From Candidatus Cloacimonadota bacterium (lineage in GTDB: Bacteria; Cloacimonadota; Cloacimonadia; Cloacimonadales; JAJBBL01), in assembly GCA_019429305.1 (NCBI GenBank), contig JAHYIR010000019.1:1-38769 (forward strand): a DNA stretch of 38,769 bases, written 5' to 3'. The notes below the pieces were generated by a model. It saw only the letters and a program-made list of their open reading frames with translations. It ran no database searches and had not been told where the DNA came from. Of this stretch, positions 1 through 38,769 are shown one piece after another. Numbering within the stretch: the stretch's first letter is position 1; each line of letters begins with the position of its first letter. The position numbers were made by a program, and so were the translations under genes.

Positions 1-254
1 ATGGAGTACTCCCTCAATGATGCCTGCCATTTTGGTGCAGAAGACTCAGGTTGATAACTACGAGGGAGTGAATGGGTGAGAAGGCGAATATTGATCGATC
101 ACTCAGATTGAATAAGATCATTGTACTAAAAAGGAAAGCAGGATCCGGGATGAATCCTGCTTTGTTTGTGAGGTTTTTGGTGAATCTTCGAGTAAAAGAA
201 GAACCGAGGAAAACAACTCTTCGTGGCTGCTTCCGAGGGCGACGGAGTCAAAAG
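1..254. other. Gene-free stretch downstream of ftsZ
   Basis: I see no convincing gene here. An open frame at 72-392 on the plus strand overlaps the ftsZ 3' end antisense and has no recognisable protein character. The stretch holds the terminator hairpin, an 8-bp inverted pair (ACTCCCTC at 8-15, GAGGGAGT at 62-69), and from 58 a G-rich sequence beginning TACGAGGGAG that resembles the heptamer repeats found in the dcw genes. Confidence 0.6.
126..163 (-). terminator. Likely intrinsic terminator of the dcw operon
   Basis: A perfect 10-bp inverted repeat (AAAGCAGGAT at 135-144, ATCCTGCTTT at 154-163, 9-nt loop) lies about 90 bp beyond the ftsZ stop. Read on the minus strand, the stem ends in CTTT and is followed by CCTTTTTAGT, a short U-rich tail. 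This fits a rho-independent terminator for the leftward division/cell-wall transcript. The U tract is interrupted by CC, so efficiency is uncertain. Confidence 0.6.
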
Positions 255-1406
255 TTAGTCAGAAAAACGTCTCATAAATGCCGGAATACCAATATCTTCA
301 TTTTTAATGATTTCTTTCTGCGGTGTATGAGGTCTAGGATTATCTATATCAAGTTCTTGAGAATTACCAATTCTCTTAAATATCTGTTTTAATTCATTAT
401 TAGATTGATCATCATTTTTAAAATGTATCAAGTTAGGTAATGTTTTATCTTTTATAGCAAGACCAGTAGCGAAGATCGTGACACATATTTTACCAGTCAT
501 CTCTTCGTCGATAACCAAACCTGTTATAATGTTAGCCGAGGGACCACTTTCATCGTTAACAACTGACATAATATCTTCAAATTCGGTGAATTTCATGTCA
601 TTACCTATAGTAATATTCATTAAAATAGCTTTACAGCCGGTCAGAGATATATCATTTAATAATGGATTAGAGATAGCTTCCTTTGCTGCTCTTACCGCCC
701 TATCCTCACCTTCGCAGATACCTGTGCCCATAAGAGCATAACCCATATTAAATAGGACAGTTTTAACATCAGCAAAATCGACATTGATATAACCGCTGCG
801 GTTTATTATATCTGACATGGCTTTAGCTGCATCATAGATAATACTATCAGCTCTTTTAAATACTTCAAAGATAACCATATCTGCGCAGATATTACTTAGT
901 TTATCATTGGGAATGATTATGTAACTGTCAATATTCCCTCTTATCCTCGACAGACCGTTTTCATAGTTTTGCAGTTTTTTGACTCCTTCTTTTTCAAAAG
1001 GAGAGGTAAAGATTCCAAGAGTCAGGATATCCATCTCCTTCGCTATTTCAGCAATAACCGGAGCAGCACCAGTTCCAGTTCCTCCCCCAAATCCAGCTGC
1101 AATGAAGAGCATATCTGTACCTTCTAAAACTTTTTTAATCTCTTCCTGTGATTCTAAAGCTGCTTCCATGCCTATATCAGGATTGTTACCAGTACCATGC
1201 CCTTTGGTAAGTTTCTGTCCTAATTGTAGTTTTATTTTTGCTTGGGATTTTTTTAGATCCATGACATCGGTATTTGCCACTATGAATTCAACACCTTGAA
1301 TACCTTTTTCTATCATGGTATTAACAGCATTGCCACCCGCACCACCGACACCAATAACTTTTATAGTTGTCGAAAAAAAACCGGGACTTTGATCAAATTC
1401 TATCAT
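255..1406 (-). CDS. ftsZ: Cell division GTPase FtsZ
   Basis: This is the tubulin-like GTPase that polymerises into the Z ring at mid-cell. The 383-residue product has the normal length. The N-terminal nucleotide loop GVGGAGGNAVN is at 19-29 and the tubulin signature GGGTGTG at 107-113. The C-terminal FtsA-binding peptide is clear as IPAFMRRFSD (374-383). Some usually constant segments are altered: GHGTGNNP replaces GLGAGANP (about 69-76), and the VVTKPF region reads IFTSPF. All catalytic elements remain, so it should be active. AGGAGG precedes the ATG at good spacing. It is the last gene of the dcw cluster, 93 bp after ftsA, and a terminator hairpin follows. Confidence 0.97.
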   Translation of the reverse strand: MIEFDQSPGFFSTTIKVIGVGGAGGNAVNTMIEKGIQGVEFIVANTDVMDLKKSQAKIKLQLGQKLTKGHGTGNNPDIGMEAALESQEEIKKVLEGTDMLFIAAGFGGGTGTGAAPVIAEIAKEMDILTLGIFTSPFEKEGVKKLQNYENGLSRIRGNIDSYIIIPNDKLSNICADMVIFEVFKRADSIIYDAAKAMSDIINRSGYINVDFADVKTVLFNMGYALMGTGICEGEDRAVRAAKEAISNPLLNDISLTGCKAILMNITIGNDMKFTEFEDIMSVVNDESGPSANIITGLVIDEEMTGKICVTIFATGLAIKDKTLPNLIHFKNDDQSNNELKQIFKRIGNSQELDIDNPRPHTPQKEIIKNEDIGIPAFMRRFSD

Positions 1407-1446
1407 AATTGCCTCCTCTTACTCCTTATTTTATTGTTTAAATCCT

Positions 1447-1498
1447 ATGTCATTCATTCTTCGATACAATTGGATTCACCAATCACTCAGGATGACAT
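1447..1498. repeat. Small palindromic intergenic element between ftsA and ftsZ
   Basis: The 52-bp segment is bounded by ATGTCAT (1447-1453) and ATGACAT (1492-1498), a 7-bp terminal inverted repeat. On the minus strand it begins TGTCATCCTGAGTGA, resembling the TGTCATCCTGAGCGA-type intergenic palindromes common in many bacteria. It directly abuts the ftsA stop codon. It is a single degenerate copy, so family membership is inferred from the ends only. Confidence 0.45.
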
Positions 1499-1499
1499 T

Positions 1500-2783
1500 C
1501 TAAAAGAAATCAGCGATGTTATCATATATAGTTTTTATAATGCCTTTTGTCATTTTGACAATGCTTCTTGCCGGGGGGATAACATTATTATCTACCTCTT
1601 CTGCAGCAACTAAGTCAGCAGCGTGATATAATAATCCGACAGCTGTAGCATATTTGGGGTCTTTTAAATGTTTGGTTGGATTATTCAAGCGGGAAAGATC
1701 AGGATACCCAATTCTGACCTCCATATTAAAAACATCTTTTGCTAAGTATTCAATGTGTGATAAGAGAGAAGTACCCCCAGTAATTATTAACCCAGCAGAC
1801 ATATAATCATGGTACTTAATATTAGCGATCGAGGTATAAGCGATCTCTAATATTTCTCTCACTCTGCTCTCAATGATCTTAATAAAATACTTTAGTTTTT
1901 GAGGTTTTTGTTGCCTGCCACCCATCCCTTCAACTTCTATGACAGCATTTTCATCTACCTCAGAATCTATAACATCGCCATATTGGATCTTAAGTTTTTC
2001 AGCAAATTTCTGGGTTGTAGTAAGCCCTAAAGCAATGTCATTAGTGACGTTGTTGCCTCCCATTGGCTTGATCAGACTGAACCGGATACTGTTTTTATAA
2101 AAGCAGGCGATATCTGTTGTACCTCCTCCAATATCAAGCAAAACGCAGCCCAAATACATTTCATCGTTCGTAAGTACAGCTTTACTGGAAGCGACCGGTT
2201 CCAAGATAATGCTTTCCGGTTTATATCCGATCAATTCGAAGCATTTATTGACATTTCTCAGGGCGTTGATGTCTGAAAGGATCACATGTACGTGGGCAGT
2301 AAGAATATAACCGCTCATATCAGCGGGATCTATAATATTATCCTGATTATCAACCTCAAAGTACTGAGGGATGGCATGAATTATTTTTTGACTCTTATCA
2401 CCTTCTTGGGTAATAACTGATTCTTCTGCGTTCCTGATCACTTTGAGAATATGTTCCTGATTGATCTCTGCAGGTTCTCCTCTGATGGGATCAGTTAATG
2501 ATAACCTGCTGATAGCATTGGTACTTTTTATATGTTCACCGGCAATACCAACGAAGATATTTGATGCCTTGATCTCAGCGTTTTTCTCAGCAATTTCGAG
2601 TGCCTTTCTGATCGAATCGGAAGTTTTGCGGATATCTTTGATGATCCCATTCTCTATACCGACTGACTGAGCGTCACCCACACCCAACAAATCAAATTTG
2701 CCATTATCCAGCAACCGGGCAATAATAACTGAGATCTTTGTCGTTCCCAGATCCACTGCAGTGACAACTGTTGTTCGTTTCAT
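1500..2783 (-). CDS. ftsA: Cell division protein FtsA
   Basis: FtsA is the actin-like ATPase that tethers FtsZ to the inner membrane and recruits late division proteins. The 427-residue product begins with the actin-fold phosphate-1 motif VDLGTTKIS (about 11-19). The phosphate-2 motif LLDIGGGTTDIA is near the middle, and an IITGGTSLL adenosine-type motif follows. The C-terminal stretch IVKMTKGIIKTIYDNIADFF is amphipathic, as expected of the membrane-targeting helix. GGGAGG precedes the ATG. It lies 11 bp downstream of ftsQ and just upstream of ftsZ, the conserved ftsQ-ftsA-ftsZ order. Confidence 0.96.
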   Translation of the reverse strand: MKRTTVVTAVDLGTTKISVIIARLLDNGKFDLLGVGDAQSVGIENGIIKDIRKTSDSIRKALEIAEKNAEIKASNIFVGIAGEHIKSTNAISRLSLTDPIRGEPAEINQEHILKVIRNAEESVITQEGDKSQKIIHAIPQYFEVDNQDNIIDPADMSGYILTAHVHVILSDINALRNVNKCFELIGYKPESIILEPVASSKAVLTNDEMYLGCVLLDIGGGTTDIACFYKNSIRFSLIKPMGGNNVTNDIALGLTTTQKFAEKLKIQYGDVIDSEVDENAVIEVEGMGGRQQKPQKLKYFIKIIESRVREILEIAYTSIANIKYHDYMSAGLIITGGTSLLSHIEYLAKDVFNMEVRIGYPDLSRLNNPTKHLKDPKYATAVGLLYHAADLVAAEEVDNNVIPPARSIVKMTKGIIKTIYDNIADFF

Positions 2784-2794
2784 TATCTTCCTCC

Positions 2795-3538
2795 CTACCT
2801 AATTACTACTTGACCGTCAAATCTCGGATCAACTGTTGAGCGACGATTTAAGCCAATATTATCCATGACGAACTCCAGCTTCTGGATACGCTGAGGAAAG
2901 TCTTTGTCTCCAAGGATAACTTTGCTACCTGTCATGGACTCTATAAGATAGATGTTATTGTTTTGGATATAGTATTCAGAGATCGATCTTTCATCAATGT
3001 TGCTTTTTAGGATAAGCTCATGAACATTGAGGATCTTCTCAATATGATCGTCATCAAGGATACTACCGGTAGTCAGATCACTGACACTTAATCTACTATG
3101 AATTATTGGGAGATCTTCCTGAGGATAGATCCCTTTGGCATCCAAGATGATCCTCTGTATATTCAGGGGAACTAATGAACCCTCTATGGTCCTGATATAT
3201 ACATAGCCGATCCTTTCATTGATCATTATTTTTAACCTATTGGGGAAGGATCGGCTCACTCGCAAGCTTGCTATACGCACAATATCTTCATATTTATTAC
3301 TGACATTCCGGACCGGGATCGAATAGAGATTTTCTCCGATGAATTCGGCAGCCAGATCTTGTAAGAAGTTCTCATCAAGGTTCTGATTACCAACAATAAT
3401 TATTCGGTGGATATTGAACATACTTAGATGCCTGACCAGATGAGAAAAACCCATGATCATAGATAAGAAAAGGAAAGCCAGTACTATGAATAACAGATAG
3501 TACCTGCTGTTTCCTCGTCTTTTTCTTAGCTTTCTCAT
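2795..3538 (-). CDS. ftsQ: Cell division protein FtsQ (DivIB family)
   Basis: FtsQ is a bitopic inner-membrane protein that links FtsL/FtsB and FtsW/FtsI to the divisome. The 247-residue product has a short basic cytoplasmic tail (RKLRKRR), one transmembrane helix (about 14-36), and then a POTRA-type domain starting FNIHRIIIVGNQNL, with a following FtsQ/DivIB beta domain. Sequence conservation is weak, as usual for this family. The call rests on topology, the POTRA start and position between murC and ftsA. A purine-rich AAGAGG precedes the start. The ddl gene often found next to ftsQ is missing; a 231-bp repeat-bearing gap occupies the upstream side. Confidence 0.9.
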   Translation of the reverse strand: MRKLRKRRGNSRYYLLFIVLAFLFLSMIMGFSHLVRHLSMFNIHRIIIVGNQNLDENFLQDLAAEFIGENLYSIPVRNVSNKYEDIVRIASLRVSRSFPNRLKIMINERIGYVYIRTIEGSLVPLNIQRIILDAKGIYPQEDLPIIHSRLSVSDLTTGSILDDDHIEKILNVHELILKSNIDERSISEYYIQNNNIYLIESMTGSKVILGDKDFPQRIQKLEFVMDNIGLNRRSTVDPRFDGQVVIR

Positions 3539-3596
3539 CTTAATTTACCTCTTAATTAGCAATCAATACACATAATGAAGTCTATGTTATAATACG

Positions 3597-3744
3597 TTTG
3601 TCATATCGACTGGAGAAAGAGACACGAAAGTGGATCTTGCGTAATGGAGAGATCTCAACACCGACTAACATTAAAAAAAGCAAGATTATGTATGCTTCAC
3701 TATGGTCAGTGATGAGATGTCTCGACTTTGCTCGACATGACAAA
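3597..3744. repeat. Decayed palindromic MITE-like element in the ftsQ-murC gap
   Basis: The segment is bounded by TTTGTCATATCGA (3597-3609) and TCGACATGACAAA (3732-3744), 13-bp ends complementary at 12 positions. A second inner pair is GGAGAGATCTC (3646-3656) and GAGATGTCTC (3714-3723). On the minus strand the right end reads TTTGTCATGTCGAGCAAAG, like the TGTCATTTCGA-type intergenic repeats frequent in Bacteroidetes and other FCB genomes. No transposase is present. Small open frames over this interval on both strands are by-products of the repeat. Confidence 0.6.
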
Positions 3745-3769
3745 AGGGTGACAGATGGGCAGATTGTAG

Positions 3770-5152
3770 TCATGTTACAGACACTCCAGAAAGAGAGTTA
3801 AGGAGTAGTTCACCATATTTATAAATGTCACCTGCTCCCAGAGTAATAATAATATCATCCGGTTTCATTATTGAACTGATATAGGGAACGATCTCATCAT
3901 TATTATATATACAGGTAACATTTTGATGCCCTGCCTGAATAGCTGCCTTAACTATTAACTCACTCGTTATACCGGTTAATGGTTTTTCACGAGCTGCATA
4001 GATCGGTGTAACAACTAAAACATCGCTCGAAAAAAATGAAGAGCCGAACTCTTGATAGAAATCCCGTGTTCTGGTAAAGAGGTGAGGTTGGAACACTGCG
4101 ACTATTCGCTTACCGGTACTTTCCCGAATACCCTTTAATGTTGCCATTATTTCTGTCGGATGATGGGCATAATCATCATAAACGAGAATATCATTATACT
4201 TCCCTTTTAATTCGAATCTACGGTAAACACCGGTAAACGACTCGATAGCTTTTTGGATCACTCTGAAACTAATATCGAGCTCCTGAGCAATAGTTAGAGC
4301 CAGTAAAGCATTTTGAATATTGTGAATACCCGGGATATTTAGTTTGACTCTTCCCAGAGGGGTATCTTTAAAGATAACATCAAACTCAGAGATAAAATTG
4401 TTCATCTCAATATTAGATGCCTTTAGATCAGCAAGCTCTGATATACCATAAGTGATGATCCTCTTATTCAAAAAGGGAATAACAGATTGAACACCATGAT
4501 CATCCAGACAAGCTATAATGCAACCAAAGAAAGGTACCGTGTTGGCATAGGTAGTAAATGCTCTTTTAATATCATCAAGATTCTCATAACAATCAAGATG
4601 ATCTGCTTCGATGTTGGTAATTCCTGCGATAATAGGGGTAAGAGATAAAAAAGAACGATCGTATTCATCTGCTTCAACAACAATGAATTTGCCGCAGCCC
4701 ATAACATTGTTAGATCCGAAATTTTTAACCTTACCTCCAACAATAACAGTAGGATCTAAATCTGCTTCTTTTAAGATCAAACCAACAATAGAGGTAGTAG
4801 TGGTTTTCCCATGTGTCCCAGCAATAGCTATACCGTAACTCATCCTCATTATTTCAGCTAACATTTCAGCTCGGCGGATAACAGGAATGTTCTTATTTAA
4901 AGCAGCTGAAATCTCTGGATTGTCATTTTTAACGGCAGAAGATTTTACTACAACATCAATATCCTGAATGAAAGCAGGATCATGACCGTCATATATTGTT
5001 ATTCCTCTCCCTGCTAAATGATCTGTAACCTCCGATCTGTACAAGTCTGAGCCGCTTATGATGAATCCCTGATTGTGCAAGAATTCTGCGATACCGCTCA
5101 TACCAATTCCACCGATTCCGACAAAATGGATCTTCTTAGTTCTCCCTAACAT
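3770..5152 (-). CDS. murC: UDP-N-acetylmuramate--L-alanine ligase MurC
   Basis: MurC adds L-alanine to UDP-MurNAc in the cytoplasm, using ATP, as the first step of the peptide stem. The 460-residue product has the three Mur domains. The N-terminal fold carries FVGIGGIGMSGIAEFL (10-25), the central ATP site GTHGKTTTT is at 112-120, and the C-terminal ligase domain contains VYDDYAHHPTEI and VFQPHLFTRT. Length and motifs are normal. The gene overlaps the end of murG by 17 bp, implying coupled translation. The 231-bp gap to ftsQ contains a decayed palindromic repeat. Confidence 0.97.
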   Translation of the reverse strand: MLGRTKKIHFVGIGGIGMSGIAEFLHNQGFIISGSDLYRSEVTDHLAGRGITIYDGHDPAFIQDIDVVVKSSAVKNDNPEISAALNKNIPVIRRAEMLAEIMRMSYGIAIAGTHGKTTTTSIVGLILKEADLDPTVIVGGKVKNFGSNNVMGCGKFIVVEADEYDRSFLSLTPIIAGITNIEADHLDCYENLDDIKRAFTTYANTVPFFGCIIACLDDHGVQSVIPFLNKRIITYGISELADLKASNIEMNNFISEFDVIFKDTPLGRVKLNIPGIHNIQNALLALTIAQELDISFRVIQKAIESFTGVYRRFELKGKYNDILVYDDYAHHPTEIMATLKGIRESTGKRIVAVFQPHLFTRTRDFYQEFGSSFFSSDVLVVTPIYAAREKPLTGITSELIVKAAIQAGHQNVTCIYNNDEIVPYISSIMKPDDIIITLGAGDIYKYGELLLNSLSGVSVT

Positions 5153-6248
5153 TCTGTCCCTCTTGAGCTTTGTTCTTGATAGAAGTTGTGATTATGTCAG
5201 CGATCTTTGCTGCTGCTGTAGCATGTTTGGAACCTATCATATTACTGCGGAATTCATCCAGCTTAGATCTAATTATATTGATTGATTGAAGAAACTTTGC
5301 TGAAGTTAACTCAGCTTGCTTGATCATTATTACTTTTTTCTGCTCCTCCAGCTGTCTGGCATTATGGTATTGATGATTGCCTGCTGAATGGGGAAGAGGG
5401 ATAACGATAGCAGGTATTCTCATATGCTCTAATTCAGCTAAAGTAAGAGCACCGGCACGGGACACAGCAATATCGGATCTTCGATAAACTTCCTGCATAT
5501 TAAAAGAGAAGGGGAATATTTCAATTCTCTCATCACTATTAAGATTACCGAGCATTTCCTTTACTCTTTCATAATTACGTTCACCTGTCTGCCAAATAAT
5601 ATGCATGTTAAGTTTGAGAAAATCCGGAATGGTCTCAATGATAGTATCATTAATCGCTTGTGCTCCTTGGCTGCCACCAAGTATTAAAAGAGAAACAGAT
5701 GTATCAGGGGAGGTATTATGATGCACATCAGCTTCTCTGGTCATAGTGAAACCTTTCTGCAAGGGATTGCCTGTATATTCGCAACTGCTATTTGGAAGAT
5801 AATTCATTGCCGATTCGTAGGCGATAAATATTTTCTCCGCTCTTTTCCGCAACAACCTTGTTGTTAATCCGGGATAACTGTTTTGTTCCTGTAAAAAGAT
5901 AGGTATTCCTTTGGTGGCAGCACAAATTAATATTGGAGCACTCACAAACCCACCTGTGCCAATTGAGCAATCTGGTTTATACTCATCTAAGATCTTATTA
6001 CTTAATATATAACTCTTCAAGAATTTATACGGGAATTTTAGATGCTTCAAAGTAAAACTCCTATATAATTTCTGAACATCTATAGCTCTGAAAGGAATGC
6101 CTATATCCTTTACTATCTTCTCTTCCATACTGTTTTGATTGCCTACAAATAAAATATCTATGCCTCTTGCCTGCAGTTCTTCTATAATAGCAATTGCTGG
6201 GAAAATATGTCCACCTGTACCACCTGCAGTTACGATAATTCTTAACAT
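5136..6248 (-). CDS. murG: Lipid II synthase MurG (GlcNAc transferase)
   Basis: MurG transfers GlcNAc from UDP-GlcNAc to lipid I at the inner face of the membrane, giving lipid II. This GT-B enzyme of 370 residues has the glycine loop GGTGGHIFPA (9-18), the second glycine-rich segment GGSQGAQAIND, and the donor-site region SRAGALTLAELE, all typical. HSAGNHQYHNA matches the conserved C-terminal region. It overlaps ftsW by 7 bp upstream and murC by 17 bp downstream. The flippase/polymerase-related ftsW being adjacent fits lipid II handling. Confidence 0.97.
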   Translation of the reverse strand: MLRIIVTAGGTGGHIFPAIAIIEELQARGIDILFVGNQNSMEEKIVKDIGIPFRAIDVQKLYRSFTLKHLKFPYKFLKSYILSNKILDEYKPDCSIGTGGFVSAPILICAATKGIPIFLQEQNSYPGLTTRLLRKRAEKIFIAYESAMNYLPNSSCEYTGNPLQKGFTMTREADVHHNTSPDTSVSLLILGGSQGAQAINDTIIETIPDFLKLNMHIIWQTGERNYERVKEMLGNLNSDERIEIFPFSFNMQEVYRRSDIAVSRAGALTLAELEHMRIPAIVIPLPHSAGNHQYHNARQLEEQKKVIMIKQAELTSAKFLQSINIIRSKLDEFRSNMIGSKHATAAAKIADIITTSIKNKAQEGQNVREN

Positions 6249-7405
6249 GCTCTTCTCTCTGCTGTGATGTTTAATATCAGTCCAATACTTAATGAATTCG
6301 CGATCAAGGAGGTTCCACCATAACTCATAAATGGCAAGGTTACTCCTGTTGAGGGGAGTGCTGCCATTGCTACCCCAATGTTAACAAAGGCATTAAAAAA
6401 GATATTGAGGGTCAGCCCGATGACCGCTAACTTGAGAAACAGGTCTTTAAGTTGTAAAGACCCCAATAGACCACGGAAGAGGATAACACAGTATAGAATA
6501 AATACGACCATAGCACCAATGAAACCATACTCTTCACCGATAATGCTATAAATATAGTCGGTTCTTGACTCTGGTAAATAAAAATGCTTTGCTTGTCCAT
6601 AGACATGGGATGTGCCAAATAAACCTCCCGCTACCATGCTGATCAAACTCTGTTTAACTTGATAATCGTCAACAGAGATATTAGCCACATCTTTGTTGAT
6701 GATCCTATAGATCAGCGAGTACTTTTTAAACAAATCCATACGAGATTCACGATATGATGCACCATAACTCAGAATACCGATAAAACCAATAGATACTATC
6801 AAGATAATAGCTGCGATCGTAGAAAGTCTGATCTTAGAGATCCATAATAATGACATCAGAGTCATGGCTGAGATAACAATTGTACTGAAATGTTGCTGCT
6901 TGAGTATTATTGCGAAAGTAATAACTGATACAACAATTAACGGTTTAAAGTATTTTATAAATCCTTTCGGATCGGTTTGGTCGATCAGATCTTGTTTTTT
7001 ATCTAAAAAATAGACGAAGTATAACACCAGCATTACCCTGACAAAGATACTCGGTTGAAAATTCATTCCGAAGAAAACAAAACTCCTTCTGGCTCCATTG
7101 ATTACTGCACCAAATTGGAGAACAAGAACAAGCAAGATTATATTAATAAAAGTTAGTAAAGGAATGTAACGGTGTAGTTTTTTGATATCTATCACAGTAA
7201 ATGCATAGAACATTGTGATTAATGATAAAGATACCCACAGCAGCTGCTTCATAAAAGTACTCATATTTGGCTCGGTAACTGAACTAATATTGAGGTTCAT
7301 GTATAGTCCCATTAAACAAAGAAGTATGTAAGCAATTAAGATATATGAATCAAAACCAACGATTTTATACTTCAGAGGGCTCTTAAGTGAGTAATCATTT
7401 TTCAT
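6242..7405 (-). CDS. ftsW: SEDS peptidoglycan glycosyltransferase FtsW
   Basis: FtsW is the polytopic SEDS polymerase that builds septal glycan strands together with FtsI. The 387-residue product is strongly hydrophobic, with about ten membrane segments. The conserved SEDS region IGEEYGFIGAMVVF is present, and the C-terminal signature appears as LPSTGVTLPFMSYGGTS. In the DNA order it sits between murD and murG and overlaps both slightly (11 bp and 7 bp). RodA is the alternative, but the dcw position and the presence of FtsI and FtsQ in the same operon favour FtsW. Confidence 0.95.
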   Translation of the reverse strand: MKNDYSLKSPLKYKIVGFDSYILIAYILLCLMGLYMNLNISSVTEPNMSTFMKQLLWVSLSLITMFYAFTVIDIKKLHRYIPLLTFINIILLVLVLQFGAVINGARRSFVFFGMNFQPSIFVRVMLVLYFVYFLDKKQDLIDQTDPKGFIKYFKPLIVVSVITFAIILKQQHFSTIVISAMTLMSLLWISKIRLSTIAAIILIVSIGFIGILSYGASYRESRMDLFKKYSLIYRIINKDVANISVDDYQVKQSLISMVAGGLFGTSHVYGQAKHFYLPESRTDYIYSIIGEEYGFIGAMVVFILYCVILFRGLLGSLQLKDLFLKLAVIGLTLNIFFNAFVNIGVAMAALPSTGVTLPFMSYGGTSLIANSLSIGLILNITAERRAC

Positions 7406-8795
7406 TTTTTATCAACTCCTTAACTATGGTGCGAAAAACATCGCCACGGTGTTCGAAATTTTTATACATATCAAAACTGGCACAGGCGGGAGATAAAAGA
7501 ATCACTTCTCCTTTAGTCGCATCTTTATAAGCTGCCAGTACTGCATCTATCATCGTCATATGAGTACTGATCCGTTTTTTAAGAGATAGGAAAGCTAACT
7601 GCATCTTCTGCTTAGTGTTCCCGATAAGATAAATCCGCTTAACATTTTCTTTCAAATAGGGTACTAAAACAGAATAATCTTCACCCTTTTCATACCCTCC
7701 GGCTATCAAATGAATCGGTTTATCGAAAGCTGTAAGAGCATATTTAACCGAATCTGTATTGGTTGCTTTAGAGTCGTTAATAAACTCAATACCTTTTATT
7801 TCACCAATTTTTTCGAGTCGGTGAGGTAGTGGTAAGAAAGTCTGGAGAGACCTGTTAATTATGTTTATATCTTTAAGCTCGTTACTAACAGCCAATATTG
7901 CTGCCATTACATTCATTTTATTATGTATTCCTAATAGCGGAATATTGGAAGTATTTATCAATTGACTATCTTTCTCTCTTCCTTCCCAGATAATCTCTTG
8001 CCCCTTCATATAAGCCGTTTCTTCATTTATTTCTGGTATATGAACTTTATCTGTTGCAAAGAAACTCTTTTTCGAAGCAATGGCATCAATATTAGACATT
8101 ATCCTCTTATCTTCTGCATTGAGGACAGCTTTATGCTCAATTCTTTGATTTTTAAAGATCCTCATCTTGGTTAATATATATTCTTCAATACTTTTATGTC
8201 GATCGAGATGATCAGGAGAAATATTTAAGAACACTGCTGTGTCAGCAAGAAAAATATCAATTAATTCTAATTGAAAACTGCTCAATTCTAATACAAGGTA
8301 ATCAATACCCGGTTTATCGATTGGAAAGGCACTCATGGGATTCCCGATGTTACCGGCCAGTATACTTTTCAATCCGGCAGATTGTAGTATATGATGGATC
8401 AGCGATACGGTAGTACTTTTCCCATTAGAACCGGTTACAGCAATGATCTTACTCGACCTATCCTTAATGAGAAAACCAAACTCGACTTCACTAATAATCT
8501 TGATGTTCTTCTGAATAGCTTTTTCAATTATTTTATGTTCGGTTGAAATGCCTGGACTGACGATTAGCAAATCACAATCAAGAATTTTATCAGAATTCTG
8601 TCCGAATTCAGCATAAGGTATAAGTTTATTCCATACTTCTTCATTATAACGAATAAGGATATCATCTCGGCATTCTTTCTCTGACTTAATATCACTTATA
8701 AACAGAGAACCGCCATACTCTAAAACTTTCAGAGCAGTCGCCACTCCACTGCGAGCCATTCCTAAGATGCCAAATTTCAATCCCTTAATTTCCAT
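7395..8795 (-). CDS. murD: UDP-N-acetylmuramoylalanine--D-glutamate ligase MurD
   Basis: MurD adds D-glutamate to UDP-MurNAc-L-Ala. The 466-residue product has an N-terminal Rossmann-like domain (GILGMARSGVAT, 9-20), the ATP-binding loop VTGSNGKST (120-128), the metal/ATP segment NISPDHLDRH, and the ligase-domain motifs FINDSKATNTDS and LLSPACASFDMYKNFEHRGD. These match MurD rather than MurC, MurE or MurF. It overlaps ftsW by 11 bp and follows mraY after 17 bp. Confidence 0.97.
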   Translation of the reverse strand: MEIKGLKFGILGMARSGVATALKVLEYGGSLFISDIKSEKECRDDILIRYNEEVWNKLIPYAEFGQNSDKILDCDLLIVSPGISTEHKIIEKAIQKNIKIISEVEFGFLIKDRSSKIIAVTGSNGKSTTVSLIHHILQSAGLKSILAGNIGNPMSAFPIDKPGIDYLVLELSSFQLELIDIFLADTAVFLNISPDHLDRHKSIEEYILTKMRIFKNQRIEHKAVLNAEDKRIMSNIDAIASKKSFFATDKVHIPEINEETAYMKGQEIIWEGREKDSQLINTSNIPLLGIHNKMNVMAAILAVSNELKDINIINRSLQTFLPLPHRLEKIGEIKGIEFINDSKATNTDSVKYALTAFDKPIHLIAGGYEKGEDYSVLVPYLKENVKRIYLIGNTKQKMQLAFLSLKKRISTHMTMIDAVLAAYKDATKGEVILLSPACASFDMYKNFEHRGDVFRTIVKELIKNEK

Positions 8796-8812
8796 ATATC
8801 CTCAACAAATGA

Positions 8813-9916
8813 TTACCTGAGTTTAATGGTTGCTAAACCTATTGCTGCGAATAGTGCAGCTATGATCCAAAACCGAACGACGATTTTTTCTTCCGGTATC
8901 CCTTTCTTTTCAAAGTGATGATGCAAAGGGGCACAAAGAAATACTCGTTTCCCTGTACCTGTTTTAATTCGCGTATATTTGAAATAGTACCTTTGGATTA
9001 AAGTAGATAGTGCTTCCATAATAAATACACCACAAACAATAGCGAAGAAGATTTCTTCCTTTAGTAAGAGAGCTAAAGTAGCCATGATGCCGCCCAGAGT
9101 GAGAGAACCAATATCTCCCATAAATACTTGAGCAGGTTTAGAATTAAACCACAGAAAACCAAGAATAGTACCAATGATCGCTGCGATAAAAACAGTCAAT
9201 TCTCCCGCTTCACGAATAAAATTCAGTTGCAGGTATTCTGAGTGATTAACATTACCCTTAATATATGCCATGACACCGAGAGCCAGAGCCGCTATCGCCA
9301 GAGTACCTCCCGCTAATCCATCTAATCCATCGGTAATATTAACAGCATTCGAAGTTCCGACGATCATCACTACTACAAAGGGGAAATACAACCAACCCAA
9401 AGGAAGCAAAAAATCTTTGAAAAAGGGCACACTAATAGTCGTGAAAGCTTGTCTGTCCGAAGTTCCAAGATAAATTGCCAACACTACAATTACTGAGAGG
9501 GAGATCTGACCGATCAGCTTATAACGAGCTATTAATCCCTTCTTATAATTCATCATGTTCTTCAGGTAATCGTCAATAAAGCCGATACCACCCAACCAGA
9601 AAGCAACCAGAAGCATTATGAGTACATAGCTGTTAGTCAGATTATTCCACAAGATAACAGCTAAAATCAAAGCTGTAAGGATGATCAAACCACCCATTGT
9701 CGGTGTACCGTTTTTACTTTGATGCGTCTCCGGAACATGCTCATTTATCGTCTCTACAACCTTGCCCTTTTTCAGCATTCTGATCATTTTGGGACCAATA
9801 AAGAGAGAGAAAAGCAAAGCAGTGATAAATGCAGCGATTGCCCTGAATGTGACATAACGGAAGACATTGAAAATTATAGATTGCTCTACTAAGGGCGAAA
9901 AAAGATGATACAACAT
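8813..9916 (-). CDS. mraY: Phospho-MurNAc-pentapeptide translocase MraY
   Basis: MraY transfers phospho-MurNAc-pentapeptide to undecaprenyl phosphate, making lipid I. It is a 367-residue, roughly ten-helix membrane enzyme. Visible motifs are the early THQSKNGTPTMGGL loop, the magnesium/substrate segment FIDDYLK, NITDGLDGLAGG, and the histidine-rich APLHHHFEKKGIPE loop near the C-terminus. All expected acidic residues are present. Its ATG shares one base with the murE-murF stop (TAATG), so translation is likely coupled to the fusion protein. Confidence 0.97.
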   Translation of the reverse strand: MLYHLFSPLVEQSIIFNVFRYVTFRAIAAFITALLFSLFIGPKMIRMLKKGKVVETINEHVPETHQSKNGTPTMGGLIILTALILAVILWNNLTNSYVLIMLLVAFWLGGIGFIDDYLKNMMNYKKGLIARYKLIGQISLSVIVVLAIYLGTSDRQAFTTISVPFFKDFLLPLGWLYFPFVVVMIVGTSNAVNITDGLDGLAGGTLAIAALALGVMAYIKGNVNHSEYLQLNFIREAGELTVFIAAIIGTILGFLWFNSKPAQVFMGDIGSLTLGGIMATLALLLKEEIFFAIVCGVFIMEALSTLIQRYYFKYTRIKTGTGKRVFLCAPLHHHFEKKGIPEEKIVVRFWIIAALFAAIGLATIKLR

Positions 9917-12900
9917 TACAACCTTCCTTTGATTTTTTCGAGGTGAATACTATGAGAACCCTTGATGAGTATGACAGCTTTTTTTGCTAAATGAGCGAGA
10001 AGATCCGAAGCTAAAAGAGCTTCGACATTCTTAAAGTGTCTTTCTCCTTCATATAGCTTAGATAGATTTCCTACGGTAATTATCTGAGGTACTATTTGAT
10101 GATGTTTGCTCCTATCAGTTATATGATCCCTTATCTCCAGATGATATTTTTCTGAATCGTTACCTAATTCCAACATATCTCCGAGAATAGCAATATGAGG
10201 TTCTTTTTTCTCACGTAGCAACCAATAATCTATTGCCAGTTTCATACTGATAGGATTGGCATTATAACAATCTGAGATAATCAGACGATCTTTTTCGTAA
10301 TAGATCTCCATTCTGTCTTGGAGCGATACTGGTAAATCTAATCCTGACTGTATAGTCTCTCTCTCAAACCCGAAGTTTTTAGCAAGAGCAACTGCAAAAG
10401 CTGCATTAAGAATGTTAAAAGGTAGATCAGAAGCAATCTTGTATGATTCATTATTGAGCACAAACCTACTGTTATTTTGAGCCAGATCTATTATCTTAAC
10501 AATATAGTTTTTATGGTGTTTAACCCCTTTTTCTTCAAAACCTATCCGTAATAGATTTCCAGGAAGATCATCAAAATAAGGATCGTGAAGTGGTATCAGA
10601 GCAAACCATAAATCTCGCTTCAAGAGAGCACTCTTTTCGCGAAAGACCCCATCCAGATCCTGTAAAAACTCTAAATGAGATGGTCCAATGTTAGTGATAA
10701 TTGCTATTTCTGGTTCACAGATGTCGGCTAATCTCTGAATTTCTCCGAAATGGTTAGAACCCACTTCGATAATTGCCATGTATTGATAACTTGATAGCCT
10801 GAATAGCGTTTTGGAGACGCCTAAAATGTTATTCTCATTGGCAAAATTTTTCAGCACGGGTTGTGATTTAATCGATAAGATATTATAACAGTATTCTTTT
10901 GTTGTAGTTTTCCCACTACTTCCTGTTATTGCAACAATCGGTACATTAAAGAGAGAACGATACTTCTTTGCTAATAGAGAATAGGCATCCTGCGCATTAT
11001 TAACCCTAATGATCCTTTGAGAATCTAATGTATTCTTCACACCTTCAAATTCAAAATCTTCATCAACAACAGCCCAGTTATTCTTAAATTTTAGAGCTTC
11101 TGAGACGTACTTATGTCCATCAAAGTTTTCACCCCTGAGAGCAAAAAAGAGAGAATTGTCACCTATAGTTCGTGTGTCTGTTGACACACTTTGAAATGTC
11201 AAATTAAGTTCTGTTAGCCCCCTACTCCTGAGAAGTTCAATTCGTGAGCTGTTATCGTATAACATTATATTCTTATTGGTTTTTTGTTGCTGAGAGCAAT
11301 AAGCATCGAAATCCCTATTTAACTCCAGCAGCAATCTAACCTGTATTAGATCAAGAGGTACCGATGTTCTTATAGAAGCTGGTGAATGGGATAAACAGAA
11401 ACTAACAGGAGCATCGCTCTCTCGTTCCCTCGCTCTCCGCCCTTCGCCTTTCGCCCCCTCGTATCTTTTACTTATGGCATCCTGACTGATCAGATAGTCA
11501 TCGAAGGGAATTTTTCCCGAGGAGAGCTCTTGATAGGTTTCGTGCCCTTTACCGGCAATGAGCAAGATGTCTTTCTTGCTGATCAAACTGATAGCAGTTC
11601 GAATGGCTTCCTCACGATCTACTACAATCCAGTAGTTTGACAAAGGATGAAGGTGACCGATCAGATCAATAATTATATCAAGCGGATTTTCACTTCTTGG
11701 ATTATCCGATGTGATGATAGCATAGTCTGCATGTTGCAGGATAGCATTAGTCATCTCCTTTCTTTTCCCTTTATCCCTATCTCCTCCAGCACCAATAACA
11801 GTGATCAGTCTTCCTTTTGTCTCAAATTCCGATAGGTCACGGTTTTTTCCCTGCAGTACACTTTTAAGAGTGCTGCAAACTGTCTTCAAGGCATCGGGTG
11901 TATGGGCATAATCGATATAACAAGAGATGTTATGATCATTTGCTACTTTTTGCAATCTACCTTTGATATAAGTTGGCAATGAAGTGGTTATTCTATCTAA
12001 ATCGAGTTGAGGAGCAGCAATTTTGCTTGCTGTTACAGCAGCCGCTATATTGAAAGCATTATGCACCCCTAATAAATGAGTTGAAATTTTTATAGATTTC
12101 TTCTGATCTTTGATGCTATCAGTAAACATTTTATCAGTCAGATCCAAGTTGAATATAGTTTCTGACAGATCTCTTTTATCAACCCGAAATGATATATCCC
12201 CCTCAGTTTGTTCCGAAATAGAGTATTTTGCTCCTTGATACTCATTGTATAACTTTTTCCCATAAGGGTCATCTATGTTGATCAGGGCTACACTGGCTTT
12301 GTCCTTTAGATATTTGAAGAGCTTCTTTTTACTTTGATAGTAATCTTCCATATCTTTATGAAAGTCTAAATGTTCCCGGGTTAGATTAGTAAACACTGCT
12401 ATATTAAATTTAAGTCCATATACACGATCGAGTTTCAGGGCATGTGATGAGACTTCCATTACTACGAATTTGATCTTTTCCTGCCGCATTTTTTGCAAAA
12501 TTTCATTCAATTCAGTTATATCAGGAGTTGTACGTTCCAGCGAATAATGTTCACCATTGATTGAATAACCCAAAGTACCGATCGTCGCAACTGATAATCC
12601 CTGTTTCAGCATGATGTTTTCTATGATCTTGACGATTGATGTCTTCCCGTTTGTCCCGGTAACACCGATAAGAAAAAGATCTGCAGAAGGGTCATTCAGA
12701 TAGAGAGCAGCTAATAAAGCTAAAGCTTTTCTGGTATCCGAAACAACGATTTGTCTAATCTTATTTTCTGTATCTTCTTGCTCGCAGATGATCAATTTAA
12801 TACCATCTTCTATTGCCTGTTTGACAAATCTATGACCATCAAAATTACTTCCTCTGATACAGACAAAGGATCTGATAATTCGTTCTTCGCCCATCGCCCT

Positions 12901-13044
12901 TCGCGCCCTCGTATCTGTGACAGGATAATCTACTAATAGAGAGTAATCATCAACTGAAATATTCCGGAGTGTTCTAAATAATCCGGCAGATCTCAGTTGA
13001 TCAATGACCTCTCTTAGAGTTATAGATTTGCTTTGATCCTGCAT
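9916..13044 (-). CDS. murE-murF: MurE-MurF fusion ligase
   Basis: A single 1042-residue frame encodes two successive peptidoglycan ligases. MurE (about 1-526) adds the third residue. Its ATP loop GVTGTNGKT is at 127-135, and DNPRSE in its C-terminal domain points to meso-diaminopimelate. MurF (about 594-1042) adds D-Ala-D-Ala and has its own ATP loop ITGSSGKTTTKEY near 703-715. The MurF part is full length from an internal Met594. The 65-residue linker is low-complexity and partly encoded by a G-rich heptamer array (KRYEGAKGEGRRARERE). A second heptamer array interrupts MurE just after the conserved DTR (44-46) and adds about seven residues. MurE-MurF fusions are known elsewhere, for example in Bordetella. 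The ATG overlaps ftsI by 25 bp and no strong Shine-Dalgarno is visible. Confidence 0.95.
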   Translation of the reverse strand: MQDQSKSITLREVIDQLRSAGLFRTLRNISVDDYSLLVDYPVTDTRARRAMGEERIIRSFVCIRGSNFDGHRFVKQAIEDGIKLIICEQEDTENKIRQIVVSDTRKALALLAALYLNDPSADLFLIGVTGTNGKTSIVKIIENIMLKQGLSVATIGTLGYSINGEHYSLERTTPDITELNEILQKMRQEKIKFVVMEVSSHALKLDRVYGLKFNIAVFTNLTREHLDFHKDMEDYYQSKKKLFKYLKDKASVALINIDDPYGKKLYNEYQGAKYSISEQTEGDISFRVDKRDLSETIFNLDLTDKMFTDSIKDQKKSIKISTHLLGVHNAFNIAAAVTASKIAAPQLDLDRITTSLPTYIKGRLQKVANDHNISCYIDYAHTPDALKTVCSTLKSVLQGKNRDLSEFETKGRLITVIGAGGDRDKGKRKEMTNAILQHADYAIITSDNPRSENPLDIIIDLIGHLHPLSNYWIVVDREEAIRTAISLISKKDILLIAGKGHETYQELSSGKIPFDDYLISQDAISKRYEGAKGEGRRARERESDAPVSFCLSHSPASIRTSVPLDLIQVRLLLELNRDFDAYCSQQQKTNKNIMLYDNSSRIELLRSRGLTELNLTFQSVSTDTRTIGDNSLFFALRGENFDGHKYVSEALKFKNNWAVVDEDFEFEGVKNTLDSQRIIRVNNAQDAYSLLAKKYRSLFNVPIVAITGSSGKTTTKEYCYNILSIKSQPVLKNFANENNILGVSKTLFRLSSYQYMAIIEVGSNHFGEIQRLADICEPEIAIITNIGPSHLEFLQDLDGVFREKSALLKRDLWFALIPLHDPYFDDLPGNLLRIGFEEKGVKHHKNYIVKIIDLAQNNSRFVLNNESYKIASDLPFNILNAAFAVALAKNFGFERETIQSGLDLPVSLQDRMEIYYEKDRLIISDCYNANPISMKLAIDYWLLREKKEPHIAILGDMLELGNDSEKYHLEIRDHITDRSKHHQIVPQIITVGNLSKLYEGERHFKNVEALLASDLLAHLAKKAVILIKGSHSIHLEKIKGRL
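11411..11463 (-). repeat. G-rich heptamer array in the MurE-MurF linker
   Basis: On the minus strand the sequence starts TACGAGGGGGCGAAAGGCGA and continues as degenerate 7-mers (GCGAAAG, GCGAAGG, GCGGAGA, GCGAGGG and decayed units). The first 34 columns agree with the array in the MurE N-terminus (12875-12913) at about 29 positions. The array is translated as a charged Arg/Glu/Gly stretch from Tyr528, in the inter-domain linker. Confidence 0.7.
12875..12913 (-). repeat. G-rich heptamer array inside the MurE coding region
   Basis: The minus strand reads TACGAGG, two extra bases, then GCGAAGG, GCGATGG, GCGAAGA and ACGAATT. It matches the ftsL-ftsI spacer copy (15247-15284) at about 33 of 39 columns with one gap. 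It codes for ARRAMGEERII directly after the conserved DTR motif. Three heptamers total 21 nt, so the reading frame is kept. Confidence 0.75.
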
Positions 13045-15248
13045 GTTGCCCCAACATCTATACTTCTACCGGCTGGTATTGACTGATAGGATACTACACC
13101 CATCCCTTCAACTACCAGATGTAGATTAAACTTCTTAGCTTCAGCAACTGCTTGCCGTAAGGTTAACCCTATAAGGGAGGGCATTACTTGCTCAGCCGGC
13201 TCTTCCTCAGCCATTCGGCTTGGATTCTCAGCCACAATAATAACGATCTGTTCCTGATCGATCTGTACTCCCTGCTTTGGCAATTGGTTAATGATGACAA
13301 TATTATCCGGATCGGTTACACCTTCGATCTGGTATTTGATATTATTACGCTCCAAGATATTTTGAGCTCTGCTCAGCCGCATTCCTGTTACATTAGGCAT
13401 AGTGACAAATTGCTGTTCCTGTAACCGTATTTTAGGTACAATGTTATAATCGGGTAAAGCGAGTATCTGTTCGGTGATCTTGCGGAATGTTACTGTGGCT
13501 GAAGTAGAGGCGTGTCGATATCTATAAGATGGTTCATCGTAGAGAACCAAACAAACGAGTCTCGGATCTTCTGCAGGGTAAAAACCGACGAAATTCGCTA
13601 TATATTTGTTTGAATATCCTACCTGACCTGCTGCCTGTTTTTGGGCAGTTCCCGTTTTACCGGCGATATTAATATAAGAAAGCTTTGTGGCTGTACCGGT
13701 TCCATATTCAACAACATCCTGCATTATCGTTTTCAGAGTATCAAGAGCTGCTTTGTTAGATAGGGTTCTGATCCTCTGTGGTGAGTTCTCTCTGATCAGG
13801 CGGTGATTCTCATCAATAACCCGGCTCACGATATATGGACGCATTAACCTTCCTTCATTGGCTAAAGCACCGTAAGCAGTAATTAGTTGCAAAGGGGTAA
13901 CAGATATTTCCTGACCGAATGAAATTGAATGCAGAGAATAACCTTGCCAATCTCGCAGTTTGCGCAACAACCCGGCACTTTCACCATACAAGTCAGATCC
14001 GGTTCTATTACCAAAACCAAACGATATCATCGTGTCATACAACGATCTTGACCCTATCCGATCTGCTATCTTGACAGTACCAACATTACTTGATTTAATA
14101 ATAACATCTCTGGCAGAGAGATCATGAAACTCCTTGGCATCACTGATCGTCCTGCCATGTTCTGTTGTATATTTTCGACAATCAAATATCTCATTGGTTT
14201 TAACTAACCTTTTTTCTAAAGCAGCCAGCATAGTAAAGGGCTTGAGAGTAGAACCCGGTTCAAACATATAGGTAGTTGCTAAATTCAATGAAACTCTGAT
14301 CTCAGAAGTTGAGCGATCTTGATCAGAAGAGGTTATGCTCGACATTGCCAGTATTTCGCCTGTTTTGGGGTTCATAACGATGCCAACACTATTTTTTGCT
14401 CCAAAGAGTGTTAGCCCTTCTCTTAAATTCTTCTCCACGATATCTTGGATCCGGTAATCTATCGTTAAGATAAGAGAATTTCCGTTCTTCACAGCTTGTC
14501 TGCCAATGTTCGGTATTTTGATCGGGTTTCTCCGCCCATCAAAAAACATCTTATCCCACCCATAGACTCCTCGCAGATCCCTGTCGTAGATCTCTTCAAT
14601 TCCATTTACACCCTGTAATTGACTCAATTCTGAAAGTGGCTCCTGAGTGCTTGTATAAATAGCGTTACCGATAAATCGAGAGCCGATATTCCCTTTGGGA
14701 TAAACTCTCTGCTGCATACTATACTTCTTTCTTAAACCGGACTGATAGTTTTTTTTCTTCAACTCCCGTTCAATAGCTACTATATCTGATTCTTTTATTC
14801 TATCGTTTATATAAATACTCGACTGACCAGTCGGGCTGCTTAACCTGTTCAGAACCGCCTGTCTCGATAAATGAGAATTTGCCGAGATGATATTGGCAAT
14901 ATTTCGGTAATCCTCTGGCAATTTATTCCGGTCATTTTCCCTAAAACTATTTAGCATAGATCGGTCGTAATCTATCTGGTAAAATCTTACTGTCCGTACT
15001 AAAAGTTCACGGTTCCTATCATATATATTGCCCCGTAGAGGAGTAATTAGCGTTGTTGTAGCTTTGTAACGGGGATCATTCAGACCATGCAGATTGAGTA
15101 TCTGCACTCCGAACAGATAAAAAGTCCAAAAGATAATTGCCCATGATATCAAGAACATAAAAGCAAAAAAACGTTTCATCATTCTTTTGTCTTCAGCGCT
15201 CTTCAGAGCTTCTCTTAATGAATATTGTTTTGGTTTCTTAAATTTCAT
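13020..15248 (-). CDS. ftsI: Septal transpeptidase FtsI (PBP3/PBP2x type) with two PASTA domains
   Basis: FtsI is the class B penicillin-binding protein that crosslinks septal peptidoglycan and is the partner of FtsW. The 742-residue product has a cytoplasmic tail, one transmembrane helix (about 26-48), a PBP dimerisation region starting TPLRGNIYDRN (69-79), and then the transpeptidase domain. Its active-site motifs are STLK (333-336), SSN (386-388) and KTGT (531-534). Two C-terminal PASTA-like domains follow, about 620-680 (MPNVTGMRLSRAQ) and 688-742 (MPSLIGLTLRQAVA). This gives it the architecture of Spo0V/PBP2x-like enzymes rather than of E. coli FtsI. It lies downstream of ftsL across a 37-bp spacer made of a heptamer repeat, which also supplies the purine-rich ribosome-binding sequence. 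Confidence 0.96.
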   Translation of the reverse strand: MKFKKPKQYSLREALKSAEDKRMMKRFFAFMFLISWAIIFWTFYLFGVQILNLHGLNDPRYKATTTLITPLRGNIYDRNRELLVRTVRFYQIDYDRSMLNSFRENDRNKLPEDYRNIANIISANSHLSRQAVLNRLSSPTGQSSIYINDRIKESDIVAIERELKKKNYQSGLRKKYSMQQRVYPKGNIGSRFIGNAIYTSTQEPLSELSQLQGVNGIEEIYDRDLRGVYGWDKMFFDGRRNPIKIPNIGRQAVKNGNSLILTIDYRIQDIVEKNLREGLTLFGAKNSVGIVMNPKTGEILAMSSITSSDQDRSTSEIRVSLNLATTYMFEPGSTLKPFTMLAALEKRLVKTNEIFDCRKYTTEHGRTISDAKEFHDLSARDVIIKSSNVGTVKIADRIGSRSLYDTMISFGFGNRTGSDLYGESAGLLRKLRDWQGYSLHSISFGQEISVTPLQLITAYGALANEGRLMRPYIVSRVIDENHRLIRENSPQRIRTLSNKAALDTLKTIMQDVVEYGTGTATKLSYINIAGKTGTAQKQAAGQVGYSNKYIANFVGFYPAEDPRLVCLVLYDEPSYRYRHASTSATVTFRKITEQILALPDYNIVPKIRLQEQQFVTMPNVTGMRLSRAQNILERNNIKYQIEGVTDPDNIVIINQLPKQGVQIDQEQIVIIVAENPSRMAEEEPAEQVMPSLIGLTLRQAVAEAKKFNLHLVVEGMGVVSYQSIPAGRSIDVGATCRIKANL

Positions 15249-15284
15249 AATTCATTCTTCCCCTTCACCCTTAGCTCCCTCGTA
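15247..15284 (-). repeat. G-rich heptamer array forming the ftsL-ftsI spacer
   Basis: The minus strand begins TACGAGGGAGCTAAGGGTGA and ends GAAGAATGAATTAT, running into the ftsI start codon. It is about 85 percent identical to the MurE-internal copy. Its GAAGGGGAAG segment lies where the ftsI Shine-Dalgarno would be, so the repeat may also act as the ribosome-binding site. Confidence 0.7.
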
Positions 15285-15285
15285 A

Positions 15286-15624
15286 TCACCTTGTTAATGC
15301 TTCAGCAGAGGTTGTTATAGGATCGAGGAAAGTGAAGAAGGTTCTATTACTTCTCACATCCTGATAGATCACATGGACATTATCCGGATCAGTATGATTA
15401 AAGATCATATCCAGCTCATTCGTCGCTATCTCAACAATACGGCTGTAAGATCTTAGTTCATCGTAAGTAGATGTCAAATCATCGTTAGTCGCCTTTTCTC
15501 CCTTCAACTCAGAGTCTATTCCCAGAATATTTTTGTTAGTCATAACAATTTCGTTTTTCAGGCGAAACTGGATATAGATAGAAAAAAATATCAGGACTAT
15601 TAAAAAGAGTAACTTAGGTTTCAT
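15286..15624 (-). CDS. ftsL: FtsL-like cell division protein
   Basis: A 112-residue bitopic protein with a transmembrane helix at about 3-20 and then a polar, heptad-like segment of about 45 residues. This is the normal FtsL/DivIC layout. FtsL forms a coiled coil with FtsB and connects FtsQ to FtsW-FtsI. Primary sequence is poorly conserved in this family, so the call depends on size, topology and position between rsmH and ftsI. AAGGAG stands 6-7 nt before the ATG. A 226-bp gap containing a long stem-loop and heptamer repeats separates it from rsmH. Confidence 0.85.
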   Translation of the reverse strand: MKPKLLFLIVLIFFSIYIQFRLKNEIVMTNKNILGIDSELKGEKATNDDLTSTYDELRSYSRIVEIATNELDMIFNHTDPDNVHVIYQDVRSNRTFFTFLDPITTSAEALTR

Positions 15625-15671
15625 GATCCTTCTCCTTACTGTAGATTAGTCTGTGAATATTTCAAGCTTAA

Positions 15672-15772
15672 ATACCAGCTAAAGCCGGTGATACTGCCGC
15701 TCTTCATCAAATTGGTAAGCCCAAGTCAATGTGGCTATCAGATTTGGTGAAGAGCAGCGTTCCGGTAGCTTG
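15672..15772 (-). other. Long imperfect stem-loop between rsmH and ftsL
   Basis: The arms GCTCTTCATCAAAT (15699-15712) and ATTTGGTGAAGAGC (15742-15755) pair over 14 positions with one G-U wobble. An outer partial pair is AGCTAAAGCCGG (15678-15689) with CCGGTAGCT (15762-15770). The structure would lie in the ftsL leader of the dcw transcript. It may be a structured leader RNA, a processing or attenuation site, or a MITE-like repeat. I do not recognise a known family. Confidence 0.5.
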
Positions 15773-15795
15773 TTATTTCTCCCTTTGTTTTTTCC

Positions 15796-15863
15796 CTGAT
15801 TACTGATTACCGATCACTGCTTTTAAGCTTCCTCTGGTTTTCACTAATAACTAATAACTATTT
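15796..15863. repeat. Degenerate heptanucleotide repeats at the rsmH 3' end
   Basis: The plus strand reads CTGATTA, CTGATTA, CCGATCA, CTG (15796-15819), and after 23 bp ACTAATA, ACTAATA, ACT (15843-15859). The second array overlaps the rsmH stop codon, contributing its last residues. Such arrays resemble the short tandemly repeated heptamers (STRR) described from cyanobacterial genomes. Confidence 0.6.
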
Positions 15864-16783
15864 ATTCTCTCTGCTACCCGCATCTTAGCACTTCTTGCCT
15901 GCCTATTCTCTGCAACTTCTTCCGGTGATGGCAGTAACGGTCTTTTTGTTATGATCTTTAACTTTTTTTTCTTATTACAAATACATTTGGGAAACTTGGG
16001 TGGACAGATACATTCTTTCTCTTCCTGAACAAACAGTTGTTTCACTGTTCGGTCTTCTAAGCTATGATATGAAATAACAACGATTCTTCCGGTCGGATTT
16101 ATTAATTCTACTGCATCATAAAGAGCTGCTTTTAATGCTTCCAACTCCCCATTGATATAGATCCTGATCCCTTGAAATATTCTTGCCTTGGCTTTTATTT
16201 TATAAGCTGAGTGAGTACTCTTATCAATGATCTCACTCAAATCTAAAGTTGTCTCGATCGGACGGATCTGACGCTGTTTAATGATACCTAAAGCTATCCT
16301 GTACGCCTCTCTCTCTTCACCATATTCTCTGAATATCTTGGTTAATTCTTCTAATGAATAGGTGTTAACAACATCGTGAGCAGTCAGTTCATCTTGTTGG
16401 TTCATTCTCATGTCTAATCTACCATCAAGATCAAAACTCATTCCCCGTGATGGTGTTGAGATCTGACTAAATGAAACTCCCAGATCAAATAATATACCAT
16501 CAATTTTGGTTATTCTCTCCAAAGCAAGCCGTGATCTAATATTGACAAAATTATCATTAAAGATCAAAAATCTTTCTCTGTTCGACTCTTTTAAGTTATG
16601 ATTATGTCTGATCGCCTCTTCATCCCGGTCGAAAGAATATAATCTCACAGTTTTGTTTGCCTGCAAAATTGCTGATGAATGCCCTCCGCCACCCAAAGTA
16701 GCATCAACATAGATCCCATTATCTTTCAACGCTAAATAGGAGATTGCTTCCTTCAGCATGACAGGTTTATGATAGTGGATCAT
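15851..16783 (-). CDS. rsmH: 16S rRNA (cytosine-1402-N4)-methyltransferase RsmH
   Basis: RsmH (MraW) methylates N4 of C1402 in the decoding centre of 16S rRNA, using S-adenosylmethionine. The 310-residue product has the SAM-binding motif DATLGGGGHSSAIL (27-40), the conserved GILFDLGVSF and SRGMSFDLDGRLDMRM segments, and a C-terminal YHSLEDRTVKQ motif. Length is typical. Its ATG overlaps the mraZ stop (ATGA), as in most dcw operons. The stop codon lies inside a heptamer array (ACTAATA units on the plus strand). Confidence 0.97.
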   Translation of the reverse strand: MIHYHKPVMLKEAISYLALKDNGIYVDATLGGGGHSSAILQANKTVRLYSFDRDEEAIRHNHNLKESNRERFLIFNDNFVNIRSRLALERITKIDGILFDLGVSFSQISTPSRGMSFDLDGRLDMRMNQQDELTAHDVVNTYSLEELTKIFREYGEEREAYRIALGIIKQRQIRPIETTLDLSEIIDKSTHSAYKIKAKARIFQGIRIYINGELEALKAALYDAVELINPTGRIVVISYHSLEDRTVKQLFVQEEKECICPPKFPKCICNKKKKLKIITKRPLLPSPEEVAENRQARSAKMRVAERINSY

Positions 16784-17223
16784 GAGCGGTAACTTAGTGC
16801 GTTGAATCTGTCTGAATGAAATTGTAGTTTCTTCTTTCTTTCTTCTCTGAATTTCTCAGGATTCCAGAGAGATATGTAATCACCTTCACCTTTGATGATC
16901 ACTGAATCTTTTATACCAACATCTTCTAAGAGAAAACTATCGATCCTGATCCGTCCAGGACCTTCTAATTCCCGTTTTGATAAAGCAAAATCGATCAGAC
17001 TATTCATAAACAATTTATCATTTTCATCACCTTTCTTCAAGCGGTCAATCAGGGCATTCCAGTTATCTAAGGGATATACCGCCAGATTAGTACCATCTGA
17101 ACCTATTGTGACAATGACACTCTGCTTGGATGCAGCACTAAAATTCTTCTTAAAAACTGCAGGGAGAGTGATTCTGTTGTTATGAACAGCATTCTCGAAA
17201 ATTCCTAAAAATTCACCAGACAT
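16780..17223 (-). CDS. mraZ: Transcriptional regulator MraZ
   Basis: MraZ is a ring-forming AbrB-like (swapped-hairpin) DNA-binding protein that represses the dcw operon in the species studied. I chose the start at 17223 (MSGEFLGIFEN) because GGAGG lies just upstream and the N-terminus then matches the family. A longer frame to 17250 is open. The product is 147 residues with two repeats. The first carries HNNRITLPAVF where the family usually has DDKGRLTLPAKF, so the recognition segment is altered. The second reads GPGRIRIDSFLLEDV. Five 10-bp-spaced TTGAC-like units lie 33-76 bp upstream and are the likely autoregulatory operator. It is the first gene of the operon. Confidence 0.93.
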   Translation of the reverse strand: MSGEFLGIFENAVHNNRITLPAVFKKNFSAASKQSVIVTIGSDGTNLAVYPLDNWNALIDRLKKGDENDKLFMNSLIDFALSKRELEGPGRIRIDSFLLEDVGIKDSVIIKGEGDYISLWNPEKFREERKKKLQFHSDRFNALSYRS

Positions 17224-17255
17224 TTGACCTCCAGTCACCACGACAATCATCTCGT

Positions 17256-17299
17256 TGACTGTATTTGAATATCTTTGACAATTCGTGACAAAAATTGAC
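17256..17299 (-). promoter_or_regulatory. Candidate MraZ operator: five units at 10-bp period
   Basis: On the plus strand TGAC or TGAA starts at exactly 17256, 17266, 17276, 17286 and 17296 (units TTGACT, TTGAAT, TTGACA, GTGACA, TTGACT). MraZ boxes in other bacteria are also short direct repeats at 10-bp period (TGGGN plus 5 nt), usually 3-4 copies just upstream of mraZ. Spacing and position match; the unit sequence differs. Binding is inferred. Confidence 0.65.
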
Positions 17300-17408
17300 T
17301 AGAAGATTAAAACCGTCAAGCATTATTTTTAAAAGAAACAAGATTTGTTCTGAATTCTAAGATAAGCTATGTACAAAAGTATAAGTCATAACTATGGTAG
17401 TTAAAGAG

Positions 17409-17436
17409 TTAAGAGCAAATTTTATGTAATTATAAT
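17409..17436 (+). promoter_or_regulatory. Candidate promoter for the PLP-enzyme gene
   Basis: A perfect TATAAT (17431-17436) is preceded at 16 bp by a weak -35 (TTAAGA, 17409-17414). The 42-nt palindrome would lie in the 5' leader, about 130 nt before the start codon. Support is mainly the -10 box. Confidence 0.35.
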
Positions 17437-17450
17437 ACTACTTTATCATA

Positions 17451-17512
17451 AGGGAGCACACGAGCCGGCCAAGGCCGACTCGTGTGCTCCCTAAAGAGAT
17501 GCTATATTTAGA
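17451..17512. repeat. 42-nt palindrome plus conserved 20-nt tail (copy 1)
   Basis: The hairpin pairs AGGGAGCACACGAG (17451-17464) perfectly with 17479-17492, continues with CGGCC/GGCCG after one mismatch, and has an AA loop. The tail to 17512 contains ATATTTAGA. The copy at 36050-36111 has the same total length, the same CTCCCT end and ATATTTAGA at the same offset, but a different, still paired, stem. Confidence 0.75.
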
Positions 17513-17577
17513 GATAAATATTGACTTAATAAGACTGATATTATGGATAAAGAAAAATAGTTTTGCTGAGGTTATAA

Positions 17578-18681
17578 ATGAAAATATCCTGTATAGACAC
17601 TCCGGCTCTGATAATTGATTATAATATTTTGCAAAGAAACTTAAAGATGATGGCATTACTGGCAGATTCAGTAGGGATAAAGCTAAGACCACATATCAAA
17701 ACGCATAAGATTAATGAAATTGCTCTGGAACAAATCACTTTGAGTGATAATGGAATTACAGTAGCCAAATTGAGTGAAGCGGAAGTAATGAGTGAAGCAG
17801 GTATCAATGATATTCTCATAGCCAATGAAATAATCGGTGAGCAAAAAATTAGACGACTAAGTCGTTTATGCATAAACAATTGTATACAGGTATGTGTTGA
17901 TAGCTCGGAAGGAGTAAACCAATTAGAACAATATCTAGATTTGAAAGATAGAAAACTGGGAGTATTGATCGAAATCGATACCGGAATGAATCGTTGTGGG
18001 TTGTCGGCAGCTGCAGACATCGTTAAATTAGCTCGTTTAGTGATTAATTCAGAGAAATTGCAATTTAGAGGGATTTTAAGTCATTCAGGAAATATTTATA
18101 GTTCAAAGAGTAGGGAAGAGGTTCAACAGATAGCAGAAGAAGAAGTGCAGACAATGTGTTATATTGCTGACGAGTTAATATCTTGCGGAATTAAGGTTAC
18201 AGAGGTTAGTATTGGTTCGACACCGGCTGCAATATTCTTAGAAGAAGCTCGAGGAATCACCGAATTTCGTCCGGGTAATTATGTTTTTAATGACAATATT
18301 CAGGTTTCATTGGGCGTAACGACTGTAGAGAACTGTGCACTAACTGTCATCTCAACAGTCATCAGCAAACCTACTGAGGATAGAATTATTATAGATACTG
18401 GGAGTAAATGTTTAGGATTGGATAAGGGTGTGCATGGTTCACAGTTGATAAAGGGTCATGGTTTATTGAAGGAATATCCTGAGATATTAATCGAACGGTT
18501 GTCGGAAGAGCATGGAATTTTGAGAGTTAATAAAGATCATGAAATCCAGATAGGAGATAGATTGACAATCATACCTAATCATGCCTGTTCAGTAATGAAC
18601 CTCTTTGACGACGTTTATGTCGTCAAAGAGGCTCAAATATATGCTAAATGGCAAGTTGTTGCCAGAGGTAAAGTAACCTAA
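17578..18681 (+). CDS. PLP-dependent D-threonine aldolase / D-serine dehydratase-like enzyme
   Basis: A 367-residue member of the fold-type III family (alanine-racemase-like barrel plus a metal-bearing C-terminal domain). It probably cleaves or deaminates a D-3-hydroxyamino acid. The PLP lysine is likely Lys41 in RPHIKTHK (37-44). GSTP provides the phosphate-binding loop. His335 and Cys337 in NHACSVMNL match the divalent-metal ligands of DSD1/D-threonine aldolases, which separates it from plain alanine racemases. The start is supported by GAGG 7 nt upstream. A perfect 13-bp inverted repeat lies in its last codons. It is convergent with the formate dehydrogenase gene, with 4 bp between stops. 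Substrate cannot be told from sequence. Confidence 0.88.
   Translation: MKISCIDTPALIIDYNILQRNLKMMALLADSVGIKLRPHIKTHKINEIALEQITLSDNGITVAKLSEAEVMSEAGINDILIANEIIGEQKIRRLSRLCINNCIQVCVDSSEGVNQLEQYLDLKDRKLGVLIEIDTGMNRCGLSAAADIVKLARLVINSEKLQFRGILSHSGNIYSSKSREEVQQIAEEEVQTMCYIADELISCGIKVTEVSIGSTPAAIFLEEARGITEFRPGNYVFNDNIQVSLGVTTVENCALTVISTVISKPTEDRIIIDTGSKCLGLDKGVHGSQLIKGHGLLKEYPEILIERLSEEHGILRVNKDHEIQIGDRLTIIPNHACSVMNLFDDVYVVKEAQIYAKWQVVARGKVT
18600..18631. repeat. Perfect 13-bp inverted repeat inside the PLP-enzyme gene
   Basis: CCTCTTTGACGAC (18600-18612), a 6-nt spacer, then the exact complement (18619-18631). On the minus strand it lies 55 nt beyond the formate dehydrogenase stop, so it may form the 3' end of that long leftward transcript. 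No U tract follows on either strand. The encoded residues NLFDDVYVVKEA look normal for the family. Confidence 0.8.
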
Positions 18682-18685
18682 GAAG

Positions 18686-21385
18686 CTACTTTTTCTTTAT
18701 TTTCGATACTTTTGCTGCACAGACCTTGAGTTCAGGAATCTTGGCAATCGGATCAAGGGCGTTTATTGTCAAACGATTGGCCGGTGCTTCAGCAAAATGG
18801 AAGGGTATATAGATAGTTCCCTGTGCAATTTTCTTCGTAACAAAAGCAGGAATTTCGATCTCTCCTCTTCTGGTCTTTACTTGTACCATTTCACTGTTCT
18901 TGATACCAATTTTTTCAGCATCAGCAACCGAGATCATGACTGATGGTTTACCGAGAGCATTCAGACCCGGAGATTTTCTGGTCATTGTTCCAGTATGGAA
19001 TTGTTCCAGAATTCTACCTGTAGTCATAACTAAAGGATATTCATCATCAGGAAGTTCAGCCGGTTCTTTGAATTCGATGGCATGGAAAAGACCCAAACCA
19101 CGGGCAAATTTATCCTTATGCAGATAAGGGGTTCCAGGATGCTCTGTTGTCGGGCAAGGCCATTGAAGACCATTGAGATCGATACGATCCCATGTTATAC
19201 CAGCATAAGATGGAGCCACCAGATTAATTTCCTCAGTAATCTCTTTCTCAGATTTATAATTCCAATCTGACCCCATAGCATTAGCAATTAGTTGGATGAT
19301 CTCCCAGTCATCTTTTGCTTGTCCCGGAGCTTTGACTGCAACATTCAATCTTTGAACTCTTCTCTCAGTGTTGGTGAAATGACCTGTCTTCTCGGCAAAT
19401 GACTTCGCTGGTAATACTACATCAGCAAACTCAGCAGTTTCAGTTAAGAAGATATCCTGCACTACTAAGAAATCGATCTTTTCCAGTGCTTTAATAACAT
19501 GTGATTGGTCAGGGTCACTCAAGAAGGGATTTTCTCCCATGATATAGAGTGCTTTTAATCGTCCATCTAAAGCAGCTGATGTTACTTCTGTAACGGTAAT
19601 TCCTACTTTATCAGACATAGGTTTGTTATATAGCTTTTCAAACTTCTCCTTAACTTTAGGATCATCTACTTTCTGATAAGCAGGATATACATTAGGTAAT
19701 CCACCCATATCGCAAGCTCCTTGAACATTGCACTGTCCTCGGAGAGGATTAACTCCACCACCGGGAATACCGAGATTACCACAGAGCATCTGAAGGTTAG
19801 CTACAGTTTTAACATTATCAGTACCAGTGGTGTGTTGGGTAATACCCATTGAGTAGAAAACACTTGCTGTAGGAGCTTTGGCAAACAATTCCGCAATGTC
19901 CATCAGAGTTTGTGCCGGAATACCTGAAATCTTTTCTACACTTTCAGGAGAGTATTTATCTTTCATTACTTCTTCTTTCAAAGCATCAAAATTCTCACAG
20001 CGATTAGCTATAAAATCTTTATCTTCCCAGCCGTTTTTGATGATAATTTGCATAATCCCATTGAGTACTGCTACGTCTGAACCGGGTCTTTGAGCAGTAT
20101 AAATTTCGGCATAATCAGCTAATCTGATTTTCTTAGGATCGATCACGATCAATTTAGTTTTTGCATCGCGAACAGCTTTTTTTATGCGTGCTGAAATAAC
20201 AGGATGAGCAGCAGTAGTATCTGAACCTGTAACTAAAATTACATCGGCTTTTCTGATATCAGCGATATCATTTGTCATTGCTCCGCTTCCAAACGAGGCA
20301 GCCAGACCGGCCACCGTTGAGGAGTGGCATAACCGCGCACAGTGATCGACATTGTTGTTGCCGATCTCCCTCCTCATGAACTTCTGAAAGACGTAATTGT
20401 CCTCATTGGTCACTTTTGCTGATGCTAAACCAGCGATAGATTCGAGACCATGTTTTTCTTTGATCTCTTTGAATCTTTTTGCGACAAGAGCAATGGCTTC
20501 ATCCCATGTTGCTTCCTGAAAGTTCCCTTCACTATTCTTAATGAGTGGTGTTGTTAATCTCGCTTCATCACCTACGAAATCATATCCGTAACGACCTTTA
20601 ACACAGAGCATTCCTTTGTTGACATAAGCTTCTTCAACACCAGTCACTCTAATGATTTTATTCCTTCGGCGATCAATATGTAATTCTAATTGACATCCAA
20701 CCCCACAATATGGGCAAACAGTAGTAACCTTTTCCAGTTCCCAAGCCCTTCCTTTTCCGATAGAGTTCTTATCTAATAAAGTGCCCACGGGACATAGTTG
20801 GACACATTCACCACATTGAGCACAGGTTGACTCTCCTAAGTGCAGATTGTCATCAAAAGCTATTCTTGTATCGAAACCACGCTCGGAAAAATTTATAACT
20901 TCATTAACTACAGTGTTATTACACCCTTCAATACATCTTCCACATTGAATGCATTTGGAGCGATCGACATAAACCATCTCACTGCTTTCATCTATATCAA
21001 GAGTTTTGGGCGCTAAGTCAAAAGAAGGTCTTTCGATCCCGAGGTAATAAGCAGCATCTTGTAATTCACAATTACCGTTTTGTTCACAAGATAGACAATC
21101 GTGTTTTCCTGATGATAACAAGAGATCCACAACAAGTCGCTGATGTTCTTTAAGTTCCTCGGTATCAATATTTATCTTCATCCCATCTTTGACAGGTAGA
21201 TTACAGGATGTCTGGAACCCATACATCCCTTCAACCGATACTATACAAACCCGACATTTTCCTGCTGGGCCTGTTTTAGGATGATAACAGAGTGATGGAA
21301 TATAATATCCGTTATCTTTGGCTACTTGCAAAACCGTTTGTCCCGGTTCGGCTCCACAAGCAATGCCATTGATGTAAATTGTCAT
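18686..21385 (-). CDS. fdhA: NAD-linked formate dehydrogenase catalytic subunit, NuoG-FdhA type
   Basis: A molybdenum/tungsten bis-MGD enzyme interconverting formate and CO2. The 899-residue product has an N-terminal NuoG-like electron chain. This comprises a [2Fe-2S] site (SLCYHPKTGPAGKCRVC), a His-Cys3 [4Fe-4S] site (HDCLSCEQNGNC) and two ferredoxin clusters (CIQCGRCIEGC and CAQCGECVQLCP). The FdhF-like domain follows with its own cluster (CPYCGVGC). The catalytic position in DHCARLCHSS is Cys353, not selenocysteine, with the following His and a downstream Arg region as usual. It follows two NuoF-like genes, so electrons likely pass to or from NAD(H) and possibly ferredoxin. A role in CO2 reduction to formate or formate oxidation cannot be decided. 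It is the last gene of a long leftward operon. Confidence 0.88.
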   Translation of the reverse strand: MTIYINGIACGAEPGQTVLQVAKDNGYYIPSLCYHPKTGPAGKCRVCIVSVEGMYGFQTSCNLPVKDGMKINIDTEELKEHQRLVVDLLLSSGKHDCLSCEQNGNCELQDAAYYLGIERPSFDLAPKTLDIDESSEMVYVDRSKCIQCGRCIEGCNNTVVNEVINFSERGFDTRIAFDDNLHLGESTCAQCGECVQLCPVGTLLDKNSIGKGRAWELEKVTTVCPYCGVGCQLELHIDRRRNKIIRVTGVEEAYVNKGMLCVKGRYGYDFVGDEARLTTPLIKNSEGNFQEATWDEAIALVAKRFKEIKEKHGLESIAGLASAKVTNEDNYVFQKFMRREIGNNNVDHCARLCHSSTVAGLAASFGSGAMTNDIADIRKADVILVTGSDTTAAHPVISARIKKAVRDAKTKLIVIDPKKIRLADYAEIYTAQRPGSDVAVLNGIMQIIIKNGWEDKDFIANRCENFDALKEEVMKDKYSPESVEKISGIPAQTLMDIAELFAKAPTASVFYSMGITQHTTGTDNVKTVANLQMLCGNLGIPGGGVNPLRGQCNVQGACDMGGLPNVYPAYQKVDDPKVKEKFEKLYNKPMSDKVGITVTEVTSAALDGRLKALYIMGENPFLSDPDQSHVIKALEKIDFLVVQDIFLTETAEFADVVLPAKSFAEKTGHFTNTERRVQRLNVAVKAPGQAKDDWEIIQLIANAMGSDWNYKSEKEITEEINLVAPSYAGITWDRIDLNGLQWPCPTTEHPGTPYLHKDKFARGLGLFHAIEFKEPAELPDDEYPLVMTTGRILEQFHTGTMTRKSPGLNALGKPSVMISVADAEKIGIKNSEMVQVKTRRGEIEIPAFVTKKIAQGTIYIPFHFAEAPANRLTINALDPIAKIPELKVCAAKVSKIKKK

Positions 21386-21414
21386 AAATCCTCCTTAAAA
21401 ATATATCTCATATA

Positions 21415-22980
21415 TTATTGTACTTTTCTTAAATAACCGGCAAAGTCATCTGGGAAATACTGCAGAGCCGATCTGATTGGCATCACTGGAGATTGTCCTA
21501 ATGCACAAAGACTAATTTTCATCCTCTCTGCAACGTAGAGCATCTGTTTCAAATCCTGATCAGTTGCTTTACAACGAATGACTTTGGAAATTAATTTGTA
21601 AAGAATCTCTGTTCCTTTATTACAAGGTGAACATTTCCCACACGATTCGTGTCGGAAAAATTTAAGAATTGACCAGAGCATTTCAGCGATGCACTTCTCC
21701 TCACTCATGACCATTATAGCACCAGAACCTAATACTGCCTTGTATTCGGCTAGATTATGAAAATCCATCTTGATGTTGAGTAATTGGGCAGGTATAAATG
21801 CCCCGGCAGCACCACCAACTAATGCAGCTTTAAACTTCTTGCCGTATAACATACCACCGGCATAGTCATCTATTATCTCTCTCAGAGGAGTTCCCATATT
21901 CACTTCACATAACCCGGGGTTAAGAACATCTCCCATAATTGTATAAACTTTAGTACCACAACTCTCGGGAGTTCCAATAGAACTGAACCATTCTGCCCCT
22001 TTGAGAATGATTGATGGGATATTTGCTATGGTCTCTACATTATTAACTACTGTAGGTTTTTGCCAAATACCAGCAATTCCGGGAAAGGGTGGCTTTACCC
22101 GAGGATTTCCTCTTTTCCCTTCCAAAGATTCGATCATTGCAGTCTCTTCACCGCAGACATAGGCACCGGCTCCTACTTTGATCTCAATATCAAAACTAAA
22201 TCCGCTATCGAAGATGTTTTCTCCTAAAAAACCGTATTCATGTGCCTGATTGATAGCTTTTTGCAGTCTTTCTATACAAAGTTTGTATTCCCCTCTAATA
22301 TAGATAAAACCTTTGGTTGCTCCGATTGCGTAACCGGCAATAAGCATTCCCTCAATTAGCTTATGAGGGTCCCCTTCCATGATAAGACGGTCTTTAAAAG
22401 TTCCCGGTTCTCCTTCGTCAGCATTAACCAAGAGGAATTTTTCTTTTACTTTTAAAGGTGCTGTAAAGCTCCATTTCAGACCAGTTGGGAAACCAGCGCC
22501 TCCACGTCCTCTTAAACCCGATTTTTTCACTTCATTAACAATGTCATCCGGTTTCATTTTGAGAAGGGCTTTCAACCAGGCTTCGTAACCATCATACCCA
22601 ATATATTCTTCTATACTCTCCGGGTTAATGATACCGGAATGCTCTAAAACAACGCGTTTCTGATAGTTAAGATCTACTTGTTGGGATTGAACCTCCCCAA
22701 AAATTAACCGCTTGACTTGCCTACCCTTCAATAGATGCTCACTTACGATTTCAGGGATATCATTCAGAGTAACATTTCGGTAAACAATATTGTCAGGGAG
22801 TATAAGTATACAGACTTCCTGAGTAAAATATCCCAGAGAACCGGTAGGTAGAACAGCAACTTCATCCTGAAGATTGTTTTTCTTTAATTCTTGAGCAAGA
22901 TGTCTTTCGATTTCTTTAGCACCAGCACGAATAGATATCTCATCCATACTGACTAAAATATGCGTTCTATAGTATTTCAT
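21415..22980 (-). CDS. NuoF/HydB-like NADH-binding flavoprotein lacking the N-terminal Fe-S cysteines
   Basis: A 521-residue soluble NADH dehydrogenase subunit. Visible are the FMN/NADH elements [28 protein letters not shown] and [19 protein letters not shown], and a C-terminal [4Fe-4S] site ([12 protein letters not shown] plus a later LCALGQSP cysteine). The N-terminal 90 residues align in pattern with the thioredoxin-like [2Fe-2S] domain of its neighbour, but the cysteine positions are replaced ([20 protein letters not shown]), so no cluster should bind there. It also lacks the C-terminal double ferredoxin domain. It sits 29 bp before fdhA and 36 bp after the longer paralogue, suggesting duplication and division of labour within one complex. 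Confidence 0.88.
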
Positions 22981-23016
22981 ACATCATTCCTATAATAAGA
23001 TTCCTTGTTTGACTTT

Positions 23017-24873
23017 TTATAATAAATCTTCAGCAGATAAGAATTCTTGTTCCTCTGCTGCAATTACATCAGAATTTATTCCGGGTATTTTACTTATAGC
23101 ATTGACTGGACATACTTCCATGCAAGTTCCACATTTTACACAGTCTAACTGATGAATAACATATTTATCTTCTCGGCTGCCAGTTATACACTGAACAGGG
23201 CATTTTTTAGCACAGAGAGAACAGCCAATACATTTATCAGTATCAATCAGATAATGGAAGAGTTTTAAACAAACACATGCCGGACAGCTCTTTTCCGTTA
23301 TATGAGTTTCGTATTCTCTTTTGAAAAACCGTAAAGTACTCAACACCGGATTAGGGGCAGATTGACCGAGACCACAGAGTGAAAGCTTTTTAATCATCGA
23401 ACCAAGCTCTTCCAGTCTTATTAAATCTCTTTCTTCTCCTCTCCCATCAGAGATCTTTTGCAGTATTTGATGCATCTCTTTTAGACCGACCCTGCAAGGG
23501 ACACATTTGCCGCAGGATTCTTCAACAGAGAACTCTAAGAAAAATTTAGCTATATTGACCATACAATTGGAGTCATCCATTACGATAACTCCACCGGAAC
23601 CCATCATCGAACCTTTCTCTTTTAAAGATTCATAATCAATCTGGACTTCCAAATGGTCTGCTGTTAGGCATCCCCCTGAAGGCCCACCTAATTGTACGGC
23701 TTTGAATTTTTTCCCGTCAATTATTCCACCACCAACATCAAAGATCAGTTCCTTTAATGTTATACCCATCGGAACTTCAATCAAACCAGTATTTTTAACA
23801 TCACCGGTTAGAGCGAATACTTTCGTTCCTTTACTGGTAGAAGTGCCAAAACCGGCAAACCAATCCGCACCTTTTTGAATAATCGTAGGTAAATTTGCTA
23901 ATGTTTCAACATTGTTAACAACTGTTGGTTTACCCCATAATCCATATTCAGAGGGATAGGGTGGTTTGGGATTCGGTTCACCTCTTAAACCTTCAATTGA
24001 AGCTATTAAAGCTGTCTCTTCACCGCAAACAAAAGCTCCAGCACCACTTCTGACTTCAATATCAAATGAGAAATCACTATCAAAGATATTTTCACCTAAT
24101 AGACCGAATTCACGAGCTTGTTCAATAGCGAGATTAATTCTTCTGATAGCTAAAGGATATTCGGCTCTAATATAGAAAAATCCCCTTTCTGCACCAATTG
24201 CATAGGCAGCTATCATCATCCCTTCAAGGATGCGATGAGGATCACCCTCTAATAGGGAACGATCCATAAAAGCACCAGGATCTCCTTCGTCTCCATTACA
24301 AATTATATATTTCGGAGTTAGAGGATTTTTGCGGGTAAGCTGCCATTTCAAAGCAGTTGAAAAACCTCCTCCTCCACGACCTCTTAAACCTGATTTATCA
24401 ATCTCTTCAATTGTCTTCTCAGGAGTCATTTCTGTTAATAACTTCCCTAATGATTCATAACCACCGAGAGCAATATATTCTTCAATACTTTCAGGGTTAA
24501 GATATCCGCAATTCTCTAAAGCGACTTTGATCTGTTTCTTAAAAAAAGGTATATCCTGAAGGTTAACGGCGAGTTTTTCCTCTGAATCTTGAACCATTAA
24601 GCGTTTAACTGGCCTGCCTTTCAGAAAATGCTCTTCAACTATTTCATCTACATCGTTTTCAGTGATTTTGCGGTAGAAAATACCTTCCGGGTAGATCATC
24701 ATTAAAGGACCATAATCACAGGGACCCATACATCCGGTCTCAATGATATTGGTCTCACTTAGTAGATCATGTTTTCTCAATGCTTCGATCAATCTCTTTT
24801 TTATCTTATCTGCTCCGGCAGATACACAACCGGAACCAAAACAGATCAGGACATCAATTCTTTTTAAAATCAT
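23017..24873 (-). CDS. hydB: NuoF/HydB-like NADH-binding subunit with 2[4Fe-4S] ferredoxin tail
   Basis: A 618-residue HydB/HylB-type subunit. The N-terminal thioredoxin-like domain keeps four cysteines (CFGSGCVSAGA and TGCMGPCDYGP) for a [2Fe-2S] cluster. The FMN/NADH core follows (GRGGGGFSTALKW, NGDEGDPGAFMDR, GAGAFVCGEETALIASIEG). Next come the NuoF cluster ESCGKCVPCRVG with LCGLGQSAPNP, and a C-terminal pair of [4Fe-4S] motifs (CIGCSLCAKKCP and CVKCGTCMEVCP). This is the architecture of the flavin subunit in electron-bifurcating [FeFe] hydrogenases and NAD-dependent formate dehydrogenases. It probably passes electrons between NAD(H) and fdhA, and perhaps ferredoxin. Bifurcation itself is inference. 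Confidence 0.9.
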   Translation of the reverse strand: MILKRIDVLICFGSGCVSAGADKIKKRLIEALRKHDLLSETNIIETGCMGPCDYGPLMMIYPEGIFYRKITENDVDEIVEEHFLKGRPVKRLMVQDSEEKLAVNLQDIPFFKKQIKVALENCGYLNPESIEEYIALGGYESLGKLLTEMTPEKTIEEIDKSGLRGRGGGGFSTALKWQLTRKNPLTPKYIICNGDEGDPGAFMDRSLLEGDPHRILEGMMIAAYAIGAERGFFYIRAEYPLAIRRINLAIEQAREFGLLGENIFDSDFSFDIEVRSGAGAFVCGEETALIASIEGLRGEPNPKPPYPSEYGLWGKPTVVNNVETLANLPTIIQKGADWFAGFGTSTSKGTKVFALTGDVKNTGLIEVPMGITLKELIFDVGGGIIDGKKFKAVQLGGPSGGCLTADHLEVQIDYESLKEKGSMMGSGGVIVMDDSNCMVNIAKFFLEFSVEESCGKCVPCRVGLKEMHQILQKISDGRGEERDLIRLEELGSMIKKLSLCGLGQSAPNPVLSTLRFFKREYETHITEKSCPACVCLKLFHYLIDTDKCIGCSLCAKKCPVQCITGSREDKYVIHQLDCVKCGTCMEVCPVNAISKIPGINSDVIAAEEQEFLSAEDLL

Positions 24874-24919
24874 ATGTAATACCTCTTGATATCCATAATT
24901 TGTTGGTTAGACTGTAACA

Positions 24920-25492
24920 TCAAATTTCCTCTTTATATATGTTATTTATTCCTTCTGTTAGATAATCTCTTATAAAACCAGTTACTTCAGGGTTGTTGAT
25001 TGGAAATCCATCCAGTTCTTGTTTAATATCCTTAGTATCGAAAATGAAATTAGACTTTTCTCCATCACTTGAGATTTTGATCATCTCTACTATGAACTCA
25101 ATATCGGGATGCCCTAAAAGACTTGTTAATATGGTATCTGGTATGCTACCTAAAGGCATTCTGTCAATATGGTCAAGTCTGAATTCAGCAACAATTTCTG
25201 TACCTTTGTTTTTTGCACTAATAATATTAAATGATCCATCACAATGCTCAGCGTTTTGTTTGAACAAGGGAATCCCCAAACCTACCTTTTTTACCCTATT
25301 CTCTTTAGTAGTAAAAAAAGGGTTTTGAGAATTCATTAAAATATCTTCACTCATACCATGTCCATTATCAGTAACCATTATCTTTAAACGATTATCTCTC
25401 TTATTGATCTCAATACAAACATTAACCACGCTTGCATCAGCCCTAATTGAATTTTCTAATATGTCAAGCAGATGTAACGAGATATCTTGCAT
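24920..25492 (-). CDS. GHKL-family ATPase of the hydrogenase/formate dehydrogenase locus
   Basis: A 190-residue protein with a histidine-kinase-like ATP-binding fold. The N box is LLDILENSIRADAS (8-21), with VTDNGHGM as G1 and GLGIPLFKQNAEHCDG as the G2 region. There is no histidine phosphotransfer domain and no membrane segment. It lies between the nuoE-like and hydB-like genes. Such stand-alone ATPases are frequent in clostridial and other Hyd operons, where a role in regulation or assembly has been suggested but is not established to my knowledge. The function here is unknown. Confidence 0.8.
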   Translation of the reverse strand: MQDISLHLLDILENSIRADASVVNVCIEINKRDNRLKIMVTDNGHGMSEDILMNSQNPFFTTKENRVKKVGLGIPLFKQNAEHCDGSFNIISAKNKGTEIVAEFRLDHIDRMPLGSIPDTILTSLLGHPDIEFIVEMIKISSDGEKSNFIFDTKDIKQELDGFPINNPEVTGFIRDYLTEGINNIYKEEI

Positions 25493-25501
25493 TTTCTATT
25501 A

Positions 25502-25981
25502 TCATGCTTCAGTTCTATATTTTGTGATAATATCTTGTAATTGCTTACGAGTTTCTATCCTACCATAAGTATCTTCACCGATTACGAAAACAGGTGCAAG
25601 AGAACAAGCACCAACACATCTTACTGCAGTCAATGTGAATAATTTGTCTTCAGTAGTTTCTCCGAGATTTATATCTAACAGTTCGGAAAGGATTTGTATG
25701 ATTCTTGGTGCTCCTTTAACAAAACACGCTGTACCAGTACAGATATTGATTACATATTTACCCCTCGGTTTCATCGAAAAAGCATTGTAAAAAGTAACGA
25801 CACTATAGACTTTATTTACAGGAATATTTAACTCTTCTGCTATAAATTTTTGAACTTCAGCAGGTAAATAACCAAATAAATGCTGTGCTTGATGTAATAT
25901 TTCTATCAAGGGATTTCTTAAACTCTTCTTATCTTCAATTACTTCTTTCAATTTCTGGTAAAGTTTGTTCTCATCGTGCAT
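25502..25981 (-). CDS. hydC: NuoE/HydC-like [2Fe-2S] subunit
   Basis: A 159-residue thioredoxin-like ferredoxin subunit of soluble NADH-linked hydrogenases and formate dehydrogenases, equivalent to complex I 24-kDa. The N-terminal helical region contains HQAQHLFGYLPAEVQ. The cluster ligands are in CTGTACFVKGA and, about 40 residues on, in VRCVGACSLAP, the expected C-x4-C and C-x3-C pattern. It lies 9 bp before the GHKL ATPase gene and is probably the third subunit of the FdhA-HydB complex. Confidence 0.93.
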   Translation of the reverse strand: MHDENKLYQKLKEVIEDKKSLRNPLIEILHQAQHLFGYLPAEVQKFIAEELNIPVNKVYSVVTFYNAFSMKPRGKYVINICTGTACFVKGAPRIIQILSELLDINLGETTEDKLFTLTAVRCVGACSLAPVFVIGEDTYGRIETRKQLQDIITKYRTEA

Positions 25982-26011
25982 TGTACCTCCGGAATCTATC
26001 TAACAATATCA

Positions 26012-26755
26012 TTATTTACAGGTGACATTTTTTATATACCCTTTTTTTTGGCAAGCTAATCTGATGTCCCTAAGAGTAGGATTTTCTAAATAAAATTCGC
26101 TATATCCCTTTCCAATATCTTCCAGATAATGAGCATCAGAACTTCTTATAAGGTAATAACCGGCTAACTCGGGATGTCTCTCAAGAAACTTATCGATATC
26201 ACAAGTAGCAGTAATACCTAAGGCCAAGAAATTATAATCTTTAGGGATAAAACCTAATTGTCCTATTATGCTATAAGCGTCAGAATCAATATGAGCTGGA
26301 AAGTAAAAACAATCGATTTTATTAAGCTTATTGATCAAAGCATCTAAAGTCCATTGAGAAGAATTGATCAAAGCTCTTTTCTCAAATCGAAGTATATTTT
26401 CATTTTCGTCGATAATTACTTGATCACCAAAAAAATCTGGATTGTTATCGACAGGTAATAGAGATTCGTAAAGTTCCTTATCAAACTCAGTAGCGACTAT
26501 TTCATTTTCAAAGAGGGCAATAATATGGATCTCTTCGATGGTCTGAATCTCTACTCCCCAAAAAAATGTTAGTCCATACATTTGGGCTACTTTTTGATAA
26601 ACAGAGCAGTTTGCCATTGAATTATGGTCTGTAATAGCAATAATCGATAAACCCATGTTTTTAGCAGTTTTGACAACATCTTTGGCAGACATTTCTAAGC
26701 TACCACAGGGTGATAACACAGAGTGGATATGTAAATCAGCTCTATACCAATTCAA
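26012..26755 (-). CDS. PHP-domain phosphoesterase
   Basis: A 247-residue PHP (polymerase and histidinol phosphatase) protein. The metal-binding motifs DLHIHSVLSPCG (7-18) and AITDHNSM (40-47) are visible, followed by GVEI near residue 67, a later FPAHIDSDAYS and a C-terminal SSDAHYLEDIG. All expected histidines and acidic residues are there, so it should be an active metal-dependent phosphoesterase. The substrate is unknown. It is embedded between a DRTGG gene and the nuoE-like gene, an association I recall from clostridial Hyd loci, so a link to redox signalling is plausible but not shown. Confidence 0.87.
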   Translation of the reverse strand: MNWYRADLHIHSVLSPCGSLEMSAKDVVKTAKNMGLSIIAITDHNSMANCSVYQKVAQMYGLTFFWGVEIQTIEEIHIIALFENEIVATEFDKELYESLLPVDNNPDFFGDQVIIDENENILRFEKRALINSSQWTLDALINKLNKIDCFYFPAHIDSDAYSIIGQLGFIPKDYNFLALGITATCDIDKFLERHPELAGYYLIRSSDAHYLEDIGKGYSEFYLENPTLRDIRLACQKKGYIKNVTCK

Positions 26756-26784
26756 GATTCCTACTTATAATAAAAGTGTCTTAT

Positions 26785-27129
26785 TTATTTATTGAGCATC
26801 AGATATAGTTCGCCTGCTATAGTAAAGCTAGATTGTGAGCTAGAAACTAAACAGATATTCTCTTCTTCAGCTTTTTTGATTACTTCTTGTTCAGGCATAG
26901 TATCTTTAGCAAATATAATACAGGGGATATTGACAAGTGAAGCTACTGCTATGGAATTAAGATGTTTCATGATAGTAATCCAAACCTGATTTTCTTTAGC
27001 ATTCCCCATAACATCGCTTAGCAAATCTGATACATACCCATCATTAACTATAATGTTTTCAATGTCAACTGATGGAGTTAACACCTTTCCTTCAATAGTT
27101 TCGATAAAACTCTTCAAAGTTACTGGCAT
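26785..27129 (-). CDS. DRTGG-domain protein (second copy)
   Basis: A 114-residue protein made of a single DRTGG-like domain (PF07085 type), as found in bacterial phosphotransacetylases and some CBS proteins. The stretch VNDGYVSDLLSDVMG and the ending SSQSSFTIAGELYLMLNK match the usual pattern. It follows the hydrogenase-like gene by 22 bp and precedes the PHP gene by 29 bp. It is a paralogue of the DRTGG gene at 28951-29298. Function is unknown; a ligand-sensing role is conjecture. Confidence 0.78.
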   Translation of the reverse strand: MPVTLKSFIETIEGKVLTPSVDIENIIVNDGYVSDLLSDVMGNAKENQVWITIMKHLNSIAVASLVNIPCIIFAKDTMPEQEVIKKAEEENICLVSSSQSSFTIAGELYLMLNK

Positions 27130-27151
27130 ATTTTCCCCTTATAAAATAGAG

Positions 27152-28447
27152 TTATTTTTCTTTTTCTTGTCTCTTTTTCTGGCGTTTTAGACGTACTAAA
27201 CAATCACTTATTTTCGCCTTTCCCTGAACTATGTCCTCTGCTAAAGCTTTGCATGTCGGTGAACCACAAACACCACAATCCAAGCCAGGAAGTATTTGAA
27301 CTATTTCTTTCACTTTTTTCATCTTTTCTAAGGCACTCTTGATATCTTTATCTAACTCCATTATTGATCGTGGTTCTAATGGTAATACATCAAAATAACC
27401 TTCCTTATATAACTTGAAAAAGTAATCGAAGTCCATTTCCTTTTTTTTCGTATTCTTGGTGATTTTTTTTATTCTGTTAGTAGCGACAAATGGATTTTCT
27501 ACGTTTAATTCACCACCTACACAACCAAGTTGACAGTTTCTCAACTCGATATAATCATATTGGTCTAAACGGTGACTTTCTATATTAGATAAGATATCAA
27601 TAACATTATGAATACCACTTATTGCCAAAGTCACTATATCATCGGCAGCAACTTCTTCTGCTTCCATACCTGATAGTGCCCAACTTAAACCATTAGCATA
27701 GCTTTGAATCTTTGTCCCGTCATTATTAAGCTCTTTGAGAATATCCATTACCTTTGAATAGATTTCACTTATAGATATAGCACCATCTTGTAAATGTTTA
27801 TAAGTCCCTTCCGGTTGATGTACAGCAGTTACTTGCGAGCCACTGGGCACAATCAGAAAAATCCCTATATCTTCTTCTTTTAGTCCCTTTTCTTTAATGA
27901 TCTTGTCGCGATAGTATTTTGCCAGCATACTCATTGGAGATTCTATATGAAGTAAATTAGTTAATAATGAAGGAAATCTAACCTGAACAAGGCGTACTAT
28001 TGCCGGACAACTACTTGATAGTATCGGTCTAATCTTGGGGTGGGTTCGAATATAATCTCTTATTATTTCTGCAGTAATGTTAGTTATCATTGCTTGCTCA
28101 GCAATCTCGTCAAACCCAAGATGGAATAATGCCTTTAGCGCAGTTTCATATCCTATTTCTTCTCCAAATTGACCTTCATAGGAAGCAGAAATTATAGCTA
28201 GTCGATACTTAAATTGAAATATGTTTTCTAACGGGTCGGATTTAATATTAATAGCATTAACAGGACATATAGCAACACATTGGCTACAATCTATGCATTT
28301 AGCAGGATCAATAATTGCTTTTCCATCTCTTACTCTAATAGCTTCTGTCGGGCAAATCCGTACACATTTTGTACAGCCTACGCACTTATCTCTGTTCAAT
28401 TCAACAGAGTGAAAGTATTCTTTCAACAGTTTTTTATTCTCAGACAT
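27152..28447 (-). CDS. Degenerate [FeFe]-hydrogenase-like Fe-S protein (HydS-like)
   Basis: I start this at 28447 (MSENKKLL), not the longer frame, because GAGG lies 10 nt upstream and it overlaps the preceding stop as ATGTCTGA. The 431-residue product has two N-terminal [4Fe-4S] motifs (CVGCTKCVRICP, CIDCSQCVAICP). A domain like the hydrogenase large-subunit C-terminus follows, then a C-terminal RnfB-like Fe4S domain (LPGLDCGVCGSPTCKALAED). The H-cluster motifs are damaged: TSCCP reads SSSCP, MPCxxK reads VPSGSQ, and the third, CQLGCVGGE, is kept. One cluster ligand, the proton-transfer cysteine and the catalytic lysine are thus missing. It is unlikely to be a hydrogenase. A redox or metal-cluster sensor is the favoured guess from its ATPase and DRTGG neighbours. 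Confidence 0.82.
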   Translation of the reverse strand: MSENKKLLKEYFHSVELNRDKCVGCTKCVRICPTEAIRVRDGKAIIDPAKCIDCSQCVAICPVNAINIKSDPLENIFQFKYRLAIISASYEGQFGEEIGYETALKALFHLGFDEIAEQAMITNITAEIIRDYIRTHPKIRPILSSSCPAIVRLVQVRFPSLLTNLLHIESPMSMLAKYYRDKIIKEKGLKEEDIGIFLIVPSGSQVTAVHQPEGTYKHLQDGAISISEIYSKVMDILKELNNDGTKIQSYANGLSWALSGMEAEEVAADDIVTLAISGIHNVIDILSNIESHRLDQYDYIELRNCQLGCVGGELNVENPFVATNRIKKITKNTKKKEMDFDYFFKLYKEGYFDVLPLEPRSIMELDKDIKSALEKMKKVKEIVQILPGLDCGVCGSPTCKALAEDIVQGKAKISDCLVRLKRQKKRQEKEK

Positions 28448-28943
28448 TTTCATTGACCTCATAAAAGACAATAATTGCCAGATAAGTAGAACTGCCTTCA
28501 GCCGATCGGATATATAAGATATCACAATTTTTTTTGATATTAGGTAGTCCCAAACCAGCTCCAAATCCCATTTCACGAGCTAAATCATCGGCGGTGGAAA
28601 ACCCGGGCTGCATAGCTTGTTCAATATCTGGGATCCCGGGACCTTTATCTTGGAAAACGATTAGTATATAATCCTGATAGATATGGGCTTGCACATAGCC
28701 ACCATTAGAATGAGCAGTAACATTAATCTCTGCTTCATAACTTGCTACAGCCACTCTTCTGAGAATCTCAGGATTAACACCGAGTTTTTTTAGGAATAAC
28801 TTGATTTCCGAAGATGCTTTCCCTGTTTTTACATAATCTTTAGCTTCTATAGTGAAATCAATCGTCATTTCAGCTTCAGGGGAGTTTTTGATTAATTCCT
28901 TTCCCTTTTCTTCCAGACCAGAGTTGCATGCCCAGTATTCATT
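28440..28943 (-). CDS. RsbW-like anti-sigma-type ATP-binding protein
   Basis: A GHKL-fold protein related to anti-sigma factor/serine kinase ATPases. The N box region reads VASYEAEINVTAHS, G1 is FQDKGPGIPD, and the G2 loop GFGAGLGLPNIKK is well preserved. The start is uncertain. ATG at 28943 lies 7 nt after the DRTGG stop, and ATG at 28868 (MTIDFTIEAKDY) fits the family length better. The longest frame overlaps the upstream gene and is unlikely. The stop overlaps the start of the hydrogenase-like gene. A partner sigma or anti-anti-sigma gene is not present in the window. Confidence 0.82.
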   Translation of the reverse strand, partial: NEYWACNSGLEEKGKELIKNSPEAEMTIDFTIEAKDYVKTGKASSEIKLFLKKLGVNPEILRRVAVASYEAEINVTAHSNGGYVQAHIYQDYILIVFQDKGPGIPDIEQAMQPGFSTADDLAREMGFGAGLGLPNIKKNCDILYIRSAEGSSTYLAIIVFYEVNENV

Positions 28944-28950
28944 CATACTT

Positions 28951-29298
28951 TTAGATTTTGCAGCTTCGAAGCCCATTATTGTATAAGATTCCACTGGATT
29001 TATAAAGGGTAAAAGCTGTAGATATCATTGGAAGATTACGTTCTTTAGCCATATCCATTATTTCTTGAGGTGGTTTTTTGCCTCTGACGAAAATGATGCC
29101 CAATAGGTCAATCATGTCTGATAAACGAACTATTTGAGGATTGGTCAAACCGGTTAGTAAGATAGTTGGTTCTTTCGTACACATTAAAATATCACTGATT
29201 AGATCTGATCCGAAAGCACAAGGAATTTCCTTCTCTAAGTGTATTTCGTCACATAGGATATCTGCCTCCAGTAGTTCAGCAATTTTTTTTAACTTCAT
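28951..29298 (-). CDS. DRTGG-domain protein (first copy)
   Basis: A 115-residue single-domain DRTGG protein. It begins MKLKKIAELLEADIL, contains AFGSDLISDILM where the family has its DRTGG/GDL-like segment, and continues ILLTGLTNPQIVRLSDMIDLLGIIFVRGKKPP. AAGGAT precedes the ATG. It is the first gene of the formate dehydrogenase/sensor group, followed at once by the RsbW-like ATPase. It is paralogous to the DRTGG gene at 26785-27129. No catalytic residues are recognisable. Confidence 0.78.
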   Translation of the reverse strand: MKLKKIAELLEADILCDEIHLEKEIPCAFGSDLISDILMCTKEPTILLTGLTNPQIVRLSDMIDLLGIIFVRGKKPPQEIMDMAKERNLPMISTAFTLYKSSGILYNNGLRSCKI

Positions 29299-29379
29299 AT
29301 TGTCTATCCTTATTGGTTTTGATTGCTAAATTTCATTAGTTTGGTCTATAGTCAATTAAAATCGGTTAATAAATAGTCT

Positions 29380-30054
29380 CTATTCTAAGAGATTATTTTG
29401 AAGACAGTATTCAATTATCTGATAAAAATCTGAGCCATAATAATCAGCTAATTCATTGATGGTTTGCTTTTCAGGTTCGGAACAAGCATCATAAACTGCT
29501 ACTACATGCATTCCAGCATTCTTACCTGCTTGAATACCTGCTAGAACATCCTCACATACTAAACAGTTTTCAGGATTGACTTTTAATTCTTCCGCCACTT
29601 TCAAAAAAATATCAGGATATGGCTTACCTTTGATATCTCTGCAACCAGTTACTATTGAATCGAAATATTCAAAAATACCATTTGATTTCAGTACTTTGGT
29701 AGTTAAAAAGAGAGTATTACTTGTTCCAACACCGATCTTAACATTATGTTCCTTTAGGAGTTGCAAGAATTCTCTAACACCCGGTTTTAGCTTAATATCA
29801 TTCTCGTAATGGTCTGAAACAAGATATGTCCATTCATCTATTATTTCCTCTATAGAATCTTTTAGGGCAAACTTCTGTTTGAAGTAACGAGCTACTTCAA
29901 TAAAACTATTTCCTTCTTCAATATCAAGAAAGAGATTTTCCGGGACTTCAATATTCCTTTTAGATAAGTATTCTTCATCAACTTGAGTCCAAACACCCAT
30001 TGAATCAATCAATGTACCGTCAAGATCAAAGATAACACCATAAATTTTATTCAT
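29380..30054 (-). CDS. HAD-superfamily phosphatase (beta-phosphoglucomutase-like)
   Basis: A 224-residue soluble hydrolase. HAD motif I is FDLDGTLIDS (9-18), motif II is VGTSNT, motif III is the Lys in KGKPYPDIF, and motif IV is CEDVLAGIQAG. The cap domain lies between motifs I and II, as in beta-phosphoglucomutase and phosphoglycolate phosphatase relatives. The substrate cannot be predicted. It is 81 bp upstream of the first DRTGG gene on the same strand and may be cotranscribed with the formate dehydrogenase operon, but no functional link is evident. Confidence 0.88.
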   Translation of the reverse strand: MNKIYGVIFDLDGTLIDSMGVWTQVDEEYLSKRNIEVPENLFLDIEEGNSFIEVARYFKQKFALKDSIEEIIDEWTYLVSDHYENDIKLKPGVREFLQLLKEHNVKIGVGTSNTLFLTTKVLKSNGIFEYFDSIVTGCRDIKGKPYPDIFLKVAEELKVNPENCLVCEDVLAGIQAGKNAGMHVVAVYDACSEPEKQTINELADYYGSDFYQIIEYCLQNNLLE

Positions 30055-30080
30055 TAGACCTAACCTACTTTATTGTAAAC

Positions 30081-30110
30081 TCATAACGAAAGAGCCGGTT
30101 TTTCTGTCAA
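30081..30110 (-). promoter_or_regulatory. Possible promoter of the HAD gene
   Basis: On the minus strand a perfect TTGACA (30110 to 30105) is followed after 18 bp by TTATGA (30086 to 30081), 26 bp before the HAD start codon. The -35 is strong and the -10 weak, so this is only a candidate. Confidence 0.3.
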
Positions 30111-30229
30111 ACAAAACAAGTATAAAATCATTATAATTAGCCGATTTAAGAGTTAGGATAACTGTGATGGAGTTTCTGAGTTATTTCTTAAAAAGGCAGA
30201 TGTATAGATTTATGAGCAAGCTAGCAAAA

Positions 30230-30258
30230 TTAAGCACTCTACCGGCGAGAGTGCTTAA
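30230..30258 (+). promoter_or_regulatory. CIRCE element (HrcA operator) upstream of htpG
   Basis: TTAAGCACTC, 9 nt, GAGTGCTTAA: a perfect 10-bp inverted repeat with the canonical AGCACTC-N9-GAGTGCT core of CIRCE. It ends 7 bp before the -35 box of the htpG promoter, as expected for heat-shock control by the repressor HrcA. No hrcA gene lies in the window. Confidence 0.93.
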
Positions 30259-30265
30259 TTGTTGG

Positions 30266-30294
30266 TTGACAACTTTCAGAAGAGATATTATATT
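30266..30294 (+). promoter_or_regulatory. Sigma70-type promoter of htpG
   Basis: TTGACA (30266-30271), 17 bp, TATATT (30289-30294): a near-consensus vegetative promoter. The start codon lies 38 bp downstream of the -10 box. It sits immediately after the CIRCE operator, so repression by HrcA would act on this promoter. Confidence 0.8.
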
Positions 30295-30332
30295 GTCTTC
30301 AGAATAAAGTAAAAAACTAAGGAGAACAAAGT

Positions 30333-32144
30333 ATGGTAGAACAATTACAAGAAAAAGGGCAATTAAGCATTCATACGGAGAATATTTTTCCGATCATCAA
30401 GAAATGGCTCTATTCTGAGCATGATATTTTTACTCGTGAGTTGATATCTAACGCTATTGATGCCTTACAGAAGCGCAAGACAGTAGATAAGAAAGTCAAA
30501 GAAGAGGATTTACGAGTTGAGATAAAGATCAATAAGAAGAAACAGGCTCTAGAATTCATCGATTATGGAATCGGAATGACTCGGAAAGAGATAGATAAAT
30601 TTATCAATCAGATAGCTTTCTCCGGAGCAGAGGAGTTTATAGAGAAATATAAAGATAAACAGACCAATATCATTGGACACTTTGGTTTAGGATTCTATTC
30701 TTCATTTATGGTAGCAGACAAGGTAACGATAGATTCTTTATCATGGCAGAAAAATGCTAAGCCGGCTTATTGGGAATGTGATGGAACAACTTCTTATTCA
30801 TTAGGAGAGGGTAGCAGAAAAGAAGTTGGGACAACAGTAACTGTATATCTCAATAAAGAATCACGGGAATATCTTGATTTTAGCAAGTTGCGAGAACTGA
30901 TAGAGAAGTACTCTAATTTTGTACCTTTTCCAATAGAATTGGAGAAGAAAGTGCTCAACCAAAAAGAGGCACTTTGGAACCGTAAACCAAAGGATGTCAA
31001 AGATGAGGAGTATAAGGAATTTTATAAATCTGTCTTTCATGATTTTCAAGACCCTCTATTCTGGATACACCTCAATGTTGATTATCCTTTTGTTTTAAAA
31101 GGGATTCTCTATTTTCCAAAAATTACCAATCAACTGGAATTGCAGAGAGGTAAAGTTAAGCTCTACTGCAATAATGTTTTCGTGGCTGATAATCTTCAGG
31201 AGTTTATTCCAGAATTTCTGTTATTGTTACGTGGTGGCATTGATATTCCTGATATACCACTCAATGTCTCCCGTAGTTTCCTACAACAGGATCAGAATGT
31301 AAAAAAGATCTCTAAATACATCATTAAAAAGGTTTCCGATTTTCTGAATGACCTATTTAAGGCAGACAGGAAGAAGTTTGAACAATACTGGGAAGATATC
31401 CATCAGTTCATAAAATTTGGAGCAATTACCGAAGAATCTTTTTATGAAGGAGTAAAAGAGCTCATAATTTACAAGAGTATTTCGGGGAATTATACGACAG
31501 TAGATGAGTATTTAGAGAATAATAAAACGGATAAAAAGCCGCAGAAGATTTATTACACTGCCGGTGAAAATACTCAAGTTACATATCTCAATATGATGAA
31601 GGATGCCGGTAAAGATGTTCTGATTGCTGAAGATGTTATTGATACGCATCTTTTCCAGCATTTAGAAATGAAGAACAAGGATATTTCTTTCGTGAGAATT
31701 GATTCTGAATTGAACGAAGATTTTGTGGAAAAGGACAAAAAAGAGCTGTTAGATTCCGATAATAAAACCGAGTTAGACAAGATAAAGGAAATTTTCGTTA
31801 AGGCGATCGATGATAAAGATGTTCAGATAGATGTCAAACGACTCAAAAACAAGAATGTACCGGGATTAGTAGTATTTAATGAATTTATGAGAAGAATGCA
31901 GGATATGAACAACATCATATCCAGGAATGAGCATAACTTACTTAAAATGCATGAGTTTATAGTAAACGCAGAAAATCCTACAGTAAAAAAAATACTTAAA
32001 TTGCATGCCACCGGAAAGGATAAGGAAGTTAAGTTGTTGTGTAACTATTTACACAACCTCTCCTTAATTGAACAGAGGCAATTTACAGGAAAAGATCTCA
32101 GTGCCTTTATCGAAACAACTTATCAGATCCTCGATCTTGTCTGA
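30333..32144 (+). CDS. htpG: Hsp90-family chaperone HtpG
   Basis: An ATP-dependent cytoplasmic chaperone of 603 residues. The N-terminal GHKL ATPase domain shows ELISNAIDALQKR, DYGIGMTRKEID and GHFGLGFYSSFMVADKV. The middle domain carries the conserved LNVSRSFLQQD (LNVSRE-like, with the usual Glu replaced by Ser). The C-terminal dimerisation domain is shorter and more divergent than in E. coli HtpG. AAGGAG precedes the ATG at 7 nt. Regulation is clear: a near-consensus promoter with an adjacent CIRCE operator. No other heat-shock gene is next to it. Confidence 0.95.
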   Translation: MVEQLQEKGQLSIHTENIFPIIKKWLYSEHDIFTRELISNAIDALQKRKTVDKKVKEEDLRVEIKINKKKQALEFIDYGIGMTRKEIDKFINQIAFSGAEEFIEKYKDKQTNIIGHFGLGFYSSFMVADKVTIDSLSWQKNAKPAYWECDGTTSYSLGEGSRKEVGTTVTVYLNKESREYLDFSKLRELIEKYSNFVPFPIELEKKVLNQKEALWNRKPKDVKDEEYKEFYKSVFHDFQDPLFWIHLNVDYPFVLKGILYFPKITNQLELQRGKVKLYCNNVFVADNLQEFIPEFLLLLRGGIDIPDIPLNVSRSFLQQDQNVKKISKYIIKKVSDFLNDLFKADRKKFEQYWEDIHQFIKFGAITEESFYEGVKELIIYKSISGNYTTVDEYLENNKTDKKPQKIYYTAGENTQVTYLNMMKDAGKDVLIAEDVIDTHLFQHLEMKNKDISFVRIDSELNEDFVEKDKKELLDSDNKTELDKIKEIFVKAIDDKDVQIDVKRLKNKNVPGLVVFNEFMRRMQDMNNIISRNEHNLLKMHEFIVNAENPTVKKILKLHATGKDKEVKLLCNYLHNLSLIEQRQFTGKDLSAFIETTYQILDLV

Positions 32145-32229
32145 GTTTTTTCTCGTAGTCGATAATTATGATCTGATAAGCAAAATGAACTTGTATTTTC
32201 AATAATTATATCTACCTGGTTTTTCTTGG

Positions 32230-32280
32230 TAACATCAAGCTTTTTGGAATGTAAATTGCATCATTTGATGTTATTATTAT
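32230..32280 (+). terminator. Weak hairpin downstream of htpG
   Basis: TAACATCAA (32230-32238) pairs with TTGATGTTA (32265-32273) across a 26-nt loop and is followed by TTATTAT. An AT-rich 9-bp stem with a large loop is a poor terminator; it may instead be a protein-binding inverted repeat ahead of the protease gene. Confidence 0.3.
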
Positions 32281-32369
32281 TTACTGAGAAACCTTCAGCA
32301 AAATAACAAGTTACATAGTTAGTTGATAGAAGTAATACATATATGAATAATAAAGAACAAGGAGTTATT

Positions 32370-35300
32370 ATGTTAACGAAGTTAAGGAAGAAGAGAAGAT
32401 TTATTCTCCTTTTGCCTGCATTCTTATTGATCTTTTTCTCCCTATCGGTCTCGCAAATATCAGCTGCATATTTCGAATTCCTACCGACCGAGATAGAATT
32501 ACCTTCAGGGGAAATCATTGAATGTTTTGCATCGGGTGATGAGTTTTTTAACTGGCTGCATGATGAAGACGGCTTTACCATAATTGTCGGAGAAGATGGG
32601 TTTTACTATTATGGGATGAGAGAAGGAGAATATGTTGTGCCTTCAGAATATCGTGTAAATAGTGTGATACCATCTGAAGTAGGTCTAGAGCCGAGGGCAA
32701 AGATCTCTGAACGACTATATCAGGAGAGACGTGCAATATTTGATGAACCTATACAACGATCTTCAGTTCGTGCACCACACTCTGGTACGATGAATAATCT
32801 CGTTATTTATATCAGATTTTCAGACGATTCGGAATTTACAACACCTCGTACAACATATGATAGTCGCTTCAACAACTTAAGTACTTCATCGGTTAGACAC
32901 TATTTTCAAGAGGTATCATATAATCAATTAGATATAGTGAGTCATCACTATCCCATTTGCGACTTAACTACAAATTTATCCTATCAAGATAGTTTTCCAC
33001 GTAGCTACTATCAACCCTATCATCCGGTGAACAATCCCAACGGTTATAGTGGTGATACTCAGCGCAGATTGAGAGAACATACTCTACTTGCCAATGCAGT
33101 TGGTTATGTTGAACCGGAAGTTCCCACGAATTTAATCATTGATGCCGATAATGACGGATATGTTGATAATGTTAGTTTTATTATTCGAGGAAATTCTGGT
33201 GCTTGGGCAGATCTTCTTTGGGCACATCGCTGGGTTCTCTATTCATTCAATGTCTATATTCATAACAAGCAAGTATGGGATTATACCTTCCAACCGGAAA
33301 ATCAAAGTAATGTTTCGACTCTTTGCCACGAAATGTTTCACACCTTGGGTGCACCCGATCTATATCGTTATAGCTATAACGGCACACCTGTAGGACCATG
33401 GGATCTTATGGCATCCGGATTTGTCCATATGGGTGCTTGGATGAAATACAAGTACACTAATCAAACATGGATCTGGAATATTCCGGAGATTACTTCAACG
33501 GGAACTTATACACTCGATCCTTTGACCTCCCCTGTTAATAATGCCTTTAAGATTATATCCCCATATTCAAATTATGAGTTCTTTGTTGTTGAATATAGAC
33601 GCCAAACAGGGTTTTATGAATCTAATTTACCAGGTACAGGAATGCTTGTTTACCGTATAGATCTAAGAGAAAACGGTAACGCCAGTGGTCCCCCTGATGA
33701 AGTCTATATCTATCGACATAATGGCACTCCTACAAGTGATGGTGCTATAAATATTGCTCATTATAGCAGTCAAACCGGCAGAACAGAGATTAATGATTAT
33801 TCAACAAATCCTGTCAGTTTCCTCAGAGATGGCGGTATTGGTGGGTTACATATACACGATGTCGGAATAGCTGGTAACACAATAACATTTTCGGTTACTA
33901 TGGTAGGAGAATTAACTGCACCATATTTACAACTACCAGAAAATTTTGCCAATTCAGTAACTACGACTCCAATGTTTTCCTGGTCTAACGTAACAGTAGC
34001 TGACTATTATCACTTTCAATTAGCCCAGAACGATGATTTTGAGCAGTTGACAATTGATGAACAATTTCTGCTGACAAACATATATCAACTTGATGAAGCT
34101 TTAGATGTTGAACAAACATATTACTGGAGAGTCAGATCCGCAGACGGAACTGATATAAGTGAATGGTCACCTACATGGACTTTTACTACTGCTCATTTTA
34201 TCCCTCTAACACTTGATTTTCCCGGTGTTACATCCGGAACAGCCATCTTGGGTGATTTTAATAATGATGGTTTTCTGGACTTACTTATTACAGGAAATGA
34301 ATTAACTAAGATTTATGTGAACAATGGAAATGGGAGTTTTTCTGAGTTAAGCCAATCGTTTCCTTCTTTAAGAAATGCCAATGCTGCCTGGGGAGATCTG
34401 ACTAATAACGGCTATCTCGATTTTATTGTCATCGGTAGAGATCAAACACTCAATCCAAGCACTCATATATTTAGAAACAATGGTGACGAGACCTTTACTG
34501 AAATAGATGCTGGTCTGACTGGTGTATTCAACGGAGCGATTGCTCTTGGTGATTACAATAATAATGGATGGCTTGATGTTGTGATTATAGGAGACTCTGG
34601 TGAAGGGTTTTCAACGAACCTATATGCGAATAATGGAGATGAGACTTTCTCAGTTGTAGAAGTTGAAGAATTACCTGATGTTGCACTCGGAGATGTAGCA
34701 TGGGGTGATCTTACTAACAATGGCTTTCTAGACCTTGTAATATCAGGTTCAACTGTTCAAGGAAGATACACAGAGATCTTTTTCAATCATGGTACTGGTA
34801 TTTTAACACCGTCAAATTCATCTATTATAGATCTCTCTGGTAGTTCAATTGATTTAGGTGATTACAATGGGAATGGATATAAAGACATTCTTATAGCCGG
34901 AAATTCGGCTCAAGGTTTGGTAACTAAAATTTATCAGAATGACGGTTTTGGTTCTTTTAATGATATTGAAGCCAATTTACCCGGGATTGCCTTGGGGTCT
35001 GTTGCTTGGGGTGATTTTGAGCAGAATGGTTATCTTGATGTCATCTTAACTGGCTTTAATACATCTAAGGTTCTGCGGAATGTAAACGGAGAATTTACAG
35101 AAGTCAATTCTGGTCTATTACCACTAAATTCAAGTTCTGCTGCCTGGGGTGATATAGATAATGATGGTGATCTAGATCTCGTACTAACCGGAAATGGAGC
35201 TAGCGGTTCGGTAGTCAATATTTACCAAAACAAAATAGGTAGTGATGAATTTGTTCTTAATACGCCACCAACAACTCCTGAGAATCCTCTAACGATTGTC

Positions 35301-35906
35301 GGTCAATGTAATATCAGATTTAATTGGGATCAAGCGATGGATAATGAAACACCAGTTGAGGCGATCACCTATAATCTCAGTATTGGTACAAATAGCGGTG
35401 GAGAAGATATCATGTCTTCTATGTCTGATTTAACGACCGGTTTCAGAAAAATACCGAAATCAGGGAATGTTGAAACGAGCAGAGAATTTATATTCGATGA
35501 CCTACCGGCAGGAACTTATTATTGGCGGGTACAGGCAGTTGATGGAGCTTTCGTTGGTTCTCCTTTCACAGAAGAACAAACATTTACTATTCTACCTACT
35601 TCAGCAGAAGATCTAACGACTTCACCTTTTGTGACTGCTCTACAGGGAAATTATCCTAATCCCTTTAATCCTGAAACTGTGATCAGGTTTTCTCTTAAGA
35701 GTGACGAAAAAGTAAAGCTGGACATATACAATATTGCCGGACAGAAGGTAGCAACCTTGGTTGATGATTTCTTACAGCGTGGTGAACATTCAATCAAATG
35801 GGATGCCAGATCAGATAGAAACAGAAGTTTGAGTAGTGGCATTTATTTCTATCGATTAGAGACTCAAGACTATCAACAAACGAGGAAGATGCTTCTGCTT
35901 AAGTAA
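32370..35906 (+). CDS. Secreted M6-family metalloprotease with beta-propeller and sorting domain
   Basis: A 1178-residue exported protein. I start at 32370 because AAGGAG lies 5 nt upstream and the product then begins with a basic signal peptide (MLTKLRKKRR plus a hydrophobic core to about residue 33). The M6 (immune inhibitor A-like) domain has the zinc site HEMFHTLGAPDLY from residue 320. A fibronectin-III-like domain (about 517-610) is followed by seven FG-GAP/VCBS repeats (about 621-952), each with a D-x-x-x-[DN]-G-x-x-D loop. A second Fn3-like domain (about 967-1077) and a C-terminal FlgD-like/type-IX-like domain starting NYPNPFNPETVIRFSL (from about 1089) complete it. It probably degrades extracellular protein at the cell surface. 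A strong terminator follows. Secretion by a type IX-like route is inferred from the tail. Confidence 0.9.
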   Translation: MLTKLRKKRRFILLLPAFLLIFFSLSVSQISAAYFEFLPTEIELPSGEIIECFASGDEFFNWLHDEDGFTIIVGEDGFYYYGMREGEYVVPSEYRVNSVIPSEVGLEPRAKISERLYQERRAIFDEPIQRSSVRAPHSGTMNNLVIYIRFSDDSEFTTPRTTYDSRFNNLSTSSVRHYFQEVSYNQLDIVSHHYPICDLTTNLSYQDSFPRSYYQPYHPVNNPNGYSGDTQRRLREHTLLANAVGYVEPEVPTNLIIDADNDGYVDNVSFIIRGNSGAWADLLWAHRWVLYSFNVYIHNKQVWDYTFQPENQSNVSTLCHEMFHTLGAPDLYRYSYNGTPVGPWDLMASGFVHMGAWMKYKYTNQTWIWNIPEITSTGTYTLDPLTSPVNNAFKIISPYSNYEFFVVEYRRQTGFYESNLPGTGMLVYRIDLRENGNASGPPDEVYIYRHNGTPTSDGAINIAHYSSQTGRTEINDYSTNPVSFLRDGGIGGLHIHDVGIAGNTITFSVTMVGELTAPYLQLPENFANSVTTTPMFSWSNVTVADYYHFQLAQNDDFEQLTIDEQFLLTNIYQLDEALDVEQTYYWRVRSADGTDISEWSPTWTFTTAHFIPLTLDFPGVTSGTAILGDFNNDGFLDLLITGNELTKIYVNNGNGSFSELSQSFPSLRNANAAWGDLTNNGYLDFIVIGRDQTLNPSTHIFRNNGDETFTEIDAGLTGVFNGAIALGDYNNNGWLDVVIIGDSGEGFSTNLYANNGDETFSVVEVEELPDVALGDVAWGDLTNNGFLDLVISGSTVQGRYTEIFFNHGTGILTPSNSSIIDLSGSSIDLGDYNGNGYKDILIAGNSAQGLVTKIYQNDGFGSFNDIEANLPGIALGSVAWGDFEQNGYLDVILTGFNTSKVLRNVNGEFTEVNSGLLPLNSSSAAWGDIDNDGDLDLVLTGNGASGSVVNIYQNKIGSDEFVLNTPPTTPENPLTIVGQCNIRFNWDQAMDNETPVEAITYNLSIGTNSGGEDIMSSMSDLTTGFRKIPKSGNVETSREFIFDDLPAGTYYWRVQAVDGAFVGSPFTEEQTFTILPTSAEDLTTSPFVTALQGNYPNPFNPETVIRFSLKSDEKVKLDIYNIAGQKVATLVDDFLQRGEHSIKWDARSDRNRSLSSGIYFYRLETQDYQQTRKMLLLK

Positions 35907-35971
35907 TGTAGTTAACTCACCGTTCGAAGTATAGGATCTCTCAATACTTTGTATTGAGTTACATAATGCAT

Positions 35972-36008
35972 AATAGGTACAGATGGATTCATCTGTACCT
36001 ATTTTTTT
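35972..36008 (+). terminator. Strong intrinsic terminator of the protease gene
   Basis: AATAGGTACAGATG (35972-35985), a GATT loop, and the exact complement (35990-36003) are followed by a T run to 36008. A perfect 14-bp stem with a 4-nt loop and U tract is a textbook rho-independent terminator. It lies 66 bp after the protease stop codon. Confidence 0.92.
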
Positions 36009-36049
36009 AAACGCGATTTAGCACCTTTGGTAATCTCTTTTCTAACTCT

Positions 36050-36111
36050 GAGGAGTAGCGTTGTCAGCTCGAGCCGACTACGCTGCTCCCTATAGGTATA
36101 CAATATTTAGA
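36050..36111. repeat. 42-nt palindrome plus conserved 20-nt tail (copy 2)
   Basis: GGAGTAGCGT pairs with the segment ending GCTCC, GTC with GAC and GCTC with GAGC, giving a long hairpin with two mismatches and one wobble (36052-36089). It shares GCCGACT, TGCTCCCT and the tail ATATTTAGA, at matching offsets, with the copy at 17451-17512. Confidence 0.7.
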
Positions 36112-36207
36112 TGATTAATTACAGCTTTGTTTTTTATAGAAAAGAGATAGAGATTGTTCTAATGGATTTAACAGACTAGATTATATTTGAAATGCTGATG
36201 AAAAAAA

Positions 36208-36284
36208 TGGCGGGAGCGACGGGACTCGAACTCGCGACCTCCTGCGTGACAGGCAGGCGTTCTAACCAACTGAACTACGCCCCC
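36208..36284 (-). tRNA. tRNA-Asp (anticodon GTC)
   Basis: The minus strand folds into a 77-nt cloverleaf with encoded CCA. The acceptor stem is GGGGGCG/CGCTCCC with discriminator G, as expected for tRNA-Asp. The anticodon stem is CCTGC/GCAGG with the 7-nt loop CTGTCAC, giving anticodon GTC. The T arm contains GTTCGAGTC. A T7 run follows the CCA and may help termination. Confidence 0.97.
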
Positions 36285-36297
36285 GCAATTCATTTTC

Positions 36298-36326
36298 CAT
36301 ATCGTTAAGATTGGTTTTCTTGTCAA
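36298..36326 (-). promoter_or_regulatory. Candidate promoter of tRNA-Asp
   Basis: On the minus strand a perfect TTGACA (36326 to 36321) is followed after 17 bp by GATATG (36303 to 36298), 13 bp before the mature tRNA 5' end. The -35 is consensus and the -10 only partial, but position and spacing fit. Confidence 0.5.
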
Positions 36327-36437
36327 CCAGTTTTTGAAAAAAAACTTGAAATGAGCTCAGGGATAGCATTTTAAGTATAAAATCGAAATGTCGTTCTTGC
36401 CATAAAGTTTACCAACAAAGAAAAAATCGATAATAAC

Positions 36438-36465
36438 TTGCTTAATAAATACAATCTATTATATT
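36438..36465 (+). promoter_or_regulatory. Candidate promoter of hslO
   Basis: TTGCTT (36438-36443), 16 bp, then TATATT (36460-36465), 32 bp before the chosen hslO start. Moderate match only. If it is real, the longer frame opening at 36438 cannot be translated in full, which agrees with the internal start. Confidence 0.35.
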
Positions 36466-36497
36466 TGATTAGTGAGATTGTAGATTTAGGAGGTTAT

Positions 36498-37412
36498 ATG
36501 CCTGATAAGTTAACAAAAGGCATAAGCAGCAATAAAGAGATACGTTATTTTACAGCAGATATCAGCAATACAGCAGAAGAGGGTCGAAAAATACACGATT
36601 TGTCTCCGGTTAAGACAGTAATTTTCGGCAAATTACTTTGTGCAGGGTTACTTCTTGGTGCTGACTTAAAAGAGAAAGACTATCTTGTAAGTATTAAAGT
36701 AGAGTTAAAAGAATCATCGGATTTTGTATTAGTTACTGCCAACAAGAGGGGAGAAGTAAAGGGATATCCACATCTCAGTTTTAAAGATGATATATCGACC
36801 TCTGAGGATTATGAAGCAATAACCCTGAGCAGAAAGATAAGAGAAAAAATTATATCAGAGTTAAAAGACGGTATCTTTACCGTCATTAAAGACATCGGCT
36901 TGAAGAATCCCTATAATGGGAGCTCAAAATTGATTACCGGTGAACTAGCTCGTGATATAACCTATTATTTCACTGTTTCCGAGCAGATCCCCTCTATAGT
37001 TGGATTAAGTGTAATTCTCAACCCTGACGGTTCGGTAAAAAAAGCAGTTGGATTTCTTGTACAGTTATTGCCGGAAGCGAGTAACAAAACGATAGATCAT
37101 CTGGAAAAGAATATGCAGAAATTACCTGAGATCATTGATTTGTTGGAAATGGGTAAGACCATACAAAATATCCTTTCCGACATGATATTTAAAGGCATTC
37201 CTATTGAATTAAACTGGGAATCAGAAGCCAGATATCATTGTGATTGTTCAAAAGAACGGTTTGAAAAAGGGTTAATACTTCTCAGCAAGGATGAATTGAA
37301 AGAGGTCGCTGAAGCAGATGAGATCGTAAAAATACAATGCCACTATTGTAATAAAGATTATGAATTCAACGCAGCAAGCATGAAGAAAATAATCAAAGCA
37401 GCCAAGAAATGA
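36498..37412 (+). CDS. hslO: Redox-regulated chaperone Hsp33
   Basis: A cytoplasmic holdase activated by oxidation and unfolding. I chose the start at 36498 (MPDKLTKG) because GGAGG stands 6 nt upstream; a longer frame from a TTG at 36438 is open but lacks a ribosome-binding site. The 304-residue product shows the N-terminal FTADISNTAEEGRKIHDLSP and the conserved LLPEASNKTI region. The C-terminal zinc switch has Cys248 and Cys250 (HCDCSK) and Cys281 and Cys284 (CHYC). All four zinc-binding cysteines are therefore present. The zinc transporter gene follows at 38 bp, possibly cotranscribed. Confidence 0.95.
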   Translation: MPDKLTKGISSNKEIRYFTADISNTAEEGRKIHDLSPVKTVIFGKLLCAGLLLGADLKEKDYLVSIKVELKESSDFVLVTANKRGEVKGYPHLSFKDDISTSEDYEAITLSRKIREKIISELKDGIFTVIKDIGLKNPYNGSSKLITGELARDITYYFTVSEQIPSIVGLSVILNPDGSVKKAVGFLVQLLPEASNKTIDHLEKNMQKLPEIIDLLEMGKTIQNILSDMIFKGIPIELNWESEARYHCDCSKERFEKGLILLSKDELKEVAEADEIVKIQCHYCNKDYEFNAASMKKIIKAAKK

Positions 37413-37450
37413 GCTGTTAATATAAGAGATAGTTTTCGAGGTAATGGTCT

Positions 37451-38344
37451 ATGGGAAATAATGTATTGTTAGCCTTTCTGTTGACGTTAGGAGCCGGTTT
37501 AGCTACTGGAATAGGGAGTTTTCTGGCTTTCTTTACTAAACGAACAAATACGAAATTCTTAGCTGTTGCCCTTGGATTTTCTGCAGGTGTTATGGTCTAT
37601 GTTTCCATGATAGAGATTTTCTTCAAGGCGAAAGAGTCTTTAGTCGCTGAATTAGGAAAGACTACAGGTTCATGGTTAACAGTAATATCTTTTTTTGCTG
37701 GGATCTTACTCATTGGAGTTATAGATAAAATCATTCCGGCTGTAGAGAATCCACACGAAATGCATAAAGTAGAGGAAGTTGATAAGATCGAGGATATAAT
37801 CAATGCCGAATCAGAGGATGAGAAAGCTAGGTTAACCAGATTGTTATTAAAAGATAAAAAAAATGGGCCTGATCATACTTCTTTTAATCCCCAAAAGCTC
37901 CATCGTATGGGCATTTTTACTGCTTTGGCGATAACAATACACAACTTCCCGGAAGGACTGGCAACTTTCATAGCAGCTCTGCAAGAGCCTGCTTTGGGAA
38001 TAGCAATAGCAGTGGCAATCGCCCTGCATAACATTCCTGAAGGTATAGCTGTTTCTGTTCCAATCTATTTTGCTACAGGAAGCAAAAAGAAAGCATTTAT
38101 GTATTCGTTTTTATCTGGGTTAGCTGAACCGTTAGGAGCAATTGTCGGGTATCTCATTTTAATGCCTTTCTTAACAGAAACACTATTTGGAGTTGTATTT
38201 GCTATGGTAGGCGGCATAATGGTCTATATCTCTTTTGATGAACTTTTACCTGCAGCCCAAAAGTACGGGGAACACCATCTCTCAATATACGGTCTGGTGG
38301 CAGGGATGGCTGTTATGGCAGTTAGTTTATTGATTCTATTCTGA
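37451..38344 (+). CDS. zupT: ZIP-family zinc transporter, ZupT-like
   Basis: A 297-residue inner-membrane metal importer of the GufA/ZupT branch. About eight membrane helices are visible. Between helices III and IV lies a polar loop rich in Glu, Asp and Lys (about 97-150). The metal-path motifs HNFPEGLATFIAAL and HNIPEGIAVSVPIY in helices IV and V are intact, and a third acidic site appears in LAEPLGAIVG. It follows hslO on the same strand; Hsp33 binds zinc, so a shared theme is possible but unproven. Other divalent metals (Fe, Mn) may also be carried. Confidence 0.93.
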   Translation: MGNNVLLAFLLTLGAGLATGIGSFLAFFTKRTNTKFLAVALGFSAGVMVYVSMIEIFFKAKESLVAELGKTTGSWLTVISFFAGILLIGVIDKIIPAVENPHEMHKVEEVDKIEDIINAESEDEKARLTRLLLKDKKNGPDHTSFNPQKLHRMGIFTALAITIHNFPEGLATFIAALQEPALGIAIAVAIALHNIPEGIAVSVPIYFATGSKKKAFMYSFLSGLAEPLGAIVGYLILMPFLTETLFGVVFAMVGGIMVYISFDELLPAAQKYGEHHLSIYGLVAGMAVMAVSLLILF

Positions 38345-38374
38345 AAACTAATTAGTTAATTTATAGAGTAAGAC

Positions 38375-38769
38375 ATGGACTTATTGACTTGGGTTGGAAT
38401 ATTATTCTGTCTTTCCCAATCTGCTTTGTTTTCAGGCATGAATTTGGGGTTGTTTTCAATCAGCAAATTGGAACTTCAGGTAGAAGTCAAGAAGGGTAAC
38501 CAGTCAGCAAAAAAAGTCCTGAAATTACGTGATAATGTTAATCTGACTTTAGTGACGATACTCTGGGGTAATGTTGGAGTTAATGTGCTTCTTGCTATGT
38601 TATCTGACTCAGTTCTAAGCGGAGTTATAGCTTTTCTGTTCTCAACAATTGTTATAACTGTTTTTGCAGAGATCATACCGCAAGCGTACTTCACACGTAA
38701 TGCTCTTAAATTATCAGCTTTGTTATTACCGATTTTACGTGTATATCAGATCATTCTCTATCCGGTAAA
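38375..38769 (+). CDS. DUF21/CNNM membrane protein, N-terminal part (cut by window end)
   Basis: The frame opens at ATG 38375 and is still open at the window end, giving 131 residues. They contain a first membrane helix with SQSALFSGMNLGLFSISKLE, then the TLVTILWGNVGVNVLLAML helix and the signature FAEIIPQAYFTRNALKL. These are the hallmarks of the DUF21 (CNNM/CorB) transmembrane domain found in CorC/HlyC-type proteins linked to Mg2+ or Co2+ transport. The CBS and CorC domains expected downstream lie outside the window. It is 30 bp after zupT on the same strand. Confidence 0.88.
   Translation, partial: MDLLTWVGILFCLSQSALFSGMNLGLFSISKLELQVEVKKGNQSAKKVLKLRDNVNLTLVTILWGNVGVNVLLAMLSDSVLSGVIAFLFSTIVITVFAEIIPQAYFTRNALKLSALLLPILRVYQIILYPV

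Follow-up and report, generated by a model that had tools for sequence, protein, structure and literature searches.

The gene for a MurE-MurF fusion protein in the stretch of Cloacimonadota DNA analysed here (38,769 nt, hereafter the window) raises the question of how a tandem heptamer repeat came to lie beside the DTR motif of an essential enzyme, and whether it was the repeat that lengthened the protein at this site. An initial annotation had reported the units GCGAAGG, GCGATGG and GCGAAGA in the MurE half of the fusion and had regarded them as an insertion next to DTR. The units are indeed present on the minus strand, three of them arranged head to tail and in frame (Table 1), and the region is translated as DTR-ARRAMGEE-RIIRS-FVCI. 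They do not, however, directly follow the DTR codons as had been described, since a GC dinucleotide separates these codons from the first heptamer.

Table 1. Positions of the MurE-MurF gene, the heptamer site and related arrays (window coordinates unless a contig is given)
Feature	Position	Strand	Basis or match
MurE-MurF fusion gene, 1042 aa	9916..13044	-	ORF, profile and MurE fold match
DTR codons GAT ACG AGG, residues 44-46	12907..12915	-	
Heptamers GCGAAGG GCGATGG GCGAAGA, touching residues 47-54 (ARRAMGEE)	12884..12904	-	
ERIIRS codons, lying mostly beyond the heptamers, where the six extra residues might alternatively be placed	12868..12885	-	inferred from alignment
Second array with flank AGATACGAGGG, MurE-MurF linker (SKRYEGAKGEGRRARERES), other reading frame	11414..11471	-	42 nt, 83%
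Third copy, in the spacer that separates the upstream gene for a penicillin-binding protein (PBP) from a small 112-aa gene, TACGAGGG...GAATTATGAAAT	15242..15284	-	
Weaker fourth match to TACGAGGGNGCNAAGG	59..74	+	2 mismatches
In-frame heptamer arrays in two neighbouring ABC transporter genes	contig C23 (L215) 465-547, 2408-2441		

The heptamer site in MurE and related copies in the window

The first half of the protein has the Mur ligase fold, the GTNGKT motif and a family profile score above the cut-off, as is typical of MurE ligases. In an AlphaFold2 model built with 39 sequences (13 of the 52 first chosen were omitted), this half had a mean pLDDT of 87 and its fold was matched by solved MurE enzymes, while the array-encoded residues 46-53 fell below 50; these residues are predicted to be disordered, as expected for a flexible surface loop. 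The local G + C content is 67%, compared with 38% for the gene. When the local peptide was resampled with synonymous codons, a match to the repeat with one mismatch or fewer arose in 47 of 200,000 draws, and none of 300 resamplings of the whole gene gave an equally good match, indicating that the repeat character belongs to the DNA and not to the peptide alone. Tandem Repeats Finder, run with a score of 30, did not list the site.

The MurE stretch is similar to two other places in the window. Over 42 nt it aligns without gaps to the linker between MurE and MurF, with 35 identical positions, and the similarity to the spacer of the PBP gene extends across 44 columns. The alignment scores were 28 for MurE and the linker, 26.5 for MurE and the spacer and 16.5 for the linker and the spacer, and none of these values was reached in 400 shuffles. 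Outside the heptamers, the copies have in common the flanks AGATACGAGGG and GAATTAT, one on each side, and the flank-plus-array pattern was found four times in the window against 0.04 expected. Judged by these alignments, the MurE copy is central to the three. As it is the best-matching partner of both others and function constrains its DTR codons, it would also be the likeliest source of the linker and spacer copies. The copy in the PBP spacer likely contains the ribosome binding site. The corresponding spacer and linker in a related genome, G006, look unrelated to those of the source genome (G000).

Across the whole genome, the flank-plus-array pattern with two mismatches allowed gave 16 matches against 18 in the control, and a genome-wide element led by TACGAGGG was rejected because at this stringency it did no better than the control. 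The PBP protein (window 13020-15248) begins directly after the heptamer-like spacer, and its N-terminal 20 or so residues are missing in the G006 homologue. Elsewhere in the window, positions 1-130, which include the weaker fourth match, are nearly identical to positions 650-800 of contig C5 of the same genome and represent a dispersed repeat at a contig end. At positions 34247-35196 a 53-nt repeat recurs seven times at intervals of about 150 nt within a large ORF, coding for repeated protein modules.

The length of the loop after DTR

Measured from DTR to the same strand phenylalanine, the gap is 7 residues in the MurF half (DTR-TIGDNSL-FFAL) and 13 in the MurE half. The excess in MurE is accordingly 6 residues, or 18 nt, which is no whole number of heptamers. 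An excess of 7 residues and 21 nt, equal to exactly three heptamers, had been proposed initially because different landmarks were used in the two halves, and an exact 21-nt insertion in MurE was rejected. Among the 74 genomes that could be parsed, out of 90 looked at in the order, the gap was 7 residues in 71, 13 in two and 6 in one; the 16 unparsed genomes most likely have stretches that end before the motif, and the single gap of 6 belongs to a genome (G007) with the motif SSK that is probably misread by one residue.

The gap of 13 is confined to the source genome and G006, its sister in the MurE-MurF tree of 30 sequences with a support of 1.0. The two MurE sequences are 53% identical, and the G006 loop, DTRKITNSGKKGSKSSFICI, has the same 13-residue gap while its DNA shows no heptamer trace. 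The initial idea that three heptamers had lengthened the loop does not agree with an excess of 6 residues or with a loop of equal length but unrelated DNA in G006. It had also been foreseen that an ancestral loop would be indicated if all relatives, even distant ones, carried the same residues without repeat-like DNA; this is borne out in part, in G006 only, and nearly all other parsed genomes have the gap of 7. Since the same gap occurs in the sister genome without repeat DNA, the long loop would most simply be older than the split of the two genomes, and the heptamers would later have filled all or part of it. The alignment can equally be written as DTR-ARRAMGE-ERIIRS-FVCI, which would put the array in the canonical seven positions and the extra six residues after it. 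The lesson from MurE is that loop length alone is no proof of a repeat insertion.

No match to the MurE-MurF fusion was found in G001, a genome of the same family as the source that is 88% complete, and G014, of the same family as G006 and 82% complete, gave only a weak Mur-ligase match and no MurE ortholog. The PBP protein gave a similar result, with only a weak match in G014 and none in G001. These missing cell-wall matches may reflect either gene loss or draft gaps. A scan of the named genomes returned only distant MurE sequences, at 40% or less. As the genus of the source is represented by one genome and G001 gave no MurE match, the putative order of events at the MurE site is read from a single sister, G006.

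A dispersed heptamer family and its in-frame copies

The three-unit pattern with up to two mismatches matched 84 times in the source genome, compared with 2 matches for the reversed control. These matches group into 18 clusters, 16 of which were kept as arrays after two weak ones (C3:132404 and C5:91928) were dropped. The arrays contain from 3 to about 17 degenerate RGCNAAG units, mostly GGGCGAA, GGGCTAA and GAGCAAA. A stricter three-unit pattern gave 66 matches in the source genome, 45 in G006 and 18 in G014, and none in 88 of the 106 genomes of the order; heptamer arrays are also present in G051, G010 and G021. The tandem 7-nt units, several per array, and the many dispersed loci, over-represented outside genes, are those of a bacterial heptameric simple sequence repeat.

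A genome-wide survey of the arrays and their reading frames had been suggested at the outset. Five of the 16 arrays run in sense within or at the end of long ORFs, namely those in MurE, the MurE-MurF linker, two ABC transporters and a glycosyltransferase tail, and a looser pattern adds a flippase array, outside the 16, which brings the in-frame arrays to six. The names flippase and glycosyltransferase are readings of the translations, made without a family search. Three arrays that overlap only short antisense ORFs (C3:92453, C37 and C41:5558) were counted as intergenic. With an estimated coding density of 0.88, five of 16 indicates that genes are avoided by the arrays. In G006, among the 12 stretches examined, one array falls at the C-terminus of a 537-aa ORF.

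The cleanest insertion of all is found in the first of the two ABC genes on contig C23, where the array encodes exactly 21 additional residues, GEELRAKGEELRAKSEELRAK. The insert of 63 nt corresponds to nine heptamers with a 21-nt higher-order period. The 21 residues are missing from all ten aligned homologues, which come from 10 of the 12 other genomes searched and include that of G006, and the solved nucleotide-binding domain of P-glycoprotein likewise lacks them. In-frame entry of the heptamer repeat therefore does happen in the source genome, and the earlier proposal of a dispersed heptamer family entering protein genes in frame is borne out by this nine-unit case. The ABC2, linker and flippase loops differ in length among relatives, which makes them weaker cases of insertion. 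In the ABC2 homologue of G006 (C232, L277), the ATPase loop that holds the array in the source genome has an even longer insertion that is not made of heptamers.

The unit itself bears on where such arrays can occur. Repeats of GCGAAGG, GCAAAGG and GCGAAGA are free of stops in all six frames, but GCTAAGG is not and meets a stop somewhere within 21 nt in each frame. Whatever the frame, a run of three GCGAAGG units is translated into the same seven-residue peptide, apart from circular permutation. Over the six coding arrays, T was found in none of the 11 units in which it would start a TAA codon and in 9 of the 17 others, a codon-phase pattern that shows the reading frame filtering such a repeat.

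Origin of the MurE array and comparison with known repeats

We consider it probable that the MurE heptamers are a short fragment of a degenerate RGCNAAG satellite, specific to this lineage, that is tolerated in permissive loops and that here met a loop already long. Such a satellite would most likely arise and spread via replication slippage and short template-switch copying. Within genes, its arrays would persist only if they keep the reading frame open and encode a peptide located in a surface loop, linker or tail that is permissive. The MurE loop after DTR would already have exceeded the usual length by about 6 residues in the common ancestor of the source genome and G006, and the heptamers would occupy it as a tolerated passenger with no function of their own. 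A bolder version, in which a protein-invading satellite with an all-frame-open unit adds residues in quanta of seven and the MurE copy seeded the linker and the PBP spacer by templated patches of about 40 nt, seems doubtful to us.

Several other explanations have to be weighed against the tolerated satellite. The three heptamers may have been inserted in the lineage of the source genome and may themselves have made the MurE loop, with G006 gaining its loop independently. The ABC ATPase shows that nine heptamers were inserted in frame in this genome, and a recent origin is suggested by the closeness of the MurE DNA to the repeat consensus despite the distance between the two genomes. An independent gain of an equally long loop in G006, which would also weaken the case for an ancestral loop, has a parallel in ABC2, where loops at the same site have grown in both genomes with different sequence and that of G006 is again long and free of heptamers. 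However, a net gain of 18 nt and not 21 needs an extra loss of 3 nt, and the G006 gap is exactly equal in length, and we regard this course of events as unlikely. That the array had already entered MurE in the common ancestor and drifted past recognition in G006 only is very unlikely: both genomes are rich in arrays and have the loop length in common, but at such a level of MurE divergence the copy of the source genome would hardly have stayed one mismatch from the three-unit pattern, and the G006 DNA retains nothing of it.

A chance resemblance of an Arg/Ala/Gly/Glu-rich loop to the repeat might be suspected from the presence of only three units at a site that Tandem Repeats Finder passed over. 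It is nearly excluded, and was rejected, on the rarity of such matches under synonymous resampling and the excess of the flank-plus-array pattern in the window, and the 42-nt and 44-nt similarities to two neighbouring copies, extending past the heptamers, argue in the same direction. Least probable of all is that the arrays are functional, for example in phase variation or as a regulator binding site. Regulatory roles have been proposed for heptamer repeats elsewhere (PMC4679880), and the PBP-spacer copy probably includes the ribosome binding site; yet a frameshift in MurE would abolish an essential enzyme, and the arrays, which are depleted from genes, occur in genes with no relation to one another.

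Heptamer arrays have been described with the unit TAACTGA in Beggiatoaceae, Cyanobacteria and Bacteroidetes (PMC4679880) and with GGGAATC in Xanthomonas/Nostoc (PMC4692102). The present arrays resemble them in consisting of degenerate 7-nt units that are mostly intergenic, in being scattered over genomes and in having some copies in ORFs. They do not belong to the TAACTGA family, as their unit is RGCNAAG, and they differ from both kinds in that one array adds exactly 21 residues within a conserved ATPase domain and others sit in core enzymes. In the TAACTGA family, all three frames of the forward repeat are interrupted by stops, and most reverse copies fall in short ORFs without a name (PMC4679880); the GCGAAGG form is open in all frames. 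Searches of the open-licence literature found no paper that describes the RGCNAAG unit or heptamers lying in frame in core enzymes. Cyanobacterial STRR heptamers are reportedly located inside the RNase P RNA gene; like them, the present arrays are found at the periphery of an essential gene product, but the gene there encodes an RNA and those here encode proteins, and the unit sequences differ.

A comparison with Rickettsia palindromic elements had been drawn initially, and one half of it stands. These elements are 105-146 bp long, end in inverted repeats and are predicted to form long stem-loops (PMC2229807); they are found in frame within conserved proteins, where their effect is tolerated, as is true of the repeat in the ABC ATPase. 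The RGCNAAG repeat differs from them in being short, tandem and non-palindromic. In a comparison with 200 shuffles, the 61 nt around the MurE array folded less well than 199 of them (z +2.15), and a palindromic or stem-loop element there was rejected; no inverted repeats were found at the site among the 25 longest of 41 pairs. We read the repeat of the source genome as behaving like a slippage-type heptamer satellite on which reading frame and loop tolerance act as filters. In-frame colonisation of conserved bacterial proteins by repeats has its best documentation in Rickettsia-type palindromic elements (PMC2229807). Here, a simple non-palindromic tandem heptamer lengthens an ABC ATPase and occupies MurE, the MurE-MurF linker and flippase loops, providing a testable case of slippage DNA turning into protein sequence. 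Other short-period low-complexity intergenic DNA, such as CCACGGAGACACGGAG, CACAACTCACAACT and TAACACGTAACCCATAACACG, was observed in L047, L051, L054 and L059 and comprises several further families of 7-8 nt units.

Follow-up and report, generated by a model that had tools for sequence, protein, structure and literature searches.

We identified an array of five direct repeats directly upstream of mraZ in a Candidatus Cloacimonadota genome, which most likely serves as the autoregulatory operator of the mraZ/dcw (division and cell-wall) operon, bound by MraZ to repressive effect and switched in its DNA specificity through a change in the recognition loop of the protein. MraZ is among the most widespread bacterial regulators and heads the cell-division operon, and its operator has so far been described from a few model species, with boxes of the TGGG/GTGG type. 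The array studied here is a variant of this known operator, written in a different word. It lies in a stretch of 38,769 nucleotides, hereafter the window.

A five-unit array in the mraZ promoter

17256..17299, minus strand: operator array of five units (from period, shuffles, genome scan and conservation)
First bases 17299, 17289, 17279, 17269 and 17259, minus strand: units GTCA, GTCA, GTCA, TTCA and GTCA, respectively
17314..17319, minus strand: -35-like box TTGACG (from the sequence and an alignment of relatives)
17227..17232, minus strand: Shine-Dalgarno-like GGAGGT preceding the start codon of mraZ (from the sequence)

On the mraZ coding strand, positions 17299-17256 read GTCAAtttttGTCACgaattGTCAAagataTTCAAatacaGTCA, comprising five units spaced by exactly 10 bp. 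The initial annotation had read the array on the plus strand as five copies of TTGAC, with TGAC/TGAA starting at 17256, 17266, 17276, 17286 and 17296. These positions are exact, as are the copy number and the period, but the core of the unit is TCA rather than TTGAC, since the A after TCA, equivalent to the leading T of the plus-strand word, varies among the units. As mraZ is encoded on the minus strand (CDS 17223-16780), the functional five-base reading is therefore GTCAA/GTCAC/GTCAA/TTCAA/GTCAA, with TCA invariant throughout.

At a period of 10 bp the array had a column-wise score of 16.7, whereas none of 5,000 dinucleotide shuffles exceeded 10.3; scores at the remaining periods lay between 0.4 and 8.8, the highest value being a harmonic at 20 bp. 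A scan of the 2.39-Mb genome for five K-TCA units at period 10, with up to two mismatches allowed, returned a single match, the window array itself with zero mismatches, while the reversed control pattern returned none across the same genome.

The first unit starts 20 bp downstream of the first base of the TTGACG box. The -10 element of the window is weak (AATTTT at a 17-bp spacer), relatives carrying TATAAG-like boxes at this place, and a consensus promoter scan of the window listed no mraZ promoter. A structured RNA leader of a known type was considered and rejected, as the region has no Rfam match. Between mraZ and the divergent gene, positions 17451-17492 form a near-perfect hairpin, AGGGAGCACACGAGCCGGCC-AA-GGCCGACTCGTGTGCTCCCT, whose arm recurs at ~16 genomic places (21 arm matches, compared with 0 for the reversed control); this hairpin is a repeated palindromic element.

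MraZ and the head of the dcw cluster

16780..17223, minus strand: mraZ, 147 aa, with a start (MSGEF) common to relatives (Pfam, AlphaFold2, Foldseek, alignments)
15851..16783, minus strand: rsmH (mraW), directly after mraZ, presumed operon (Pfam PF01795, E 1.5e-106)
15286..15624, minus strand: small ftsL/divIC-like division gene, presumably in the same operon (PF04977, E 8.3e-6, just under the cut-off)
15248-13020, minus strand: FtsI-type gene (assigned by eye)

The minus strand of the window thus carries the head of a dcw cluster, in which mraZ comes first and directly precedes rsmH. A single ORF of 1042 aa at 9916-13044 resembles, by eye, a MurE-MurF fusion with two nucleotide-binding motifs (GKT/GKTT).

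The window MraZ matched PF02381 with 35 bits (cut-off 23), the match covering the first repeat only. Its AlphaFold2 model (pLDDT 88.6) predicts the MraZ fold, built of two AbrB-like repeats, and a Foldseek search of this model retrieved 9sz7, 9r4j and 1n0f over about the full length, with E-values down to 5e-10. The predicted structure accordingly resembles the MraZ proteins of Mycoplasma genitalium and M. pneumoniae, including the M. genitalium protein in complex with a four-box promoter. The second repeat reads ELEGPGR and retains the ExxGR motif. In the first repeat, the near-universal DxKGR signature, which lies outside Pfam's definition of the family, is absent: residues 13-17 read VHNNR in place of (L/I)DxKGR. 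The replacement of DDKGR by HNNR had already been recognised in the initial annotation, and the alignments additionally revealed that the loop is one residue shorter than the canonical form. In E. coli, MraZ needs its repeat-1 arginine (R15) to bind DNA.

Equivalence to the canonical GTGG operator

A domain-wide sample of 97 mraZ loci from other families (L101-L197), subjected to a de novo period-10 search, typically carried AGTGG(G) at period 10 in the same place, mostly in three units. Among 92 loci retaining the loop aspartate, the coding-strand unit recovered de novo was A-G-T-G-G-g-a-a-A-A, typically in three copies. These results bear out the expectation that known MraZ operators are direct repeats at 10-bp spacing with a TGGG-like unit, the unit found in the outgroup being GTGG(G). 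The window array shares with the GTGG/TGGG-type operator its 10-bp direct repeats, its location in the mraZ promoter and its coding-strand orientation, but its units (GTCA/TTCA) lack the GTGG/TGGG core and number five instead of three to four. The window array is thus the counterpart of the GTGG operator as regards place, orientation and period, and departs from it in the word.

The E. coli MraZ boxes (Eraso et al. 2014, as cited in PMC8475190) are likewise coding-strand direct repeats at 10 bp, located at the promoter just upstream of mraZ, where the E. coli locus (L199) reads TTGACA-18-TAAACT-7-GTGGGAAATT GTGGGGCAAA GTGGGAATAA. In E. coli, however, three GTGGG units start after the -10 box, whereas in the window five (G/T)TCA units start 20 bp from the -35 box and overlap the -10 region. 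The Mollicutes boxes, given as AAAGTG[T/G] repeats in the account of Fisunov et al. 2016 in PMC8475190, are also direct repeats upstream of mraZ read by a regulator of the same family; their core is AGTG, and the loop of the M. genitalium protein, DNKNR, keeps D, K and R, in contrast to the GTCA core and VHNNR loop of the window. Chains of the M. genitalium MraZ-promoter complexes (PDB 9r4j and 9sz7, 4-box) match the predicted window fold with query TM-scores of 0.66-0.75, although their four boxes carry another word. We found no structure in which MraZ occupies a CA-type operator, and a non-exhaustive literature search returned neither a CA-type, non-GTGG MraZ operator nor a description of MraZ in Cloacimonadota.

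Conservation across Cloacimonadota

Among 125 Cloacimonadota genomes examined, mraZ was recognisable in 99, and in 67 of the 71 of good quality. The conservation set comprised 98 loci of two orders, each represented by mraZ and the DNA upstream of it; 87 of them carried a significant period-10 array of [GCT][TG]CA upstream of mraZ, usually with 3-6 units and downstream of a TTGAC box. Arrays were absent from some divergent mraZ loci (e.g. L064) and from one ordinary locus (L027).

With the TTGAC box as the anchor of the alignment, order 1 loci, which have R-type loops, yielded the consensus TTGACAagAAaaa.g..aTgTCATAtAaG.gtCAcaGgAtGTCA.AAAAagTCA.AaAAtgTCAaAa, in which the -35 box is followed after 17 bp by a TATAAG-like -10 and units stand at offsets 19, 30, 40, 50, 60 and often 70. 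At offsets 30-60 the dinucleotide CA was present in 96-100% of these loci, compared with 0% three bases away, and mean information reached 1.25-1.56 bits at the TCA phases versus 0.5-1.0 elsewhere. Conserved period-10 units between variable flanks are what the initial annotation had named as support for an operator, and the related genomes display precisely this. The pattern of order 1 recurs in loci whose loop is of the KW type, with CTCA as the word, and in order 2, with GGCA/GTCA/TTCA. The distance from unit 1 to unit 2 is often 11 bp in relatives (e.g. L003, L024), with unit 1 overlapping the -10 box, and 10 bp in the window.

Exact four-unit BTCA repeats at period 10 in 59 relatives lay mostly upstream of mraZ, the exceptions being repeat arrays and a small number of unrelated matches. 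At similar stringency, Cloacimonadota arrays had a median of 4 units, with 44% reaching at least five, compared with a median of 3 and 15% for canonical GTGG arrays; these lengths are lower bounds, as each count ends at the first missing unit. The five units of the window may, as the initial annotation proposed, contact more faces of the MraZ ring than three or four would.

In one family (f13: L058, L061, L062, L063), mraZ is followed immediately by another MraZ-like gene, which matches MraZ in its second half and has a divergent first half (MKVSIGQIMQFKKIKGVKLPEG...) that lacks the loop. A separate genome (G019) encodes a very divergent MraZ and carries TTCATAWRAA arrays with a 10-bp period at several places far from mraZ (contigs C9, C18, C78 and C119).

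Recognition loop and operator word

The DxKGR signature is altered throughout Cloacimonadota, where the loop reads VHKQR, VHNNR, VHNQR, VTNRR (order 2) or VNKQKW (one family), the R-type loops being one residue shorter than the canonical form. The altered loop beside an altered operator, first remarked on in this window, is therefore present but is a feature of the phylum and not specific to this genome.

GTGG arrays occurred in 87 of 103 outgroup loci that have the K of KGR, in 0/52 outgroup loci without it and in 0/98 Cloacimonadota loci. Counted by family, the same three groups gave 76/89, 0/16 and 0/13 (Fisher 8e-18; 2e-11 without Cloacimonadota). Where the loop aspartate is lost and the lysine kept, GTGG was retained in 12 of 13 loci. 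A significant GTGG array was lacking at 16 of the 103 canonical-loop loci, and one locus (L169) scored as CA-type.

Within Cloacimonadota, the two bases before CA vary with the loop. VNKxKW loops were accompanied by CT in 100% of 82 units, i.e. CTCA; HNxR/SNxR loops by 84% GT and 1% CT; HKQR/NKQR loops by 45% CT and 38% GT; and xNRR loops by 39% TT, 35% GT and 19% GG. Because VHKQR keeps a lysine two residues before the arginine, the rule must involve more than the lysine. Parallel associations were found elsewhere. In one other phylum, TMTDKGR occurs with AGTGGCATAA (GTGGCA) and TMTKTGR with ATGGCATAT (ATGGCA), and ISKTGR/ISDNGR go with GGCA/GTCAT; in a second, INDAGR occurs with TTGGCATAA, ISETGR with ATGGTATAA and FDEAGR with ATGTCATAA. 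Together, these pairings suggest a simple, readable code between the MraZ loop and its DNA word. They also suggest, from comparison of the repeats, that GTCA lines up with positions 3-6 of GTGGCA, given that GGCAT and GTCAT mix in register and that the intermediate GTGGCAT exists. A straight in-place substitution of GTGG by GTCA is a possible route, but the mixed arrays and the intermediate favour the former alignment.

The loop-word association is phylogenetically nested. An MraZ tree built with the loop columns removed gave, in its best form, ~7 changes of loop type, only 3 of them well-supported independent contrasts; GTGG followed the loop in about two of these and moved in the opposite direction in none, and a sign test on the 3 contrasts was not significant. 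The proposal of co-evolution made in the initial annotation is thus upheld in that altered loops and altered words occur together across the phylum, within it and in two other phyla, but the relationship is a correlation supported by few contrasts.

Alternative explanations and proposed mechanism

The small number of well-supported contrasts and the non-significant sign test leave a minor share of probability to a reading in which the MraZ operator is real while loop and word drifted independently, their correlation reflecting the shared ancestry of a few lineages. Such drift would not readily produce the graded, parallel shifts seen in another phylum (from TMTDKGR with GTGGCA through TMTKTGR with ATGGCA to ISKTGR with GGCA/GTCA), nor the finer correspondence, within Cloacimonadota, between the loop and the base preceding TCA.

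Somewhat less likely still is that the array serves another regulator, the role of MraZ having been lost or changed in Cloacimonadota. The divergence of MraZ in this genome, with its Pfam match confined to the first repeat and its canonical loop lost, would be compatible with such a change. Yet the array coincides in place, period and orientation with GTGG MraZ operators, variation in its bases tracks the MraZ loop both within Cloacimonadota and elsewhere, and in the window genome a five-unit array occurs only at mraZ.

Finally, a chance run, phased A-tracts that curve the DNA, or -35 boxes belonging to the divergent plus-strand gene at 17578 can be set aside as highly improbable: the region is AT-rich, two plus-strand units are TTGACA-like and a plus-strand promoter scan found TTGACT-16-GACAAT at 17255-17282 (9/12, within chance expectation), but chance is refuted by the shuffles, none of which reached the observed score, TCA is conserved between variable spacers, and across the phylum the array tracks mraZ, locked to its own TTGAC box.

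We therefore favour an MraZ-bound autoregulatory operator. MraZ would occupy the five adjacent units at intervals of one helical turn, covering the -10 region and the transcript start and so repressing its own dcw operon. Its specificity would have moved from GTGG to the CA-containing (G/C/T)(T/G)CA, and we propose that the word switched because the repeat-1 recognition loop changed, the canonical DxKGR lysine having been displaced or lost and the loop shortened by one residue in most of the phylum. A more specific version, towards which we lean only slightly, holds that the loop lysine specifies GG, that the lineages in which it was lost or displaced, Cloacimonadota and two or more other phyla, turned in parallel to GGCA/GTCA/CTCA words, and that Cloacimonadota arrays lengthened to as many as 5-6 boxes extending over the -10. 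If so, these longer arrays would imply either a changed stoichiometry between ring and DNA or a tighter switch.

A phylum-wide change of word that follows a few loop residues and has parallels in other phyla renders DNA reading by AbrB-type rings testable and MraZ operators predictable in uncultured lineages. The two other phyla described above (L200-L259) combine non-canonical repeat-1 loops with mixed GGCA/GTCA/GGTA MraZ operators and are suited to stepwise tracing of the specificity change.
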